From Archaeoglobus sulfaticallidus PM70-1 (GTDB lineage: Archaea; Halobacteriota; Archaeoglobi; Archaeoglobales; Archaeoglobaceae): a stretch of DNA of 64,000 nt. Made by a program: the position numbers and the translations under genes. The stretch is from the NCBI RefSeq assembly GCF_000385565.1, contig NC_021169.1, positions 1,284,571-1,348,570 of the forward strand, in the 5' to 3' direction. This document shows, piece by piece, positions 1-64,000 of the stretch (the first letter of the stretch is position 1; each line of letters starts with the position of its first letter). Below the pieces are notes generated by a model. It was not told the origin of the DNA, did not search any database, and saw only the letters and a list, made by a program, of their open reading frames with translations.

Positions 1-417
1 AATGTATTTATCTCCTTTTTTCTCGGCTCTGAGCTTTATGGCATTTGCCACATCACTTCCGCCAGAAGGTTCAGTTATTGCCACTGCACCCAGCTTTCGG
101 GATGTGAGCGATTTAAGGTATTTGCGCTTCTGCTCCTCGCTCCCAAATTTCAGAATTGCATCCGCAGCTATGTTGTGAACAAATACGCTGTGAGCAACTG
201 CAGCAGAAACCTTTGCAAGTTCTTCAACAAGTCTGCTTGCCTCAACATAACCCATTCCAAGTCCCCCATATCGTTGAGGAGCAATAACTCCCATCAATTT
301 CTTTCCAAAGAGTTCTTCAAGAACAGATTTGTCCATCTCATTATTCCTGTCGATCTCTACCGCTTTAGTTTTTACGAACTCCACAACTTCTTTGGCTGCC
401 TCTTCAAACTCGGCCAT
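1..417 (-). CDS. Acyl-CoA dehydrogenase, N-terminal part (runs off the left edge)
   Basis: The first 139 residues of an acyl-CoA dehydrogenase are readable on the minus strand from an ATG at 417. The product starts MAEFEEAAKEVVEF and shows the helical N-terminal domain, the segment PQRYGGLGMGY and the FAD-contacting stretch ITEPSGGSDV that starts the middle beta domain. The family is a flavoenzyme that oxidises acyl-CoA to 2-enoyl-CoA and passes electrons to ETF. An AGAGGTGG ribosome site lies just before the ATG and a TATA-like ATATATAC at about 448-455. It is transcribed away from the regulator at 544. The C-terminal half, with the catalytic glutamate, is outside the window, so substrate range cannot be judged. 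Confidence 0.9.
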   Translation of the reverse strand, partial: MAEFEEAAKEVVEFVKTKAVEIDRNNEMDKSVLEELFGKKLMGVIAPQRYGGLGMGYVEASRLVEELAKVSAAVAHSVFVHNIAADAILKFGSEEQKRKYLKSLTSRKLGAVAITEPSGGSDVANAIKLRAEKKGDKYI

Positions 418-481
418 GTTTCCACCTCTATGATTTTTGCGGTAATCGTATATATTGATTCTTAGAAATTCGTTAACTTTT

Positions 482-497
482 AGTTACTCCAGTAACT
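482..497. promoter_or_regulatory. Palindromic operator between acyl-CoA dehydrogenase and regulator
   Basis: AGTTAC and GTAACT form a perfect 6-bp inverted repeat around a 4-bp spacer. A related half-site, GTTAAC, lies just upstream at about 472-477. The site sits in the 126-bp divergent promoter region shared by the acyl-CoA dehydrogenase and the winged-helix regulator, so it is a plausible binding site for that regulator. This role is inferred from position and symmetry only. Confidence 0.5.
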
Positions 498-543
498 CTT
501 TATCCTGAAATAGAGCAAAAAGTAAATAAAGAATTCAGAAAAG

Positions 544-1287
544 ATGGTTATCCGTATTACTATGAACAATACTGAAATTGAATTAAGGAAGGAGATACTT
601 GAAATTAAGCGAGAAATTGAAAAGCTAAGAAGACTCATTACCGGCGACTTTCTCAAAATCTTTGAGAATTACTTGGAGGCTAAACTGGGAGAGATATTGA
701 TTTCTATAATCTCTGCTCAGAACAAAGAATTGCTCAGTGAGAGGCTGCAAAAAGGATGCAGTCGATTTGAAGTATGTATGACAAACTTCAGCAAGTTCTT
801 GGATGAGGCTCTCAGGGACGGGATGGACTTGAAGGAGCTTGAAGCGTTGTATGAGGAGAAAAAAGGAATGGTGTCCCAACTCGAAAATAGAGCACCTTAT
901 GAGAAGTGTTCCTGCTGTTTTTCAGAAGTTCTGAAGTTGTTGAAAAAGCAACACCAAGTGCTGAAATTGTTCAAAAACACAATACGCGCGTCATTCCAGA
1001 CAGGCATAGAATACGAAAAAATCGATGCCAACGAAATTATGCGAAGAATTGAGCCATTATCCAACGAAATTAGGATAAAAATACTCCTGGAGCTTTTTAA
1101 ATGTCCAAAGCGTTTTAGCCAGCTTTCTAACATCACCGGACTGGATGGAGGTAATTTGAGATTCCACATAAAAAAGCTCGTGGATGCAGGATTGGTTGTT
1201 CAGCATAAAAAAGGAGGAGAATACATCATCACCGAGCAGGGGAGAGTGTTTCTGGAAAGGCTGGTTAATGTGCTCTACAGCGTATAA
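544..1287 (+). CDS. ArsR-type winged-helix regulator with coiled-coil N-terminus
   Basis: A 247-residue protein. Residues about 1-165 are charged and helical, with coiled-coil character and a cysteine cluster KCSCC near residue 121. The last 75 residues form a winged-helix domain of ArsR/HTH_20 type: EPLSNEIRIKILLELF, then a recognition helix around GGNLRFHIKKLVDAGLV and a wing GGEYIITEQG. It likely represses or activates the divergent acyl-CoA dehydrogenase, with which it shares a 126-bp promoter region holding a palindrome. The helical N-terminal part could bind an acyl-CoA or a metal; this is not shown. The start may be the ATG at 562 instead of 544, since no clear ribosome site separates them. 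Confidence 0.75.
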   Translation: MVIRITMNNTEIELRKEILEIKREIEKLRRLITGDFLKIFENYLEAKLGEILISIISAQNKELLSERLQKGCSRFEVCMTNFSKFLDEALRDGMDLKELEALYEEKKGMVSQLENRAPYEKCSCCFSEVLKLLKKQHQVLKLFKNTIRASFQTGIEYEKIDANEIMRRIEPLSNEIRIKILLELFKCPKRFSQLSNITGLDGGNLRFHIKKLVDAGLVVQHKKGGEYIITEQGRVFLERLVNVLYSV

Positions 1288-1318
1288 AAGACTTAAAGGC
1301 TAATTACTAAAAGGCATT

Positions 1319-1678
1319 TTAGGTGATAATGAACTTAAATTTGATGGGAGAAACAGCCAGTTGTACAGAGAATAAATGGGCTCTTAACTCTCTGTTGTTG
1401 AAGCTAAGCCACGATTCTATGGCCTTGATGGTTAAATAGATGTAGCTCCCTGCATAACCCTTCAATTCCATATCTGTTATATAATCTAAAATCAGGTTTT
1501 TGAGAGCTTTATCATCCATTTTTAGCAAATCCTTCGGATTGAGTCCAACTCTCTCGCAGAAGTTACTGAGTCTTTTTAAATTAACATCAGCAGTAACTTC
1601 AGCCCCTCTTGAAACATTTACATACCATCTACGTACATTTTCATCCTCCAGCAGGGCTTTGTATTTTTTCTTGCCCAT
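1319..1678 (-). pseudogene. Tyrosine recombinase/integrase remnant (N-terminal core-binding domain only)
   Basis: The 119-residue product resembles the SAM-like core-binding domain of archaeal tyrosine integrases: an opening ENVRRWYVNVSRGAEVTADVN, then NFCERVGLNPKDLLK, ending at AIESWLSFNNREL. The catalytic domain with its R-H-R-Y residues is absent. After about residue 98 the sequence no longer looks like the family, and no further coding is seen downstream. This is a truncated relic of an integrated element, on the minus strand and convergent with the regulator at 544. It is unlikely to be an active recombinase; a role as a DNA-binding fragment cannot be excluded. Confidence 0.6.
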
Positions 1679-1784
1679 AATTTACCGGATAAGAGATTCG
1701 CTTTATATTATCGAATTGCGCATAAGCTTTTGATACATTATAATCTTCACCAATTAATGCAACTAGACTCCCTGAACAAGCCAT
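1641..1784 (-). CDS. Small ORF of 47 residues upstream of and overlapping the integrase remnant
   Basis: From an ATG at 1784 a 47-codon frame reads MACSGSLVALIGEDYNVSKA and ends at a TGA inside the integrase remnant. The same frame is open for some 13 further codons upstream (WESIEREGPEFGVV) before a stop, so it may be the tail of a longer dead gene. Composition is protein-like, but I recognise no family. It could be a relic that came in with the integrase. Confidence 0.25.
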   Translation of the reverse strand: MACSGSLVALIGEDYNVSKAYAQFDNIKRISYPVNYGQEKIQSPAGG

Positions 1785-2095
1785 AACCACCCCAAACTCA
1801 GGGCCCTCCCTTTCAATGGATTCCCAGACTGGTTATTTTATCTGATACATCTCTTCATTTTTCCAGCTATTATTCGAAAATTCTGGTTCTGTGTATTCCT
1901 GCATACAATCTTTTTGTTATTTTTAGCATTACTAAATGAATGGCTTTAACAATCGACCATTTCAACGCATTGCTTTCTCCAAAACTATCAGAGTCCTCTA
2001 TCCTCTAATAACACTGCTGAAACCCAAAAATCGGAAATTCATCTGATTTATCAATTCCGAAAGGTTTTTAATTTTACAAAAGCAAGTCATTCAGG
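1785..2095. other. Gene-free stretch before sufC
   Basis: No convincing gene is seen in these 311 bases. A TTTTTAATTTTAC stretch at about 2065-2077 is a plausible TATA region for sufC, some 20-30 bases before its ATG. The rest has no clear repeat or RNA structure. Confidence 0.4.
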
Positions 2096-2881
2096 ATGAA
2101 TACAAAAAAGAAAGAAATTTTAAGGATCGTCAATCTTGGATTGAAGGTTGATAGCAAGACAGTTCTGCAAAATGTCAACCTTTACATTCAGGAAGGTGAA
2201 ACTTTCGCTCTTTTCGGACCAAATGGCAGTGGCAAATCATCGTTGCTTTCGGCGATAGTCGGAAATCCGGTTTACAAGATCACATCTGGCAGAATAATCT
2301 TCAAAGGACAGGATATAACATCGATGACAGCTGACGAGAGAGTAAAACTGGGAATGGGTATAGCCTTCCAGACTCCGCCAAAGGTAAGTGGTGTGAAGCT
2401 AATCGATGTGCTGAGGCACTGTGCGAGAATAGGCGGGAGAAGCGAGGAAGACATATACAGATACGCCGAGATGCTGAAAATGGACGAGTTTCTGGAAAGA
2501 AGCATAAATTATGGTTTTTCTGGCGGTGAGGTTAAACGATCCGAGCTTTTACAGCTAATCCTGATGAACAGGGACTTCCTAATGCTCGACGAGCCTGACA
2601 GCGGTGTTGATCTTGAGAACATCGATCTCATCGGAAAGACGATCAGAGAGTTGCTCGAGAGGGACAAAAAGGAAGACGAAAGAAAGAAGTCCGGGCTTTT
2701 GATAACCCACACGGGAAAAATACTCGATTATGTGGACGCGGATTATGGAGTTATACTCTACAAGGGAAGAGTAGCCTGCGTTGGCAATCCATACGATATT
2801 TTGAGAGAGGTTAGTAAAAACGGTTATGAGGGGTGTATTAACAAATGTCTGAGAGAGTTTCCGAATCTGAATTCAAATTAG
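2096..2881 (+). CDS. sufC: SufC, ATPase of the SUF iron-sulfur assembly complex
   Basis: An ABC ATPase of 261 residues that powers Fe-S cluster assembly on the SufB/D scaffold in the cytoplasm. It shows Walker A GPNGSGKSS near residue 41, the ABC signature FSGGEVKRSE near 141 and Walker B FLMLDEPDSGVD near 160. The signature variant and the absence of membrane segments fit SufC and not a transporter. The next gene, a SufB/D-type scaffold, starts inside its 3' end (37-bp overlap), so the two are translationally coupled. The minimal SufBC pair is the ancestral archaeal form of the system. No start ambiguity is visible; a TATA-like box lies about 25 bases upstream. Confidence 0.93.
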   Translation: MNTKKKEILRIVNLGLKVDSKTVLQNVNLYIQEGETFALFGPNGSGKSSLLSAIVGNPVYKITSGRIIFKGQDITSMTADERVKLGMGIAFQTPPKVSGVKLIDVLRHCARIGGRSEEDIYRYAEMLKMDEFLERSINYGFSGGEVKRSELLQLILMNRDFLMLDEPDSGVDLENIDLIGKTIRELLERDKKEDERKKSGLLITHTGKILDYVDADYGVILYKGRVACVGNPYDILREVSKNGYEGCINKCLREFPNLNSN

Positions 2882-3966
2882 ATGAACCCGAGATCAAGAA
2901 GAAGCTTGAAACTGTTGGAATCGAGCTTAATCCAGAGAAGAGATCAGCCACATTCGTTCAGGTTGATCAGGATACCTTTAACGCCGCATCATTCACAGAA
3001 AGCGTTGAGATCATGAGCATAAGGGATGCGATGGAGAAGTACGAGTGGGTCGAGGATTACTTCTGGAAGCTGATTAAAAGAGAGCAGGATGTTTTCACGA
3101 AAGAGGCAGACTCAGAAGATGTCAATGGATACTTCATAAGATCCTTGCCGGGTAAAAAGGTTGAGATTCCGGTTGAAGCCTGCCTGTATTTGAGAAAGGC
3201 AGGATCCAGGCAGAAGGTTCACAACATAATCATAGCTGAAGAGGGTTCAGAGCTGAACATAATATCTGGCTGCACCTCTCATCCGGGAGTAACCTCAGGC
3301 ATGCACATAGGGATATCAGAGTTTTTCGTGAAAAAGAACGCAAAGCTGACTTTCACGATGATCCACAGCTGGGAGTCAGATATAGAGGTCAGGCCGAGAA
3401 GTGCTGCACTGGTTGAAGAGAATGGAGTCTTCATAAGCAACTATGTGCTGATGAATCCTGTTAAGCTCGTTCAGATGTATCCAACAGCATATGTCAAGAA
3501 GAATGGCACGGCGATATTCAGCAGCATCATCGTTGCCCTTGAGAACTCTGTTGTTGATTCTGGAAGCAGAGCCATTCTTGAGGAAGAGGGAGCAAGTGCA
3601 GAAATTGTTTCAAGAACGATCAGCAAGGGAGGGGACATAATTGCGAGAGGCCATATAGTGGGCTCAGCACCGGATGTCAGGGGTCATCTGGAGTGCAGGG
3701 GTTTGATGCTCGATGAAAAGGGTATGATCCATGCCATTCCAGAGCTTGAAGCGAGATATCCAAATGTCGATCTCAGCCACGAGGCTGCCATAGGAAAGAT
3801 CGCTGAGGAGGAGATATTCTACCTTCAGTCGAGAGGTTTGACAAGGGATGAGGCCACTGCAGCGATAATAAGGGGGTTCCTCGAGCTGGACATAAAGGGA
3901 ATCCCGGATGTTCTGAAGAGAGAGATCGACAAGGCAGTATCGATGGTCGAGGGAGACCTCTTCTAG
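2845..3966 (+). CDS. sufB: SufB/SufD-family Fe-S cluster scaffold protein
   Basis: 373 residues of the SufBD family, the right-handed beta-helix scaffold on which Fe-S clusters are built together with SufC. The beta-helix region is visible from about residue 110 onward (HNIIIAEEGSELNIISGC, then TSHPGVTSGMH). The C-terminal part has the conserved GHLECRGLMLDEKG, then IPELEA and LSHEAAIGKIAEEEIFYLQSRGL motifs. One SufBD protein serves here, so it probably acts as a homodimer with SufC. The start at 2845 lies within sufC. A T-rich terminator follows at once, closing a two-gene operon. Confidence 0.92.
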   Translation: MSERVSESEFKLDEPEIKKKLETVGIELNPEKRSATFVQVDQDTFNAASFTESVEIMSIRDAMEKYEWVEDYFWKLIKREQDVFTKEADSEDVNGYFIRSLPGKKVEIPVEACLYLRKAGSRQKVHNIIIAEEGSELNIISGCTSHPGVTSGMHIGISEFFVKKNAKLTFTMIHSWESDIEVRPRSAALVEENGVFISNYVLMNPVKLVQMYPTAYVKKNGTAIFSSIIVALENSVVDSGSRAILEEEGASAEIVSRTISKGGDIIARGHIVGSAPDVRGHLECRGLMLDEKGMIHAIPELEARYPNVDLSHEAAIGKIAEEEIFYLQSRGLTRDEATAAIIRGFLELDIKGIPDVLKREIDKAVSMVEGDLF

Positions 3967-3995
3967 TTTGATTTTTTATTTTATTTTTAAGTTTA
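3967..3995 (+). terminator. T-rich terminator after sufCB
   Basis: A run of T tracts (TTTGATTTTTTATTTTATTT) starts directly at the sufB stop codon and has no stem, which is the usual look of an intrinsic archaeal terminator. Confidence 0.6.
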
Positions 3996-4033
3996 ATATA
4001 AAAACCTAAAAGTATAGAAAACCAAACCTGAAC

Positions 4034-4867
4034 TCAGACGACTCCCCCAGTACTCATCAAAACATAAATAAGGTAGCCGGCGATAGCTCCAAAATTCAAA
4101 AATGGCAGTCCTGGATGTGCACCTTCTTTCTTTTCAAGTACATATATGAGCAATACGAGCCCAAAAACTCCACCGATCAACGAGAACAGGGCGGATAGCT
4201 TAATAAAGAATAACTGAGGGGCGTTATCGAAAACCTGAAGGGAAACAACCAGAATATTCGGGATCACCACATCCCCCACACCCATGAAAACAGCCCTGTT
4301 CTTTGAGTTCTCAAGATTCTCAAGCCTGTAAGATCTCGAGAATGGGATGACAAAGAGCATGGGCAGCTTCATGTCTGTGAGAGAATCCGCAAGCGAAACC
4401 ATGTGTCCGGTCTTGTAAACGGAGATGAAGTCATAGACTGCAAGAACAGTCAGCAAAACCAGTGCCGGTTGAGGGGATAGACTGATTCCGAATATCGTTG
4501 TAACTCCAACAGAGAGCAGCAATGCTGTGAGATCTATAACAATCCAGCTTGGCTTTTTTATGAGTACTGCAAGCAATACCATCGACGGTATAATGGATAA
4601 AACACCCAGAAATGGATACATAACATAGAATATCGAGATCAGCATTAGACCATAGAGCAAAAACTGGATCAGATCCTTTCTGTACTTCACGACCAGGAGG
4701 ATAAAGGCCGTAAACAGCAGAATCATGCCAAAGTAGTAAATGGAGTTCATAACATCCTCAGGATTCTCAAAGGCTTTCATCCCGGCATCCTCGTAGTTGG
4801 GAGTCAATAGAATCGCCAGTATAGCTGATAGAACATAGATTAGAATCAGGACATACCTTATTTTCAA
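4034..4867 (-). CDS. Presenilin/signal-peptide-peptidase-like membrane aspartyl protease
   Basis: 277 residues with about nine hydrophobic segments, matching archaeal presenilin homologues (peptidase family A22, formerly DUF1119). The catalytic motifs are present: the YD aspartate in LAVYDFISVYKTGHM, the GxGD aspartate in FMGVGDVVIPN and a PAL-like motif in HPGLPFLNFGAI near the C-terminus. The family cleaves membrane-spanning segments inside the lipid bilayer; archaeal substrates are not well known. It stands alone on the minus strand, convergent with sufB and divergent from the small ORF at 4963. The class III pilin peptidase also uses a GxGD fold, but its sequence motifs differ, so I do not assign that role here. 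Confidence 0.88.
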   Translation of the reverse strand: MKIRYVLILIYVLSAILAILLTPNYEDAGMKAFENPEDVMNSIYYFGMILLFTAFILLVVKYRKDLIQFLLYGLMLISIFYVMYPFLGVLSIIPSMVLLAVLIKKPSWIVIDLTALLLSVGVTTIFGISLSPQPALVLLTVLAVYDFISVYKTGHMVSLADSLTDMKLPMLFVIPFSRSYRLENLENSKNRAVFMGVGDVVIPNILVVSLQVFDNAPQLFFIKLSALFSLIGGVFGLVLLIYVLEKKEGAHPGLPFLNFGAIAGYLIYVLMSTGGVV

Positions 4868-4962
4868 CCTATCACCCTTCTCAACGGATATTCATTTCGT
4901 TCACTTTCAAACCACTCTGAGGCTTTATATTTTTTCCTTTTCAATCAAATCATGGTGATAGA

Positions 4963-5055
4963 ATGACCGTGTTCGAAGGATTGATAAAGAGGGCGTTGGA
5001 GGTTTCGAATGTTGATAGCAAATCAGCAATGGAACCGGCGATTATAGAGGCATAA
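4963..5055 (+). CDS. Small ORF of 30 residues with promoter and terminator
   Basis: An ATG at 4963 opens a 30-codon frame (MTVFEGLIKRALEVSNVDSK at its start). A TATA-like CTTTATATTTTTTCC lies about 35 bases upstream, a GGTGAT ribosome site sits just before the ATG, and a T-rich terminator follows the stop. No family is recognised. It may be a real small protein or the truncated head of a gene lost when the TnpB element landed downstream. Confidence 0.35.
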   Translation: MTVFEGLIKRALEVSNVDSKSAMEPAIIEA

Positions 5056-5056
5056 G

Positions 5057-5081
5057 ACATAATTTTTATTTTTATTTGGAT
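5057..5081 (+). terminator. T-rich terminator after the small ORF
   Basis: TAATTTTTATTTTTATTTGG follows the stop of the 30-residue ORF, which is typical of archaeal T-tract termination. Confidence 0.5.
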
Positions 5082-5189
5082 TGGGTTGAGCCTACTGAAA
5101 CTCAGTCAACTCTTTCAAAAATCAGCGAGAGTCATGAGGTGAAGTTCAGATCTTTCACGAATTTCAGCAAAATCCATGTCTTCATCTAA

Positions 5190-5347
5190 CTTGCCCGCTG
5201 GAGACTCCATCCGATAGAGGCTGTCCGACAATTACTGAGAATAATAATTCATCCCGTTTATTTTTAAATTGCAGACCTGAGCGACCTCCTTTTTCTCACA
5301 AATTTGAATTGCTGGACAGTCTCGATAGGATGGGGAGGAAAGCGGGC
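5190..5347. repeat. Imperfect inverted repeat at the left end of the TnpB element
   Basis: The arm at about 5190-5225 (CCCGCTGGAGACTCCATCC, then ATAGAGGCTGTCCGACA) matches the reverse complement of about 5311-5347 (CCCGCTTTCCTCCCCATCC, then TATCGAGACTGTCCAGC) over some 35 bases with a few mismatches. The two arms are separated by about 85 bases of AT-rich sequence. The pair lies directly before tnpB and probably belongs to the element's left end or a second, older end. Confidence 0.5.
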
Positions 5348-5384
5348 TCCAAAACCTTTTTAAGGTTAAATGCATATATGAATA

Positions 5385-6539
5385 TTGGTGGAGCACACCA
5401 AAACTGTTGTGTGCAAGCTCGAAACCACTGAGGAGGAATTTAACAAACTCATGGATACTGTTAAGGCTTTTAGATCTGCCTGCAACTACATAAGCGAGGT
5501 TGCATGGAATCAAAGGTGCTTCAACCCAGTCGCGTTACACCACCTTACTTATTATGAAACGAGAGAGAAGTTCAACCTACCAGCGAATCTTGCGGTGAGG
5601 GCGAGAGATAGAGTCGCCAAATCCTACAAAAACAACAGGAAGAAGAGACACAAGTTCACTGCCCTCTCTATGGATCTGGACAAAAGGCTCTTTACCTTGC
5701 TCAGAAACGGCGAGTTCAGAGCGTCCATCAGCACAGTCTACGGTAGAGTCAGGCCAGGACTTGCTATTGGGGAGTACCAGAAAGAGCTACTTAAGAACCC
5801 GGTTAGAGATGCTAAGCTCGTTTGCAGAAGAGATGACAGGCACTTCTACCTGCACATTACAGTATTGGTTGAAGCTCCGGAGCCCTCTGGAAGCAACCCT
5901 GTAGGTGTTGATATTGGCGTGAATAACCTTGTTGCTGCTTCAAATGGGTTTAAGGTGAATGGTAAACCCGTAGAAAGTAGGAGGCGACATTTTAGAAAGC
6001 TTAGAAGCTCCCTCCAGAAAAAAGGCACTTCCTCTGCCAAGAGGAAGCTCAAACAGCTTTCTGGTAGGGAGCGCAGGTGGGTAAACACCATACTGCACCA
6101 GATTAGCAGAGCATTCGTCGACACACTCAGCGAGGGAGATTACGTGGTATTAGAGAAGCTGAATGGCATAAGAGACAGGTGTAACGTCAGGAAAGAGTAT
6201 AGGGCTACCTTCCACAATTGGGCATTTAGAAGACTTCAGGAGATGATAGAGTACAAGTGTCTGGAGAGAGGAGTTCCTGTTGTTTATGTCGAGCCAAAGT
6301 ACTCCTCTCAAAGATGTCCAAGGTGTGGGACAATTGATAAGAGGAACAGGAAGTCTCAGGCTCTCTTCCAGTGTGTTAGCTGCGGCTTCCAGCACAACGC
6401 GGATTATGTCGCCTCCCTGAACCTCTCCGAGCTGGCTCGGGGAGGTTGGGCTGCCGTCAACCAGCCTAATGTAGGGGCTGATGACCGTCTTTGCGAGACC
6501 ACCTACAAGCCCCTTCCGTCATCATGGAGGGGTAGTTGA
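5385..6539 (+). CDS. tnpB: TnpB RNA-guided nuclease of an IS605-type element
   Basis: 384 residues of TnpB, the ancestor of Cas12. The RuvC catalytic set is complete: Asp in VGVDIGVNNLVAAS (near residue 176), Glu in VVLEKLNGIRD (near 255) and Asp in HNADYVASLNL (near 341). A zinc ribbon with CPRCG and CVSCG lies between the last two. The family uses a guide RNA (omegaRNA) made from the 3' end of the gene and the right end of the element to cut empty donor sites, which keeps the element in the genome. Translation would start at a TTG at 5385; no better start is near. The last about 35 residues (LARGGWAAVNQPN and on) are translated from the structured RNA region. It appears full length and possibly active. 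Confidence 0.88.
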   Translation: MVEHTKTVVCKLETTEEEFNKLMDTVKAFRSACNYISEVAWNQRCFNPVALHHLTYYETREKFNLPANLAVRARDRVAKSYKNNRKKRHKFTALSMDLDKRLFTLLRNGEFRASISTVYGRVRPGLAIGEYQKELLKNPVRDAKLVCRRDDRHFYLHITVLVEAPEPSGSNPVGVDIGVNNLVAASNGFKVNGKPVESRRRHFRKLRSSLQKKGTSSAKRKLKQLSGRERRWVNTILHQISRAFVDTLSEGDYVVLEKLNGIRDRCNVRKEYRATFHNWAFRRLQEMIEYKCLERGVPVVYVEPKYSSQRCPRCGTIDKRNRKSQALFQCVSCGFQHNADYVASLNLSELARGGWAAVNQPNVGADDRLCETTYKPLPSSWRGS

Positions 6540-6540
6540 C
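6460..6540 (+). ncRNA. Candidate omegaRNA region at the tnpB 3' end
   Basis: By analogy with studied TnpB elements, the guide RNA scaffold should cover the end of tnpB and the right end of the element, with the guide taken from the flanking DNA after 6540. The sequence here is GC-rich and has a stem from CCCCTTCC and GGAGGGG around CATCAT. No transcript evidence is available; limits are approximate. Confidence 0.4.
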
Positions 6541-6579
6541 CACCAGAAACATTAAAGTATTTTAAGGATTAATCATGCT

Positions 6580-7599
6580 ATGAATGTTACCATCCTCGGT
6601 GCGGGTGCAATGGGATCGGCTCTAACCGTGCCGTTAACAGATAGCGGGAATAATGTAAGGCTATGGGGAACGGAATACGATGTTGAAATCCTGAAAAAGG
6701 TTGAGAGAGGGGAAAAGCATCCGAGAATCGATGTCAGGCTTGAAGGTGTCAAGATCTTCTATCCAGAGGATATCGAGAAGGCCGTCAGAGATGCGGACAT
6801 AATACTCCTCGCCGTAAGCACGGATGGCGTTTTGCCCATTTTCAGGAAAATAGCCGACCATATCGAAAACGAAATCTTGGTAACAATAGCAAAAGGATTG
6901 ATTGAGATCGATGGAAAGATTCTAACAGTCCCCGAAGCCATTTGGACCGTTAAGGATATCAAAAATCGCACTGTGGCAATAACAGGCCCATCGATTGCGA
7001 GAGAGGTTGCGAAAAGAATGCCCACGAAGGTCGTTTTCAGCAGTGTTGGAGATGCAGCGGAGAAAGTAAAGGATGCTTTTGAGACGGAATACTACAGTAT
7101 TGAGGTCTCCAGAGATATATGGGGCACTGAAATAACCTCAGCACTCAAAAATGTTTACTCGATAGCCATAGCATGGGTCAGAGGGCATGAGAAGCTTTAC
7201 GGGGTTGAGATGAGCAATGCCAAGGGGGTTATTACAACAAGGGCAATAAACGAGATAGCTAAACTGCTTGAGCTTACGGGAGGAAACAGAGATACGGTAT
7301 TCGGACTATCCGGATTTGGAGATCTGATCGCGACATTCAGAGGTGGCAGAAACGGTATGCTTGGGGAGATGCTTGGCAGGGGCTTGAATGTGAGGGAGGC
7401 TTTTGATGAGTTGCAGAGAAGAGGTGTTGGTGTTGTAGAAGGATACCAAACTGCGGAGAAGGCATACAGACTCATGAAGGATCTCGAAAAAAAGGGAAAG
7501 ACAGATATTGAAGAATTTCCCTTGTTGAAGAGCATATACGATGTTCTCTACAGGGATAAAAAGGTCGCAGAAGTTCTTTATGATCTGGTGGTAAAGTAG
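6580..7599 (+). CDS. gpsA: NAD(P)-dependent sn-glycerol-3-phosphate dehydrogenase
   Basis: 339 residues closely resembling the Archaeoglobus fulgidus enzyme AF0871, from memory of that protein. It interconverts dihydroxyacetone phosphate and sn-glycerol-3-phosphate. The Rossmann motif ILGAGAMGSAL is at residues 4-14; the conserved GPSIAREVA and the catalytic lysine region EITSALKNVYSIAIAW follow, then GLSGFGDLIATFRGGRN. Archaeal lipids use the other isomer, sn-glycerol-1-phosphate, so this enzyme probably serves glycerol metabolism or compatible-solute synthesis instead of lipids. The gene begins 39 bases after the TnpB element's right end, so its promoter may be partly supplied by, or separated by, that insertion. 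Confidence 0.93.
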   Translation: MNVTILGAGAMGSALTVPLTDSGNNVRLWGTEYDVEILKKVERGEKHPRIDVRLEGVKIFYPEDIEKAVRDADIILLAVSTDGVLPIFRKIADHIENEILVTIAKGLIEIDGKILTVPEAIWTVKDIKNRTVAITGPSIAREVAKRMPTKVVFSSVGDAAEKVKDAFETEYYSIEVSRDIWGTEITSALKNVYSIAIAWVRGHEKLYGVEMSNAKGVITTRAINEIAKLLELTGGNRDTVFGLSGFGDLIATFRGGRNGMLGEMLGRGLNVREAFDELQRRGVGVVEGYQTAEKAYRLMKDLEKKGKTDIEEFPLLKSIYDVLYRDKKVAEVLYDLVVK

Positions 7600-7644
7600 C
7601 AGTCTCAGCAGATAATAGCCGATAATAAAAACAAAAAAAGTAAA

Positions 7645-8808
7645 TTAGAACTTCATTGTGAGCAGATTCCTTGCCACGATCAGCTTTTCGATTTCCTTTG
7701 TTCCCTCGTAGATCTCTGTTATCTTGGCATCTCTGTAGAACTCGTTTATCGGGTACTCATCGATGTAACCATAGCCACCATGGAACTGCAGTGCCCAGTC
7801 GCATGTCTCAACTGCAACCTCTCCGGCATACCACTTGGCCATCGAGGATAACATTGGGTCTGGCTTTCCTTTTTCGATCATAACGGCTGCCGCTCTGTAG
7901 GTAAGGGTTCTCGCAGCCTCTATCTTCGTTGCCAGTTCGGCGAGTTTGAACTGTATGAACTGGAAGTTGGATATAGGCACACCAAAGGCCTTTCTCTGCT
8001 TTACATACTCTACTGCAAGCTTTAAAGCCCCCTTGGCAATTCCAACTCCCTGAGCTGCAACCCACACCCTCGATCTGTCGAAGAACTCCATCATGTAGTA
8101 GAATCCTTTGCCCTCCTCTCCAACGAGGTTGCTCTTCGGAACCCTTACATTGCTGAGGCTGATCTCGGCCGTGTCGCTTGCCCTTATTCCGAGCTTGCCC
8201 CTTATCTTCGTTGCCTTGTAACCCTCTCTGTTCGTTTCGACAATGAAGTATGACATGGCCTTATGCCTTTCCTTCCAGTCAACCTCTCTCGTTTTTGCCG
8301 TCACGAGAATAAAATCAGCTACGGTTCCGTTTGTTATGAACTGCTTCGTTCCGTTTATGACCCACTCATCCCCATCGAGAACTGCTCTGGTTTTTATGCT
8401 TGCTGAATCGCTTCCACAGTCTGGTTCAGTATTGGCCATACCCATTATAGCATCTCCACTGCAGAGCTTCGGAATCCACTCTTCCTTCTGCTCCTCACTT
8501 CCATGATACAGCAGAATCTCCACACCGAATATTGGAGTTAAACAAGCCAGAGCCAGTCCAGGATTTACTGCAGAGAACTCCTCCATCACTATCATCTGCT
8601 CTATCGGCCCGTAACCTCCACCGCCATATTCTTCCGGCAGGCTTACGGCATGAAAACCGAGCTTTGCGCATTTCTTGACCAGCTCTCTTGGATATTTCTC
8701 CTCTCTGTCACACTCCTGAGCGAGTTCTATGGTAAATTCCTTCTCAGCAAACTCCCTTGCGGCCCTTCTGATGTCTTCCTGCTCCTCAGTAAAAGTAAAA
8801 TCCACCAT
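7645..8808 (-). CDS. Acyl-CoA dehydrogenase
   Basis: A full-length 387-residue acyl-CoA dehydrogenase. It oxidises acyl-CoA to trans-2-enoyl-CoA with FAD and hands electrons to ETF. Visible features are the N-terminal helical domain, MANTEPDCGSDSASIKTRA for flavin and substrate contact, FITNGTVADFILVTA, and the C-terminal helical domain with QRKAFGVPISNFQFIQFKLA, QFHGGYGYIDEYP and IYEGTKEIEKLIVAR; the glutamate in YEGT is at the usual catalytic base position. It is divergent from the thiolase operon at 9037, which encodes the following steps. Its chain-length preference cannot be read from sequence. Confidence 0.95.
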   Translation of the reverse strand: MVDFTFTEEQEDIRRAAREFAEKEFTIELAQECDREEKYPRELVKKCAKLGFHAVSLPEEYGGGGYGPIEQMIVMEEFSAVNPGLALACLTPIFGVEILLYHGSEEQKEEWIPKLCSGDAIMGMANTEPDCGSDSASIKTRAVLDGDEWVINGTKQFITNGTVADFILVTAKTREVDWKERHKAMSYFIVETNREGYKATKIRGKLGIRASDTAEISLSNVRVPKSNLVGEEGKGFYYMMEFFDRSRVWVAAQGVGIAKGALKLAVEYVKQRKAFGVPISNFQFIQFKLAELATKIEAARTLTYRAAAVMIEKGKPDPMLSSMAKWYAGEVAVETCDWALQFHGGYGYIDEYPINEFYRDAKITEIYEGTKEIEKLIVARNLLTMKF

Positions 8809-8837
8809 TTCAAACCACCACTACCGATTTGGATATA

Positions 8838-8850
8838 ACAGTATAAAATT
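8838..8850 (-). promoter_or_regulatory. TATA box for the acyl-CoA dehydrogenase
   Basis: On the minus strand AATTTTATACTG lies about 30-35 bases before the start codon at 8808, a suitable position for an archaeal promoter. Confidence 0.45.
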
Positions 8851-8889
8851 CTTTTGTATTAAATAATATTCCCTGTTCTGCCGATCCTA

Positions 8890-8910
8890 AAAAGAAAAGT
8901 TTATATACTC
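8890..8910 (+). promoter_or_regulatory. Upstream promoter for the thiolase operon
   Basis: AGAAAAGTTTATATACTC combines a purine-rich BRE with a strong TATA box. It lies about 130 bases before the thiolase start, so it would give a long leader or act as a second promoter. Confidence 0.4.
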
Positions 8911-9002
8911 TCAATCTCAAAACGATTAAAAATAATTACGAATTTCGGGAGATATAATTTTTTCTAGATCCCAATCGCTTAACTGAAACATGTAAAACGA
9001 GA

Positions 9003-9016
9003 AAGACTTATATAAC
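9003..9016 (+). promoter_or_regulatory. Proximal promoter of the thiolase operon (probably leaderless)
   Basis: AAGACTTATATAAC has a BRE-like purine run and a TATA box centred near 9012. An archaeal start site about 25 bases further on would fall at the ATG at 9037, so the transcript is probably leaderless from that codon. Confidence 0.5.
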
Positions 9017-9036
9017 GAAAAATAAGTATGAAGCAT

Positions 9037-10224
9037 ATGTCAGAAAATGTGGCTGTTATAGGTGTTGGGCATTCTAAGTTTGGTTCAAGAAAAGATGTGA
9101 ACATACCAGAACTTGCCTGGGAATCAATAAAACCAGCTCTTGATAGCGCTAATATCGAACAGAAGGACATCGATTTCTTTGTTGTTGGAAACGCTGGCGT
9201 ATGGAGCAGTGAGGCTGCAATTCCAGCTCTCATGGCAGAATATGCCGACCTGGCACCAAAAGGTTCAATGAGGGTTGAGGCTGCATGTGCAACCGGTAAT
9301 GCTGCAATAAGGGTAGGTTATCAGGCTATAAAGAGCGGTGAAGCTGATGTTGTACTCGTGCTTGGAATTGAGAAGATGCAGGAGTCTCCAAATCCGACAG
9401 TTATCGAGCTGATTGGAAGGTTCGGTAGCTACTTCTGGGAATTTGAGAACTTCGGACTCACATTTCCCGGATACTATGCCCTTCACGGTACCGCATACAT
9501 GATGAAGTATGGAGCTACTGAGGAGGATTACGCGAGGGTTGCTGTTAAGAACCACTACTATGGCGCGAAGAACCCATACGCGCAGTTTCAGAAGGAGGTT
9601 ACGATTGAGAAGGTTATGGAGCCCAAGTATGTTGCCTGGCCGTTCAAGCTCTTTGACTGCTCACCAATAACTGATGGCAGTGCCTGTGTCATACTCGCGA
9701 GCGAGGAGTTCGCCAAGGATGTTGAGGACAAGATCTGGATCCACAGCCAGGGAGTTGGTACCGGGACTGCTAACCTGAGCAGGAGGAGCGACTTCACATC
9801 GCTTGAGTCCGCCAGGTATGCTGCAGAGCTTGCCTACAAGAGGGCTGGAATCGACATGGATGCTCCGTACAAGTACCTCGATGGAGCAAATGTTCACGAC
9901 TGCTTTACAGCTCCAGAAATCATAGCCTACGAAGACCTGAGGTTTGCCAAGAGGGGAGAGGGTGTTCAGCTTATAAGGGATGAGCAGACATACATTGGAG
10001 GTAGAATTCCTGTTAATGTTGATGGTGGTCTGAAAGCCAAGGGACACCCGATTGGTGCTACTGGCGTTAGTCAGGCTGTCGAGGCATACAAGCAGTTGCT
10101 GAGCAAGGCAGAGCCCGGCAGACAGGCAGAGATCAAGCACGGCAGGTGGCTGGCACATAATGTTGGTGGAACAGGACACTACTCGTATGTAACGATTTAC
10201 GGACTTGAGAAGTTGAAGAAGTAG
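9037..10224 (+). CDS. Thiolase (acetyl-CoA C-acyltransferase, archaeal SCP2-like type)
   Basis: About 395 residues of the archaeal SCP2-type thiolase family, which cleaves 3-ketoacyl-CoA with CoA or runs the reverse condensation. The nucleophilic cysteine is in VEAACATGNAAI (near residue 84), the histidine in AKGHPIGATG near 340, and the C-terminal motif is HNVGGTGHYSY, which has histidine where degradative thiolases have their second cysteine. An in-frame ATG at 9028 exists, but the TATA box spacing favours 9037. The following gene is a DUF35 partner, which binds such thiolases and channels substrate, and then come the other beta-oxidation genes, so a fatty-acid breakdown role is likely. Confidence 0.92.
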   Translation: MSENVAVIGVGHSKFGSRKDVNIPELAWESIKPALDSANIEQKDIDFFVVGNAGVWSSEAAIPALMAEYADLAPKGSMRVEAACATGNAAIRVGYQAIKSGEADVVLVLGIEKMQESPNPTVIELIGRFGSYFWEFENFGLTFPGYYALHGTAYMMKYGATEEDYARVAVKNHYYGAKNPYAQFQKEVTIEKVMEPKYVAWPFKLFDCSPITDGSACVILASEEFAKDVEDKIWIHSQGVGTGTANLSRRSDFTSLESARYAAELAYKRAGIDMDAPYKYLDGANVHDCFTAPEIIAYEDLRFAKRGEGVQLIRDEQTYIGGRIPVNVDGGLKAKGHPIGATGVSQAVEAYKQLLSKAEPGRQAEIKHGRWLAHNVGGTGHYSYVTIYGLEKLKK

Positions 10225-10235
10225 AGGTGAGAGAA

Positions 10236-10727
10236 ATGGATGAGAAATTGGAGAACCATATTGAGCAGTACGGATTCCCGATAGTCCCAGATGAGAAGAG
10301 CGGGGCTCTCCAGTGGATCGATATGAGAGAGCTCAGGGTTAAGTTCATCATATCGGTGGAAAAAATAAAGCCGTTCTTCGAGGGTCTGAAGGAGGGCAAG
10401 CTCCTTGCAACAAAATGCAAGAAGTGTGGGAGGCTATTCTTCCCACCTCAGAAGGACTGTCCATCCTGCAGGACGGATGAGATGGACTGGGTTGAACTCT
10501 CCAAGGAAGGACAGCTTGAAACGCTTACAGTGCTGTTTGTGAGACCCCCGTCATTCGCGAACTACGATCCATACACTGTTGCAATAGCCAAGCTTGATGA
10601 TGGACCGAGAATAACGGCCTGGCTTAAAGGAGACCCAACCAAAGCAAGGCCGGGCATGAAGGTAAGGGTGGAGGTCTCAAAGAGGAAGGAAGGCTACTAC
10701 ATGTATGAGCTCGTGCCGGTAGAATAA
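10236..10727 (+). CDS. DUF35 zinc-ribbon/OB-fold partner of thiolase
   Basis: 163 residues with an N-terminal helix region, a rubredoxin-like zinc ribbon (CKKCGRLFFPPQKDCPSC, around residues 64-81) and an OB-fold (LETLTVLFVRPPSFANYDPY and on). DUF35 proteins bind CoA through the OB-fold and form complexes with thiolases, as in the archaeal thiolase/HMG-CoA synthase complex. The GAGGTGAG ribosome site at about 10225-10231 points to the ATG at 10236, not an earlier GTG at 10227. It starts 11 bases after the thiolase stop and is followed by a T-rich terminator. Confidence 0.9.
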   Translation: MDEKLENHIEQYGFPIVPDEKSGALQWIDMRELRVKFIISVEKIKPFFEGLKEGKLLATKCKKCGRLFFPPQKDCPSCRTDEMDWVELSKEGQLETLTVLFVRPPSFANYDPYTVAIAKLDDGPRITAWLKGDPTKARPGMKVRVEVSKRKEGYYMYELVPVE

Positions 10728-10748
10728 TCTTTTTATTTTTATTTTGTA
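10727..10748 (+). terminator. T-rich terminator after thiolase-DUF35
   Basis: ATCTTTTTATTTTTATTTTG directly follows the DUF35 gene stop. It may end transcription only partly, since the next gene has the same direction. Confidence 0.5.
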
Positions 10749-10771
10749 TGTTCTAAAAAGGAGGTGTTGTT

Positions 10772-12733
10772 ATGAAGAAGATTGCTGTTCTGGGTGCTGG
10801 AGCGATGGGGCATGGTATTGCGTATGTGAGTGCCCTCGCTGGATATGATGTGTGGGTTAGGGACATCGATCAGAAGTTCCTAGATAAAGCCCTGGAGAAT
10901 ATCAAGAAAATGCTCGAAAAGGCTGTAGCAAAGGGAAAGATGAAGGAAGAGAAGGCAAAGGAAGTACTTGACAGACTACATTTCACTCTCGACATGAAGG
11001 AGGCTATTGAGGGAGCTGAGCTTGTTATCGAGGCTGTTCCAGAGATTATGGATCTGAAAAAGAAGGTTTTTGAGGAGGTGCAGAAGTACGCCTCTCCAGA
11101 ATGCTACTTCGCAACCAACACTTCCGGCCTGAGCATAACCGAGATAGCCAATATCACCGACAGGCCGGAGAAGTTCATGGGACTTCACTTCTTCAACCCG
11201 GTTCCGATAATGCAGCTTGTTGAAGTCATCAAGGGTGAAAAAACGGCTGATTCAACAATAGAGTATGGTGTCAACTTCGTAAAGAGCATTGGTAAAACAC
11301 CGGTTGTTGTCAAGAAGGATGTTGAGGGATTCATAGTTAACAGATGCCTCGTGCCATATCTCGCTCTTGCCATAGACGATGTGGGCAGAGGTGTTGCAAC
11401 GAAGGAAGAAATTGATGCCACGATGAAGTACAAGTACGCATTCCCGATGGGTCCAATCGAGCTTGGAGACTTCGTGGGACTGGATATCCTGTACTATGGT
11501 GGTGAGCAGTGGAGTCTCGTTCCAAATGCTGATATCCTGAAGGAGAAGATCGAGAAGAAAGAGCTTGGAATGAAGACCGGAAGGGGATTCTATGACTGGA
11601 GCAAGGGAAGACCAGAGATTCCGAAGGAGCTGGCTGGAAAGTACGATGCACTGAGGCTCATAGCCCCAATGGTCAACATAGCCTCTGGTCTGATCGAGAT
11701 GGGAGTTGCCAGCGCTGAAGAAATCGATCTGGCAATGAAGCTCGGAACAAACATGCCGAAGGGCCCGTGTGAGCTTGGAGATGAGATTGGGCTGGATGTT
11801 ATCCTCAAGAAGCTCGAAGAGCTTTACGAGGAGAAGAAACTGGATGTCCTCAAGCCAACTGAGCTGCTGAAGAAGATGGTCGCTGAGGGCAAGCTCGGAA
11901 AGAAGAGCGGAGAGGGATTCTACAGCTACAAGGCTGGGGAGGTCACATTCAAGAACATTATCGTCGAGAAGGATGACAAGATTGCAAAGATCATACTCAA
12001 CAGACCCCACAGGCTGAACGCCCTGTCATTCGAGCTACTCGATGAGCTTGAGATGGCTCTTAAGCAGCTTGCAAAGGATGAGTCAAGAGTCCTGATCATC
12101 ACCGGCTCAGGAGACAAGGCATTCTCCGCAGGATTCGATCTGCAGGAAGCTCTTGCGGATCCGTCAACACTGAGGCCAGCAAACTCCGCAATGGTTGCTG
12201 CGAGAGGTCAGGAAGTGTTCACCCTGATTGAGAGGTTCCCCAAGCCTGTCATAGCAGCAATAAACGGTTATGCCTTCGGCGGTGGATGTGAGCTCACGCT
12301 CGCATGCGATTTCAGGATAATGTCAAAGGCTGGAAAGATCGGGCTTACCGAGACGGCCATAGGCCTGATACCCGGATGGGGTGGCACACAGAGGATGGCA
12401 AAGCTTATCGGGCTTGCCAAGGCAAAGGAGCTGATATTCCTTGCCAAGAGGCTGACTGCAGATGAGGCTGAGGCAATAGGGCTTGTCAACAAGGCAGTAG
12501 ATCCGGATAAGTTCTGGGATGAGGTTATGGCCCTGGCAAACGCCCTTGCAGAGATGCCACCTATATCGCTCAGAGTCGCGAAGTACGCGATAAACTACGG
12601 ATACGAGCTACCGGTTGAGGTTGGACAGGCAATTGAGGCAGCTTACTTCGGAATTGCAACCTCCACAGAGGATGTTATGGAGGGTGTCAGGGCCTTCTTT
12701 GAGAGGAGGAAGCCCGAGTTCAAGGGAAGGTAA
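10772..12733 (+). CDS. 3-hydroxyacyl-CoA dehydrogenase / enoyl-CoA hydratase fusion
   Basis: A 653-residue bifunctional protein doing the two middle steps of beta-oxidation: hydration of enoyl-CoA, then NAD-dependent oxidation of 3-hydroxyacyl-CoA. The N-terminal part has the Rossmann motif VLGAGAMGHGIAY and the catalytic-histidine segment GLHFFNPVPIMQLVEV, followed by two dehydrogenase C-terminal domains, each containing KTGRGFYDW- or KKSGEGFYSY-like ends. The crotonase domain starts near residue 395 (NRPHRLNALSFELL) and has AFSAGFDLQEAL and the two catalytic glutamates in FGGGCELTLACD and LTETAIGLIPGWGG. This domain order, dehydrogenase first, is the usual archaeal one and the reverse of bacterial FadB. 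A ribosome site AAAGGAGGTG precedes the ATG. Confidence 0.95.
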   Translation: MKKIAVLGAGAMGHGIAYVSALAGYDVWVRDIDQKFLDKALENIKKMLEKAVAKGKMKEEKAKEVLDRLHFTLDMKEAIEGAELVIEAVPEIMDLKKKVFEEVQKYASPECYFATNTSGLSITEIANITDRPEKFMGLHFFNPVPIMQLVEVIKGEKTADSTIEYGVNFVKSIGKTPVVVKKDVEGFIVNRCLVPYLALAIDDVGRGVATKEEIDATMKYKYAFPMGPIELGDFVGLDILYYGGEQWSLVPNADILKEKIEKKELGMKTGRGFYDWSKGRPEIPKELAGKYDALRLIAPMVNIASGLIEMGVASAEEIDLAMKLGTNMPKGPCELGDEIGLDVILKKLEELYEEKKLDVLKPTELLKKMVAEGKLGKKSGEGFYSYKAGEVTFKNIIVEKDDKIAKIILNRPHRLNALSFELLDELEMALKQLAKDESRVLIITGSGDKAFSAGFDLQEALADPSTLRPANSAMVAARGQEVFTLIERFPKPVIAAINGYAFGGGCELTLACDFRIMSKAGKIGLTETAIGLIPGWGGTQRMAKLIGLAKAKELIFLAKRLTADEAEAIGLVNKAVDPDKFWDEVMALANALAEMPPISLRVAKYAINYGYELPVEVGQAIEAAYFGIATSTEDVMEGVRAFFERRKPEFKGR

Positions 12734-12793
12734 ACAGAAAAATAAACAAAATTTTTTAAATTTTTGTTACAAGCCTTGCGTGGAGGTGAGAAA

Positions 12794-13537
12794 TTGAACA
12801 TCATTGTTCTTGCGAAACATGCTCCGGATCCTGAAAGTGAGATTAGGGTAAGCGACGATGGTAAGGGTGTGGATCAGAGAGGTCTTGTGTACGACATAAA
12901 CGACTGGGATAGATATGCTGTGGAGGAGGCAATCCAGATAAAGGAGAAGGTTGGTGGAGAGGTACTCGTTGTTGGTGTTGGGAGCAAGTGCGAAGACACC
13001 CTCAGGAAGTGCCTTGCAATGGGTGCTGACAGAGCAATAAAGGTGCCCTACGATACATCAATGGATGCCTATCAGACCGCAGAGCTCATAAAGGAGGCAA
13101 TCAAGGACGAGAAGTTCGATCTCATAATGGCTGGTTATCAGTCTCAGGATCTGAACAACGCTCTTGTCGGTGCTCTCCTTGCCGGTATGCTAGATCTACC
13201 ATACGCAACAGGAGTCACAGCCTTGGAAGTGGAGGATGGATCGATCAAGGTTAAAAGAGAGCTTGAGGGTGGATATGGTGAGGAGGTTGTTCTCCCATTG
13301 CCATGCCTGGTTACTGTGCAGAGTGGAATCAACGAGCCCAGATATGTTTCGATCATGGGTATAAAGAGAGCAAAGTCAAAGGAGATGAAGGAGGTTGCAC
13401 TTGAGCCAACGCTCTCAACACTGGAGATCGAGAAGGTCTATCTGCCACCAGTCAAGAAGGCTGAGATGATTGAGGGTGCTCCTGAAGAGGTTGCCAAGAA
13501 GCTTATTGAGATTCTCAAGGAGAGGGGGTTGATATGA
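12794..13537 (+). CDS. etfB: Electron transfer flavoprotein, beta subunit
   Basis: About 247 residues of EtfB, the smaller subunit of the soluble carrier that takes electrons from acyl-CoA dehydrogenases. It opens MNIIVLAKHAPDPESEIRV and has the AMP-binding-type motif region CLAMGADRAIKV and AGYQSQDLNNALVGALLAGML, ending PRYVSIMGIKRAKSK in the family's conserved loop. A GGAGGTGAG site lies 3-4 bases before a TTG at 12794, which gives the normal EtfB N-terminus; the in-frame ATG at 12764 would add ten residues unlike the family. The next gene overlaps by four bases, so EtfB and EtfA are made together. Confidence 0.93.
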   Translation: MNIIVLAKHAPDPESEIRVSDDGKGVDQRGLVYDINDWDRYAVEEAIQIKEKVGGEVLVVGVGSKCEDTLRKCLAMGADRAIKVPYDTSMDAYQTAELIKEAIKDEKFDLIMAGYQSQDLNNALVGALLAGMLDLPYATGVTALEVEDGSIKVKRELEGGYGEEVVLPLPCLVTVQSGINEPRYVSIMGIKRAKSKEMKEVALEPTLSTLEIEKVYLPPVKKAEMIEGAPEEVAKKLIEILKERGLI

Positions 13538-14490
13538 TGAAGGTTTTCGTTGTTGCCGAGCACAGGATGGGTGAGCTTAACCCCGTCAGCATCGAGCTGC
13601 TGAACCTTGCCAACGCGATAAAGAAGGATTCAAGCGTTGCGGTAGTACTTGGAAAGGATGTTAAGGGCTTTGCAGATGAGCTCGCCAAGTTTGCCGACAA
13701 GGTTTACATGGTTCAGGATGACTCCCTCGAAAACTACAACCCGGAAACATATACGGATGTTCTGATGCAGATTTTCGCTAAAGAGAAGCCAGATGTCGTT
13801 CTGCTCCCGAACACATCATTCGGTATAGACCTTGGACCATACCTTGCGGCAAAGCTGAACGCCCCAATAGCTACGGATGTCGTTGCGGTTGATGCATCAG
13901 ATGGTCTGAAGGTATCAAAGTACTTCTTCCAGGGCAAGCTGATGACCGACCTCAAGCTGAAAGAGGCCGACACATATGTTCTCACAGTAAGACAGGGAGT
14001 ATTCAAGGAGGGCGAGGAGGTTAATGGAGCTGTTGAGGAGCTTGACATCAAGCCGTCGAAGCCAGCCAGAAGGCAGTTCGTCCAGTACATCGAGCCAGAG
14101 GTTGGTGAGGTCGACATCACACAGGCTGATATAGTTGTTACCGTTGGTAGAGGAATTGAGGATGCTTCGAACATAGAACTTGCAGAGCAGCTTGCTGAAA
14201 TGCTTGGCGGTGTTGTTGCAGGCAGCAGACCGGTTATCGACAACGGATGGCTGCCAAAGGACAGGCAGATTGGTATTTCAGGAAAGACCGTTAAGCCAAA
14301 GCTCTATCTCGGACTTGCCGTAAGCGGTGCATTCCAGCATGTAATGGGTATGAAGGACAGCGAGCTCATCATCGCAATAAACAAAGATCCGGAAGCTCCG
14401 ATATTCGGAGTTGCCCAGTACGGAATAGTTGGAGATATCTTTGAGGTTGTTCCAGCACTGATCGAAGAGCTTGAGAAGATAAAGGGATAA
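13534..14490 (+). CDS. etfA: Electron transfer flavoprotein, alpha subunit
   Basis: 318 residues of EtfA, which holds the redox-active FAD. The N-terminal half resembles EtfB (MMKVFVVAEHRMGELNPVS). The C-terminal FAD domain is clear: VTVGRGIEDASN, then GSRPVIDNGWLPKDRQIGISGKTV and the signature PKLYLGLAVSGAFQHVMGM, then INKDPEAPIFGVAQYGIVGD. ATGATGA at 13534 overlaps the etfB stop. It completes the local beta-oxidation set; the quinone reductase partner is not in the window. A T-rich terminator follows. Confidence 0.94.
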   Translation: MMKVFVVAEHRMGELNPVSIELLNLANAIKKDSSVAVVLGKDVKGFADELAKFADKVYMVQDDSLENYNPETYTDVLMQIFAKEKPDVVLLPNTSFGIDLGPYLAAKLNAPIATDVVAVDASDGLKVSKYFFQGKLMTDLKLKEADTYVLTVRQGVFKEGEEVNGAVEELDIKPSKPARRQFVQYIEPEVGEVDITQADIVVTVGRGIEDASNIELAEQLAEMLGGVVAGSRPVIDNGWLPKDRQIGISGKTVKPKLYLGLAVSGAFQHVMGMKDSELIIAINKDPEAPIFGVAQYGIVGDIFEVVPALIEELEKIKG

Positions 14491-14499
14491 CCAATCTGG

Positions 14500-14525
14500 A
14501 TAACCAATTTTTTATTTTTATTTGT
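14500..14525 (+). terminator. T-rich terminator after etfBA
   Basis: AACCAATTTTTTATTTTTAT follows etfA by about 10 bases and has the T tracts usual for archaeal terminators. Confidence 0.5.
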
Positions 14526-14540
14526 TCTCAGTTCTATTCG

Positions 14541-16013
14541 ATGAGAGTTGCAATAGTAGATGGATATGTCGATGAACCTTCCTGTCTGGGTGTACCCCCA
14601 TACATCTCTCCATATCCCCGATACATCTACGGAATGCTCAGGGCTCTGAAGATAAACCCGCTCTACACGACAATAGATGCCATACGGGAAAACTATAAGC
14701 TGAAAAGATCACTCTACGATTTTGACCTCGTTATAGTTATTGCTGGAATGGTCGTCCCCGGCAAATATCTTGGAGGAAAGCCAGCCAGCCTGAAAGAACT
14801 CATCAACCTGTTCCCGGCAACCCTCAGAAAAATTCTCGTTGGGCCTATAGTCATTGAATTGAGCGACAGGGAGAGAAGGCTGCTCGAGAACTACGAGATA
14901 TTCGGCTTTCCCTTTGAGCATCAGCTTTTCAGATACCTGTCAAGATTTGCCGGGCATGCTGAATCTGCACAGGCCAGAGGCAGGGATTTCGTGAACAGAT
15001 TCGCGATTCTTGGAGCTGAGGTTGTGAAGCAGCATCCGGACTTTCCGAACATAATATGCGAGATTGAAACATACAAGGGATGCTACTGGAGGAAATGCAG
15101 CTTCTGCATAGAGAGGATTCATGGTGAGCCAAACCAGAGGGATCCGATGGCAGTTATAGCTGAAATTGAAGCCCTCTACAACCAGGGCTGCAGGTACTTC
15201 AGGCTCGGAAACCAGACGGACTTCATGAGCTATATGGGAGACTTCAGCCATGAAGTGCCAAGGCCCAATGCGGAAAAGATGTGGAACTTCCATCGCGAGA
15301 TATGGAGGAGATGTCCAAAGATAAGAACCCTCCACATCGACAATGTGAACCCAAAAACGATTTCTGAATGGAGGGAGGAGAGCAGAGAGATAATAAAGTG
15401 CATAACAGTATACCAGACCCCCGGAAATGTTGCGGCGATGGGCCTTGAGAGTGCGGATGAGAGGGTTATCGAGGAGAACAGTTTAGCTGCTCATCCAGAT
15501 GAGGTTCTGGATGCGATAGAATTGATAAACAGATACGGGAAATTCGTTGGCTACAATGGTCTGCCATACTTCCTGCCCGGACTAAACTTCGTTGCAGGAC
15601 TGAAGGGGGAAACCAGGGAAACCTTCGAGAAGAACTACGAGTTTTTAGAGAGCGTTATGGAGAGAGGTTTGCTTTTAAGGAGGATAAACATACGGCAGGT
15701 TAAGATCTATCCAGGAACACAGATGTACGGCTTCGGAGACAGACTCCTGAAAAAACACAAAAAGCATTTCAAGGTTTTCAAGGAGAAAGTCAGAAAGAAC
15801 ATAGACAATACCATGCTCAGAAGAGTGCTACCTAAGGGAAGAAAGCTGACCGATCTGAGGTGTGAGGTTGTTGAGGGCAACATAACCTTCGCCAGACAGC
15901 TGGCAACATACCCAATTCTCGTCGGGATACAGGGCAAATATCCGAGAAACGAGTTTTTAGATGCCAGAGTAGTTGATTATGGTAGAAGGAGCGTAACGGC
16001 AATCAAATGCTGA
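14541..16013 (+). CDS. Radical SAM protein with C-terminal TRAM-like domain (COG1031-like)
   Basis: 490 residues. The N-terminal about 170 residues look like a cobalamin-binding-type Rossmann region without its usual histidine motif. A radical SAM core follows, but its cysteines (C181, C186, C189 in KGCYWRKCSFC) have spacing CX4CX2C, one longer than the common CX3CX2C. Conserved core stretches include RYFRLGNQTDF, then AAMGLESADERVIEENSL and PYFLPGLNFVAGLKGETRETF. The last 50 residues (CEVVEGNITFARQLATYPIL and on) resemble a TRAM RNA-binding domain. Archaeal COG1031-type proteins share this plan; their reaction is not known, and a tRNA or rRNA modification is a guess from the TRAM-like tail. 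It is probably a single-gene unit. Confidence 0.75.
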   Translation: MRVAIVDGYVDEPSCLGVPPYISPYPRYIYGMLRALKINPLYTTIDAIRENYKLKRSLYDFDLVIVIAGMVVPGKYLGGKPASLKELINLFPATLRKILVGPIVIELSDRERRLLENYEIFGFPFEHQLFRYLSRFAGHAESAQARGRDFVNRFAILGAEVVKQHPDFPNIICEIETYKGCYWRKCSFCIERIHGEPNQRDPMAVIAEIEALYNQGCRYFRLGNQTDFMSYMGDFSHEVPRPNAEKMWNFHREIWRRCPKIRTLHIDNVNPKTISEWREESREIIKCITVYQTPGNVAAMGLESADERVIEENSLAAHPDEVLDAIELINRYGKFVGYNGLPYFLPGLNFVAGLKGETRETFEKNYEFLESVMERGLLLRRINIRQVKIYPGTQMYGFGDRLLKKHKKHFKVFKEKVRKNIDNTMLRRVLPKGRKLTDLRCEVVEGNITFARQLATYPILVGIQGKYPRNEFLDARVVDYGRRSVTAIKC

Positions 16014-16260
16014 CCTTTCAGATTTGCAATTTCGGTAATCTAAGCGATGTGTACAGCAAGATTTTTATTAAGAGTCTCCACAGGAAATGAAGGGGTGTTT
16101 TAGAATAAAGCTCATCACTGCAGAATTGACAGAAATTTCATCAAATACGACATTGAAATAAAAATTCTTTAAAAGAAATTTATAGCACATAAATAAATTA
16201 ATAGCTGAAATGGAAAAATTCTTAAAGGCGTATGCAGAAGCAATTCTGGTTGGTGGTTGA
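16014..16260. other. Candidate replication origin region upstream of orc1/cdc6
   Basis: This 247-base AT-rich gap precedes the orc1/cdc6 gene, and archaeal origins very often lie beside that gene. It contains one good origin recognition box (entered separately) and AT-rich runs such as AAATTTATAGCACATAAATAAATT that could serve as an unwinding element or promoter. I could not find a second, inverted box, so this may be only part of an origin. Confidence 0.5.
16075..16100 (+). promoter_or_regulatory. Origin recognition box (ORB) for Orc1/Cdc6
   Basis: TCTCCACAGGAAATGAAGGG followed by GTGTTT matches the archaeal ORB pattern: a TCCA...GGAAA core followed by a G-rich string. It lies about 160 bases before the orc1/cdc6 start and points towards the gene. 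Confidence 0.65.
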
Positions 16261-17508
16261 ATGGAGGGCATTAACATTTTTGAGAATATATTAAACTCAA
16301 AGAAGATTTTCAAAAACAGGGATGTGTTGAGGCATTCATATACTCCGGACTATCTGCCCCACAGAAAGGAGCAGATCGAAGCCATTGCATCTGTTCTCGT
16401 ATCTGCTTTAAGGGGTGAGACGCCCTCGAACATACTGATATATGGTATGACCGGAACGGGAAAAACCGCAACCGTCAGATTTGTTGGTAACGAGCTTGAA
16501 AAATACAGCCTTAGAACCAATACGAGATGCTACATGCATTACATTAATTGTGAGATAATAGATACTCAGTATAGGGTTCTCGCAACCCTCGCCAAAAACC
16601 TTGGAAGAAATGTCCCCATGACTGGCTGGCCCACGGATCGGGTTTATGAGGAGGTTAGATACGCTATTGATAAGCGGGAGCAGACCGTGATCATCGTGCT
16701 GGATGAGATAGACAAGCTCGTTAAGAAGGGAGATGATGTACTTTACAGTCTTTCAAGAATAAACTCCGAGCTTGAGAGGTCGAGGGTCAGCCTGATTGGT
16801 ATAACAAACGACCTGAAGTTCAAGAGCTTCCTCGACCCAAGAGTTATAAGCTCTCTCAGCGAGGAGGAGATCCTCTTCCCGCCATACAATGCGGAACAGC
16901 TGAGAGATATTCTCATGCAGAGGGCTGAGCTTGCATTTTACGACAATGTGCTCGACCCAGAAGTCATTCCATACTGCTCAGCCATTGCGGCACATGAGCA
17001 TGGCGATGCGAGAAAGGCTCTGGATCTGCTGAGGGTGAGCGGAGAGATAGCTGAAAGGGAAGGAGCCAGCAGGGTTACAGTAGATCATGTCAAGAAAGCT
17101 GTAAGGAAGATAGAGTGCGATAATGTTGTTGAAGCAGTAAGAACACTGCCAACCCAGAACAAGATACTGCTGTTCAGCATGATACTACTGCATATGGCCG
17201 GAAGGACGAAGTTCACAACCGGAGAGGTATATACTGTTTACAAATCGCTGTGCAAGAAAGTCGGGATGGATGTACTAACTCAGAGAAGGATCAGTGATCT
17301 GATCTCAGAGCTTGATATGCTCGGCATAATAAATTCCATAATAATATCTAAGGGCAGGTATGGCAGAACAAGAGAGATAAAGCTTGATGTTCCAATTGAC
17401 TCCGTCAAAAAAGTTATACTCGAGGATTACAGGCTACAGCTTCTCTCAAAATCAGAGGACACCCTCAGAACACACATATCCCTCGATCTGTTTGGGACAG
17501 CGTTTTAA
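16261..17508 (+). CDS. cdc6: Orc1/Cdc6 replication initiator
   Basis: 415 residues of the archaeal Orc1/Cdc6 family, which binds origin recognition boxes and loads the MCM helicase. The AAA+ domain has Walker A YGMTGTGKTATV (near residue 63) and Walker B VIIVLDEIDKL (near 145), with a sensor-1 region LIGITNDLKF and sensor-2 HGDARKALDLLR. The C-terminal winged helix starts near residue 300 (TGEVYTVYKSLCKKVGMDVL, then QRRISDLISELDMLGII) and makes the DNA contact. The ATG at 16261 directly follows a TGA and gives the family-typical N-terminus. Position next to an ORB supports an active origin here. Confidence 0.95.
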   Translation: MEGINIFENILNSKKIFKNRDVLRHSYTPDYLPHRKEQIEAIASVLVSALRGETPSNILIYGMTGTGKTATVRFVGNELEKYSLRTNTRCYMHYINCEIIDTQYRVLATLAKNLGRNVPMTGWPTDRVYEEVRYAIDKREQTVIIVLDEIDKLVKKGDDVLYSLSRINSELERSRVSLIGITNDLKFKSFLDPRVISSLSEEEILFPPYNAEQLRDILMQRAELAFYDNVLDPEVIPYCSAIAAHEHGDARKALDLLRVSGEIAEREGASRVTVDHVKKAVRKIECDNVVEAVRTLPTQNKILLFSMILLHMAGRTKFTTGEVYTVYKSLCKKVGMDVLTQRRISDLISELDMLGIINSIIISKGRYGRTREIKLDVPIDSVKKVILEDYRLQLLSKSEDTLRTHISLDLFGTAF

Positions 17509-17529
17509 AATTTTTAAAATAAAAAAAGA

Positions 17530-18078
17530 TTATTCGATATCTATTTTCTTTTTCTGTTCTTTCTTTGGATGCTTCTTCTTCATCACAACCTCAAGCACAC
17601 CGTTGTTGTACCTCGCCTTCGCTGACTCCGGGATCACTTCTGCTGGAAGCTCTACGGTCTCGAAGTACTTCCTGTTCTCTCCATCAGCCTTGATCTCCAG
17701 CGTTGTTTCGGTTGCATTAAGATCGATGTCCTCCTTGTTAACTCCCGGCATCTCCGCAATGATCTGAACCTCCTCATCGGTTTCCATGACATCGATCAGC
17801 GGCTTTCTCTCTTCAATTCCCTTTATGCCACCCTCGAACTTCGTACCGAACTCCTTTATCTCCGGCTTCCCGTCAGGGCCGATTCTTATCGAGAATCCCC
17901 TTATTATTGGCTTTGATTCTGGCATGCTCCTGAAAATCTCGTTGAAGTCCCTTGTTATCCTCTTGAATATCTCATCGAACTCCTCGCTGAACGGGAAGCT
18001 GAACATCTCAAACATCTCATCAAATATATCATCCCAATCTCTATAGGTCTTCCTTCTTCTTTTCCACGGCACACGCAT
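17530..18078 (-). CDS. hsp20: Small heat-shock protein Hsp20 (alpha-crystallin family)
   Basis: 182 residues, longer than the typical 150 because of an extended N-terminal part of about 95 residues rich in Phe and Glu (WDDIFDEMFEMFSFPFSEEF). The alpha-crystallin domain runs from KPLIDVMETDEEVQIIAEMP to about ARYNNGVLEVVMKKK, and the C-terminus has an IXI-like IDI motif used in oligomer assembly. It holds unfolding proteins in a refoldable state. The GGAGGTG site sets the ATG at 18078; an overlapping GTG at 18081 lies within that site. It is the third gene of the heat-shock operon, 38 bases after cdc48. Confidence 0.93.
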   Translation of the reverse strand: MRVPWKRRRKTYRDWDDIFDEMFEMFSFPFSEEFDEIFKRITRDFNEIFRSMPESKPIIRGFSIRIGPDGKPEIKEFGTKFEGGIKGIEERKPLIDVMETDEEVQIIAEMPGVNKEDIDLNATETTLEIKADGENRKYFETVELPAEVIPESAKARYNNGVLEVVMKKKHPKKEQKKKIDIE

Positions 18079-18116
18079 CACCTCCCAAATTTTTTATTAA
18101 ATTAAAAAATTAAAGA

Positions 18117-20321
<2,205 letters not shown>

Positions 20322-20326
20322 TTAAA

Positions 20327-20998
20327 TTAACATTTGATCGCGAACTCAAACTTCCCATCTCTCATTACCTCTCTCACGATTCCTTTATTCTTCAACCTCT
20401 CGATTGCTTTTTCAACTTCAGTATATGGCAACCCGAACTCCTCGGCTATCTCAACCGCACTCCTCGCACCCTTTGATAAGCCAAGGAGGACGATCCTCTC
20501 GTAGTCATCCTCAACGAACCTCTCGACTTCATCCAGAAACCTCTCGAACATCTCGCTGAACTTGCTGAATATGTAGTTCTGAATCATCGAGAACCTCTCC
20601 TGAGCCTCCCTCAGGTTCATTAGATTCCTGTATATGTCCGAAATGTTTCTGAAGAAGTTTGATCTATTGATCTCATCGAACAATCTGCGAGCCTCTTTGA
20701 TGGCTTTGTCCAGATCTGGAGCCTCCCTGCTGATAACACTGGTTTGAAACATGTGTGGGGCGATGGATACCTCGACCCTCATGTTCTGGTTTATATAGTA
20801 GTACCTCCTCCTGCCATCTTCGAAGCTCTTTATCAGCCCCGCTTTCTCCAGTTTTTCAAGATGCTCAATGACGGCCTTGGGTGCCATTTTTAAAGCGAAA
20901 GAGATCTCGCTCACATAACACGGCTTCTTCGCTAGCAATGACAGGATTCTCCTCCTGCTATCGTTCCCAAGTGCCTCAAGTATCGTGTTCGCGTCCAT
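20327..20998 (-). CDS. hsr1: HSR1-type heat-shock transcription regulator
   Basis: 223 residues with two DNA-binding-like domains: an ArsR-type winged helix at the N-terminus (ALGNDSRRRILSLLAKKPCY, then SEISFALKMAPKAVIEHLEK) and a second helix-turn-helix near the C-terminus (ARSAVEIAEEFGLPYTEVEK). A long helical linker lies between. This matches HSR1 (AF1298) of A. fulgidus, which represses its own operon, cdc48 and hsp20, and releases it during heat shock. The gene leads the same three-gene operon here, and the known HSR1 palindrome CTAAC-N5-GTTAG is found 37 bases upstream of its start. Confidence 0.93.
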   Translation of the reverse strand: MDANTILEALGNDSRRRILSLLAKKPCYVSEISFALKMAPKAVIEHLEKLEKAGLIKSFEDGRRRYYYINQNMRVEVSIAPHMFQTSVISREAPDLDKAIKEARRLFDEINRSNFFRNISDIYRNLMNLREAQERFSMIQNYIFSKFSEMFERFLDEVERFVEDDYERIVLLGLSKGARSAVEIAEEFGLPYTEVEKAIERLKNKGIVREVMRDGKFEFAIKC

Positions 20999-21034
20999 GT
21001 CGGGTCACCATGTTTTTTGTTTATTATTCTGTTA

Positions 21035-21049
21035 CTAACTTTTAGTTAG
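21035..21049. promoter_or_regulatory. HSR1 operator CTAAC-N5-GTTAG
   Basis: CTAAC TTTTA GTTAG is an exact match to the palindrome reported for HSR1 in A. fulgidus. It lies between a TATA-like AAATATT at about 21060 and the hsr1 start at 20998, so bound repressor would block initiation of the heat-shock operon. Confidence 0.85.
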
Positions 21050-21161
21050 TAAATTCTAATATTTAAACTTTTCGGTAGGTTGCAAAATTCCATTCATTTT
21101 CAAATAGGCTTGCACCATGTTCAAATGGTGGGAACAGGTGGGACAGAACGGAAGTAAGACA

Positions 21162-21944
21162 TCAACTCAAAAGATCTCTGTATGCCAGAACATTTCTATC
21201 GGAAATGCTGTAATTTATTTTTCTATAGTCCCTCAGCATGCTAATGTCTATTTTTGAGGAAACGAGTTCTTCTGAATCTTCGTTGCTATAGATTGCTTCA
21301 ATCCCGAAGGGTGTTGAGATCAGGCTCCTGCCAGCAGTTTCAGACCCCAGAAAGGTTATCCCTGTTCCACCAGCCTTTACTATCGCATACGCATTATCAA
21401 AAGATCTCGTGAAGTACAGACAGTGTCTGAGTTCCTTTGCTGGCAGGCTGTTTTTCTTGAAGGATACAACCGGATTCAGTATGATTTCAGCATTCTTCAG
21501 AGCCATAACACGACATATTTCGGGGTACAGAATGTCCGCACAGATTAACGCACCGAGCCTGAAACCCCTGACATCGAATACCTTCGCTTCCTTTCCGGCA
21601 ATGATTCCAAGCTCTTTTTCTGATGAGGTTGGATGGATTTTTTCCTGAATTCCAACAAGGTCTCCACTGTCGAAAATGTGCAGGGAGTTCATGTAACCCT
21701 CATCTGTCTTAATCAGAACATTTCCAGCGACAATGCAGTCATGCTCCCTGCTGACTTTTTTTATGAACTCGATGGTCTCCTCGCTCCTCTCCATATTGAA
21801 GTTTGAAGGAGTATAGGAAAAGTACTCTGGAAGGAGAAAAAGCTCCACTCCAGCTTCAATACCTCCATCTATCAGCTTTTTAGCACTCTCAAAAGACTTC
21901 TCTGACCCAACCAGGCATTGAACTGCAGAAACATGCACTTCCAT
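21162..21944 (-). CDS. Carbon-nitrogen hydrolase (nitrilase superfamily)
   Basis: 260 residues with the complete nitrilase catalytic set: Glu in ELFLLPEYFSY (near residue 41), Lys in IQEKIHPTSSEKE (near 104) and Cys in LGALICADILYPEICR (near 137). These enzymes hydrolyse amides or N-carbamoyl groups through a cysteine thioester; the substrate is not predictable. The short loops fit an omega-amidase or amide hydrolase better than a true nitrilase. It begins 43 bases after the amidohydrolase gene on the same strand, so the two may act on one compound. The product ends YRDLLS. Confidence 0.88.
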   Translation of the reverse strand: MEVHVSAVQCLVGSEKSFESAKKLIDGGIEAGVELFLLPEYFSYTPSNFNMERSEETIEFIKKVSREHDCIVAGNVLIKTDEGYMNSLHIFDSGDLVGIQEKIHPTSSEKELGIIAGKEAKVFDVRGFRLGALICADILYPEICRVMALKNAEIILNPVVSFKKNSLPAKELRHCLYFTRSFDNAYAIVKAGGTGITFLGSETAGRSLISTPFGIEAIYSNEDSEELVSSKIDISMLRDYRKINYSISDRNVLAYRDLLS

Positions 21945-21987
21945 GAAAATCGTTTATGCGAGAGAAAGATAACTTTAACTGTTGCTA

Positions 21988-22995
21988 TCACTCGATCAGA
22001 ATCTCATCCACCACCCTAACTATGTTGCTGTGATTGGCTCTCCTGACAATGCTGGCAATCAGATTTCTCGAATTTTTCATCTCCCGAATGTCAAGCACCA
22101 CCCACTTTGGTTTCATACCAAAAACTTCAAAACCACGATATGCTGCTTTTAAGGCATTCTCCGGACTAACGATGTATCCTGCAAAGTTCAGTTCAGAGAG
22201 TACAGATGGATTAGCTATCATAACATTGTCCGTTCCGATGCACCACCTATCGTATTCCTCAAAGATCCTGTAATTCTTCCTGTTCTCCAGGCCGAAGAAA
22301 AAGTTGGATCTCATGCAGGAGATAATCGGAATTCCAGCATCCATGCACTCCTCTATGCTCTTTTTGTCAGCCATGTTCATGTGAACTATGAAGTCCGGTT
22401 GGAGTGCAATAGCCTTCTCCACATCCAAACTGTCCTTCTCACCGGCATGAATTCCAAACATCCTGTCCTTTTTCCTCGCAAGATCCCTGAGATCTTCAAG
22501 AAAGGCATAGTCGTGATCCCTCACACTGCTCATGCCAAATCCTCTAACTCCCTCAAGCATTTTTTCTGCAGATTCAAGAGTTGACGGTCTTCCGAAGATA
22601 GCTAACACTTCAAATCCATCTCTAATCAGGGATAATCCTTCAAGGTCCCCTTCCCTGAACTCGGTCATTGAAGTGGTTCCATACCGTACAGCATACTCTA
22701 TCGAGTCCTTTATCGCTGATGGAACTCTGCTTTTCTCAGCCTCGAGAATCCTGAACTTGTATCCTCCGGGACCAACAAGCTCCTCAAGTTCCATGGGTGG
22801 GGGATCCATTGCAATAGAGTCGCCCAGATGGATGTGAGAGTTGTAAAATGAGGGAATTATCACAAAATCGAAATCAACATCCCAATCAACATCCCTTTCC
22901 TCGAAAAATTTGCCGTCGAGTACCCCAGTTCTGATTATGAACTCACTGGAATCATCCTCAAACTCAATCAAACAGCATCTCATTGAATGCTTCAT
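21988..22995 (-). CDS. Amidohydrolase-superfamily deaminase or hydrolase
   Basis: About 335 residues of the metal-dependent amidohydrolase family. Metal-binding residues are visible: HxH in YNSHIHLGDS (near residue 62), His in MFGIHAGEKDS, His in FIVHMNMADK and Asp in WCIGTDNVMI. Conserved GTTSMTEFREG and the C-terminal NALKAAYRGFEVFG fit the cytosine deaminase/chlorohydrolase branch; the substrate is unknown. The start is uncertain: ATGs occur at 22995 and 22983. The first lies three bases after the right end of the second TnpB element, whose GGGGTGAT could act as its ribosome site. The insertion probably replaced the original promoter. Confidence 0.82.
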   Translation of the reverse strand: MKHSMRCCLIEFEDDSSEFIIRTGVLDGKFFEERDVDWDVDFDFVIIPSFYNSHIHLGDSIAMDPPPMELEELVGPGGYKFRILEAEKSRVPSAIKDSIEYAVRYGTTSMTEFREGDLEGLSLIRDGFEVLAIFGRPSTLESAEKMLEGVRGFGMSSVRDHDYAFLEDLRDLARKKDRMFGIHAGEKDSLDVEKAIALQPDFIVHMNMADKKSIEECMDAGIPIISCMRSNFFFGLENRKNYRIFEEYDRWCIGTDNVMIANPSVLSELNFAGYIVSPENALKAAYRGFEVFGMKPKWVVLDIREMKNSRNLIASIVRRANHSNIVRVVDEILIE

Positions 22996-23003
22996 TATGT
23001 GAA

Positions 23004-23120
23004 TCACCCCTCGCTCGCGCAAGGGGCTTCGGGACGGGTTTGCTCAGCAGAGAGCCTTACCGCCCCAAGGGGGACACAACCCCTTGCTACTCCTATCTGT
23101 TCCAGAACGGCAGACTCGGA
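23004..23120 (-). ncRNA. Candidate omegaRNA region of the second TnpB element
   Basis: The GC-rich end of tnpB plus the element's right end can form stems, for example GGGGTTGTG near CCCCCTTGGGGC and CCCTTGCGC near GCGAGGGG. By analogy with known TnpB elements this would be the scaffold of the guide RNA, with guide sequence from the flank below 22999, that is from the amidohydrolase gene itself. Limits are approximate. Confidence 0.35.
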
Positions 23121-24407
23121 GCTACCTTTCAGTTTGCGGAATACTCTGAGCCTTACCACCTGCTTGAGGCCGGACGCAGTGTCCTTCAGGAATGGATGAT
23201 CCGTCCGGCCCGTCTCAAACAAGCACTTCTTTATGATGTTCCTCGCAGCGTTCACGTCTGCGTTGATTAAACCAATCACGGATTTGAACAAACTCCTTTT
23301 TATCCTCCTCCAGGGTTCGTAGTTATCCTCTGAAGGGTACTCGTGCTTGACAGAATCAACTCCCGATGTATACCTTTCATCGATCTCCACGACTTCCCCG
23401 AACTTGTATCTTAAGTGATCTACCACTTTACCGTGGGGGAGCAAGGAGAACATCTGGTTTACCAGATCTGGCAGATCGTTCTCCTCGTTCTTTGAGGAGT
23501 AGATGTTACCCACTATGATTTTTGTAACTTTCAGCTTTCTGGCAAGGCCAGCGATGAGGTTCGATGCCTTGTGTGAGAAATCCCTGAGCAAGTTCCTTAC
23601 CCTTTTCCACAGCTTCGCAATCCTCTCGTCAACCCTGTTGTACGGTAAACCTTTGTTCTTCAGATTGTCCTTGAGGGATTGCAGCTTGGCAATCTTCTTT
23701 AAGTACTTCCTCAAAAGGCTCATTAACCCTCTTCCATCGATGATATAAGCAGTTGGATGGTTTTCTACAACTATCACTGCGAAGTTTGCTTTGTTGAGGT
23801 CTATGCCCATGAGTCTTTCTTTTCCCTCTACCTCTGATTGCTCAGGCTTACTGTAAACAATGCCAATCTGGTAGAAAATCCTGCCTGAGTACTTGAGAGG
23901 TGTTATCTGGACGTTCCTCACGTCGTATCGAGTCAAGTCGATGCCTGTATCTATCCACAGGTACTTTTTAGAGTAGCCGTACTCCTTTAAGTATTCCCTG
24001 AGCTGTTTGGGGATGGAGAGCCTTAGTTTAGTCCCGAACACCTTAAAGCCTGTTTTGTCGTATACTACCGTGTGATGGGGCTTCTTTCTGTCCACAAAGT
24101 GGGGTTTTCTTATAGGGAACCTGTACTTTTCAGGATTCTTTAGATAGTCGAAGAAGGTTTTCCAGGCTTCTATCAGCTGACCCATGAGTATCTGTGCAGA
24201 CCTCGACTGAACGTTCTTGACGAAGAAGTCGTCTTTGAGCTTGTTGTATAGATCGAAGACGTTGAAAGATGCTTTGCCGTTCATCAACAGGTAGTTAGCA
24301 GCATTCCACATCTTGCCAGCGTTGTACGTTAAGTTGCCCAACACTATCTCCTGCTCCCTTGTTAAACGGGGCTGGATTAAGATACACCTCATGTTCTCGT
24401 TCTGCAC
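23004..24407 (-). CDS. tnpB: TnpB nuclease, divergent type lacking the zinc ribbon
   Basis: 467 residues. The first RuvC aspartate is in LMGIDLNKANFAVIV (near residue 208) and the third in GLINADVNAARNIIKK (near 390). The middle motif reads KIIVGNIYSSKNEEND, with Gly-Asn where canonical TnpB has Glu; a glutamate in VVEIDERYTSGVDS about 45 residues on may replace it, as in TnpB groups with a rearranged catalytic site. No CXXC zinc ribbon is present: its place holds SVKHEYPSEDNYEPWRRIKR. The last about 45 residues read through the right-end RNA region. Start MQNENMRC at 24407; MRC at the next ATG is also possible. It may be a working guided nuclease of an unusual type. Confidence 0.82.
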   Translation of the reverse strand: MQNENMRCILIQPRLTREQEIVLGNLTYNAGKMWNAANYLLMNGKASFNVFDLYNKLKDDFFVKNVQSRSAQILMGQLIEAWKTFFDYLKNPEKYRFPIRKPHFVDRKKPHHTVVYDKTGFKVFGTKLRLSIPKQLREYLKEYGYSKKYLWIDTGIDLTRYDVRNVQITPLKYSGRIFYQIGIVYSKPEQSEVEGKERLMGIDLNKANFAVIVVENHPTAYIIDGRGLMSLLRKYLKKIAKLQSLKDNLKNKGLPYNRVDERIAKLWKRVRNLLRDFSHKASNLIAGLARKLKVTKIIVGNIYSSKNEENDLPDLVNQMFSLLPHGKVVDHLRYKFGEVVEIDERYTSGVDSVKHEYPSEDNYEPWRRIKRSLFKSVIGLINADVNAARNIIKKCLFETGRTDHPFLKDTASGLKQVVRLRVFRKLKGSSESAVLEQIGVARGCVPLGAVRLSAEQTRPEAPCASEG

Positions 24408-24479
24408 GTATTTAATTTGTCCGGGGGATATTTAAGGGTTGGGAGTGGCGTGAAAGTGGTGAAAGCTCAACTACCCACC

Positions 24480-24540
24480 TACCCCCTTGCGTATCTCCGC
24501 CCTGTCGGACGGAGTCTTGCAAGCAACGGGAAGATAAAAA
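24480..24540 (-). repeat. Left-end hairpin of the second TnpB element
   Basis: CTCCGCCCTGTCGGACGGAG forms a tight hairpin, flanked by TTGCGTAT and by TCTTGCAAGCAACGGG. The block starting GTCTTGCAAGCAACGGGAAG and running on to GATAAA (25 bases) is identical at 31671-31695, and a variant lies in reverse orientation at 48689-48714. Confidence 0.6.
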
Positions 24541-24565
24541 TAGAAAATCAGGTTTTAAGCTTTTC

Positions 24566-25969
24566 TTAAGCCTGTTCTTCAGGACTCTTGTGGAGCTCAA
24601 ATTCTCGATGCAAAACTCTCACAGCCTCCTTTCCCTCGTTCTTTGAAACAGTAAAGGAGACATTGTATTCTGAACAGCTCTGGCTTATCATAATCACATT
24701 GATTCCGTTCTTGCCCAGTGCTGAAAAGATCCTTCCAGCCACTCCAGGAGTTCCGGCCATCCCAGCTCCAACAGCACTTACAACCGCTATGTCCTTCATC
24801 TTTCTAACACTAACAACCCCATTCTCGAGAGGTTTCAGAGCGGAATATGCCACCTCGATATCAGACTCATCAACAACTATCGAGAGGTTCAGCTCGGAGG
24901 AGCTTTGAGCAACCATGATAACATTGACCTTCTCCTTTGCAAGCCTGCTGAAAACATCCGACATTATCTCAGCGAAATCAAACCCCGCTCCACTGACATT
25001 GACTATCGCAACCTTCTCAATCAGGCTCAACGCCTTCACTATATCCTTTGTTGTATCCGCTCCCTTCATTATCACGGTTCCCTCAGCATCAGGGTTGAAG
25101 GTGTTCTTTATCCTGACAGGGATTTCCTTTCTCATCACAGGCTCGATAGCCCTTGGATGCAGGATTTTAGCCCCGAAATGGGAGAGCTCCATCGCCTCCT
25201 GATATGAGATCTCCGGTATGAGCCTCGCTTCCGGAACGATTTTCGGATCGGTGGTCAGAACTCCATCCACTTCTTTCCACAGCCAGACCTCATCCGCGTT
25301 AAGTGCGGATGCTATCAGCGTTGCAGTGAGATCGCTCCCACCCCTACCGAGTGTTGTTATGCTGCCATCATCTGTAACTCCGATGAAGCCTGTAATGACA
25401 GGAGTAGTTTTCTTGATCCTCAGCAATGGATCGAGCCTGCTGTTTATCAGGTTGTAAACCTCAGGCTTTGGCTTGGCCCTTCCGAAGTTGTTATCGGTGA
25501 TTATTCCAGCATCTCCTCCAGTCAACGCTACGGAATCCACTCCGAGAGATAAGATGGCAGAGGACAGGATGGGCGCTACAAGCCTCTCTCCAAACGATAC
25601 GATGTAATCCTCACTCCTCCTCGTAAGCTCCCCGAGATAGCCAATCCCCATCAAAACCTTCTCAAGCTCATCGAGGAGCTTATCAACAACCTCAAAGGCC
25701 TTGTTCTGATACTGAGGATCCTTAACTGCAGTACTTATAGCCTCGTAATGCTTCTTGGTAAGCTCAGCAATAAAGAGCTTGATAAAGCTGGATGAGGGTT
25801 CTTTATAGCATTTTTTGGCAGCCTCTATCAGGGAGTCTGTGACTCCAGCCATTGCGGACACAACAACAACTTTCTCATAGTCCTCAAACTTCTTTATCAG
25901 GTTTGCCACATGCAATATGCTCTCTCCATCCTTCACGCTCGTTCCACCGAACTTCATCACAACCCTCAT
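24566..25969 (-). CDS. Aspartate kinase
   Basis: 467 residues of a monofunctional aspartate kinase, which phosphorylates aspartate in the first step of lysine, threonine and methionine synthesis. The N-terminal kinase motif is [14 protein letters not shown] (residues 5-18), followed by [28 protein letters not shown] and the [17 protein letters not shown] catalytic region. Two ACT domains fill the C-terminal about 160 residues ([40 protein letters not shown]) and give feedback control by an amino acid. It is a single gene on the minus strand; the TnpB element landed after its stop codon. Confidence 0.95.
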
Positions 25970-26104
25970 CCATATTCCCCCTAATATTACATACAGTAAT
26001 TTTTTTCAGAGCCACATTCCGTGATATGTTCGGTAATAAAAACTTTTCTGCTGTAAAACATCAAGAGGCTTATTTTTTAATTACTCGAAATTAAAATTGT
26101 TTTT

Positions 26105-28186
26105 CTAAATCATCCCAATCTTGACAGCCAGCTTTGAGAGGACATCTCTCCTCTTTGCCGGAATGAATTTGATCGAACCAACGACAAGATGTCCTCCTCC
26201 TTCTACACCAGCATTCTCCAGCTCTTCCTGCAGCTCCCTCACCATTCTCGGGATGTCGAGAGATACACCTTCACTCCTTATAACAGCAAAATCCGGTCCA
26301 TAACCGATTGTCACAAGCTTTGGATACTTTTCCTTCATTCTGTCGTGGAGCTCTCCTGTAAGCTTTCCGGGAGGTGGAAATGTGAACCTTCTCGTATAGT
26401 TTTCGATGTCGAGGGCTACGAGATAAACCCCGTTTGGCAGCTCCTGCACCCGGTATCCATCCTGAATCGTTTTCAGCTGCTCTGCTATTGACTCCTTGGC
26501 GTATCCGGAGAGCATCTTAACGAGCTTTTGCTGCCGATCCTTTCTCCCAAAGCCAAGAATCTCGCGAATTATCTGGTTTCCATTCCTGAATCTGAGGTAG
26601 AAAGCCTCGTATTCCAGAGCCAGAGCTATATCCTTCAGTTCATCTACGGAGTAATCAGAGAGCTCAAGATACTTCAGAACCTCTCCTTCCGCCCTGTCGC
26701 CAACTATCGATACACATGCAAGATTTTTGAGATCGACATCCGGATATATCATCCTCGCAAGCTCAACGCAGATAACTCCTGATGTGTAGTTGCTGTCTCC
26801 TCCAGCCTTGTACGGGTTTATGTGATAGAGCAGGTATCTGTCAACCTCTTCATCCGGGAAGTGGTGGTCTATTGTTATAACATCCGCACCGAATGTGATG
26901 AACTGCTGTATGGCAGGAATATCCTCATATCCTGAGCCGTTATCCACCAGAACGAGCAGAGGGATTTTATCACCATGCCTGACCATATCCTCCAGCGAGT
27001 CGTCGAGATCTTTGACAACATCTTCCAGCTCGTAGAATGGAGCTCTCGAGACCTTTCGTTTGACGAGGTAGTACTTCGCATCAGGATCGGAAGTTGTCTC
27101 GTCAACCAGGTTCGTTAGGGCTGTCTCCAGTGCAACACCACCGCAAATACCATCTGCATCCCAGTGGTGTCTGATGATTATGGGCCTCGACTCAAAAACG
27201 GCCTTTCTCAGTTCCTTTGCAACCCTGAGCATATCTTCCTTCAACCTCTCGAGAACTTCAGACTCAACGAGAAATCCCCTGAACTCCGGTTCACTTCTTC
27301 TCTCGATTTCTTTCTCGACGAACTTTCTTATTTCGTTAGCCTCCTCTCCGAGAAGCTTCTCCATCTCGAGGATCTCGATCTCGAAAATTGAGCCTCTTCT
27401 TCTAACAAAGCCAGCGATCCTGACAACATCATCGACATCTATCTCAGGATACGCCCTCTCTCCACTTTCAAAGGCAACCGCCTTGCATACTCCGGTGGTA
27501 TCTATGACCGAGAAAATTGTCGGGCCACCGGTGAGCCTGACATGGGTAACAAGCCCGCGAATCTCGACAATCTTTCCAACATACTTGGATATATCGGATA
27601 TCCTGATGATGGGGAGATCCTTCTCAACCTCAACCACAGCATAATCCTTCATCGGGGAGTAAATCAGATCGATGTCTCCACTCCCTCTGATTCCTCCGAT
27701 CTTTACTGTTACAGTATCTCCTTCGTTGAGGGTGTGATTGTGCAGGTTCTTTCTGTGGATTAACCCCCTCAGCCTCTTGTTGAGATCGACAAAAACACCT
27801 AGGTCGGTAACAACTGAAACGGTTCCAACATACACACGGTTAAGCCTCAAATCTTCTATTCCGCAACTGTTCTTTAACAGGTAGGCATGGGGTTTCTTAG
27901 AGCATTTCTGGCAGAGGTCGTAGTCTCCCTTGATAGTAGTGCCACAAATTTTGCATTTTGAGGATTTTCCTGTGCCCTTGCAAACCGGGCAGACCTCCAT
28001 TCTTTTCTGAACTCCAGTACCTCTGCATGCTCCGCATATACCCTTTAGGAACATCTGGATTTGTTCTGAGGTTAGCTCTTCTGTGAGCTTTGGATCGAAA
28101 CTCTTCGCCTTACCGCTACCGTTGCATATCACGCATTTCCGCTCGATCTCCACAACTCCCCTGCCATCACAGTTATCACATTTCAT
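26105..28186 (-). CDS. Archaeal DHH phosphoesterase with DnaJ-type zinc fingers, S1 and OB domains
   Basis: About 693 residues. From the N-terminus: four CxxCxGxG DnaJ-type repeats (CDNCDGRG, CVICNGSG, CGACRGTG, CPVCKGTG), a small zinc ribbon (CKICG...CQKC), an S1 domain (YVGTVSVVTDLGVFVDLNK), an OB-fold (GKIVEIRGLVTHVRL), then a RecJ-like DHH domain with IRHHWDADGICGG, LVDNGSGYED and TIDHHFPDEE, and a DHHA1 domain ending in GVEGGGHLVVGSIKF. This is the archaea-specific RecJ-like group COG1107; RNA or DNA exonuclease activity is likely but not established. The ATG at 28186 is chosen because the zinc finger begins right after it and a TTTTAAA box about 25 bases upstream suggests a leaderless start. 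Confidence 0.88.
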   Translation of the reverse strand: MKCDNCDGRGVVEIERKCVICNGSGKAKSFDPKLTEELTSEQIQMFLKGICGACRGTGVQKRMEVCPVCKGTGKSSKCKICGTTIKGDYDLCQKCSKKPHAYLLKNSCGIEDLRLNRVYVGTVSVVTDLGVFVDLNKRLRGLIHRKNLHNHTLNEGDTVTVKIGGIRGSGDIDLIYSPMKDYAVVEVEKDLPIIRISDISKYVGKIVEIRGLVTHVRLTGGPTIFSVIDTTGVCKAVAFESGERAYPEIDVDDVVRIAGFVRRRGSIFEIEILEMEKLLGEEANEIRKFVEKEIERRSEPEFRGFLVESEVLERLKEDMLRVAKELRKAVFESRPIIIRHHWDADGICGGVALETALTNLVDETTSDPDAKYYLVKRKVSRAPFYELEDVVKDLDDSLEDMVRHGDKIPLLVLVDNGSGYEDIPAIQQFITFGADVITIDHHFPDEEVDRYLLYHINPYKAGGDSNYTSGVICVELARMIYPDVDLKNLACVSIVGDRAEGEVLKYLELSDYSVDELKDIALALEYEAFYLRFRNGNQIIREILGFGRKDRQQKLVKMLSGYAKESIAEQLKTIQDGYRVQELPNGVYLVALDIENYTRRFTFPPPGKLTGELHDRMKEKYPKLVTIGYGPDFAVIRSEGVSLDIPRMVRELQEELENAGVEGGGHLVVGSIKFIPAKRRDVLSKLAVKIGMI

Positions 28187-28225
28187 CGTGGTTATGGCTG
28201 AGGGTATGTTTAAAATTTGTTTGGG

Positions 28226-29004
28226 TGCGGGTTCTGGGTAGATCAAACAGAGGTTGGAGTCGTTAAAATTTTCGGCAAGGTTCAGCTCGAACCTTTAGAA
28301 CCAGGAATGTACATCGTAACACCATTTATAATGGAAGCAGTTAGGATGCATACTTACTAAAAGACGCTTGAAATGGTCTGGGAGAAGCACATAAAAGCGC
28401 TAACATCCGAGGGTCTGCCAGTTTACTTCGACATGGCAGTTCAATATAAAATTGATCCAAGCAAAGCTCCTCAGGTCTATTCAACGCTTAAAAACTACGA
28501 ACTCTGGATGGAAATCAGAATTAGATCACATGCAAGAGATATTGTAGCTCAATATAAGGCTGAAGACCTCTACATCCAGAAGAGAGGATTCATACAATCG
28601 GACTTTGAAAAGAGACTTGACGAGGAATTCAGACCCTATGGCATAATAATTACTGCTGACCTGATCAGAAATATCGATCTTCCAGAAACTGCTGAACAGG
28701 CTATACAGGCAAGATTCAGGCTAAGCAGGAAGCCGAGAGAATGCAGTACATTGTCCAGAAGGAAAAGCTTGAGGCTGAGAGAAAGAGGGTTGAGGGTATA
28801 GCGAGGGCAAATCAGATTATCGGCGAGTCGCTAAGGAAAAACCCCGTATATGTGCAATGGTACTATCTACAAGTGCTAAAGCAGTTTGCAGAATCTCACA
28901 ACAACGCAATAATGATAGTTCCAGCTCTCAGCAGCTTCTATCCAGGCGCGAATCTAACACAGCCAGTGGCTCCGCCGATAATTATTCCGAGCCAGACAAA
29001 ATGA
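28226..29004 (+). pseudogene. SPFH/band-7 (stomatin-like) protein, broken
   Basis: Three open pieces together spell a stomatin-like protein. Piece one (about 28226-28357) reads VDQTEVGVVKIFGKVQLEPL and ends at an in-frame TAA after RMHTY. Piece two continues KTLEMVWEKHIKALTSEGLP to about 28710, where one base is lost. Piece three, from about 28711 in another frame, reads QAKQEAERMQYIVQKEKLEA and ends PPIIIPSQTK at 29004. The N-terminal membrane anchor is missing because the sequence before 28226 is the start region of the DHH gene. A stop, a frameshift and a missing head make a functional product very unlikely. Confidence 0.82.
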
Positions 29005-29189
29005 GCAACAAAGACTTTTAAGGGAAGAATTTGAAAACTTTGAGGGTGCAAAGTATTACCTCAATTTAACATCTCTCATATTTTTTGCAGACGGTGGCTG
29101 TGATAAAGCTCAAACCTAAAGATGATCTAACTCGCAGAAAAGTCTACTATAGTTTTACTTATCTTTTGGATTTGGAATTTTTTTCAGAA
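29005..29189. other. Gene-free stretch
   Basis: Between the SPFH relic and the 3' end of the disrupted membrane-protein gene I see no gene, repeat or RNA structure. Confidence 0.4.
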
Positions 29190-29266
29190 CTAATCCAATG
29201 ACTTCATAAGTTTACTTCTTGGTTTGTTTATCTGTCTGATCAGATCTAAAGAACTCTTTGGCGAGG

Positions 29267-30266
29267 TGCTTTGTCGAACAAAACCCACTCAGAATAATAC
29301 GCGATAAAAATTAAATCCAAATAAAACCTCCAACCAACGTATGCCAAAAATAAACTGGAAGGAGTACGATGAAAAGCTTGTAAAGAGAGGAGAAATTTTA
29401 TTCAGCACAGAGTTTATAGAGAACCGGAAGAGAGAGAGCTAGATTCTATGAACGAGAAGAAGAGAGGGCATCCCTATGAATATCCAAACTCATACATGCA
29501 GTTTCTGATTTCTATTCGTTACTACTGCCACCTCGATTACAGAACCCTCGAAGGCTTTTGCAGAAATCTATCTAAAATCCTTGGAATTCCAACTCCCGAT
29601 CATTCGACAATCCACAAGAGGTTCCTTAAGATGGATTTCAGTCCTCCTGCCTTAAATTCAGGGGAAATAGTAATAGCGGTTGATTCTACAGGAATTAAAG
29701 TTCATAACAGGGGAGAATGGATGAGGGAGAAATATAGAAAGAGAAGGGGATGGATAAAGATTCACTTTGCCGTCGACGTTGAGACGAAGCAGATTGTAGC
29801 TTACGAAGTTACGGATGAGCAGGTTCACGACAATAGAGTTTTCAAAGGCTTGGTCGAGAAATCTTGCGAAAGAGCAAGAGTGAAGAGGGTTCTTACCGAT
29901 AAAGCGTACGATTCTTACGATAACTTCGAGTTTCTCCAATCAAAGGGGATTGATCCTGCCATTCCTGTAAGAAAAGGGGCTGTAGACATTCTAATCCATC
30001 CAAGGAGTGAAGAAGCGAGGAAGCAGAAAGATTTTGATAGATGGAAGGAGGAGAAAGGATACGGGTTGAGGTGGATGGTTGAAACAGCTTACTCCATCTT
30101 TAAGAGGTGCTTCGGTGAATTTGTTTCTGCAAAGAAATGGAATTACATGCTCAGCGAAATCGCAGCTAAGGTGTGGATATACAATTCGCTGAGAGCCGTT
30201 CTCTGCTGAAGAGTGTTGATTTTGAAGAGAGGAGAGGAAGTTGATTAAGGATTATTCGACAAAGCA
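29267..30266 (+). mobile_element. IS5-family element, ISH1 group, exactly 1000 bp
   Basis: Terminal inverted repeats of 15 bases (TGCTTTGTCGAACAA at the left; the right end read inward is TGCTTTGTCGAATAA, 14 of 15 matching) enclose one transposase gene. A perfect 8-bp target duplication, TGGCGAGG, flanks it at 29259-29266 and 30267-30274. An 8-bp duplication fits the ISH1 group of IS5. Removing the element and one duplication restores the reading frame of the host membrane-protein gene, confirming the ends. Confidence 0.9.
29341..30209 (+). pseudogene. IS5/ISH1-group transposase with a frameshift near the N-terminus
   Basis: The first 36 codons (from ATG 29341, MPKINWKEYDEKLVKRGEIL) and the main frame (29448 on, 253 codons) join if an extra AG in the AGAGAGAG run at about 29430-29437 is removed, giving about 289 residues. 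The main frame holds the DDE triad: Asp in IAVDSTGIKVHNRGEW, Asp in RVLTDKAYDSYDNFEF and Glu in LRWMVETAYSIFKRCFG. The main frame could be translated alone from the ATG at 29448, losing only the first 36 residues. So this may be a dead copy, a slippage-controlled one, or a slightly shortened active one. Confidence 0.8.
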
Positions 30267-30889
30267 TGGCGAGGCTATAAACTTGAATGGGTTCTTATAT
30301 ATAATTATATAATCATCGATTGTTTTTACTTCTTTAATTTCACTCCACTCGATTGGCCATCCGTAGGCACACACCCCTCTATCTCTATCAGTTACATAAA
30401 CCTTAATCTTTTGTCGAGAGATGAGGGTGCAGAAAGTAATTGCAAGTATCACTAAGTTGGAAAAATACGATATTAACAAATATACCCAGTACAACGCCTA
30501 CTACCGCTTCCAAAACCCACACCAAAAAGTCTTTACCTCGTATTTTCTGTCGGTTTCAAACTCTGCAATTTTCTCCGCCTTTACCTCTTCGTATTTTCCG
30601 GCTACAAAAGACATCAGAATCAAATGCGGAAGTAAAAGTATGAACAGCATGGCGGTTGCCACTCCAAAATTTCCTAAATTTACTAATCCACATACATCGC
30701 AATCATCAAGCTGAAACCAACCGCTAGGAGTGTGATGACAAAAGCTAAAACTATCAAGCTGGGTTTAAACTTCCAAGCTCGAACATAGTGCATGAATTAT
30801 CCTAATTGCAAAAACACTAAAGCCTTTCGAAACTCGGTTCTGTTAACTTATTGTTGGTGTTTTTCGCCTTGTGGTATCCCAAGTTAATT

Positions 30890-31545
30890 TTACACCTTCT
30901 CCTCCCTATCCCACCACCTCCTTGCGAACCACATAATCCTCTCTGGTGGAAGCTTATACCAGAACACATTAACCGGTTCATTCCAGTCTAGGCTTTTGTG
31001 AGGCTTAACCTCGTTATGCCATCTCATTACTTCATCAACTGAACCAAATTTCTCAGCCGTTCTCTCAACCTCGCATTTGAGGATGCTTTATCCTCGCTAT
31101 GATGTGCTTTACACCATTTTCAGCTGCTTGAAGTTGTGCTTAGCCCCATCTCTGTTTCTCGAAGGAACGAACTGTTCAAGATCTGTAAAGATTTCATCTG
31201 GAATGCCATACTCCCTGAAACCTTCTCTCAGAACTTTAATTGCATTCTCAGAAGTTGCCTCATCAAATACTCCATAGCAGGTTACTAAGCGGGAAGCATC
31301 ATCCATGAAAGCTATTATCTACTTCTCTTCTCTATTAAGATGAATCATCTTCCAGTCTCCCCGCCATAAAGACATGGAGTACTTTCTTTCGTAACGAATG
31401 GAATCTTACCGGTTTCTTTGAACTTTTTGATGATCTGGTAGATCCTTGTCACTTGGAAAAATTCTGCTGCCTTTCTAACTGGTTTTCCTTTCAGCCACCG
31501 TTTCACTATTCCCGGTATGTCTTTGTTGGTTAGCTTCCACACGTG
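30890..31545 (-). pseudogene. Broken rve-type (IS481/IS3-like) transposase
   Basis: Three pieces on the minus strand make one transposase. The N-terminal helix-turn-helix piece is MWKLTNKDIPGIVKRWLKGK (31542-31345). Next comes an integrase-core piece, IIAFMDDASRLVTCYGVFDE, entered after an in-frame TAG at about 31320 where relatives have Trp; it then runs through IPDEIFTDLEQFVPSRN. After a frameshift near 31090 the C-terminal piece reads EVERTAEKFGSVDEVMRWHN, then EVKPHKSLDWNEP, ending at 30890. The DDE residues are partly recognisable (D in FMDDASR, D in FTD, E in the last piece). No terminal repeats were found, so element ends are unknown. Confidence 0.78.
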
Positions 31546-31554
31546 TTGGGTTTG

Positions 31555-31700
31555 ATCGAGTGTAAAGTTATTTTGGGATACTACATCTTGGTTCTCGTTC
31601 TAATAGCATCTGTACCACCCATTAAAGCTTACCTGCCCATCTCTCCTTGCGTATTTCCTCTTCGCAAAGGGTCTTGCAAGCAACGGGAAGATAAAGGACT
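31555..31700 (-). mobile_element. Left-end relic of an IS605-type element
   Basis: A 25-base exact match to the left end of the element at 22999-24540 (31671-31695) is followed on the minus strand by a hairpin region, TACGCAAGGAGAG, and then AGAACGAGAACC, which lines up with the tnpB start region AGAACGAGAACATG of that element. The rest of tnpB is missing, apparently replaced by the broken rve-type transposase. This is a dead left end. Confidence 0.6.
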
Positions 31701-32362
31701 CACAGAGCAAAGAAAATGTTGGAGGGAGTGAAGAAACCCCGCATCAGGACGTGATTCAAAGCCATCGAAAGATCTCGAATGATGATAGAGAGACGAAGTA
31801 TTGACTCAAATGGTGCATATAACGATCTGATAAATTTTGTGAGTTTTAGCCAATTTGCTGGGGTATCTGTCGTTGCAACCTTGTTCGTATCCAATTTATC
31901 ATCTGAAGTACTCGAATATTTCACAACGATGGTCTGATCTTCTACCGCGAAAGTCTCGCCATCGTAAACCTTAGCCACAACTTTCCATGTTCCTTCTCTA
32001 AGTTTCACGTAAAATATCCACGTTTCTGAAGATATGCTCTGATTCACTCTAACAATTTTATCGAGATTACCATCGACTTCCCATCTCTCATGCTCCCACA
32101 CCGCAATGATATGAGAATTAGAATTAGAAATATTTAATATTATTTTGTTTATATCCTTTATGGAATTTGCATCTCTTATATTTACTTTAATTATGTACAT
32201 CTGTTCATTTTTGCTGACAACCAGATCCACCTCTGGAGGGGAATTTTTTACGGTAAATTTACCTTCTATTGCTGCTCCTGCGGCAGCCTGAGCTGGGTAA
32301 ATGGATGCTATAATAACTGTTGCAGTTATCATCATCATTATTATTCTAACTATGTTCATCAT
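31700..32362 (-). CDS. Secreted beta-rich protein, probably C-terminally truncated
   Basis: 220 residues with a signal peptide (MMNIVRIIMMMITATVIIAS, cleaved near YPAQAAAG). The mature start AAIEGKFTVKNSPPEVDLVV resembles that of the divergent gene at 32517 (SSGSFELGNEAPQVVSVNLL), so the two are probably paralogues of a surface protein. A middle part, REGTWKVVAKVYDGETFAVE, looks like an Ig-like or CARDB-type beta domain. The C-terminal 30 residues (RDLSMALNHVLMRGFFTPSN) look unlike a secreted domain and end at the IS605 left-end relic, so the gene may be cut short by that element. The start lies 154 bases from the divergent start. Confidence 0.6.
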   Translation of the reverse strand: MMNIVRIIMMMITATVIIASIYPAQAAAGAAIEGKFTVKNSPPEVDLVVSKNEQMYIIKVNIRDANSIKDINKIILNISNSNSHIIAVWEHERWEVDGNLDKIVRVNQSISSETWIFYVKLREGTWKVVAKVYDGETFAVEDQTIVVKYSSTSDDKLDTNKVATTDTPANWLKLTKFIRSLYAPFESILRLSIIIRDLSMALNHVLMRGFFTPSNIFFAL

Positions 32363-32395
32363 CTATAGTTGGTTTGAAAGTACTTATACTTTGTT

Positions 32396-32436
32396 CATAG
32401 TAGTGATAATAATGAGATAGAACATGATAATAATGG
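32396..32436. promoter_or_regulatory. Paired TGATAATAATG elements in the divergent surface-protein promoter
   Basis: TGATAATAATG occurs at 32404 and again at 32425, 21 bases apart, or two DNA turns. The words CATAGTAGT and GATAATAATGAG recur together upstream of the pilin gene at 36549-36577. The site is likely to be bound by a shared regulator, perhaps the Lrp-type protein encoded at 35276; this is inference from the repeats. Confidence 0.45.
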
Positions 32437-32516
32437 GGATTATTATATCACAGAAAGTAAAATATATATACTATAAAATCGAAAAATTTTCAGAAACAGG
32501 GTAAAGGGGGTAGTAT

Positions 32517-33548
32517 ATGGTAGATGTGAAGAAGAAATGTGTAGGTGCAGTTCTAATGGTAGCAGTACTACTGATGGCATCAGTACTTCCTGCACTGGCA
32601 GCTACTACAGGCCAATCAAGTGGTAGCTTCGAACTGGGAAATGAAGCGCCACAAGTTGTGAGTGTCAACTTACTTTTGGAGGATGAAAACACAGATGCCA
32701 ACAATCAGATGACTCCTCAGACAGAGTACGCATTGAAGATTGTAGCGTCAGATGCCAACGGCTACGGTGATATCAGCAAAATTACAGTCTACATATACTA
32801 CGATGCCAATGGCGACGGGGCTGATGAGCCGGGCAGCGATAATCCACAGACTCAGGCCACATATCAATGGACCAGCAGCGGTGGTTGGACGTTTGTTGGA
32901 CCTGCTGGAAGCACATGGGGAATTGATACAGCCGCAGATCAAAGCAGAGGCCCCGTAAGCACTACTACTACCACCGGAACCTGGTATCTGCATTTCATAC
33001 CAGGCAAGGTTGCAACACAATCAGATGAAGATGACTCTAAATGGATTATCAAAGTAGTTGTTGAGGATGGCAACTCTGCAAGTGACAGCATGAAAGATAC
33101 GGACAACGAAATGCAGTGGTACGGTGAAATTCAGGTAGATGATGGTTCATTCGACTTCGGCTCGGTTAACTTAGGTAGCTCGGATAACCCCATAACCACT
33201 CCAAACGATCACAATATAGACATAACGACGGTATCCAACGGACAGCACAAGATTCAGGCAAAGACAGATGCACAGTGGAGCAGTGGAGGCAACAACGTTA
33301 ACGTAAATACTGTTAGTGAGAGTCCGGGTGCTGGAGAGATCACGATTGAACACTTCAATGCCAATGACGAAACTTCAGCAGCAATCGTTCAGACCAGCTA
33401 TACAGATGTTCAGGGCTTGACATCAATCGGGCAGACCTCTGAAACCGGTACGACCAGCGAAATATACATGTGGCTCACTGTCGGTTCAGAGGGCATAATG
33501 TCAGGAACCTACACGGGAACGTACTACGTGCAGATAGCCAACGCATAA
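32517..33548 (+). CDS. Secreted surface protein, beta-rich (candidate major surface or filament protein)
   Basis: 343 residues with a signal peptide (VGAVLMVAVLLMASVLPALA, cut near AATTGQSS). The mature protein is acidic, rich in Thr, Ser, Asn and Asp and almost free of Lys patches. It has an N-terminal domain (ALKIVASDANGYGDISKITV) and a C-terminal part that starts SFDFGSVNLGSSDN and ends GTYTGTYYVQIANA, with no membrane anchor. Acidic loops such as DANGDGADEPGSD look able to bind calcium. Lack of an anchor, the strong TATA box (AAAATATATATACT at 32460-32473) and GGGGGTAG before the ATG suggest an abundant exported subunit. The next gene, a membrane-anchored beta-domain protein, could hold it at the cell surface. 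I do not recognise a named family. Confidence 0.7.
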   Translation: MVDVKKKCVGAVLMVAVLLMASVLPALAATTGQSSGSFELGNEAPQVVSVNLLLEDENTDANNQMTPQTEYALKIVASDANGYGDISKITVYIYYDANGDGADEPGSDNPQTQATYQWTSSGGWTFVGPAGSTWGIDTAADQSRGPVSTTTTTGTWYLHFIPGKVATQSDEDDSKWIIKVVVEDGNSASDSMKDTDNEMQWYGEIQVDDGSFDFGSVNLGSSDNPITTPNDHNIDITTVSNGQHKIQAKTDAQWSSGGNNVNVNTVSESPGAGEITIEHFNANDETSAAIVQTSYTDVQGLTSIGQTSETGTTSEIYMWLTVGSEGIMSGTYTGTYYVQIANA

Positions 33549-33646
33549 AGCTCTATGGGACATACTGCGTGCAGATAGTTAACGTTTCCTAAATTTTTTA
33601 TATTTTTTGATTATTAAGTTTTTCAGTAAAATTTGATGGTGATGGT

Positions 33647-34843
33647 GTGAGGAGGGAACTAGGCTTAATTTTCATAGGAACTTTATTATTAATTATGGCA
33701 ATAATCCCTTGCAGCGCTACAAAGGTCGCAATCTCAGGAGGCTTCTATTCACACAACTATGTACTTCCTCAGGGCGAGAGCATAAAAGGAGAAGACATGT
33801 ACGTAGTGATTTTCAACAAGATGGACAGGCCTGTACTCGTCAACGTAACATATGAAGCTCCGGAGTTTATAAAGATCAATCTGTCTTCCACGGGATACTA
33901 TCTGAACCCCAATGAGTACAGAAAGGTTTACGTCGAGCTTAAGGCTGATGAAGATGCAGTTCCGGGAAACTACACCGTCAAGGTTATAGCCATCGTGTAC
34001 GAAACTGAAGGAGATTTGCCAGTCAAGGTCGTTGCCTCTGCTGCACAGGAGGCAGATGTAACCGTAACGGGTGAAAAAGCCTTCGTTGAAGTTGTGGCAG
34101 TCGATCCAGTGGGAAACATAGCAGAAGTTGCCCTGATCAAGCTTTTTAAAGAGAACTATGAAATTGCATCAGCCTATGGAAAGCTCGAAAAGAGAGTAAC
34201 CCCGGGTAACTACACAGCTGTAGCCTATCTGCTTAATGAAGAGGCTGCAAGGAAAAGCTTTACACTTAAGCCAGACGAACACAAAAGGATTGAGTTGCTG
34301 ATAAAAGCAGTCTACTTTGAAGTCTTCGATGTACTGCCAGCCAGAGATCAGGAAGGCAGGCTTGGTTATGCACAGGTAATTGCAGTTGTTAAAAACCTGT
34401 ATATGGAATTGCCAAACACAACGATAGTTCTGCATGTAACAGGAAACACTAATGAGACAATTGAGATTTACAAAACTCCAAAACTCTTGCTCGAAAGAAC
34501 TGAAGCGAAGTACAATTACATACCTGAAGGGGGCTGGAAGGACGGCAAATACATATTCCAGGCCAAGGTAATTTCGAATGGCGTTGTTTACGCAATATCT
34601 CCAAAGAAGGAGCTTGAAGTATCAGTCGCTAAACCTATAGAAAAGGCAATATCAGGAGTAGTTATAGCGATCGCATTGCTGCTGATACTGGCAGTGCTGC
34701 TGATACTGCTGCTTTTCAGAAGAAGAAAGAGAGAAAAGATTTTAGAAGAAATCTACGGAAACCTGAAGCGGTCCCTTGAGACCAGCCGGGAGTGCGTTGG
34801 AGATGTTAAAGAAATGAACGAAGGGTTGAAAAAATTCGTGTGA
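33647..34843 (+). CDS. Membrane-anchored extracellular Ig-like protein with cytoplasmic tail
   Basis: 398 residues: a signal peptide (LGLIFIGTLLLIMAIIPCSA), about 310 extracellular residues of beta-sandwich character, one membrane span near 340-358 (AISGVVIAIALLLILAVLLI) and a charged tail of about 40 residues (RRRKREKILEEIYGNLKRSL). The N-terminal domain (VLPQGESIKGEDMYVVIFNK, then RPVLVNVTYEAPEFIKINLS) resembles the archaeal/bacterial COG1470-like or DUF916-like domains that accompany surface proteins. A middle segment ITPGNYTAV-like fits a carboxypeptidase-regulatory-like fold. The plan parallels membrane-anchored partners of secreted surface proteins. A small coiled-coil protein follows, 11 bases downstream, and might pair with the tail. 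Confidence 0.7.
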   Translation: MRRELGLIFIGTLLLIMAIIPCSATKVAISGGFYSHNYVLPQGESIKGEDMYVVIFNKMDRPVLVNVTYEAPEFIKINLSSTGYYLNPNEYRKVYVELKADEDAVPGNYTVKVIAIVYETEGDLPVKVVASAAQEADVTVTGEKAFVEVVAVDPVGNIAEVALIKLFKENYEIASAYGKLEKRVTPGNYTAVAYLLNEEAARKSFTLKPDEHKRIELLIKAVYFEVFDVLPARDQEGRLGYAQVIAVVKNLYMELPNTTIVLHVTGNTNETIEIYKTPKLLLERTEAKYNYIPEGGWKDGKYIFQAKVISNGVVYAISPKKELEVSVAKPIEKAISGVVIAIALLLILAVLLILLLFRRRKREKILEEIYGNLKRSLETSRECVGDVKEMNEGLKKFV

Positions 34844-34854
34844 GGTGGGTGTGT

Positions 34855-35055
34855 ATGGTAAAAATTGAAGAAGTTCTTGAAGTTGCAAAAGACTTGCTAA
34901 AAAGCGTTGATGATCTGAAAACTGAGATTAAGATACTGAAAGAGAATGTTTCGAGAGTGGAATCGATGGTGCTAACGAAGTTGCATGAAATGGATGCTGT
35001 AAAGAGAGAACTCGAAGAGATAAAAAATAAAATTGAAGACCTCAAGAAAGAGTAA
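34855..35055 (+). CDS. Small coiled-coil protein
   Basis: 66 residues, almost wholly a heptad-rich coiled coil (VAKDLLKSVDDLKTEIKILK, then VESMVLTKLHEMDAVKRELE), with no signal peptide, so cytoplasmic. The GAGGTGG site at 34842-34848 selects the ATG at 34855. It is 11 bases after the anchored surface protein, whose cytoplasmic tail is also helical, suggesting the two bind. The frame stays open for about 40 codons past the TAA (VETTKLAIEQQEITPTTPKT and on), so a longer ancestral protein may have acquired a stop. Function unknown. Confidence 0.6.
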   Translation: MVKIEEVLEVAKDLLKSVDDLKTEIKILKENVSRVESMVLTKLHEMDAVKRELEEIKNKIEDLKKE

Positions 35056-35149
35056 TCTGTCGAAACGACGAAACTAGCTATTGAACAACAAGAAATAACT
35101 CCTACCACACCTAAGACAGACCAAAAAGATAGAAGAAGAAAGTGGAGGT

Positions 35150-35195
35150 TAAAATTTTTCGATTTTATTTTTATTTTATTTCATTTCTTTTAAAG
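35150..35195 (+). terminator. T-rich terminator before the Lrp operon
   Basis: AAATTTTTCGATTTTATTTT and further T tracts lie about 100 bases after the coiled-coil gene and close the 32517-35055 unit. Confidence 0.5.
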
Positions 35196-35210
35196 ATTTG
35201 GCTAGGCAGT

Positions 35211-35256
35211 GTTCTAAGAATGATGTTCTAAGAATGATGATAACGATTATATACTT
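35211..35256 (+). promoter_or_regulatory. Lrp-operon promoter with tandem 14-bp repeat
   Basis: GTTCTAAGAATGAT occurs twice back to back at 35211-35224 and 35225-35238. A TATA box, GATTATATACTT, follows at about 35245-35256, and the ATG at 35276 lies about 25 bases on, so the transcript is probably leaderless. The tandem repeat is a likely self-regulation site of the Lrp-type protein. Confidence 0.55.
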
Positions 35257-35275
35257 CATGGGATAAATTGAAACC

Positions 35276-35809
35276 ATGGGTAATACTCATCATAATGATG
35301 AAAATAGAAGTCGAATCGAAAGTAAGCGTAATTCTTCAGGTGGTGATAAGGTTCTCATGAAATTGGATGAGATCGACATTTTAGTACTTAGAGTTCTTGC
35401 GGAAGATGCGAGGACAACTCTCAGAGAGCTCGCCGAGAAAACTGGCTTGGCAGTCTCAACAATTCACAGCAGAATAACTAAGCTTATTTCAGAAGGCGTG
35501 ATCGAGAAATTTGCAGTGGTAATCGATCCTGAAAAGTTTGGATATATTACATCCTTTATCCTTCTCGACGTGGATACTGCAAAAACCAGAGATGTTTTAG
35601 AAGAGTTAGTGAAAAAAGAGTGTCTTCTTGAAGTGTACGAATCTTTGGGGAAGTTTAATATTGTTTTAAAGGTTAGGGTGAAGGATTTCGAAGCTTTGAG
35701 GAATTTTATCAATGAAATCTCGGAAATTGATGGTGTTATGGAATTTGAATGGTTTCTTACAACGAAAAGGTACAAGGAGGACACTTGGAAACCGGAGGTG
35801 GAATTGTGA
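35276..35809 (+). CDS. Lrp/AsnC-family transcription regulator
   Basis: 177 residues. After an unusual hydrophilic N-terminal extension of about 27 residues (GNTHHNDENRSRIESKRNSS) comes the Lrp helix-turn-helix (KLDEIDILVLRVLAEDARTT, then LRELAEKTGLAVSTIHSRIT) and a RAM-type ligand domain (FGYITSFILLDVDTA; SEIDGVMEFEWFLTTKRYKE). Such proteins form dimers or octamers and sense amino acids or other small molecules. TATA spacing supports the start at 35276, though the ATG at 35357 would give a standard-length protein. The downstream genes overlap start-to-stop. It is placed between surface-protein and pilin operons and is the best candidate for their control. Confidence 0.85.
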   Translation: MGNTHHNDENRSRIESKRNSSGGDKVLMKLDEIDILVLRVLAEDARTTLRELAEKTGLAVSTIHSRITKLISEGVIEKFAVVIDPEKFGYITSFILLDVDTAKTRDVLEELVKKECLLEVYESLGKFNIVLKVRVKDFEALRNFINEISEIDGVMEFEWFLTTKRYKEDTWKPEVEL

Positions 35810-36066
35810 TTGTATCTCTTCTCACCTTGGCCCTTCTTTTGCTTGGCAGCGCACTCATAATTTATATATACGATGCCTATAGAAAAATCAATCAAAATTA
35901 TTTGCTTTTACTTTCAGTAGGTTTCTTTGTTCTCGTGATAGGTGGAGCTTTACCAGGAATGCACAAGACGATCGGATTGAGTGTGGATGGTGATGCTGTG
36001 TTAATAATGTCATTGTTAATGCAGATGATAGGAATAATTTTGATATTTTACTCCGTTGTAAAATGA
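35806..36066 (+). CDS. Small three-span membrane protein
   Basis: 86 residues from a GTG at 35806 that overlaps the Lrp stop codon (GTGA); a GGAGGTGG site lies just before it. Three hydrophobic spans are visible: IVSLLTLALLLLGSALIIYI, YLLLLSVGFFVLVIGGALPG and VLIMSLLMQMIGIILIFYSV. I do not recognise a named family, although similar small membrane proteins sit beside regulators in haloarchaea. It could be a membrane partner that reports to the Lrp-type protein; this is inference from coupling. Confidence 0.65.
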   Translation: MIVSLLTLALLLLGSALIIYIYDAYRKINQNYLLLLSVGFFVLVIGGALPGMHKTIGLSVDGDAVLIMSLLMQMIGIILIFYSVVK

Positions 36067-36467
36067 GACACAAAAAGATAGCAAAAAAGTGGCGATTGAT
36101 ATCGCTTGCGAGACAGATAGAAGAAGGTATAGCATACGAATTCTTAAGGAGAGCTTTAAATTTAAAAGAGGCATCAAAAATTCTTAACGAGGTCGCTTTT
36201 GAATGTGGTGAGAAAGAAAGAGAGAAAATCAGAAGAGCGTTGGGAACAGAAGATCCTGTTGATCTTGTTGAAACCATTTTAATGCTCTCAGGCGTCAAGT
36301 ACAAGGTGGGAGAATATATCGAAATATATGACTGTTTTCTTCCAGCCTATGGATGCATACCAATGAAATCCGTATGTGAGTCCTTTCTTGAGGGTATTAG
36401 TCCAAAAATCAAACTTAGTGAAGGTATCTGCGAGAATAGGGGTAAATGTCTAATTATTATTCTCTAA
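36063..36467 (+). CDS. Helical cytoplasmic protein with C-terminal cysteines, unknown function
   Basis: 134 residues starting in ATGA overlap with the previous stop. The N-terminal 75 residues are basic and helical (RHKKIAKKWRLISLARQIEE). The C-terminal part has five cysteines (YDCFLPAYGCIPMKSVCESF, then ICENRGKCLI), spaced as could bind a metal or a cofactor, somewhat like V4R or L-2-amino-thiazoline-carboxylate-hydrolase-like sensor domains. I do not assign a family. As third gene of the Lrp operon it may be the sensor part of a small regulatory unit. Confidence 0.6.
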   Translation: MRHKKIAKKWRLISLARQIEEGIAYEFLRRALNLKEASKILNEVAFECGEKEREKIRRALGTEDPVDLVETILMLSGVKYKVGEYIEIYDCFLPAYGCIPMKSVCESFLEGISPKIKLSEGICENRGKCLIIIL

Positions 36468-36548
36468 ATTTATTTTCAATAATTTATATTTTCGTAAACT
36501 TTTTCTCTTTTTCCCAATTCAACCGAAAGTTTTATTAATCATTATAGT

Positions 36549-36577
36549 CATAGTAGTAATTGTGAAGATAATAATGA
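36549..36577. promoter_or_regulatory. Pilin-gene copy of the CATAGTAGT / GATAATAATGAG motif
   Basis: CATAGTAGT (36549) and GATAATAATGAG (about 36566) lie just before the pilin ribosome site. The same two words occur at 32396-32415 in the surface-protein promoter, which suggests common control. Confidence 0.45.
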
Positions 36578-36592
36578 GGAGGGGGTGAGAAA

Positions 36593-37111
36593 ATGAAAAG
36601 TTGGATTAGAAAAATTAAAAAGGATGAGAAGGCTGTGAGCCCAGTGATCGGCGTGATACTGATGGTGGCAATAACAGTGATACTGGCAGGCGTGATTGCG
36701 AGTTTTGTCTTCGGTTTCGGGCAGAAAATGGGGACTGCAGCACCAAATGCACAACTTGTTTTGTCTGATGCTGTAGACGAACTAACATCGACTGGCAATG
36801 AAAACATATTCTACATGGACCACAATGGTGGAGATGCGTTGCCGTGCAAGGATCTAAGGATTCTGGTTTACTACAAGCAGACAGGATCACTATACAAGCA
36901 ATTTGACTACGATGAGTCGAACGATTACTTCTACTCTTCAGATGGAATAACTGGATCAGGTATGGGTAGCAACGACCTCTTTGAGCCAGGAGAAAGAATA
37001 ACATTTACTGAAGACGGCGACACTAACTGGGGTGCAGGAACGTACACAGTCAAGGTGCTCCACATACCCAGCGGAAACTTCATATTCACAGGTGATGTGA
37101 CGGTTAGATAA
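36593..37111 (+). CDS. Archaeal type IV pilin (class III signal peptide)
   Basis: 172 residues. The N-terminus MKSWIRKIKKDEKA followed by VSPVIGVILMVAITVILAGV is a textbook archaeal pilin: a short basic leader, a peptidase cut after the KDEKA segment, and a hydrophobic helix that packs in the filament core. The remaining about 120 residues form the exposed beta domain with LRILVYYKQTGSLYKQFDY and an acidic LFEPGERITFTEDGDTNW loop that may bind calcium. A GAGGAGGGGGTGAG ribosome site precedes it. A dead copy of its C-terminal part lies at 39178-39312. The assembly ATPase and platform are at 43718-47327. Confidence 0.88.
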   Translation: MKSWIRKIKKDEKAVSPVIGVILMVAITVILAGVIASFVFGFGQKMGTAAPNAQLVLSDAVDELTSTGNENIFYMDHNGGDALPCKDLRILVYYKQTGSLYKQFDYDESNDYFYSSDGITGSGMGSNDLFEPGERITFTEDGDTNWGAGTYTVKVLHIPSGNFIFTGDVTVR

Positions 37112-37143
37112 CCAAATCTTTAACTTTTTAATTTTTTGTAGCT

Positions 37144-37788
37144 ATGAAGAAGGTCAAGCTTTTGTTCATCTGTTTAACTCTTTTAATTTTAGTATACCCG
37201 GTATCTGCTACAGCAATTTCACTTACAGGAGATGCTGATGCGGCACGGAACAGCAGGTTTAACGTAACTGTTAAAGTTACAGGTAACAACATTGGAGCTT
37301 TTCAGATATGTGTTCTGGTTCCAGAAGGTATAACTTTTGTAGATGCCAGTAAGGGGAGGGATATCAAAGACTGGGGTTTTTCGTATACCTGGATTGAGGG
37401 CTACGAGTACTATGGAGATGTCGGATACTCAGGGAGAGTAAAAATAATTGGTCTTGGCGATGCAATTAATGGAGAGCGAGAGGTAGGAGTCCTAACTTTT
37501 GTGCCAAAAAGAGCCAAAAATTTTACATTTTTGATAGATGAGCGAAATAGTAAATTAGTAGATCCTAATGAGAAAGAGATAAAAATAGATGAATTCCAAA
37601 ATCACACTATTAGGGTTTACAGATATGGGGACATAAACATGGATGACGAAATTGACGTTAAAGATTTAATAAGGCTCGAAAAGATAATTCTTATGAAGGA
37701 AAAACGAACTGTCACATCAGATATCAATAACGATGGAGAAGTTAACATACTTGATCTGGTTAGACTAATCCGGGTGTTGATAAAATGA
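37144..37788 (+). CDS. Secreted cohesin-dockerin protein
   Basis: 214 residues: a signal peptide (LLFICLTLLILVYPVSATA), a cohesin-type beta-sandwich (about 26-155; VTGNNIGAFQICVLVPEGIT is the typical dimer-strand region) and a C-terminal dockerin (about 158-214). The dockerin has two calcium-binding repeats, GDINMDDEIDVKDLIRLEKI and SDINNDGEVNILDLVRLIRV, with Asp/Asn at the usual EF-like positions. Cohesin and dockerin bind each other tightly; in bacteria they build cellulosomes, and A. fulgidus was the first archaeon found to have them (AF2375/AF2376). Here a membrane-anchored cohesin follows with a 4-bp overlap, so this protein can dock on that anchor while offering a further cohesin. Confidence 0.88.
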   Translation: MKKVKLLFICLTLLILVYPVSATAISLTGDADAARNSRFNVTVKVTGNNIGAFQICVLVPEGITFVDASKGRDIKDWGFSYTWIEGYEYYGDVGYSGRVKIIGLGDAINGEREVGVLTFVPKRAKNFTFLIDERNSKLVDPNEKEIKIDEFQNHTIRVYRYGDINMDDEIDVKDLIRLEKIILMKEKRTVTSDINNDGEVNILDLVRLIRVLIK

Positions 37789-38348
37789 TGATTCCCATTT
37801 TAGTTGCAATGGTATTAATTACATCCCAAGGCCAGATAAATGTAGGTGAGGAATTTAATGCATCAATTACTGTAACAGATGCCAATGATTTAGCAGCTTT
37901 TCAAATTGATTTGAGTTATAGTAATTTGGAAATTGTTAAAGTAAGCAGAGGAAATGCAATAAAAAACTGGTCCATATTCGATTTTGATACCATCTCTTCC
38001 AATAAAATTAGAGTGATTGCTGCTAAATTTGGAGAAGAATCTATTGGTGAAGGTGAAATATTAAATTTAGTCTTAAGAGCAAAGGAAAACACTGGAGTTC
38101 TGAGTTTAGATGGTATCCTTAGTGATTCCAATGGTAATAAAATTGATGCAATGTTCGGAAATTTAAGTGTGGATATATTAACAACCCAACCCGAATCGAC
38201 TTATACACAACCTATTATTACACCGGTAATGGAAGAAAAAGGATCACAACCTAACGAAGTTGTTGAACACTGGATTGTCGGATATTGGTATGTCATCGTA
38301 TTAATTTTAATTGGAGTTGGAATTGGGGTGTGGAAGTGGAGGACTTAG
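37785..38348 (+). CDS. Membrane-anchored cohesin-domain protein
   Basis: 187 residues: a short hydrophobic leader (MMIPILVAMVLITS), one cohesin domain (about 17-130; NVGEEFNASITVTDANDLAA, then FQIDLSYSNLEIVKVSRGNA), a Pro/Thr-rich linker (TTQPESTYTQPIITPVMEEK) and one membrane span at the C-terminus (YWYVIVLILIGVGIGVWKW). It is the natural surface anchor for the dockerin of the gene before it, to which it is translationally coupled (ATGATGA). No enzyme domain is present, so the pair is more likely structural or adhesive than degradative. Confidence 0.85.
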   Translation: MMIPILVAMVLITSQGQINVGEEFNASITVTDANDLAAFQIDLSYSNLEIVKVSRGNAIKNWSIFDFDTISSNKIRVIAAKFGEESIGEGEILNLVLRAKENTGVLSLDGILSDSNGNKIDAMFGNLSVDILTTQPESTYTQPIITPVMEEKGSQPNEVVEHWIVGYWYVIVLILIGVGIGVWKWRT

Positions 38349-38472
38349 TCTATCAAAAAGCCAGCAAGAAGCTAAATTCTCCTAAGTAACTGGAGAATCT
38401 ACCAGATCATAAAAACAAGTTCAAAGAAACTGGAAAAAATATCGGATTGCCAGCGTAACCCCATAACGATAT
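38349..38472. other. No gene seen
   Basis: Short AT-rich gap after the cohesin gene without recognisable features. Confidence 0.3.
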
Positions 38473-39160
38473 CTAACGTTTCCAGAGCAATATGCCTGTA
38501 AAATAAATAAGAAAGGACAGGATTACGCATGAAACTGGGTTCTTAGCGATAATAGAGCAAAAGAGAATATTGATCCTCTGCTTTAGCGAGTTGAAAACAA
38601 ATTCAACCAAGTTTCCCTCACCCGAAAGGTGTTGTGTTCGAATCCGAGGCTCTTCAAAAGCTTCGACAAGCTGTAGAGCTTCATCAGTATTTGGGTATAT
38701 TCCCGCAGTAGGTAAGAACTTGATAAAAAGATTTTGTAGTAAGATAATTTCTGTGTTCATAATAATTAGTTCTTCCTCTCAAGGCTGTATACTATCGTTT
38801 TATCTATTGCTATGAGGTTTTTTCCTCAGTAGAGACGGCCAGTCTTTCGTCTGTTTCCAACTCCATAGCTAATATCTTTCACGCTGATCGGAGGCTTAAT
38901 AGTTTTTTCACAGAAATAGGATAAAACAGCTGTTGCAGTAGATGTCTATCTCAACAGAGCATAGGTTAGCCAAATCATAGAAAGCAACACCAAGCTTCCA
39001 GATCAAATATTCTATGCAGTTACTTGACAGCCATAGGTAGAATAAACCCACTATTACTTTTCTCTGACCTTGAATAATTCCTTCCCAGCTCCAATACAAA
39101 TTTATTCTGTTTGACTTTCTGCTATTCTGAGCTGATAGAGAGGTAGTAAATCTTACAGAA
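38473..39160 (-). pseudogene. Degraded transposase, family uncertain
   Basis: On the minus strand, broken frames read like a DDE transposase: an upstream piece near 38820-38900 with KDISYGVGNRRKTGRLY, then a stop, GKNLIAIDKTIVYSLERK, and a downstream open frame (38760-38473) with YPNTDEALQLVEAFEEPRIR, then LSGEGNLVEFVFNSLKQRIN. The GNLVE...LKQRI part resembles the Glu region of IS6/ISC774-like transposases. Several stops and shifts are present. No terminal repeats were identified, so the element limits are open. Confidence 0.4.
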
Positions 39161-39177
39161 AAAAAAACATGACTGAA

Positions 39178-39312
39178 AAATTCAGAAGGATGCGGTAACC
39201 TTTTCGAGCCAGGAGAAAGGATAACTTTCACCGAATCCGATACTGACTGGCAGGAAACACGAGTGCTTCACATATCCGGCGAAAACTTCGCAGGTGGTGG
39301 GACAGGATGCCA
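39178..39312 (+). pseudogene. C-terminal fragment of a second pilin gene
   Basis: The frame reads CGNLFEPGERITFTESDTDW followed by RVLHISGENFAGGG, which matches SNDLFEPGERITFTEDGDTN and VLHIPSGNFIFTGD of the pilin at 36593. DNA similarity is also clear around TTTGAGCCAGGAGAAAG. Nothing of the pilin N-terminus is seen upstream. It is the tail of a duplicated pilin gene, left among transposase debris. Confidence 0.75.
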
Positions 39313-39412
39313 TAATAATGTCTCCACCTATATTGATTCGAAAACCATTTTCACTGAAACACCCACACCTTTTTTATACGTTTTATTGTTAAAACTGATA
39401 CGGGTGGATGAT

Positions 39413-39726
39413 ATGGATGTTTCGCTTAAAGTTAATCAATCTTATTCGGGGGAGAGATCCTGTTAGGCTCTATCCAGCAATGTTAAAGCTTCAGGTTGGA
39501 GATGTCATAAAAAGACTTGTGGTACTCAAGATCCACAATAGAGGGATGCCAGCAGGTGATGTAATAGAACTGGCAGATTTAATGGAAGGTTATGTTGGCG
39601 TAGACATAGAAGCAATTTACAGAGCTAGTGCTAGGAGAGGACATGAGCTTTGAAAAGATTGAGCAGGTGTTAAAGAAGCCAGGAATAAGTAGAGCAATTC
39701 TCAGCTTTTACGGGAGATTTGAAGAA
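39413..39726 (+). pseudogene. cdc48 paralogue with a large internal deletion
   Basis: From ATG 39413 the sequence reads MDVSLKVNQSYSGE, as the N-domain start of CDC48 ([15 protein letters not shown]). After a frameshift it continues RDPVRLYPAMLKLQVGDVI (compare [20 protein letters not shown]). It then jumps directly to the far end of the second AAA+ module, LKIHNRGMPAGDVIELADLM, then EGYVGVDIEAIYRASAR, and, after another shift, to the last CDC48 helix MSFEKIEQVLKKPGISRAIL, then SFYGRFEEM. About 600 residues are missing. A TATA-like TTTTTTATACG and a GGTGGATG site remain upstream. The last part runs in frame into the pilin-like gene at 39727. Confidence 0.72.
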
Positions 39727-40188
39727 ATGGCAAGCAAGTTTCGGCAAAGACCTTTGTCGGCTGGTGGAGATTCGGCACAAATAAGTGCGGATTATCTCGT
39801 GGGAATCGCTCTTTTTTTATTTGGAGTCACACTCGCCTTTACATATGTGCTCAATATTGCAGCTTTTCAGGAGTCAAACAAAAATCAGTACATCGCTGAG
39901 TCCATATCTGAGCTCGTTTTAGATTACCTGCACCAAAAGGATGCGTACAGAATAAACGCCATAAATACAACAAAGCTGCATAGCTTTCTTGCAAGTTCAC
40001 ATGAGCTTTACAGCCTCCTTAATCAGACTCAATTTCATGTTAATATTACCGTAAAAAATCTTTCTTCTCAAGTAATTGGAAGCGTGGGGGAACTTGCAGA
40101 AATTGAAGACTATGGATACGTTGAAAGGATAGCATTCAATTACGCGAATTCATCTGAAATATATATTATTGAGGTGAGAGTATGGTAG
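39727..40188 (+). CDS. Pilin-like membrane protein (DUF7287-like), first of the pilus gene set
   Basis: 153 residues if started at ATG 39727. A Gln-containing segment GGDSAQISADYLVGIALFLF is followed by a hydrophobic span (ALFLFGVTLAFTYVLNIAAF) and a soluble domain with NITVKNLSSQVIGSVGELAE. The arrangement, SAQ..DY.VGI.LFL, resembles small proteins encoded beside haloarchaeal PilB/PilC loci (DUF7287-like, from memory). The same frame is open upstream to 39628 through the CDC48-like tail, so a longer fused product starting at the ATG near 39643 is possible. The next gene overlaps by seven bases. It is probably a minor pilin or pilus-complex part. Confidence 0.65.
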   Translation: MASKFRQRPLSAGGDSAQISADYLVGIALFLFGVTLAFTYVLNIAAFQESNKNQYIAESISELVLDYLHQKDAYRINAINTTKLHSFLASSHELYSLLNQTQFHVNITVKNLSSQVIGSVGELAEIEDYGYVERIAFNYANSSEIYIIEVRVW

Positions 40189-40769
40189 ATTGCAGGGCAC
40201 AGACCTTTACACTAGAAGCGGCAATAACAACCCTCTTAATAGTCTTAGTTATGTTATATATATCTCAAGCAATCCCGCTCACACCTCTGACATCTTCTGC
40301 TGCAAACGTCATGGTTGAAAATACCCTTGAGATGTATGCGGGAGATGTTCTCAATACTCTTACTTATGAGCCCATCTGCTCAGATATCTCGGCAGAAAAC
40401 TTGAGCATACTGAAAAAAGCTTTACTAAGCTGGAATGGAGCTGTAATTGACGGTGGAGCGAGTAGTAGTGAATACGACACCTCTTTTGAGAATATATCCA
40501 ATGCCCTGCCCCTCAAATACGTATTGATAAACGCTTTTGAGAAGAAAGGCTTAGCGTACAACATAGACATATACTACAAGGATGCTATCATGAGAAAACT
40601 CAGATTTATATATAATGGTCAACCATCTAACAACGCCATAATTGCTACCCAGGTCATTCCAATATATGACACAGACTACGAAAATGGAATCAAAAAGTAC
40701 ATTCCTGATATCGACAGCTCAAATCTCTACAATGTTCTCTATGTGAGATTGACAGTGTGGAGGATGTAA
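40182..40769 (+). CDS. Pilin-like membrane protein (DUF7288-like)
   Basis: 195 residues. The N-terminus MVDCRAQTFTLEAAITTLLI continues into one hydrophobic helix ending near VMLYISQAIPLTPL. This RAQ.FTLEA pattern matches small exported proteins of haloarchaeal PilB3-type loci (DUF7288-like). The rest is a soluble domain with helices and strands (ENTLEMYAGDVLNTLTYEPI). No basic leader with a typical class III cut site is seen. It overlaps the gene before and is followed after one base by the next. Likely a minor pilin or a subunit of the assembly machine. Confidence 0.68.
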   Translation: MVDCRAQTFTLEAAITTLLIVLVMLYISQAIPLTPLTSSAANVMVENTLEMYAGDVLNTLTYEPICSDISAENLSILKKALLSWNGAVIDGGASSSEYDTSFENISNALPLKYVLINAFEKKGLAYNIDIYYKDAIMRKLRFIYNGQPSNNAIIATQVIPIYDTDYENGIKKYIPDIDSSNLYNVLYVRLTVWRM

Positions 40770-40770
40770 T

Positions 40771-41250
40771 ATGGAAAAGGGGCAGTTGATGATTTTGAGT
40801 GGGTTTCTGATTTTAGTGGGAATGGTTGCGTTTATAATTTTAGTTAATAATATGATTTATGTTCTAAATTCCCCTGCAATGGTGGATGTTTCTGAGAGAA
40901 ATTCCATTGAAAGTCTCGAGTATTTGATACATAAAGCGGTTGAAGACGCAGTAGCAAACGCATCATATACTGTGCTCACACAAGGTGTGAATAACAGTGC
41001 TAAGGCTGAAGAAATACTGGAAAACGAAACAAAGACTTTTAAGAGATTTTTTAATATAATCGAGGAATATTACGGAATGGATGGAAAAGCCATTAACATT
41101 AGCATTTTGAAATTGAATTGTACGGCTTATAACGATTCCTCAAAAATAATTTTGATATTAGACACAGACGTTGGCCTGTATTACAAGGACGAGGACCTAA
41201 AGCTTTATAGGATGTTAAATGTAAAAGTAAAATCAGAAGTTGAACCGTGA
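40771..41250 (+). CDS. Pilin-like membrane protein (DUF7261-like)
   Basis: 159 residues. MEKGQLMILSGFLILVGMVA and FIILVNNMIYVLNSPAMVDV give a short leader, a GQ motif and a single hydrophobic helix, as in the haloarchaeal DUF7261-like pilus-locus proteins (named from memory). The exterior part has several NXS/T sites (VANASYTVLTQGVNNSAKAE) that could be glycosylated. It lies one base after the previous stop and eight bases before the next gene, within one operon. Confidence 0.68.
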   Translation: MEKGQLMILSGFLILVGMVAFIILVNNMIYVLNSPAMVDVSERNSIESLEYLIHKAVEDAVANASYTVLTQGVNNSAKAEEILENETKTFKRFFNIIEEYYGMDGKAINISILKLNCTAYNDSSKIILILDTDVGLYYKDEDLKLYRMLNVKVKSEVEP

Positions 41251-41258
41251 GGGTGTAA

Positions 41259-41672
41259 GTGATGAATAAAGGTGTCTCTACAACTCTTGAGGCTATATTT
41301 TTGCTCTCGATCTCATCGATACTCATAGCTATTGTTCTAGTAAGTTTTTATGATGTGAGCAGTAGGGTAAAGAACGTATCTGCTAGTGAGGAAGCGTATA
41401 GTATTGCATCAAGAATAGCAAGGGATGTGTACTCTCTTGCTGTGTCTAATGCCACTTATGCCAAAAAAGAGCTAAGGATACCACATACCATAGGTGGTGA
41501 GCAGTACACAATAACCCTTGTTAATGAAACGCATAAGCTTATTGTAGAGAATAAGTATGTTAGAGTGGAGGTCCCTTTAAGCCCATATCTCAGCATTGGG
41601 GGTTCGCAGGCTAACAGCTACATGGCCTATCTGGTCGTGAATAATGGTGTCGTGGAGGTAAAAAATGAGTGA
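41259..41672 (+). CDS. Pilin-like membrane protein
   Basis: 137 residues. The start MMNKGVSTTLEAIFLLSISS and IAIVLVSFYDVSSRVKNVSA form a short basic leader with a hydrophobic helix of pilin type. The soluble part contains AKKELRIPHTIGGEQYTITL and is beta-rich. A GAGGGTGTAAGTG site precedes the ATG. It overlaps the following gene by eight bases. Related to haloarchaeal DUF7263/DUF7266-like pilus-locus proteins in plan; exact family uncertain. Confidence 0.65.
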   Translation: MMNKGVSTTLEAIFLLSISSILIAIVLVSFYDVSSRVKNVSASEEAYSIASRIARDVYSLAVSNATYAKKELRIPHTIGGEQYTITLVNETHKLIVENKYVRVEVPLSPYLSIGGSQANSYMAYLVVNNGVVEVKNE

Positions 41673-42357
41673 ACTGATGGATTGCACCGGGGTTTCGGTA
41701 CAAGTGGGGATGGTCTTACTTCTTTCGATATCTATAGTGGCCATCGGAGTTGTTTATATGGGAATTGGGCCAATAATTGATACGTACGTTGAATCAAGCC
41801 ATCAGCGGGAAGTTATTTATGTGTTTGAGCTGATGAGGGAATCAATAATCAAGATTGCTAGAGGTGTACCCTCAAGGGTGATTGAAGCAAAGATGTTTGA
41901 TGGGATGTACTTTATAAACTACACTGGATTTGTTTGTGTGAACAATACAACAGTACCCATATATTCGGTAATCTATAAAGGTGATGAGGAGATATCGCTC
42001 GAGAATGGAGCTATTTTCAGAAAAGCTGGTGGGAATTCTTTTATGGTTGAGAAGCCGCTGATTATACATAGCAATAACACAAGTGTAATAAGTGTAATCG
42101 CGTTGCATGGAGAGGGTTCAGTATCTGGGAAAGGCATTGTAAGGATAGTATTTACAAACCTTGGTTGCGATTACAGAACCATTACCAACAATACAATAGT
42201 CGTACACTCCGATCACTATTTGGAATGGAAAGAATACCTTGAGGAGGAGGGGTTTGAGATCGTAGATGTATACAACAAAACTGTTGTAGCTTCTACGCAG
42301 TCAAACTTAATATTGCTAAAGATAGTAAATGTAAAAGTAAAGTTGCGGGGGGGATGA
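41665..42357 (+). CDS. Pilin-like membrane protein with beta-rich ectodomain
   Basis: 230 residues. MDCTGVSVQVGMVLLLSISI, reached after a short MSELMDC start, forms the N-terminal hydrophobic helix (VGMVLLLSISIVAIGVVYMG). A beta-rich domain follows, including EAKMFDGMYFINYTGFVCVN, then GIVRIVFTNLGCDYRTITNN; two to three cysteines could form disulfides outside the cell. The frame stops in KLRGG just after a run of seven Gs at 42347-42353. The next gene's conserved N-terminus begins right after it in another frame, so slippage on the G run could fuse the two. Confidence 0.68.
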   Translation: MSELMDCTGVSVQVGMVLLLSISIVAIGVVYMGIGPIIDTYVESSHQREVIYVFELMRESIIKIARGVPSRVIEAKMFDGMYFINYTGFVCVNNTTVPIYSVIYKGDEEISLENGAIFRKAGGNSFMVEKPLIIHSNNTSVISVIALHGEGSVSGKGIVRIVFTNLGCDYRTITNNTIVVHSDHYLEWKEYLEEEGFEIVDVYNKTVVASTQSNLILLKIVNVKVKLRGG

Positions 42358-42385
42358 TATTTCATCGGAAGTACTTGGATGGATA

Positions 42386-43726
42386 TTGGGCTTTGCCCTG
42401 CTCACCAGTGCCGCACTATACATATATATGATTTCCTCGCCAACCCTGACTTCATTGTATGAGGCGAATGCGATTGAAGTTGCAAAAACCCAGATGTCAC
42501 TGCTTGACTATGCTGCAAGCAAATCCTCTCTTGGAGGATCCCCATCTCAAAAAGTAAAGCTGAGTTTAAACGGGGGTAGCTTAATTGCTGAAAATGGTGG
42601 AAATTGGCTTGAGATTAACGCTGTTTTAGCAGATGGTACAAAAATTAACATTTACAATGACACACTGGGAAGGGTGATTTATGTCAGGGATGATACAATT
42701 ATAGGCTACGAGTGCGGCGGAGTTTGGATGGAGGATCTGGTAATATCTCCTCCAGAGTTTCATTATGTGGTGAATACCTTAACTTTCCCCATAATTAAGG
42801 TAGTTAACAACTTCTCCATTAGTGGACAAGTTATTGAAATTCCGATCATATATCAAGGAACTGTGACATACTATCCAAATAAAAGTGTGAGTGAAAATCT
42901 GGTTAATCCAATAATGTGTGATCACATAGAGATCAAGTTAACGAGTGACTTTTACAAGGCTTGGGCAAAGTATTTTGAGGAAAATGCGGATGTATTGGTA
43001 TATGATGAGAACAAAACCATCGTGCTCGAACTTGTCGCCGATTGGAGGAATCAGCAAATCCAGTTTACCTACCTTGAAGAGGGAATACCAATAGGAAAGA
43101 TCAATACCAGCAATTCAACCCCTTTTAGTACTCTAATCGTGCATCTCGAAGATTTAAGACAGGATCTTAACCTCCCGCTCTATACCGACACCGGCTTGTA
43201 TGAACTCTGCATATCTTTCAAAAAGACGAGTGGGGGTAACGATGTAAACTATTTAGTTGTGGCTTTCATTGATAACGTTAATGATACTTATGAGAGCTGG
43301 GTATCTACCAACCCGATTCCATGGAGTAATAATAGTCAGAACATAGATCTGTTAAACAATAGTATTTCCATGGAGTACACGAATCAGCTTCATGGAGTTA
43401 ACGTTTACGGTATTCAGGGAAAAAAATTTGTCAATCCGACAGTTACTTGGGGGAATGATGTGGACTTGCAAGAAGAGGTCAATCCGGTAACTGGAGAGTT
43501 TGAGAAGGGCGATATAAAAGGCCTAGGAGACATCGTTCAGCATTACTTCTGGGTTATTGCAACAAAATCTGATACTTCAATTAGGCTTAAGAGACCTGCC
43601 GGGCAGGTATATGAGAAAGGATACAATGAAGAAAGTTCCTGGCTATATTTTGATGCGGATACTGGGGGAGGTATAGGCTTTTTACACGTGAACGAACACA
43701 AAATTAAAATTGGATTTTCAGATTAG
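42386..43726 (+). CDS. Large pilin-like surface protein (DUF7289-like); start codon unclear
   Basis: At least 446 residues. The family-like N-terminus SSEVLGWILGFALLTSAALY begins upstream of the first usable start (TTG 42386): in this frame the codons run back to a TAA at 42338 without ATG, GTG or TTG, so initiation may use an ATT near 42359 or depend on slippage at the G run. The hydrophobic helix is followed by a large beta domain (KVKLSLNGGSLIAENGGNWL; QVIEIPIIYQGTVTYYPNKS). It probably caps or decorates the pilus, as in haloarchaeal loci. It converges with pilC and overlaps its end by nine bases. Confidence 0.7.
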   Translation: MGFALLTSAALYIYMISSPTLTSLYEANAIEVAKTQMSLLDYAASKSSLGGSPSQKVKLSLNGGSLIAENGGNWLEINAVLADGTKINIYNDTLGRVIYVRDDTIIGYECGGVWMEDLVISPPEFHYVVNTLTFPIIKVVNNFSISGQVIEIPIIYQGTVTYYPNKSVSENLVNPIMCDHIEIKLTSDFYKAWAKYFEENADVLVYDENKTIVLELVADWRNQQIQFTYLEEGIPIGKINTSNSTPFSTLIVHLEDLRQDLNLPLYTDTGLYELCISFKKTSGGNDVNYLVVAFIDNVNDTYESWVSTNPIPWSNNSQNIDLLNNSISMEYTNQLHGVNVYGIQGKKFVNPTVTWGNDVDLQEEVNPVTGEFEKGDIKGLGDIVQHYFWVIATKSDTSIRLKRPAGQVYEKGYNEESSWLYFDADTGGGIGFLHVNEHKIKIGFSD

Positions 43727-45640
43727 TATATTAAAAAGCACATACGCCACAGTTAGCATGATGAGTGAGTGTTTTATGCCTGAAGACATGCTACCCTCTC
43801 CCATAACCCCGGCAACAATTCCTGCAAAAAGTCCCTGAAATATGGCAGCGTGCATAAAGATGTTTTTGTAAAAATCAACGTTTAGCCCTACTGTCATAAA
43901 AGACGTTCCGGATGACACCTGAGCGCTCTCTGCTAATGTCGATAGAAATGTTGAGGAGACTATATAAACTATTCCAATAAACACGAAGAAGGAGATGTAT
44001 ATTATTATAACATACATGAGCATACTTGAAAGCCTCTCCCTTCTTAAAAGCTCAGCATTGCTTGCATCCTTGGCTGAGATCATCAACACTTCGGTAACTT
44101 TGCCGGTTGATTTTAGAGACTCATTTAGCAAAGTTACGGTTCTTGAAAGCTCAAATATCCTCAACCTGTTCGCGAACCTAATGAGGGCATCACTCAAGCT
44201 CATCCCCCAGTCCAGATCTGCTTTTATCTTTTGAATTTCCTCTTTCAAAGGACTTGTATCTGTCTTTGCTATCATCGCTATGGCTTTGTATATCGGCACC
44301 CCACTCTCATTTGCTGCGGCAACTCTGTTGAGGAATATGGGAATCATTTTTAAGTGTCTTCTAATTCTCCTCTTCTTAGCTTCATAAAATGCGGTAAAAG
44401 GTGTGAATATAATCACGATAGCCAAAAAAATGTAGTCATCTATTGTAAAGAACCAGTCCATGGATACAGTAGTTGGAGGGTTTTGCGTAACACCATACAC
44501 AACAAATAGAATGCCAGGTGGTAATGAAAAAACGAGGGAGTAATATGGTTTTCTCCTTATGATTCCAAATGGATTTCTTAAAACCTTTTTTATCTTCCAT
44601 AACTTTATTTTCCTCTCCAATTTTTTTATATCATCTTCATAACCATCCTTTCTACTTTCCATAAGGTAAATATGACTCTCTTTTAGCTCTGGTGGTTCTC
44701 CCTCTTCAGCCGGACTAAGTAACTTTATAACTATTGCAAACATGAAAGAAGCAAATGGGATTATGATGTATATTACAGCGTAAAGTATCAGTTCGCTTCC
44801 TTGCCCCATCATAGCCATAACCGTTTGAATTATGATCAAGAAAAGAGGGCCAGCAACAAATGCGGTTATGTAGCTTTCTGCCATTAAGCCCAGGAAATCC
44901 AAGAAGTTTTTCTGATTTTGTCTCGCCTTCTCAAGATAAAAATCTGCCCTCTCTTCCAGATACCTTGTAATGTCTCCACCGCTGTCTATTATTGTTATCA
45001 AGCCGTGTAAGAACTCCTTGAAGTTCTCAGAAGGTGAAAACTCTACTGCATCCGATAAAGCCGTTCTTAAATCTTTACCCAATAATTCGATATCTCTTAT
45101 TATCCTCGAAATTTCCTTTGAAACTTCTCCGTATATTTCCTTATAACTTGCTAGCGAGTTAAAGATCCGAATTACGTCCATTCCTCCCAAGCTTAGTGAG
45201 TACATAAAGGTTATAGCATGTGGTAAAACCTTGTCAATCTTGTTTTTCCTGTCGCTTATGATTGTTGAAGGGTAAATAAGGAATAACAGAGAACCTAAAT
45301 AATAGAATATTATCGTCATTAAAATAACAACTACTCCCGAAAAAACAAGTGATTTATACGCGATCCAATAACTGTAGAAAGGCTCTGGAACAACGATGGG
45401 AAATTTTAGAATGTCTGAGGCAATTAAAAAGTATGCTAGGATCGAACCCACAATAGCTCCAAAAATCGCAAATATGAGTGATACCATTTTTGCCGTAGCT
45501 ATGTACATCTCAGGAGGCATTGAAATCATAGCTTTGTGGAGAGACACTTCTAATTCGTAATATTTCTGCCTGTTTCTTTGAATACTTCTACCAAACAGCT
45601 TGTATCCCAGGTATGTGAGGTAATTAGCTTTCTTGAACAT
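43718..45640 (-). CDS. pilC: PilC/TadC-type membrane platform protein of the type IV pilus
   Basis: 640 residues with two tandem T2SSF (type II secretion F) domains and about eight to nine membrane spans, the long form typical of archaeal pilus platforms. The first T2SSF domain includes HAITFMYSLSLGGMDVIRIF and SEISRIIRDIELLGKDLRTA-like segments; the second has LNRVAAANESGVPIYKAIAM, then ADLDWGMSLSDALIRFANRL. It sits in the membrane and passes pilin from the membrane into the growing fibre with PilB. It follows pilB by one base, as expected for a PilB-PilC pair. Confidence 0.92.
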   Translation of the reverse strand: MFKKANYLTYLGYKLFGRSIQRNRQKYYELEVSLHKAMISMPPEMYIATAKMVSLIFAIFGAIVGSILAYFLIASDILKFPIVVPEPFYSYWIAYKSLVFSGVVVILMTIIFYYLGSLLFLIYPSTIISDRKNKIDKVLPHAITFMYSLSLGGMDVIRIFNSLASYKEIYGEVSKEISRIIRDIELLGKDLRTALSDAVEFSPSENFKEFLHGLITIIDSGGDITRYLEERADFYLEKARQNQKNFLDFLGLMAESYITAFVAGPLFLIIIQTVMAMMGQGSELILYAVIYIIIPFASFMFAIVIKLLSPAEEGEPPELKESHIYLMESRKDGYEDDIKKLERKIKLWKIKKVLRNPFGIIRRKPYYSLVFSLPPGILFVVYGVTQNPPTTVSMDWFFTIDDYIFLAIVIIFTPFTAFYEAKKRRIRRHLKMIPIFLNRVAAANESGVPIYKAIAMIAKTDTSPLKEEIQKIKADLDWGMSLSDALIRFANRLRIFELSRTVTLLNESLKSTGKVTEVLMISAKDASNAELLRRERLSSMLMYVIIIYISFFVFIGIVYIVSSTFLSTLAESAQVSSGTSFMTVGLNVDFYKNIFMHAAIFQGLFAGIVAGVMGEGSMSSGIKHSLIMLTVAYVLFNILI

Positions 45641-45641
45641 A

Positions 45642-47327
45642 TTAGACTATCTCCATCTTTTCAAGCACTTTGTCGGGCCTGCTTTGGTAAGCGTGTATAA
45701 TGTCACTTACACTTTTGAAATCCCTTATGTTGTGTTCGACCATAAATTCCAAAACTTGCCTTCTCCGTTTGAGCTCATCTTGTAATTCTGCATTGCTCCA
45801 TCCCCTGCTCTTCCTTATTTCTTCCAAAGCCTTGGAGTGCCCAACCAGTAACTGCTTATCTTTAACACTATCCCACTGAAAAACCGTTGATGTTCTAAGC
45901 ATCTTCGTATGTGGGTCCAGATCAACTATTTCTGCTATCTCGATGTTTTTTCTTACTCGTTTACCTCCAACATACGTTTGAGCTTGAATGCTTATAATGT
46001 CTAAAGCTTCAAGCATTGGGCGAGGGACCTCAATAGGGGGGCTTTCTAAACGATGTATCGCCCCATTAACGCTATCAGCATGCAAAGTTGAATAGGTGGT
46101 ATGTCCAGTAGCCATAGCTTGGAATAAAGTTAACGCCTCTTTTCCTCTGACCTCACCAACTATTATGTACTCTGGTCTCTGCCTTAAAGCAGCCCTAAGT
46201 AAATCGTACATATCTATTACGCCTTTCTCTCCAAATGCTTCTCTAGTTACGAGGGGGATCCAGTTTTCATGGGGTAGCATAAGTTCCCTTGTATCCTCGA
46301 TTGTAACGATTTTCGCCTTTCTTGGAATGAAGAGGGAGATTGCATTCATCGAAGTCGTTTTACCGCTTGCAGTTCCACCAGCAAAAATTAAGCTCTTCTT
46401 ATTTTCGATACAAAGCCATAAGTAAGCCATCTGCTCTGATGAAAATGTTTTCCAGACTATTAAGTCAATTGGTGTTACTGGCTCATCTCTGAACTTCCTT
46501 ATTGTGAATGTAGAACCGTGATCAGAGACCTCTCTACCTAATGTCATCTGTATTCTGCTTCCGTCTGGTAATGTAGCATCAATCATGGGCTCTGCAATAC
46601 TTATGTGCTTACCACTTTGTTGAGCTAGTTTAACGACCAGAGTATCAAGCTCTCTCTCATTGAACCTCAAGTTAGTTTCTATGTTGGCATAATTTCTGTG
46701 AAATACAAAGACTGGTTTATCATATCCATTGCATGAAATATCCTCTAAGCTTCTATCCATCATAAGTGGAGTTAGCTTATTGTAGTAAATAAAATCTCTA
46801 ATTATATAATATAAAATCTTGTAATAAGATTTTACGTCCAAATTTATTCTCATATCTTCTATAAGACTGTCAATGGCATTCTTCAAAATTTCCTCTTTCA
46901 TCAGTTTCCCAGTACCTCTCTCAAGCTCTGTCACTTCCAAGATGTACCCAAGATCCAGCTTTAGCTTGTTTAAAACTTCAATTTCAACCGGATTTAGCTC
47001 AGGCTCTACCACAATATACCTGTAATCATGCAACTCGTCGTTGTATATGATGTAGGCTTTACTGAACGGTTCCTGAATCCAGTATTCTTCAACTATCCTC
47101 CAATCTTCTGGCAGAGAAAATTCTACAAGATCTCCATGTATGGATGGATCGTAAGCCTCAACGATCTCTCTCTTAATAATGCCCTTCTTCCGTCTTCTAC
47201 TTTTGAAAACTTTTTCGAGTTTTTTCGCCTCTTCTATAGATTCCATTGCCTGCCTCTCATACTCTTCAATAGATTCTTCTGCATCATCTTCCTTTCTTTT
47301 TCTCTTTAGGAGACCCAGCATACTCAC
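45642..47327 (-). CDS. pilB: PilB-type secretion/assembly ATPase of the type IV pilus
   Basis: 561 residues of the GspE/VirB11 ATPase superfamily, archaeal type. Motifs include the N-terminal charged region (EEYERQAMESIEEAKKLEKV), the nucleotide-binding-domain part LMMDRSLEDISCNGYDKPVF and IDATLPDGSRIQMTLG, Walker A FAGGTASGKTTSMNAI, an Asp box KIVTIEDTRELMLP, and Walker B QRPEYIIVGEVRGKEALTLF with the His box MATGHTTYSTLHAD. It forms a hexamer that powers extension. The start is GTG 47327 or ATG 47321. It is close to haloarchaeal PilB3 in context. No archaellum genes are in the window, so it most likely serves adhesion pili. Confidence 0.94.
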   Translation of the reverse strand: MSMLGLLKRKRKEDDAEESIEEYERQAMESIEEAKKLEKVFKSRRRKKGIIKREIVEAYDPSIHGDLVEFSLPEDWRIVEEYWIQEPFSKAYIIYNDELHDYRYIVVEPELNPVEIEVLNKLKLDLGYILEVTELERGTGKLMKEEILKNAIDSLIEDMRINLDVKSYYKILYYIIRDFIYYNKLTPLMMDRSLEDISCNGYDKPVFVFHRNYANIETNLRFNERELDTLVVKLAQQSGKHISIAEPMIDATLPDGSRIQMTLGREVSDHGSTFTIRKFRDEPVTPIDLIVWKTFSSEQMAYLWLCIENKKSLIFAGGTASGKTTSMNAISLFIPRKAKIVTIEDTRELMLPHENWIPLVTREAFGEKGVIDMYDLLRAALRQRPEYIIVGEVRGKEALTLFQAMATGHTTYSTLHADSVNGAIHRLESPPIEVPRPMLEALDIISIQAQTYVGGKRVRKNIEIAEIVDLDPHTKMLRTSTVFQWDSVKDKQLLVGHSKALEEIRKSRGWSNAELQDELKRRRQVLEFMVEHNIRDFKSVSDIIHAYQSRPDKVLEKMEIV

Positions 47328-47556
47328 ATAAATTTGATCTGCATTTCATTTAAGCTTTTTTGACCATAAGGTTTGGAGTAACAGCTCATAATCATAAATC
47401 AGAACTCTTCAGCCATTCAGAAATTAGAAATTACAACTTCATGCAACCATGGAGACAGGCTCCACCAGGAGTTAAAAATAACTCCAAGGGCTTTTGGGAA
47501 GGATAGGAGGTTGCCAATAACGAACAGATACGTTCCATGGGATTGATTTAATAAAA
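47328..47556. other. Intergenic region upstream of pilB
   Basis: No gene is seen in these 229 bases. It holds the pilB promoter (AT-rich, near 47345-47365 on the minus strand) and the region after the RecA-like gene. Confidence 0.35.
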
Positions 47557-48267
47557 TTATAATAAAAAAGTTTGTGAAATTCTTACAAGCTTTCCATCTT
47601 TTTCTATACAGAACTTTGCAAAACCAGGTTGGATATCTCTGATATAGCTCTGATCAACTCCGATAAGATACGTTTCCTCGCCGAAGCTAACATACTCTTC
47701 CTCTTTTTTAATCCTCAGAATGACATCGTAGAACCTCTGAATTAGATTGTCCACGTGCCTTTCGTATACGTTGTCGGGTTCAGGAGCAAAGAGGGTAATC
47801 CACTTGGGTAGGATATCGAATATTCTTAAAATGCTGCTTAGAGTGTTTGCACCGTAGAGAGCGGGTATGAGGTGTGTTCCATAACATACGAGCAGATCGT
47901 CGTTTTTTAACTTACTCAACAGATCCTCAAGTTCTGAGAGGGTTTCCTTCGGATTTCCGTAAGGTACCTGCTCATAAAGTCTACCAAAAGGTACGTCTTC
48001 ACTAAAACCAATCTTTATAATGCTCGCATTTCTAAGAATTTCCACTATTTTTGGAGATTCTTCTTTGAAGGATAAGTAAGCATTTTCAAGCCACCTACAC
48101 ATGGTGTCCGAGAAAACGACGAATATTTGTCTTTTTGAGGAGAAACATGGGATTACATAATGAAAGAGGAGTTTCAGCATTGGATATCTAGAATCGAAGA
48201 CGATTCGAGTTTTCAGATGTTCAAGCTTTTTAATAAGAGGCAAAATGTATTCGTTCGAGGTCATCAT
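47557..48267 (-). CDS. RecA/KaiC-like protein without Walker A (DUF257-like)
   Basis: 236 residues. The predicted core has RecA-like alternation: FVVFSDTMCRWLENAYLSFK, then LVCYGTHLIPALYGANTLSS and ILPKWITLFAPEPDNVYERH, where Walker B and later strands would be. No GxxxxGKT motif is seen. The plan resembles DUF257 proteins of Thermococcales, which are distant ATP-free relatives of KaiC and the archaellum protein ArlH. It lies between pilB and a similar protein at 49049, so a regulatory or accessory pilus role is possible. A GAGAGGTGG site precedes the start. Confidence 0.55.
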   Translation of the reverse strand: MMTSNEYILPLIKKLEHLKTRIVFDSRYPMLKLLFHYVIPCFSSKRQIFVVFSDTMCRWLENAYLSFKEESPKIVEILRNASIIKIGFSEDVPFGRLYEQVPYGNPKETLSELEDLLSKLKNDDLLVCYGTHLIPALYGANTLSSILRIFDILPKWITLFAPEPDNVYERHVDNLIQRFYDVILRIKKEEEYVSFGEETYLIGVDQSYIRDIQPGFAKFCIEKDGKLVRISQTFLL

Positions 48268-48462
48268 CCACCTCTCGCAAGTTTTTATTAAAATTGAATT
48301 TTTGAGAGTTTTAAAAACTTTTTTAATACTATTGCTTAATAATTGTGAATTTTTTGCTTGTCATTCACAGATTTTATGAAATATGGTTAAAAAATTAATG
48401 TTAACTTGAATCGCATCAACCTTCGGTGATTTACGTACTTGAAGTAAAGGGTGTGAGGATGA
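48268..48462. other. No gene seen
   Basis: This 195-base AT-rich gap between the RecA-like gene and the TFB relic shows no clear feature apart from the divergent AT-rich promoter area near 48290-48340. Confidence 0.3.
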
Positions 48463-48665
48463 GCAATCTGCCCTGAGTGCGAGGGTTGCCTTATGAAAGA
48501 TTACAAGAGAGGTAATACTGTATGCGAGAAATTTGGGCTTGTTGATGAGGAGAGCTGTAGTCGGCAACAGAATGGAATTGAGAAAGAGGGATGAGTGGCT
48601 TTAAACAAGAACAGGATCACCTTTGACTTATACAATCTATGACTTCGGTCTTGCAACTGAGATAG
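48463..48665 (+). pseudogene. Transcription factor B (TFB) N-terminal relic
   Basis: Frame one (48463-48594) spells the TFB zinc ribbon: ICPECEGCLMKDYKRGNTVC then EKFGLVDEES, where the last zinc cysteine has become Phe. In a second frame from 48593 it reads EWL, a TAA stop, then RTGSPLTYTIYDFGLATEIG, the TFB B-reader/linker region (compare GAPLTYTIHDKGLST in archaeal TFBs). The two cyclin-fold domains are absent: the match ends just before an IS605-derived miniature element. Deletion, frameshift, stop and loss of the body make this a dead gene. Confidence 0.82.
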
Positions 48666-48688
48666 GAATAATAAAGAAGAAAAAGAAT

Positions 48689-48964
48689 TCATCTCCCCGT
48701 CGCTTGCAAGATCCCATGCGTGTGAGCGTGGGGATACGTAAGGGGAGGCGGGTAGGTCATTAAGCTTATTCAGAGAAAGTAATAACGACCTCTCTACAGT
48801 TGTAAGGCTGGACAGCCCGTAAGGGCTGGTGTAAATGAAAGTAGCCCGTGAGTCCCATGAGGATAACGGGTAGTGGCCGTGTGAGCTGGCCTGTGGGGAT
48901 AAGGTTGCCACTGAGCAATAAACTCCACGTGAAGCTCCATCTGTAGGAGGGTGGAGTGGTTCAC
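48689..48964 (+). mobile_element. Miniature IS605-type element with no tnpB
   Basis: The left end, TTCATCTCCCCGTCGCTTGC and the hairpin around ATCCCATGCG...CGTGGGGAT, is the reversed-orientation cousin of the left ends at 24480-24540 and 31671-31695. The right end, GGAGGGTGGAGTGGTTCAC at about 48946-48964, has the TTSAC ending of the two full elements. Between them lie about 200 bases full of hairpins (GGACAGCCCGTAAGGGCTG; GGCCGTGTGAGCTGGCC) but no protein. It looks like a deletion derivative keeping both ends, perhaps with the omegaRNA region. Confidence 0.65.
48750..48964 (+). ncRNA. Candidate stand-alone omegaRNA-like region
   Basis: Hairpin-rich, GC-rich sequence in the position where full elements make their guide RNA: the right-end side of an IS605-type element. 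Guide sequence would come from the flank after 48964. Whether it is transcribed, and whether a TnpB in trans would accept it, cannot be read from the sequence. Confidence 0.3.
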
Positions 48965-49048
48965 CGAAACATTTTTTCGTCTCATAAGCCTTGACCTTGA
49001 TAACTATAACCTGCAAAAAACTAAGATTTGAGGATTAATTTCTTGCTG

Positions 49049-49771
49049 TCAAGCGATATCCCTGGATGTGTCTATCTCTATGCCCTCGCTTATGTAGAAT
49101 CTGAAGGTCTCTAACATTGGTTGCTTGTTTCTAATCTTTGGAATTGAAAGTCTGCTTAATATTTTGTCTCCAATCCTCTCGCTATCTATATCGAGAATGA
49201 CATCACATATATCCATGACTGTGTAAACTAAATCTATGGGATGTACGTTTTTCAGCACATAAATGTAAAACAAATTTCCTGTTTGCTTAGAGGCAATGTA
49301 TAGTTTGTTTAACAACCACTCTTTTAAACCTCTGCTCACATCGAGTTTTAAAAAGAAGGACATCGAATCAAAAATTACATTGTATTCTTTACCGTCCTGC
49401 AATATATTGTTAAGCTGATGTTCAATAAAGTCGAAGATCTCTTTATCTCTGTATCTGTCTTCAATAATGAAGTGTCCATATTCGTTAAGATAGTACTGGC
49501 TGAATACATCTATAAATTCAACATCAGGATCAAAACCCATTGCTAACATGTTTTGCTTGATATATTCGGATGGTCGAGATGTGTTAAAGTAATACGTTTT
49601 TCTAACTGAGGCGAATTGGTACAGAAAAGCTTCGGGCATACTCATTGGGTTTGCATATACACAAACTAAACTCCCCTCGGGCAGTCCACCATCTAGTCTT
49701 CTGTCAAGTAAGTGGATTCCAGTCGGTATGCTTTTAACCATCTGTTGCTGTTGCATTATCATTATAATCAC
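49049..49771 (-). CDS. RAD55/KaiC-like protein with degenerate P-loop
   Basis: 240 residues. PTGIHLLDRRLDGGLPEGSL is the classic opening of KaiC/RAD55/ArlH ATPases, but the P-loop that should follow (GxxGxGKT) reads VCVYANPMSMPEAF, so ATP binding is doubtful. A Walker B-like strand is YNVIFDSMSFFLKL and later parts read MDICDVILDIDSERIGDKIL. Several Met codons cluster at the start (49771, 49762, 49756, 49738); 49738 gives a family-like N-terminus MVKSIPTGIH. With the protein at 47557 it makes a pair of KaiC-like, apparently ATP-free proteins next to the pilus genes. Confidence 0.72.
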   Translation of the reverse strand: MIIMIMQQQQMVKSIPTGIHLLDRRLDGGLPEGSLVCVYANPMSMPEAFLYQFASVRKTYYFNTSRPSEYIKQNMLAMGFDPDVEFIDVFSQYYLNEYGHFIIEDRYRDKEIFDFIEHQLNNILQDGKEYNVIFDSMSFFLKLDVSRGLKEWLLNKLYIASKQTGNLFYIYVLKNVHPIDLVYTVMDICDVILDIDSERIGDKILSRLSIPKIRNKQPMLETFRFYISEGIEIDTSRDIA

Positions 49772-50002
49772 ATAGTTGTACTTTATTGCTATTAATTTTT
49801 TCGCTTGTGTGGTGTGGCTGTGGAACTCAAGGTATTAAAGTAACAAGAACGACTGGGTGTACTTTTTTCTAGACCATTCAACGAGTTTGCCTATCATAGC
49901 TTACCCATGCATGTCGCAGAGCCTACAACAATGCCTCCAAGCGTGCATATATATCCTGAAATCGTGAGGTGTTTTGGTCCGCTTAGTATCGCTTCCCAAA
50001 AA

Positions 50003-50012
50003 AATTTATCTC
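50003..50012 (+). promoter_or_regulatory. TATA box for nep1
   Basis: AAATTTATCTC lies about 25 bases before the ATG at 50033, which suggests a leaderless transcript and supports that start. Confidence 0.45.
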
Positions 50013-50032
50013 ATCAGGTATTAAAAAACACA

Positions 50033-50692
50033 ATGGATGTATGTTTCGTTTTCCTCGAATCATCACTGGAGGTAATTCCTGAGGAGATTTCATCTCATCC
50101 AGTAATCAAAAAAGAGGAAAGGAAAAGAGGGAAAAAAGCGAGTGAGATAATCCTTGACGATTCCAAGCATCACATCGCTATGAAATCCCTGCCGAACAGA
50201 GAAAAGCGGGGAAGGCCCGATATAGTCCATTTCTGTCTGCTTTCGGTTTTGGACTCTCCCATCTCGAAAAAGGCAGAGATTTATGTCCACACGATCAACG
50301 ATGAAGTCATAAAATTTGAGAACTTTGTCAGGCTTCCGAGGAACTATAACAGATTTGTTGGATTGATGGAGAAGCTCTTCAGGGATGGGGTAATTGAGAG
50401 CAATGGAAGAGTGCTGATTCAAATACTCGACATCGATTTTGAGGGCTTAATCGATAAACTATCCGGCAGAAAGTTCATTCTTTTTACAGAAAAAGGCAGA
50501 AAGATAATGCCAGATATGAGAGGATCCACGATATTCATCGGAGCATTTCCACATGGAGATTTCGATGCAGGTATTATGGAAGTTTTGATGGAATCTAGCA
50601 TAGAGATGGTTTCTTTAGGCGATGAAAGCTATTCGAGCAATTATGTAACAAATAAGGCGATCTGTTTTCTCGAAATGGGCTGGGTGGGGTAG
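50033..50692 (+). CDS. nep1: Nep1/Emg1, small-subunit rRNA pseudouridine N1-methyltransferase
   Basis: 219 residues of the SPOUT-class methyltransferase Nep1, which methylates a hypermodified pseudouridine of 16S rRNA during small-subunit maturation. Conserved stretches: LDDSKHHIAMKSLPNREKRG, then RPDIVHFCLLSVLDSPISKK and the RLPRNYNRFVGLMEKLF motif for RNA binding; the knot region near the C-terminus has FIGAFPHGDF and the SLGDESYSSNYVTNKAICFL SAM site. The frame is open from 49907, but the added 42 residues do not look like Nep1, and a TATA box favours 50033. The stop abuts the thiL start, so the two are cotranscribed. Confidence 0.93.
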   Translation: MDVCFVFLESSLEVIPEEISSHPVIKKEERKRGKKASEIILDDSKHHIAMKSLPNREKRGRPDIVHFCLLSVLDSPISKKAEIYVHTINDEVIKFENFVRLPRNYNRFVGLMEKLFRDGVIESNGRVLIQILDIDFEGLIDKLSGRKFILFTEKGRKIMPDMRGSTIFIGAFPHGDFDAGIMEVLMESSIEMVSLGDESYSSNYVTNKAICFLEMGWVG

Positions 50693-51589
50693 ATGAAAGA
50701 GTTTGAGTTCATTGCCATAGCCAGAGATCTGTTCAAAAGCAGGAAAAAAGAAGTTGTTTACGGAGCAGGAGATGACGATTGTGCTGTGATAAAGCTGAAC
50801 GACAGATACCTTGTGTTATCTTCAGATATGCTCCATGAGCAGTCCGATTTCCCGAAAATAATGACTCCTTTTGAGATAGGCTGGATGAGTGTTGCGGTTA
50901 ATTTTAGCGATCTCGCTGGGAGTGGCGTCAAGCCAGAATACTTCATCTTCGATATTTGCCTGAGAGAGGGGATCGAGGATAGTTTCGAAGAAATCCTGAA
51001 AGGTGTCAAAGCCTTATGTGATAGGTATGATGCCGAGGTTGTTGGAGGAGATGTGGATTTTGGAGATGAACTGTTTATCGTTGGATTCGCTTTGGGATTT
51101 TCTGACAGGGTTGTGGTTCAGAGTGGTGCTAAAGCGGGAGACAGGGTTTACATCACCGGCTTAACCGGAAAATCCCAGTTGGCACTGGAGTACTATTTGA
51201 AAGGATATGATAGAGAAGAGATTCCCTTCGTTAGCTCGCTCGTGATGCCAGAACCAAAGGTAAAAGAAGGTCTAATGCTCACCCACACAGCCAACTCCAT
51301 GACAGACATAAGCGATAGCCTGGCAGTCTCCCTGCACAACATAGCGAGCAGGAGCAATGTTTGCATAGAAATAGAGGCTATGGACCTCTCGGAGTTGCTG
51401 GAGTTCGTGGACTACGATAAAGCTCTGGAACTGTTTCTGTATGGTGGAGGTGATTTCGAGCTTGTTTTCACGAGCGACTCTGAGCCTGAAGTTGGTATTG
51501 AAATCGGCAGGGTCAGGGAAGGTAAGGGAGTTCACATCCTGGATGATATAAAGCGTACAGTTGAGTTCAGAGGGTACAGTCACTTCTAA
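50693..51589 (+). CDS. thiL: Thiamine-monophosphate kinase
   Basis: 298 residues of ThiL, which phosphorylates thiamine monophosphate to the active diphosphate with ATP. It has the PurM/ThiL plan: YGAGDDDCAVIKLNDRYLVL with the metal-binding Asp cluster, SSDMLHEQSDFP, then VNFSDLAGSGVKPEYFIFDI and VVGGDVDFGDELFIVGFALG. The C-terminal ATP-binding-like domain has ANSMTDISDSLAVSLHNIAS and YGGGDFELVFTSDSEPEVGI. It begins the base after nep1 ends. No thiamine synthesis genes are nearby. Confidence 0.93.
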   Translation: MKEFEFIAIARDLFKSRKKEVVYGAGDDDCAVIKLNDRYLVLSSDMLHEQSDFPKIMTPFEIGWMSVAVNFSDLAGSGVKPEYFIFDICLREGIEDSFEEILKGVKALCDRYDAEVVGGDVDFGDELFIVGFALGFSDRVVVQSGAKAGDRVYITGLTGKSQLALEYYLKGYDREEIPFVSSLVMPEPKVKEGLMLTHTANSMTDISDSLAVSLHNIASRSNVCIEIEAMDLSELLEFVDYDKALELFLYGGGDFELVFTSDSEPEVGIEIGRVREGKGVHILDDIKRTVEFRGYSHF

Positions 51590-51616
51590 AGCTGTGATAT
51601 GGGATAAAAAAGATAT

Positions 51617-51709
51617 CTAAAGCGTGTTTGTTCTTCCCACTGGATAGTAAGCGATTTTAGATAAATATCCGATGTCTATTCTACCGTTGTCGTTGAAATC
51701 GACTTTGGA
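51617..51709 (-). pseudogene. Orphan dockerin-module relic
   Basis: On the minus strand a 30-codon open piece reads SKVDFNDNGRIDIGYLSKIA followed by YYPVGRTNTL and a stop. DFNDNGRIDIGYLSKIAYY is a dockerin calcium-binding repeat of the type found at the C-termini of Archaeoglobales surface proteins. An in-frame TGA lies just upstream, and no longer gene can be followed, so only the last exon-like module of a surface protein is left. It lies between thiL and the macrodomain gene. Confidence 0.62.
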
Positions 51710-51810
51710 TCAAAACAGAGCGTAGCTCTACAATCTAGAAGAGTGCAAAGCTGAGGTGATCAATCCACCCCAGCAAAAAACTTTTTCTCTGGTAAAATCT
51801 ATTTTCGTTC

Positions 51811-52335
51811 ATGTCCAAGACCTATAAGGGAGTTGTTCTGGAATTCTATCATGGGGATATTACGAAGCTTGAGGTTGATGCAATCGTCAATGCAGCGAAT
51901 ACGAAGCTCGTGATGGGTGGTGGGGTTGCTGGAGCCATAAAGCGAGCCGGTGGAGTTGAAATAGAGAAAGAGGCTGTAGCGAAGGGCCCAATAAAAATTG
52001 GGGAGGCTGTAGAAACAACAGCCGGGAGGTTGAAAGCGAAGTATGTGATCCATACACCAACGATGGAGCTTGACTTCAAAACGGATGAGAACAAGATAAG
52101 GCTCGCGATGAAAGCTGCTTTGAATAAGGCTAAAGAGCTTGACATTAGATCCATCGCTTTTCCGGCACTGGGTACTGGAGTTGGTGGTTTCTCGAAGGCT
52201 GAAGCGGCGAAGATAATGATAGAGGAGATCAAAAAGGTGATTGACGAGGGAACGAGCCTTGAAAGGATCGTTCTTGCAGATATAAGTGCTGAGCAGGTTG
52301 AGGAATACCGAAAGAAGGCGGAGGAACTCCTATAG
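51811..52335 (+). CDS. Macrodomain protein (ADP-ribose binding or hydrolysis)
   Basis: 174 residues comprising one macrodomain. The ADP-ribose-binding signatures are present: FYHGDITKLEVDAIVNAANT with the Asp and NAAN, GGGVAGAIKRAGG, and the phosphate loop AFPALGTGVGGFSKAEAA. The family binds ADP-ribose, removes it from proteins or nucleic acids, or cleaves O-acetyl-ADP-ribose. The last helix region is EQVEEYRKKAEELL. The compact size and lack of extra domains resemble MacroD/AF1521-like proteins, though it is not an evident orthologue of AF1521. MoaC follows on the same strand. Confidence 0.92.
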   Translation: MSKTYKGVVLEFYHGDITKLEVDAIVNAANTKLVMGGGVAGAIKRAGGVEIEKEAVAKGPIKIGEAVETTAGRLKAKYVIHTPTMELDFKTDENKIRLAMKAALNKAKELDIRSIAFPALGTGVGGFSKAEAAKIMIEEIKKVIDEGTSLERIVLADISAEQVEEYRKKAEELL

Positions 52336-52370
52336 AGTTTTAGAAACATATTAATTTTTTGGATCCTACC

Positions 52371-52844
52371 ATGTTTATGGATTTCACGCACCTCGATGAA
52401 TCGGGAAAGGTTAGAATGGTTGACATCTCTGAGAAAAAGGATGTTCTCAGGATTGCAGTTGCTGAGGGAAAAATTAAGCTGAAAGAGGAAACCATTCATG
52501 CCATTGTTGAAAACAGAGTTGCCAAAGGGAATGTTCTGGCAACGGCAATAGTTGCCGGAACCTTGGCTGTCAAAAAAACACCTGAGTTGATTCCGATGTG
52601 TCATCCTATCCCATTAACTCAGGTTGAGATCGATTTTGAGATCGATGATCATATTAAGGCTATTTGCAGAGTAAAATCGAGAGGTAAAACGGGAGTTGAG
52701 ATGGAAGCTCTAACGGGTGTTACCACCGCTTTGCTTACGATATGGGATATGGTAAAGTCGATGGAGAAGGATGAGAGTGGAAACTATCCGGAAACTGCAA
52801 TCCATGACATCAGGGTTGTGAGCAAGGAAAAGCTTGAAGAGTGA
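52371..52844 (+). CDS. moaC: MoaC, cyclic pyranopterin monophosphate synthase
   Basis: About 157 residues. MoaC works after MoaA to form cyclic pyranopterin monophosphate, the first pterin intermediate of the molybdenum/tungsten cofactor. Conserved parts: [40 protein letters not shown], the active-site [18 protein letters not shown] and [20 protein letters not shown] with the MVKSMEKD lysine segment. ATG 52371 or 52377 is the probable start; an in-frame TTG at 52359 is less likely. It is four bases before the flavoprotein gene's first GTG. Tungsten enzymes are common in this order, which explains the need. Confidence 0.94.
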
Positions 52845-52856
52845 AAGGTGAGGGTT

Positions 52857-54215
52857 GTGAGAGCTCAAATCGCAAAAATACTGAGGGATAGCGGAGTTGA
52901 GCCATACACAGATGCCAGTGGATACGTCTTCGATGAAACTCCTGAAACAGTCAGGATCGAACCATGCAGAGATGTAATTGTTGTTAAGCCAAGAAATACA
53001 GAAGAGGTTGCAAGAGTAATGCGGATTGCCTATGAACATAACATTCCTGTTTTCGTAAGGGGTGGCGGAACGGGCTTGAGCTGCGGAGCGGTACCAACAA
53101 AAACAGGAATAGTCCTCTCAACCGAAAGGATGAAGAGGATAGAGGTGGATGCTGAAAATCTGTGTGCTGTTTGCTCTGCTGGAGTTACCCTCGGCGAGCT
53201 GATCAACGCTGCTGAATCAAAGGGTTTGAGCTTCCCACCTCATCCGGGAAGCGAGTCAGCAACTGTTGCCGGGATGGTTGCCACAAATGCTGGTGGAGTC
53301 AGGGCGATGAAGTATGGGGTGATGAGAAACTATGTGATCGGGCTGAAGGCTGTTCTCGCGGATGGAGAGGTTCTGAGCCTTGGCGGGAAAATGATCAAGA
53401 ACAATGCTGGCTACAACCTGATGCACCTGCTCATTGGAAGTGAAGGAACTCTCGCGATTATAACCGAAGTCGTGCTGAAGCTTTTACCCCCTTTCAGGGA
53501 AACCCTAACGCTCGCAGTACCGTTTAGATGCGTCGAGGATGCCATCAGAATTGTGCCAAAGATAATGATTGAGAGCATGCCATTGGCTCTGGAGTATATC
53601 GAGGGTGAGGCTATCACATATGGTGAGAAAGCGAGCGGTAAAAGATGGCCTCCGAGGGATAAAGCGAATCTTATGGTTATCCTCGATGGAGACAGTAAGG
53701 ATGATTTGATGAGAAAAGCTGAAAGGGTTGCTGAGATTTGCGAGAGAAGTAATGCCGTTGATGTCTTCGTAGCAACTGGCAGAGAAGAGAAGGATTTGCT
53801 TGCTGTGAGAAGCCTGATATATGAAGGAATCAAGAACGATCTGATCGAGATACTCGATGTTTCAGTTCCAGTAGCCAAAATACCGGAATACATAAGGAAA
53901 TGTAACGATGTGGCTGAAAAAATGGGATTCAAGGTTATCAACTACGGGCATGCGGGAGATGGAAACATACACCAGCACCCGATGAAGCGGGTGGGCTGGG
54001 AGAAGGATTATGAGGGGCTGAGAATGAGGTTCTTTGAGATAGCATCAGATCTCGGTGGAACCATAACTGGAGAGCATGGTATTGGTGCCCTGAAAAAAGA
54101 TCATCTGAAACACTTTATCTCAGAGAGAGAATATCGGATAATGCAGGAGATGAAGAGGATATTCGATCCAAAAGGCATCCTTAACCCCGGAAAGGTTGTT
54201 GACCATGTTCGTTAA
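52857..54215 (+). CDS. FAD-linked D-lactate/glycolate dehydrogenase-type oxidoreductase
   Basis: About 452 residues of the GlcD/Dld family, similar to the D-lactate dehydrogenase of A. fulgidus. The FAD_binding_4 domain holds [20 protein letters not shown], then [20 protein letters not shown] and [20 protein letters not shown]; the FAD-oxidase C domain holds [19 protein letters not shown] and [17 protein letters not shown], ending in [13 protein letters not shown]. It oxidises a 2-hydroxy acid and passes electrons on, probably to a membrane quinone through a partner. AAGGTGAGG at 52844-52852 points to GTG 52857; GTG 52848 is inside that site. Its 3' end overlaps xpb. Exact substrate uncertain. 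Confidence 0.9.
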
Positions 54216-55539
54216 GCTCTCCTACGATAGGGGAACGATAATCGCGAAGGGTGATGTGCACATACCCTTCGGAAGTTTCGATGAGAGAGTTGGTTGTTAT
54301 AGAGTTTTAGCATACAAGTACCGTGATCTGGTAGAGTACCTCAACCTGTCGGGAATCGAGTACGAGGAAGAGGTTTTCGATCCCCCGCCAACACCCTTCT
54401 TCGATGCAGAGTTTGAGCTCAGGGATTATCAGGAGGAGGCTGTTCAGAAGTGGATGGTGGACAGGAGAGGGGTTGTGGTTCTGCCAACCGGGGCAGGCAA
54501 GACATATGTTGCGATGGAGATTATAAGAGAACTGAATGTTCCAACTCTCATTGTGGTTCCAACCCTCGACCTCATCGACCAGTGGATGGCCAAACTATCC
54601 ATTTTCGGAGAGATTGGAGAGTTCTCTGGAAGAAAAAAGGAGATTAAAGCTATAACTATATCAACCTATGATTCTGCATACATTAACGCTGAAACTCTCG
54701 GCAACAAATTCCTGCTTATTGTTTTCGATGAGGTTCATCATTTACCCTCTGAGAGCTACAGGGTGATTGCCGAGATGAGCTGTGCGCCATACAGGCTTGG
54801 TTTAACGGCTACGATGGAAAGAGAGGATGGACTGCATAGTTTGCTGCCAAAGCTTGTGGGTGGGAAGGTTTACGAGGTAACTCATGACCAGATATCGGAG
54901 CATTTGGCACCCTTTACAATAAAGAGAATAAAGGTTCCGCTGAGTGAGAAAGAAAAGGGGGCGTATGATCAACTATCCAAGAAGTTCAGGGATTATTTGA
55001 AGAAAAAGGGTATGAAGCTAACATCCATGGATGACTTTCGAAAAATAGTGATGCGAACAGGATTTGACAAACAGGCTTATGAAGCTCTGAAGTCTTGGGA
55101 GGAAGCAAGGAAAATTGCCTACAACTCGAAAAACAAGCTCAAAGTGTTGAAAAATTTGTTGCAGAGGCACAGAAAGGATAAGATAATCATATTCACGAGG
55201 TACAACGATCTCGTTTACAGGATTTCGAGGCTGTTTCTGATTCCGGCGATAACATACAAAACTGATCAGAGTGAGAGGAAGGAGATACTGAGAAACTTCA
55301 GGAGAGGTATTTACAGGGTTATTGTAAGCAGTCAGGTTCTTGATGAGGGCGTGGATGTCCCGGATGCCAACATCGGCATAATTATGAGCGGTAGCGGGAG
55401 TGCTAGGGAGTACATTCAAAGGCTAGGCAGAATATTGAGACCTTCAGGAAAGAAAGCGATTCTTTATGAGATAGTCTCATCCGAAACCTCTGAGGAGAGG
55501 GTATCGCGCAGAAGGAGGAGGAAACTAAAGAACAAGTAG
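54205..55539 (+). CDS. xpb: XPB/Rad25 DNA helicase
   Basis: 444 residues of archaeal XPB, an SF2 translocase for DNA repair that works with Bax1. An N-terminal damage-recognition domain (residues about 1-75) precedes helicase domain 1 with Walker [17 protein letters not shown], box [11 protein letters not shown] (DEVH) and the XPB-specific RED motif in [10 protein letters not shown] thumb-like insertion is in [20 protein letters not shown]. Helicase domain 2 has [18 protein letters not shown] and [23 protein letters not shown] 54205 overlaps the previous gene; GGAAAGGTTG serves as ribosome site. The nuclease Bax1 follows 73 bases later, as in A. fulgidus. Confidence 0.95.
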
Positions 55540-55612
55540 AGATTGACATGTAAAATTTGTATATCTATTTCTCTCCAATAGATTAATATTTAATCGATAT
55601 TAGATATTTACC

Positions 55613-56968
55613 GTGCTTCCGAAAGAGTACCTTGATGTGAGAAAGATCAAAGGAAAAATTTACCCGAGATTTGTGGATTTCGAGTGGTTCGACATCGCGA
55701 AGAAGGTAATTTCCATCTATGCCAAAAATACAGGAAACAAGCTGAAAAAAGCCAGGAATGAGGTTAAGAAGATCGAAGATTCCGAGAATTACAAGAAGAT
55801 AAGGGCTTTTGCGAGGATAGTTGAGAGGGAGATCGATTTTAAAAGTCCGACCACCCTCAATCCTTTAGAGGTAAGAAAGCTCCTGTTCTCTAAGGGCCCT
55901 GTTACTACTGCCAGCGAGAGGGAGAAAGTTATAGAAGAGGTTGCGAGAAGGTTTGGAGTTGATAAGAGGGAGATAGAGCTATCGATGTTTGGAGATATGG
56001 AAGAGGACAGCATAATTGACGGGGTAAAGGTGGATCCTGAAACCCTGCTTATGAAGTACAACCTTTCGCTCCTGCAAACAACGCTGATGAACGCAATAGC
56101 AGTTAGGTTCAGGGTGGAAGATAATCACAAGAAAGTCTTCTCCGGAATAAAGAGGCTTGGGCTGATGTACGAGATAGAAGATGAGTTCGTCAGGCTGACA
56201 GGCCCGGCATCCATCCTGAAGCAAACGAAGAAGTACGGAACGGCTTTTGCAAAGCTAATACCCGCAATAGTAAACTCGAGATTATGGGTTATACATGCCG
56301 AAATTCTTGATTATGACAGGATATACAGAATGTCAATCAGCAGTGAGGATGGGGTGATGTTTTACAGAGAAAAGCTCAGCATGGATTTCGACTCATCGCT
56401 GGAAGAGGAGCTCTACAGCAGACTGATATGCTCAAGAAGGGATCTTGAAATTGTAAGAGAGCCATCACTGGTTTCTGTTGGTGGGTTTGCCTTCATCCCT
56501 GACTTCAGAATTAGAAGAGGGGACAGGGAGATATATATAGAGATCGCTGGTTTCTGGACAGAAGATTATGTGAAAAAGAAGGTGGAGAAAATTGAGAGGG
56601 CCAATATACCGCTGCTGGTTGTTGCAAGGGAAGAAATAGCAGAGAAGCTGAAAAGCAGGCATGTGATCCGTTTCAAAAATAAACTGCCATATTTGAAAAT
56701 CCTGAAGTTCATAAACGAGTACTTCGCTGACAGTGGTGGCAAAAACATTATGAAAGCTGAGGGAGAGGTGCCTGAGAAATACCTGAGATATAAGGACTGG
56801 TTTGTAAGCATCGACTTTATTGAGTACTGCAAGAAATGCATAGAAGAAGGTAGAGTAGAGGAGGTTGTTGAAAAAGAGGGCGGGAGTATAGCGCTGGAGT
56901 ATCTTGGCTACAAGGTTGTTTGGGACGGACTGTCAGATTTCAGGATAGTAAGGGTGCATGATGATTAG
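55613..56968 (+). CDS. bax1: Bax1 nuclease, partner of XPB (DUF790)
   Basis: 451 residues of Bax1, the structure-specific endonuclease that binds archaeal XPB and cuts DNA bubbles and forks, doing the job of XPG in an archaeal nucleotide-excision path. An N-terminal domain of about 280 residues (DFEWFDIAKKVISIYAKNTG; LLFSKGPVTTASEREKVIEE) precedes a PD-(D/E)XK nuclease core: FAFIPDFRIRRGDREIYIEI with Asp and Glu-Ile-Ala-Gly catalytic residues. It starts with GTG 55613; no other start is convincing. The frame continues to VRVHDD without interruption, so it looks functional. Confidence 0.92.
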   Translation: MLPKEYLDVRKIKGKIYPRFVDFEWFDIAKKVISIYAKNTGNKLKKARNEVKKIEDSENYKKIRAFARIVEREIDFKSPTTLNPLEVRKLLFSKGPVTTASEREKVIEEVARRFGVDKREIELSMFGDMEEDSIIDGVKVDPETLLMKYNLSLLQTTLMNAIAVRFRVEDNHKKVFSGIKRLGLMYEIEDEFVRLTGPASILKQTKKYGTAFAKLIPAIVNSRLWVIHAEILDYDRIYRMSISSEDGVMFYREKLSMDFDSSLEEELYSRLICSRRDLEIVREPSLVSVGGFAFIPDFRIRRGDREIYIEIAGFWTEDYVKKKVEKIERANIPLLVVAREEIAEKLKSRHVIRFKNKLPYLKILKFINEYFADSGGKNIMKAEGEVPEKYLRYKDWFVSIDFIEYCKKCIEEGRVEEVVEKEGGSIALEYLGYKVVWDGLSDFRIVRVHDD

Positions 56969-57053
56969 CTCTTGAACTGCATGTTGGCGTTAGCTTTATT
57001 TAGAATTCGGGATAGAGTTATTTAGAGTTGTGTTAAAAGGTGGAGGTAGAGCC

Positions 57054-57560
57054 ATGATTCCTGAAAGGATGTTAAAAGCTTTGAACAGGCAGATAAATGC
57101 TGAGTTCTATTCTGCATACCTTTATCTGTCAATGGCAACATACTTTGAGAGCATCAGCCTGAAAGGCTTTGCCAACTGGATGAGGGTTCAGGCTAAGGAG
57201 GAATTAATGCATGCTATGAAGTTATTCGACTTTGTGGTTGAGCGAGGTGGCAGGGTTAAGCTTGACGGGATCGAAAAACCTCCAAGCGAGTGGAAATCCC
57301 CGCTCGATGCGTTTGAGGCTGTTTACAGGCATGAGGTCAAGGTTACATCCATGATAAACGAGCTCGTGGATCTGGCACTGGAGGAGAAGGATCATGCATC
57401 CTATGCATTTCTGCAGTGGTATGTGATGGAGCAGGTTGAGGAGGAAGCATCTGCTGATGAAATCGTTCAGAAGCTGAAGCTCGTCGGGGATGAAAAGAGC
57501 GGTCTTTTCGCCATAGATCAGGAACTGGCAAAGAGGCAGTTCACGGAAGTACAGCAATAA
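57054..57560 (+). CDS. ftn: Ferritin
   Basis: 168 residues of the non-haem ferritin family, similar to the A. fulgidus protein AfFtn, a 24-subunit cage with unusually large pores. Ferroxidase ligands are visible: Glu in [15 protein letters not shown], Glu and His in [15 protein letters not shown], Glu in [20 protein letters not shown] and Gln/Glu in [16 protein letters not shown]. It oxidises and stores iron, which suits iron-rich growth settings. A GGTGGAGG site selects ATG 57054; the frame is open from 57030 but the added residues are not ferritin-like. A HEAT-repeat gene follows eight bases on. Confidence 0.94.
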
Positions 57561-57567
57561 TTGCCGG

Positions 57568-58194
57568 GTGTTTACTTTGAAGCAGAGGATCGCAGAGATC
57601 GTTAGGGGTAGAAGATACGAGGAGCTTCTGGAGCTCAGCCATAAAAGGGGTCTCAAGAAGGTTGCAACCTCCCTGATATCCTTTCTTTATCTGGATGAGC
57701 TGATGGTTTTCCATTCTGCTGAAGCGATTGGTGTCGTTTGCAGAGAGATTGAAAAGAGGGATGACGAATTTGTAAGAAACATTCTCAGAAGGCTGTTCTG
57801 GCATCTGAGCGATGAATCTGGGGCTTACTGTAAAGGAGCCCCGCTTGCTATTGGAGAGATTGGAAGAAACTGCCCAGTAGCTTTCGATAATTTCAGGAAC
57901 ATGCTGCTAGCTTTACTCAGAAATGAGGAGGTTGAGAAGAAGTATGTTCTGTATGCGATTTACAGAAGTGCGAGAGAGATGAGGTCAGCCTATCCCGATC
58001 CTGTTGAAGAGATAAAGCCATATCTGAGATATAGTGGAGAGATAAAGGCGTATGCCATTTTAGCCCTCATCGCACTGGGTTATATACCTGAAATTGATGC
58101 CGATGAGAGGGTTAGGATATATATCGACGGAGATTTCAGGGAGATAGCTTTGGTTGAGCTGAAAAATTTTGTCAATCGTGAGAATGTTAAGTAA
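57568..58194 (+). CDS. HEAT-repeat protein of the DVU_0298 type
   Basis: 208 residues of short alpha-helical repeats. The middle stretch RLFWHLSDESGAYCKGAPLA, then IGEIGRNCPVAFDNF, is the hallmark of DVU_0298-like proteins (NDESGGIGW.AP.AIGEI in relatives) common in sulfate reducers and related anaerobes. Function is unknown; such proteins are thought to bind partner proteins. It starts with GTG 57568, eight bases after the ferritin stop, and may be cotranscribed. It is the last clear host gene before the integrated element. Confidence 0.78.
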   Translation: MFTLKQRIAEIVRGRRYEELLELSHKRGLKKVATSLISFLYLDELMVFHSAEAIGVVCREIEKRDDEFVRNILRRLFWHLSDESGAYCKGAPLAIGEIGRNCPVAFDNFRNMLLALLRNEEVEKKYVLYAIYRSAREMRSAYPDPVEEIKPYLRYSGEIKAYAILALIALGYIPEIDADERVRIYIDGDFREIALVELKNFVNRENVK

Positions 58195-58256
58195 CTGGAA
58201 ACCGTATTGAGGTTTTGAATTTCTCTGGAGAGCTGAAAATTGGATGCAGTATCACA

Positions 58257-58472
58257 TCAAATCAATAATCGTCTCAACACAAAACCAAACAACATGCGCC
58301 GGCCGGGATTTGAACCCGGGGCAAGGGCTCGGCAAGCCCTGGTGTTTCCAGTTATTTTTGGATTTTGAAGGCTTTTAAGGCTTTTTTCGAGTAACTGAGA
58401 CAGATTAATCTTGTTCTGCCGTGCATACTCCAACAGTTCGGCATCAATATAAACAGAAGTCCGTTTTTTCAT
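58257..58472 (-). CDS. Ribbon-helix-helix protein whose 3' end runs through the att site
   Basis: 71 residues. MKKRTSVYIDAELLEYARQN, then KINLSQLLEKSLKSL is a ribbon-helix-helix domain of CopG/antitoxin type. The remaining residues (ACRALAPGSNPGRRMLFGFV) are translated from the tRNA-Gly fragment and from host DNA beyond it. In the excised element the protein would therefore end differently. No partner toxin is seen. The domain suggests a self-regulated repressor or antitoxin; it is the element's outermost gene. Confidence 0.55.
   Translation of the reverse strand: MKKRTSVYIDAELLEYARQNKINLSQLLEKSLKSLQNPKITGNTRACRALAPGSNPGRRMLFGFVLRRLLI
58295..58340 (-). tRNA. 3' fragment of tRNA-Gly(GCC), an attachment-site remnant
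   Basis: Read on the minus strand: anticodon stem AGGGC, loop TTGCCGA with anticodon GCC, stem GCCCT, a short variable region, T-arm CCGGG TTCAAAT CCCGG, the acceptor strand CCGGCGC and discriminator A. The D-arm and the 5' acceptor strand are absent: upstream comes GGAAACACC and AT-rich sequence. It is thus about nucleotides 27-73 of the tRNA, the normal look of an attachment site left by a tRNA-targeting integrase. Confidence 0.85.
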
Positions 58473-58581
58473 TTTATCACTTCAATTGTATTTATATAAA
58501 GTTATGAACCGACATTTTGTCCACTATCCGGAAAACTTGACAGATCAATCATAATGCCAATACAGCTTTCCTAACACTTGA

Positions 58582-58881
58582 TTACCCTAGTAGTTCTTTT
58601 GCTAATTCCACTTTTTTTATGTGTAAATAGGCGGTTAGTTCCTCTATGAACTCAACAACCCATGCTAAATTGTGTTGGGTAAAAGATACGATCACTATAA
58701 CGGTCCCATCGTGTTTAATTACACAGTTCAGCACCACAATCGAGTCATCTCTTTTTATGTAGTATACACCTGTTTGTTTTTGTACATCAAATTTACCCTC
58801 TATGAAGGTCTTTAATTTCTCTTCATTTTCTTCCGAAATCAGTTCTGCCTCCAAAACTAATCCATATTTTTTCCCAAACAT
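58582..58881 (-). CDS. Unknown 99-residue protein of the integrated element
   Basis: Alternating strands and helices (YGLVLEAELISEENEEKLKT; IVVLNCVIKHDGTVIVIVSF), no signal peptide, no membrane span and no cysteine cluster. The strand-rich centre recalls small ferredoxin-like folds; no family is recognised. A GGGGGATG segment just before the ATG can serve as ribosome site. It is in line with the gene at 58906 on the same strand. Confidence 0.6.
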   Translation of the reverse strand: MFGKKYGLVLEAELISEENEEKLKTFIEGKFDVQKQTGVYYIKRDDSIVVLNCVIKHDGTVIVIVSFTQHNLAWVVEFIEELTAYLHIKKVELAKELLG

Positions 58882-58905
58882 CTTTCATCCCCCCATAACC
58901 ATATT

Positions 58906-59220
58906 TCAGCTGAACAAATACCACTCGGCATAGCGGTAGAACTCCATGGCATCGTGTTCGTCCATACCATATATCTCTGCGATCCTCTTGACTATCTGCT
59001 TTGCATTATATCCCTTCTCGACCATCCAGGCAACATTGCGGGTTATCATTTCTGCAAGCTCCCTCTCCTCAATCGTCGATTCGATTTCGATCCGCTTTGG
59101 GATCCTATCGATCTCAATGACTCTTGCGTTATCAACCTCATACTCCCTAATCTTCTTGTCAACAACAACACTAACCTCGATCCAGATTCTTTTATTTTCC
59201 AGCTCAAGGGAGGTGATCAT
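58906..59220 (-). CDS. Unknown 104-residue protein of the integrated element
   Basis: An N-terminal beta part (LELENKRIWIEVSVVVDKKI, then YEVDNARVIEIDRIPKRIEI) and a C-terminal helical part (ERELAEMITRNVAWMVEKGY) ending in YGMDEHDAMEFYRYAEWYLF. No known motif. Strong GGAGGTGAT ribosome site (AAGGGAGGTGATC overlapping the start). Likely cotranscribed with the gene at 58582. Confidence 0.6.
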   Translation of the reverse strand: MITSLELENKRIWIEVSVVVDKKIREYEVDNARVIEIDRIPKRIEIESTIEERELAEMITRNVAWMVEKGYNAKQIVKRIAEIYGMDEHDAMEFYRYAEWYLFS

Positions 59221-59277
59221 ACAGAGACCCCCTATACTCGATTTTCATTTTTAAAGTCAAAAAATTAAGTTGGATCC

Positions 59278-59427
59278 ATGGAAGAAATTGTAATCCCAGT
59301 GAGGGGGAAGATCAAGCGTATTGTTGCTGAAGTTAAAGAGATAGTTGTAGAACTTGAATTCGTCGGATATGGTGTTAGAGAGATCACGATTCCTGTAGAG
59401 GGCGACATAACTGGTCTAAAATTTTAA
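59278..59427 (+). CDS. Small 49-residue beta-type protein
   Basis: From ATG 59278: MEEIVIPVRGKIKRIVAEVK, then ELEFVGYGVREITIPVEGDI, ending GLKF. Two similar Ile-Val-Pro-Val segments (EEIVIPVRGKI and REITIPVEGDI) suggest an internal repeat and a small beta-barrel, of AbrB or MazE-like size. No family assigned. It overlaps by four bases the end of the convergent gene at 59424. Confidence 0.45.
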   Translation: MEEIVIPVRGKIKRIVAEVKEIVVELEFVGYGVREITIPVEGDITGLKF

Positions 59428-59960
59428 CTCAATAATTTATCTGCCAGTTCAGTTGATTTGGTTAAGTGTTCTGAAGCCGAATTGATATATTCAGTTGCTC
59501 TATTGATTTTTTCTGCATCGTTGTCTCTTACACCATATTCTAAGTTTATCCCTGCAAGTTTGAAGTCTATCAAGGCCAGCTTGAACTCATCTCTGAGATC
59601 TTCCAATTCATCTGAGATCTTAAAATCGTCTATTTCTGATAATGCCATCTCTGCCTCGTATCTCAACATAGCCCCACCCAGTTCTAAAGCAGAAAAATTA
59701 TTACTGTTGGCAGCATCAACAGCAAATTTCAGAGCATCCATTACTCGATGATCCGTTTGTATGACCCAATTTATAAATTCACGGTCTGAATCAGAAAGTT
59801 GCGATGTTGGCATGGAAGTGGATGTTGGAGTTGCTGTTGAAGCAGATGTAACGGTAGGTGCTGCTTGCTGATTTTCAGATTCTTCTCCACCGAGAGATGC
59901 CAAGATAAAAAACAACACGACTAAACCCAAAACAATCCATCTTTTTTTCAATTTCCTCAC
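59424..59960 (-). CDS. Membrane-anchored exported helical protein
   Basis: 178 residues. Basic start MRKLKKRWIVLGLVVLFFIL is a membrane anchor or signal peptide. A low-complexity Ser/Thr/Pro/Ala linker follows (APTVTSASTATPTSTSMPTS), then a helical domain of about 120 residues (DREFINWVIQTDHRVMDALK; LKLALIDFKLAGINLEYG-like). The plan, anchor plus disordered linker plus helical bundle, is common in small archaeal and bacterial surface proteins of unknown use. Gene order with the next upstream RHH gene (3 bases apart) suggests one operon. Confidence 0.65.
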   Translation of the reverse strand: MRKLKKRWIVLGLVVLFFILASLGGEESENQQAAPTVTSASTATPTSTSMPTSQLSDSDREFINWVIQTDHRVMDALKFAVDAANSNNFSALELGGAMLRYEAEMALSEIDDFKISDELEDLRDEFKLALIDFKLAGINLEYGVRDNDAEKINRATEYINSASEHLTKSTELADKLLS

Positions 59961-59963
59961 CTC

Positions 59964-60257
59964 TTACCTTATAACCTCCTCTCCTGCGTCAATCTCTTCG
60001 ATCGGTTTGTGCTTCTCTTGTTCAATCTCTTCAGCGATTTCTTCCGCAGATTTGCGAGGTTTGAGTTTGCCTTGGGCTTCGTATTTTCCAATGAATTCTG
60101 CAATCGCTAAATTTACGATTTCAGAAATGTTTGCAAACTCGCCAGATTTCTCCATTTCTTTCAGTTTCTTTTTTAAGTAAGGGGAGATGCTGATGGATAG
60201 TCTTTCTTTTTTAGTTCCAAAGTCATGTTCTGATTTACTCACTTGTTTGGCAACCAT
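59964..60257 (-). CDS. Ribbon-helix-helix regulator
   Basis: 97 residues. KKERLSISISPYLKKKLKEM and SGEFANISEIVNLAIAEFIG form a ribbon-helix-helix domain in the central part, with a charged C-terminal tail (KSAEEIAEEIEQEKHKPIEE). Such proteins act as dimers on inverted or direct repeats. It is divergent from another RHH gene at 60348, with the shared promoter region carrying two copies of TTAATAACAWGTTA. Confidence 0.75.
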   Translation of the reverse strand: MVAKQVSKSEHDFGTKKERLSISISPYLKKKLKEMEKSGEFANISEIVNLAIAEFIGKYEAQGKLKPRKSAEEIAEEIEQEKHKPIEEIDAGEEVIR

Positions 60258-60287
60258 TATCTTTCATCCTCCTACTATTTTATTACC

Positions 60288-60352
60288 ATATTAATAACAA
60301 GTTACGACCAAAAAATATAAATATCTTTGTGCGAAGATGTTAATAACATGTT
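60288..60352. promoter_or_regulatory. Repeated operator between two divergent ribbon-helix-helix genes
   Basis: ATTAATAACAAGTTACG near 60288-60303 and GTTAATAACATGTTAAG near 60337-60352 share TTAATAACAWGTTA. The second contains the palindrome TAACATGTTA and covers the start codon of the right-hand gene. A TATA-like AAAAAATATAAATATC lies between them at about 60308-60323. Confidence 0.55.
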
Positions 60353-60584
60353 AAGACAAAAAGATGCTGAGAATAAGGGGAAAATGGAAACAAGAGTGAG
60401 CGTATATCTGACAACGGATGAACTAAAAGACTTTGACAAGGCTGTTAAGAAATCTGGTCGTTTTGTTAGCCGCAGCGACGCAATCCGATACCTTATCAGG
60501 AAATTCATAGATGATCAGGGCGTTACGCCCCGCCAGGTGGTCGAACACCCCTACGGGGGAGAAAAGAAAGTGGAGGTTGAGTGA
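60348..60584 (+). CDS. Ribbon-helix-helix regulator
   Basis: 78 residues from ATG 60348. METRVSVYLTTDELKDFDKA, then RFVSRSDAIRYLIRKFIDDQ is a standard ribbon-helix-helix domain: strand, helix, turn with SRSDAIR, helix. The tail GVTPRQVVEHPYGGEKKVEV is unstructured. It is the first gene of a rightward run of small overlapping genes reaching the end of the window, so it may control that whole unit through the repeats at its promoter. Confidence 0.78.
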   Translation: MLRQKDAENKGKMETRVSVYLTTDELKDFDKAVKKSGRFVSRSDAIRYLIRKFIDDQGVTPRQVVEHPYGGEKKVEVE

Positions 60585-60585
60585 C

Positions 60586-60900
60586 ATGCCACACACAGAT
60601 CTAACTGAAGACTGGGAAACTACTCCAACCAAACCAAAACTCAAGATCGATGACACTTCGGCAGACTCTCCTAAGACTAATGTCACAGTTAACCTCCCTA
60701 CCCAGCCAAGCCAGACCATCAGACACGAGCACCACACAATGCCAAAGCCACCGGAGATCAAGGTAACCTTAACGAGAGGACAGAAGGGAAGCTATGGATG
60801 GGAAATCACATACAACGGCACGGACAGCGAATTCATCATCTCTAAGATCAAATACATCGACGAGAAGCTGAGAAAACTGTTTTTGGAGGATGAGCCATGA
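60586..60900 (+). CDS. Unknown 104-residue protein
   Basis: A disordered Thr/Pro-rich N-terminal half (TPTKPKLKIDDTSADSPKTN; SQTIRHEHHTMPKPPEIKVT) leads to a compact C-terminal part, GQKGSYGWEITYNGTDSEFI, then IKYIDEKLRKLFLEDE. That segment recurs, as far as I recall, in small plasmid proteins of archaea, but I cannot name it. ATG 60586 follows a GGAGG site and the previous stop by one base. The four-base overlap with the next start (ATGA) points to translational coupling. Confidence 0.65.
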   Translation: MPHTDLTEDWETTPTKPKLKIDDTSADSPKTNVTVNLPTQPSQTIRHEHHTMPKPPEIKVTLTRGQKGSYGWEITYNGTDSEFIISKIKYIDEKLRKLFLEDEP

Positions 60901-61034
60901 TCCCGCCATCCTTCCGCCCGGCCAAATGCTGCGGCACGTGCGACTTCTACAAGGGCTCCTACTGCATCAAACACAACTTCCCGACAACAGATGTGATGGT
61001 CTGCGATGAGCATCCAGGAGGGGAGAAGCGATGA
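60897..61034 (+). CDS. Small cysteine-rich protein, 45 residues
   Basis: MIPPSFRPAKCCGTCDFYKG, then SYCIKHNFPTTDVMVCDEHP. Five cysteines and a histidine with the spacing CCGTC-x5-YC-x12-VCDEH suggest one bound zinc. ATGA overlaps at both ends tie it to its neighbours. A small zinc-binding factor of unknown use. Confidence 0.6.
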   Translation: MIPPSFRPAKCCGTCDFYKGSYCIKHNFPTTDVMVCDEHPGGEKR

Positions 61035-61417
61035 CAGTCAGATGCGGCATCTGCGGAAAACCACTCTCAAACCCCGACAGCGTCCGCAAGGGAATCGGTC
61101 CCAAATGTGCACAGAAGCTCAGAAGTGCAGACTTCAGAAGCCAGATGGAGGAGAGAATCCAGAAACTACGACTCAAAGCTCACAGAGAATACAACAAGAA
61201 CCTGAAGAAGTATCCAATCCTCCAGGAAGGCGAAGTTAGATGCAAGAACTGTGGCAGGCCCGTTTACTACCATCCCGACGATGGTTGCCCTGGACCGTTT
61301 TGCTGTTCTCCCTGCTGCCCATACGCAACGATTTCTCCATGCCCAAGAGAGCAGAAGATGGGTTCTCTCGTTGATGCTCTGGCTGTAGCAAATAAGCAAG
61401 CTACGCTGGAGGTCTGA
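61031..61417 (+). CDS. Double zinc-ribbon protein (DUF6011-like)
   Basis: 128 residues. The first part, RCGICGKPLSNPDSVRKGIG, then PKCAQKL, is the short zinc domain often annotated DUF6011 in phage and plasmid proteins (CGRPL...S..GIGP.C). A helical linker follows, then a second cysteine cluster, RCKNCGRPVYYHPDDGCPGP, then FCCSPCCPYATISPCPR. It could bind nucleic acid or proteins; no enzyme motif is visible. Starts in ATGA overlap. Confidence 0.68.
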   Translation: MTVRCGICGKPLSNPDSVRKGIGPKCAQKLRSADFRSQMEERIQKLRLKAHREYNKNLKKYPILQEGEVRCKNCGRPVYYHPDDGCPGPFCCSPCCPYATISPCPREQKMGSLVDALAVANKQATLEV

Positions 61418-61419
61418 CC

Positions 61420-61587
61420 ATGCTCAATTCCCGCAAGCTGATCATTGCTGCCGAGGCGTTAAAGCTCCTCGTCGATGCACAGACAAAACTCGCAGCCCTG
61501 GAGATGGACCACGAGAGGAAAGTCATCGAGGCTGTCAAGGATTCCATCATGAGGGAGATCTGCAGGATCAGCAACGGAGGTGGTTGA
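61420..61587 (+). CDS. Small helical protein, 55 residues
   Basis: ATG 61420 follows the previous stop by two bases. MLNSRKLIIAAEALKLLVDA, then LAALEMDHERKVIEAVKDSI is one long amphipathic helix or a helical hairpin. No family known. The next gene starts within it (GTG 61580). Confidence 0.5.
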   Translation: MLNSRKLIIAAEALKLLVDAQTKLAALEMDHERKVIEAVKDSIMREICRISNGGG

Positions 61588-62224
61588 CCTGCTCAACAAA
61601 TACCTCTATGAGATAAGGGCTGCTATTGGCTATTACGAGGACGAAATCAGAATTTTCCTTAAACAACCTAATCTCAGGCAGATTAACGATCTTTCAGCGA
61701 TACTCAGGGAAGAGTTCCCTGTTGGAGAGGATCAGATTAAAATCGTATCTCTCAAATCCAGTGAATACACGATTGCACTGTCCCTCCCACCATCTATTTT
61801 TGAAGTGGAGCAGCATAGAACCGAAGACGCCAGAGACACAGATGACGAAATAAGCTATGTTCCAATAGACAACTACGAAATCAAAATCGACAAGCCCAAT
61901 GACACTGTTTTCATAAGATACAAACCGAACAACCAGAAAATCACCCTTCCGCTCTCGAAGGTGAGGAAGCTCTACGACCTGATGCCTGAAAAATTCGGTG
62001 TAAAAGAGCTTTTTGAGAAGGCAGGCGAGGCTGGACTGGCACTTAGCAAGCAGGCAGCTGGACACCTCATAAGGGTCTTTTCTCATGTCGAATTTAACGC
62101 AGATGTTCGAAGAGACGGAAACAAACTCGTTGCCGTCAAAATCGAAGAAGGATACCTGAGAGAAGAGAACCGCCGAAAACTCAAGCAGGAGCTGGAAGTT
62201 ATCGGGCGTGGTGTTGAAGCATGA
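61580..62224 (+). CDS. Unknown 214-residue protein of the integrated element
   Basis: Three parts are visible: a helical N-terminal region (LLNKYLYEIRAAIGYYEDEI), a central beta-containing part (VPIDNYEIKIDKPNDTVFIR, then KITLPLSKVRKLYDLMPEKF) and a C-terminal winged-helix-like part (GLALSKQAAGHLIRVFSHVE, then FNADVRRDGNKLVAVKI). The C-terminal part suggests DNA binding, perhaps in replication or partition of the element. No family recognised. Overlaps by four bases with the next gene. Confidence 0.58.
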   Translation: MVDLLNKYLYEIRAAIGYYEDEIRIFLKQPNLRQINDLSAILREEFPVGEDQIKIVSLKSSEYTIALSLPPSIFEVEQHRTEDARDTDDEISYVPIDNYEIKIDKPNDTVFIRYKPNNQKITLPLSKVRKLYDLMPEKFGVKELFEKAGEAGLALSKQAAGHLIRVFSHVEFNADVRRDGNKLVAVKIEEGYLREENRRKLKQELEVIGRGVEA

Positions 62225-62523
62225 AGATTGACTTTAATGAACTAGTTGCAATAGCATTTCTTGAGAGGTCCAGAAGATACAACCTGAAGATCAAGGACTC
62301 AATCAGACAGAAAGCGAAGGAGGCAATCGAGAGGCACAATCTGACACAGGAACAGATCAACCTGATTTATAAGGTGTTTACGGGGGACAGTCAGGCAGAA
62401 TGCAACCACCCTCTCCCGGCGGGACTCTCTTATCCATCTAATCAAACCCCCCACCCTGTCCATGCTCATACCCCGTTGCCAGCTCGATACCGGGAAGAGG
62501 GTGAGGGGAGTGATGCACGATGA
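62221..62523 (+). CDS. Unknown 100-residue protein
   Basis: The first 55 residues are helical (DFNELVAIAFLERSRRYNLK, then RQKAKEAIERHNLTQEQINL). The C-terminal 45 are Pro-rich and look disordered (CNHPLPAGLSYPSNQTPHPV). The reading frame is bounded by ATGA overlaps. The Pro-rich end has base composition unlike the first half and may be a recent addition. Confidence 0.5.
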   Translation: MKIDFNELVAIAFLERSRRYNLKIKDSIRQKAKEAIERHNLTQEQINLIYKVFTGDSQAECNHPLPAGLSYPSNQTPHPVHAHTPLPARYREEGEGSDAR

Positions 62524-62621
62524 ACTGTGCCTACTGTGGCCATCCAATCTCGCAGGATGGTGCTGTTTCTGACGGTTATGTGGTCCTCTGCGAGGAGTGC
62601 TACAATCATCTTTACAGGTGA
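62520..62621 (+). CDS. Mini zinc-ribbon protein, 33 residues
   Basis: MNCAYCGHPISQDGAVSDGY, then VVLCEECYNHLYR. Two CXXC pairs (CAYC and CEEC) separated by about 20 residues make a treble-clef or zinc-ribbon unit and nothing else. It starts in ATGA overlap with the gene before. Confidence 0.5.
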   Translation: MNCAYCGHPISQDGAVSDGYVVLCEECYNHLYR

Positions 62622-62625
62622 TATT

Positions 62626-62955
62626 ATGCTCAAATGTCCGTATCACGGATGCAAGTTCAAATCCAAGACCCTGATGAGGCTGATCAGGCACGTTCGAGTA
62701 AGACACCCGCTGAATGGGAAGTGTCCAGCGTGCGGAAGGGAGTTTAAAGAGGTAATGTGTCACATCGCACATGAGGTAAGAGACAACGCTGACGAGGATC
62801 ACGCTGTATATTACGGGCTTTACAGCAAATCCAAGGGCGGTTCACAGTCAAAAGTGCTTTCCTGGGCGAGAGATGTTGCGATGTCTGTTCTGGAGGTCGA
62901 CGATGGGTTTGTTGAATTCGGGAGGGTAAGGTGCAGGAGAGATGAACGAGTTTGA
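62626..62955 (+). CDS. C2H2 zinc-finger protein
   Basis: 109 residues. CPYHGCKFKSKTLMRLIRHV, ending in RVRHP, is a C2H2 finger (C-x4-C-x12-H-x4-H type). A second unit, KCPACGREFKEVMCHIAHEV, has C-x2-C and two histidines. C2H2 proteins of this size are typical of archaeal viruses and plasmids and act as transcription regulators. The C-terminal part (SKVLSWARDVAMSVLEVDDG) is helical. It starts five bases after the mini zinc-ribbon gene. Confidence 0.72.
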   Translation: MLKCPYHGCKFKSKTLMRLIRHVRVRHPLNGKCPACGREFKEVMCHIAHEVRDNADEDHAVYYGLYSKSKGGSQSKVLSWARDVAMSVLEVDDGFVEFGRVRCRRDERV

Positions 62956-63043
62956 CGAACTTGATGAGCTTTTCAGGCTCGCGGATGCGGTTATAGAAGA
63001 GATTGAGAAAATAGATTTTGATGAGCTGGAGGATGTGGTATGA
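62942..63043 (+). CDS. Small acidic helical protein, 33 residues
   Basis: MNEFDELDELFRLADAVIEE, then IEKIDFDELEDVV. Very acidic and wholly helical. It overlaps the genes on both sides and could be an inhibitor or a partner of the nuclease-like protein that follows; this is only a guess from coupling. Confidence 0.42.
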   Translation: MNEFDELDELFRLADAVIEEIEKIDFDELEDVV

Positions 63044-63609
63044 GGCCCATAAGCATTGAAATTAACAATAAGTTCAGGGAGGATGTCGCCTATTACGCTC
63101 ATATCGTTGTCCAGGACTCGTTTAAGAACAAAATGAAACCCCGCTTCGGTGATGGGGGCTTCGTCAAGCACTACATTGGCAAGATGGGAGAGATGGCCTT
63201 CTTCCGCTTTTGCATGCAGAACGGCATAGCTGTCAAGCACATCCCGTTCAGGGACGATTACTCAACCCTGAACGATAAAGACGATTTCGTGATAATAACT
63301 CACGGTGTTCAGAGAATTGTAGAGGTTAAGACCTCTGTGCTGAAAAGAAAAGACCCTCTTGATCCACCAGAGGACCTGCAGCTGTTTTACAACAAAAAGC
63401 AGTACGACGAGAAGGCGGAGTACAACCACATAGTTGTTTTCGCCGCCACAAACAGCGAACTGACAAAAATATCCCTCCTCGGCTGGATCCCAGCATACGA
63501 GATCAGGAAATACCCCGTGAGGCGTGATCTCAAGAGCCCCGCGTACGCCATACCCTACAGGGACCTGAGGAGCATGATTATGCTCACGGACAGGGAGATG
63601 ATGATATGA
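63040..63609 (+). CDS. Putative PD-(D/E)XK endonuclease-like protein
   Basis: 189 residues. The core reads YIGKMGEMAFFRFCMQNGIA (with the helix Glu), then FRDDYSTLNDKDDFVIITHG and RIVEVKTSVLKRKDP, that is D...D-x(n)-EVKT, a fit to the PD-(D/E)XK nuclease fold of restriction enzymes, Holliday resolvases and phage nucleases. The C-terminal part has LLGWIPAYEIRKYPVRRDLK. It may process DNA of the element or attack competitors. Coupled by ATGA overlaps to both neighbours; PCNA follows after one small gene. Confidence 0.7.
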   Translation: MRPISIEINNKFREDVAYYAHIVVQDSFKNKMKPRFGDGGFVKHYIGKMGEMAFFRFCMQNGIAVKHIPFRDDYSTLNDKDDFVIITHGVQRIVEVKTSVLKRKDPLDPPEDLQLFYNKKQYDEKAEYNHIVVFAATNSELTKISLLGWIPAYEIRKYPVRRDLKSPAYAIPYRDLRSMIMLTDREMMI

Positions 63610-63719
63610 CGGCCATAGGGCTTGCGTTAGTCTTCGGATTTGGATTTTTTTGCGGATTTATCGCGTGTATGTGGTTTTTGGGAATTGAGCTGTTCATGAA
63701 AAGCTTCAGGAGGGGTTAG
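63606..63719 (+). CDS. Small single-span membrane protein, 37 residues
   Basis: MTAIGLALVFGFGFFCGFIA, then CMWFLGIELFMKSFRRG: one hydrophobic span and a basic end. It starts in ATGA overlap with the nuclease-like gene and carries the ribosome site of the PCNA gene in its 3' end. Confidence 0.48.
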   Translation: MTAIGLALVFGFGFFCGFIACMWFLGIELFMKSFRRG

Positions 63720-63720
63720 G

Positions 63721-64000
63721 TTGGAGGTTGAATGTACGGTTCAGGTAGATGTGGTTAAGGTCGTGTTCAAGGGGCTCAATGCACTCATCACCGAAGCCAG
63801 ATTTAGATTTAGGGAGGATGGGCTGAAAATCAGGGCCGTTGATCCGGCGAATGTTGCAATGGTTCTCGTCGATATTCCTGATGACTCATTCGAGGCGTAC
63901 AGCATTGATGAGGATGAAGTGGTCGTCGGTGTGGATGTAAACAGGGTATATGACTTCGTGAAGGGCATCAAAAACGGTGAGATGATTGACATTGCTGTTG
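63721..64000 (+). CDS. pcn: PCNA sliding clamp (N-terminal part, runs off the right edge)
   Basis: From a TTG at 63721, 93 residues of PCNA can be read: VECTVQVDVVKVVFKGLNAL, then ITEARFRFREDGLKIRAVDP with the conserved AVDPANVAMVLVDIPDDSFE and IDEDEVVVGVDVNRVYDFVK. PCNA rings DNA and tethers polymerase and repair enzymes. A ribosome site, AGGAGGGG, lies at 63708-63715. The gene is inside the integrated element, so this is an extra clamp carried by the element and not the chromosomal one, unless the element boundary is misjudged. Confidence 0.85.
   Translation, partial: MEVECTVQVDVVKVVFKGLNALITEARFRFREDGLKIRAVDPANVAMVLVDIPDDSFEAYSIDEDEVVVGVDVNRVYDFVKGIKNGEMIDIAV

Follow-up and report, generated by a model that had tools for sequence, protein, structure and literature searches.

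A candidate non-cellulosomal cohesin–dockerin surface docking pair, free of cargo domains, in Archaeoglobus sulfaticallidus PM70-1

Archaeal cohesin–dockerin proteins have reportedly been known since an account by Bayer in 1999; they bind strongly and have no known job. The stretch analyzed here from the genome of the thermophilic sulfate reducer A. sulfaticallidus PM70-1 (hereafter the window: 64,000 nt, positions 1284571–1348570 of a single 2,076,931-bp contig) raises a question through a minimal pair of genes, P1 and P2, whose products carry docking modules and no cargo domain: what would such a pair dock, and to what? We posit, at a probability of roughly 0.58, that P1 and P2 form a non-cellulosomal surface docking pair in which P1 is a one-cohesin adaptor and P2 its anchor. 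In the collection of papers searched, with all terms required, no publication combines sulfaticallidus and dockerin. A minimal cargo-free pair and dockerin-bearing peptidase-like proteins in one genome make a clean test case for polymers, peptidase display or cell joining, and thermostable cohesin–dockerin pairs are wanted for designer cellulosomes (PMC6394049).

Domains of P1 and P2

Both genes lie on the forward strand. P1 (37144..37788, 214 aa) consists of a signal peptide, a cohesin and a dockerin with no other domain, as judged from the ORF, Pfam, a held-out profile and hydropathy, and P2 (37785..38348, 187 aa) of a short hydrophobic N-terminus, a cohesin, a linker and a C-terminal membrane span, as judged from the ORF, a predicted model and hydropathy. 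The coupling by a 4-bp overlap named in the earlier note is borne out by the ORF coordinates, with the P2 ATG (37785–37787) and the P1 stop TGA (37786–37788) sharing ATGA (37785..37788, +). Fusion of the two products by −1 slippage at this junction found no support over reinitiation, and promoter and terminator scans, the former with a bacterial model, gave matches no more than in shuffled sequences.

That P1 pairs a cohesin with a dockerin, as previously noted, is backed more firmly for the dockerin, which exceeds the Pfam cut-off, than for the cohesin. After a signal peptide of about residues 1–23 (37144..37212, by eye and hydropathy) comes the cohesin (residues 24–158; 37213..37617) and then a type-I dockerin (residues 161–212; 37624..37779), matched by Dockerin_1 PF00404 at E 4.9e-8 (33.5 bits vs a cut-off of 22.9) and by PDB dockerins at a best E of 7.5e-4. 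In an alignment, both of its calcium loops, DINMDDEIDVKD and DINNDGEVNILD, are complete, keeping D1, N3, D5, E7, D/N9 and D12, and its halves are alike (9/21 positions identical); in known dockerins, such symmetric halves accompany two binding faces.

For the cohesins, we built our own profile from 22 archaeal sequences, with P1 and P2 excluded, because the Pfam model (Cohesin PF00963) matches neither protein; it also missed SC, a 2362-aa cohesin protein encoded elsewhere in the genome, and the Pfam and NCBIfam scans together name no cohesin in P1 or P2. Among 208 sequences, the held-out profile recovered both proteins, P2 (E 8e-17) more strongly than P1 (E 6e-5), with the best unrelated ORF of the window at 0.43. 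Over 1000 shuffles, the P2 domain scored 57.0 bits against a best shuffle of 12.8, and the P1 domain 18.0 against 6.5; hhalign, likewise with both left out of the profile, gave P2 a probability of 97 (E 6e-11) and P1 a probability of 67 (E 5e-5). Profile and shuffles thus suggest, at weaker strength than for P2, that P1 carries a cohesin, and since the P1 AlphaFold model (pLDDT 36) is unusable, this assignment is made from sequence alone.

The P2 cohesin (residues 9–131; 37809..38177, +) is also recognizable in its predicted structure (pLDDT 68 on average, and mostly 67–86 across the cohesin when taken in blocks of ten residues), for which Foldseek against solved cohesins returned 2jh2 at E 4e-9 and 2xdh at E 8e-9 (7.8e-9), and VIA-align placed first 2xdh, the solved A. 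fulgidus cohesin (Z 16.6, 126 residues aligned, rmsd 2.8), with other cohesins tied within 1 and cohesins above all else. P2 shares both homology and, in its predicted model, the fold of cohesins, and the membrane span also attributed to it earlier is seen in its hydropathy: about residues 164–183 (38274..38333, +; helix 165–186 in the model), where 19-residue windows starting at 158–167 stay above 1.6 and KWRT follows, with no PGF-CTERM match in Pfam. Under the positive-inside rule, positive residues behind the span would leave the cohesin outside. Before the cohesin stands only MMIPILVAMVLITSQG, which has no charged start; the hydrophobic residues continue into the first strand of the cohesin, and 24 nt upstream there is an in-frame stop. 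Because of this very short N-terminus, the nearby stop and the overlap of hydrophobic stretch and first strand, export of P2 is likely and not certain, and the protein may be exported poorly or lose its first cohesin strand.

Proposed docking and its possible partners

In the docking that we favor, P2 would be held in the cytoplasmic membrane by its C-terminal span, its cohesin facing out, and secreted P1 would plug its calcium-loop dockerin into that cohesin; once docked, P1 would offer a single further docking site, its outward-facing cohesin, which another P1 or another dockerin protein of the cell could then fill. P1 would in this way resemble a one-cohesin adaptor scaffoldin, and P2 an anchoring scaffoldin. 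Docking of P1 on membrane-anchored P2 is the most likely mechanism; we infer the P1–P2 binding, the cargo of the P1 cohesin and any role of the pair, and for the binding there is a precedent in a pair from A. fulgidus, of the same order.

Since P1 carries both halves of the interaction and nothing else, it might also, as the earlier note envisaged, close on itself, the dockerin of each copy entering the cohesin of the next to give a bare, cargo-free filament capped at the membrane by P2. We consider this self-assembling set unlikely: the P1 dockerin does differ from the three others of the genome, which resemble one another, but in those cellulosomal systems that have been tested, binding between the dockerin and the cohesin of one protein is unusual, and self-association, as reported for an A. 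fulgidus cohesin, would confuse a test of such chaining.

The three other dockerins emerged from the genome-wide search for further dockerin proteins that had been suggested earlier. An alignment of 13 dockerins, among whose rows are all four strong matches, found six places, two of them short and weak. The other four, at E <= 1e-20, are P1, an S8 subtilisin-like protein of 723 aa, an M23-like protein of 295 aa and a NosD/PKD protein of 852 aa. PF00404 alone picks out the same four, although as single proteins the latter three score 22.8, 19.7 and 13.7 bits, under the Pfam cut-off of 22.9; in a six-frame search, one of these passes and two pass only with neighboring in-frame matches. A companion search, with 16 aligned archaeal cohesins as the query, found five places, one at E 0.097 and four at E <= 1e-28 (P1, P2, a 278-aa protein and SC, all four being rows of that alignment). 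The description of the pair as self-contained thus stands inside the window and fails for the genome, where three dockerin proteins and at least two cohesin proteins are encoded besides P1 and P2; similarly, the earlier argument that the pair has no catalytic domain and so is not degrading stands inside the window only, as two of the three other dockerin proteins are peptidase-like, by names taken from Pfam matches alone. Display of peptidases through cohesin and dockerin is therefore possible in this organism.

Could P1 or P2 be the site of that display? A proteolytic surface complex, in which the cohesin of either protein holds the S8, M23-like and NosD/PKD proteins, would account for the dockerins in which all three end. 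We regard it as rather improbable, because the subtilisin–dockerin gene adjoins a cohesin protein of its own, SC, which is the likelier partner, because the dockerins are of another type than that of P1, and because long distances separate the loci in the genome. The difference in type is seen at loop positions 10–11, which read VK/IL in P1 and IA/IG, FE/VG and IG/IG in the other three, and in the second half, where ILDLVR in P1 faces an (I/V)GDLAK type common to the others. If positions 10–11 set specificity, as they do in clostridial dockerins, the P1 dockerin and the other three would have different partners. In the cohesin tree, P1 and P2 fall near cohesins of genome G032 and of the f7 genomes, and SC and the 278-aa protein elsewhere, on long branches with weak support. 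Because the dockerin types differ and the cohesins split, a P1/P2 set closed off from the remaining modules is plausible.

SC belongs to a second, larger cohesin–dockerin cluster at 1677400–1692400 of the same contig, where the S8–dockerin gene precedes, all in the same orientation, genes for SC and for surface proteins of 271, 1168 and 341 aa. SC has a cohesin at residues 37–165, a second weak one near 1069, and FG-GAP and CARDB domains; the N-terminal parts of the 271-aa and 1168-aa proteins are cohesin-like (E 0.08 and 0.05, unproven), and by eye the 1168-aa protein has a PGF-type C-terminus. At the C-terminal end of SC are two near-identical dockerin-like stretches starting GDVDGDSGVTDWDSWVVLRYNYEKTLE, which the dockerin profile did not recognize (E 0.1 for the frame). 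A further conserved C-terminal dockerin type, GDFNxN...ADFNxN..VDIGDLAKIAYY, occurs on otherwise unrelated surface proteins (L018, L092, L140) from Archaeoglobaceae and from one genome of the same class.

Genomic surroundings and relatives

P1 starts 32 bp downstream of an archaeal type IV pilin gene (36593..37111, +; PF07790 E 3e-24, TIGR02537), and downstream of P2 lie a gap of about 850 bp in which no gene is convincing and a decayed copy of the 3' part of that pilin gene (39198..39289, +), which forms a direct repeat with it (71% over 107 columns, E 6e-10). A 159-bp stretch of the same gap (38947–39105) recurs at 73% at contig positions 1543528–1543686. Beyond it (39628..47327) lie pilin-like DUF7287/7288/7289 genes on the forward strand and FlaJ-like and FlaI-like assembly genes at 43718–45640 and 45642–47327 on the reverse strand; a DUF7288 match occurs in 10 of 55 genomes, A. 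sulfaticallidus included. The four relatives read (L169–L172) keep the pilin-like genes without cohesin or dockerin neighbors, and a link of P1/P2 to a type IV pilus is not relied on here, as the adjacency is not conserved in them.

Relatives of the pair itself are scarce. Queried against the 54 other genomes of the family, P2 found no relative at E <= 1e-3 (1/55, its own), and P1 found matches in 5/55, again counting its own, the others being partial except in G032 (25% identity over residues 36–213) and none being both close and full-length, so that no conserved pair can be called on as support. Across a phylum sample of 392 genomes, P2 found 22 and P1 found 41, mostly single domains on other proteins. 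The nearest small cohesin–dockerin proteins (in G281, G246 and G238) are 27–28% identical to P1 and have no anchored cohesin alongside; in a profile scan of 233 ORFs from these three loci (L131–L133) and the four relatives' loci, only the three P1-like proteins fell below E 0.09.

The low GC content (P2 34.0%, the lowest, and P1 37.1%, the fourth lowest of the 53 window genes, mean 44.1), the flanking pilin gene and decayed pilin copy, and the retention of the pilin-like operon without P1/P2 in relatives fit, and do not prove, an acquisition or mobile history. The same GC values, the pair's lack of relatives within the family, and the decayed fragment and gene-poor stretch downstream could even mark a decaying or recently acquired relic of little function, caught between a pilin gene and its decayed copy. 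This we hold to be very doubtful, given that the two overlapping frames are intact and encode complete domains, and that the dockerin has kept its calcium-binding positions.

Comparison with known docking systems

The closest comparison for the favored docking of P1 on P2 comes from genome G001, which we take to be A. fulgidus, where a PD40–cohesin–dockerin gene is followed by a cohesin–PGF-CTERM gene; the 506-aa first protein is presumably AF2375, its dockerin at 435–484 fitting the published 432–506. That dockerin reportedly bound both A. fulgidus cohesins in work of 2011 by Voronov-Goldman, and an A. fulgidus cohesin is said to self-associate. The idea that a dockerin of this kind docks on the neighboring anchor gains support by analogy, because the ORF2375 dockerin of this same-order pair binds the ORF2376 cohesin strongly and specifically (PMC9705933, citing Voronov-Goldman 2011). 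Like P1/P2, AF2375/AF2376 joins a first gene ending in cohesin and dockerin to a second gene for an anchored cohesin, the genes overlap (by 20 bp in L075, 4 bp in P1/P2) and there is no cellulose link. Unlike P1, however, AF2375 carries PD40 beta-propeller repeats at its N-terminus, and the C-terminus of AF2376 is a PGF-CTERM (PF18204), where P2 has a plain membrane span without PF18204.

The cohesins of the two pairs also belong to different branches. In AU tests on 34 of the 37 tree rows (three long or doubtful ones dropped), which still include long branches and whose groups were chosen with a first tree already in view, which makes the p values optimistic, holding P2 with AF2376-type anchors (p 0.011) or P1 with AF2375-type cohesin–dockerin cohesins (p 0.015) was rejected, all together gave p 0.042, and P1 and P2 as sisters were not rejected (p 0.25). 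P1 and P2 are not clear orthologues of the A. fulgidus pair, as judged from their sequences, and partner specificity is therefore not transferable from the tested A. fulgidus cohesins; either the same gene order appears here with different cohesins as its parts, or the sequences have diverged beyond the point where this can be judged. A bolder version, a two-component cargo-free polymer in which P1 self-chains and P2 seeds and anchors, with an operon built twice in archaea from different cohesin branches, seems to us improbable.

Twelve family genomes have a PF00963 match, and in 9 of them a dockerin gene is followed by a cohesin–anchor gene, with the arrangement complete in 7 (G009 is cut by a contig end and G030 has no scored cohesin in the first gene). 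In seven genomes (G002, G009, G026, G028, G030, G051 and G053), the AF2375/AF2376-like pair is followed by a third gene, whose product of about 190–224 aa has its dockerin at the N-terminus and is conserved in its C-terminal part. Farther afield, the search for related loci gave one, in a Bacilli bin (L074), which is an analogue of P1/P2; there, at 2408–5916, a gene with a dockerin-like end directly precedes one with a cohesin and a membrane span (dockerin and span by eye).

Among cellulosomal systems, ScaC and ScaE of Ruminococcus flavefaciens, its adaptor and anchoring scaffoldins, resemble P1/P2 in combining a small protein of one cohesin and one dockerin with a surface-bound cohesin protein. 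The likeness stops short of a cellulosome: neither P1 nor P2 has more than one cohesin, the four strong dockerins of the genome are those of P1 and the S8, M23-like and NosD/PKD proteins, and the dockerin search found no dockerin-bearing polysaccharide-degrading enzyme in this genome. The modules of P1 and P2 are most like those of the f7 genomes; in some of these, dockerins occur on binding proteins that are TroA-like by eye. ANME archaea likewise have non-cellulosomal cohesin and dockerin proteins (PMC9012536), but their dockerins sit on ABC binding proteins and their scaffoldin-like proteins have up to 5 cohesins, whereas P1 is a bare one-cohesin linker. Set beside these systems, P1/P2 is an archaeal docking pair of an already known kind, unusual for having no cargo domain.
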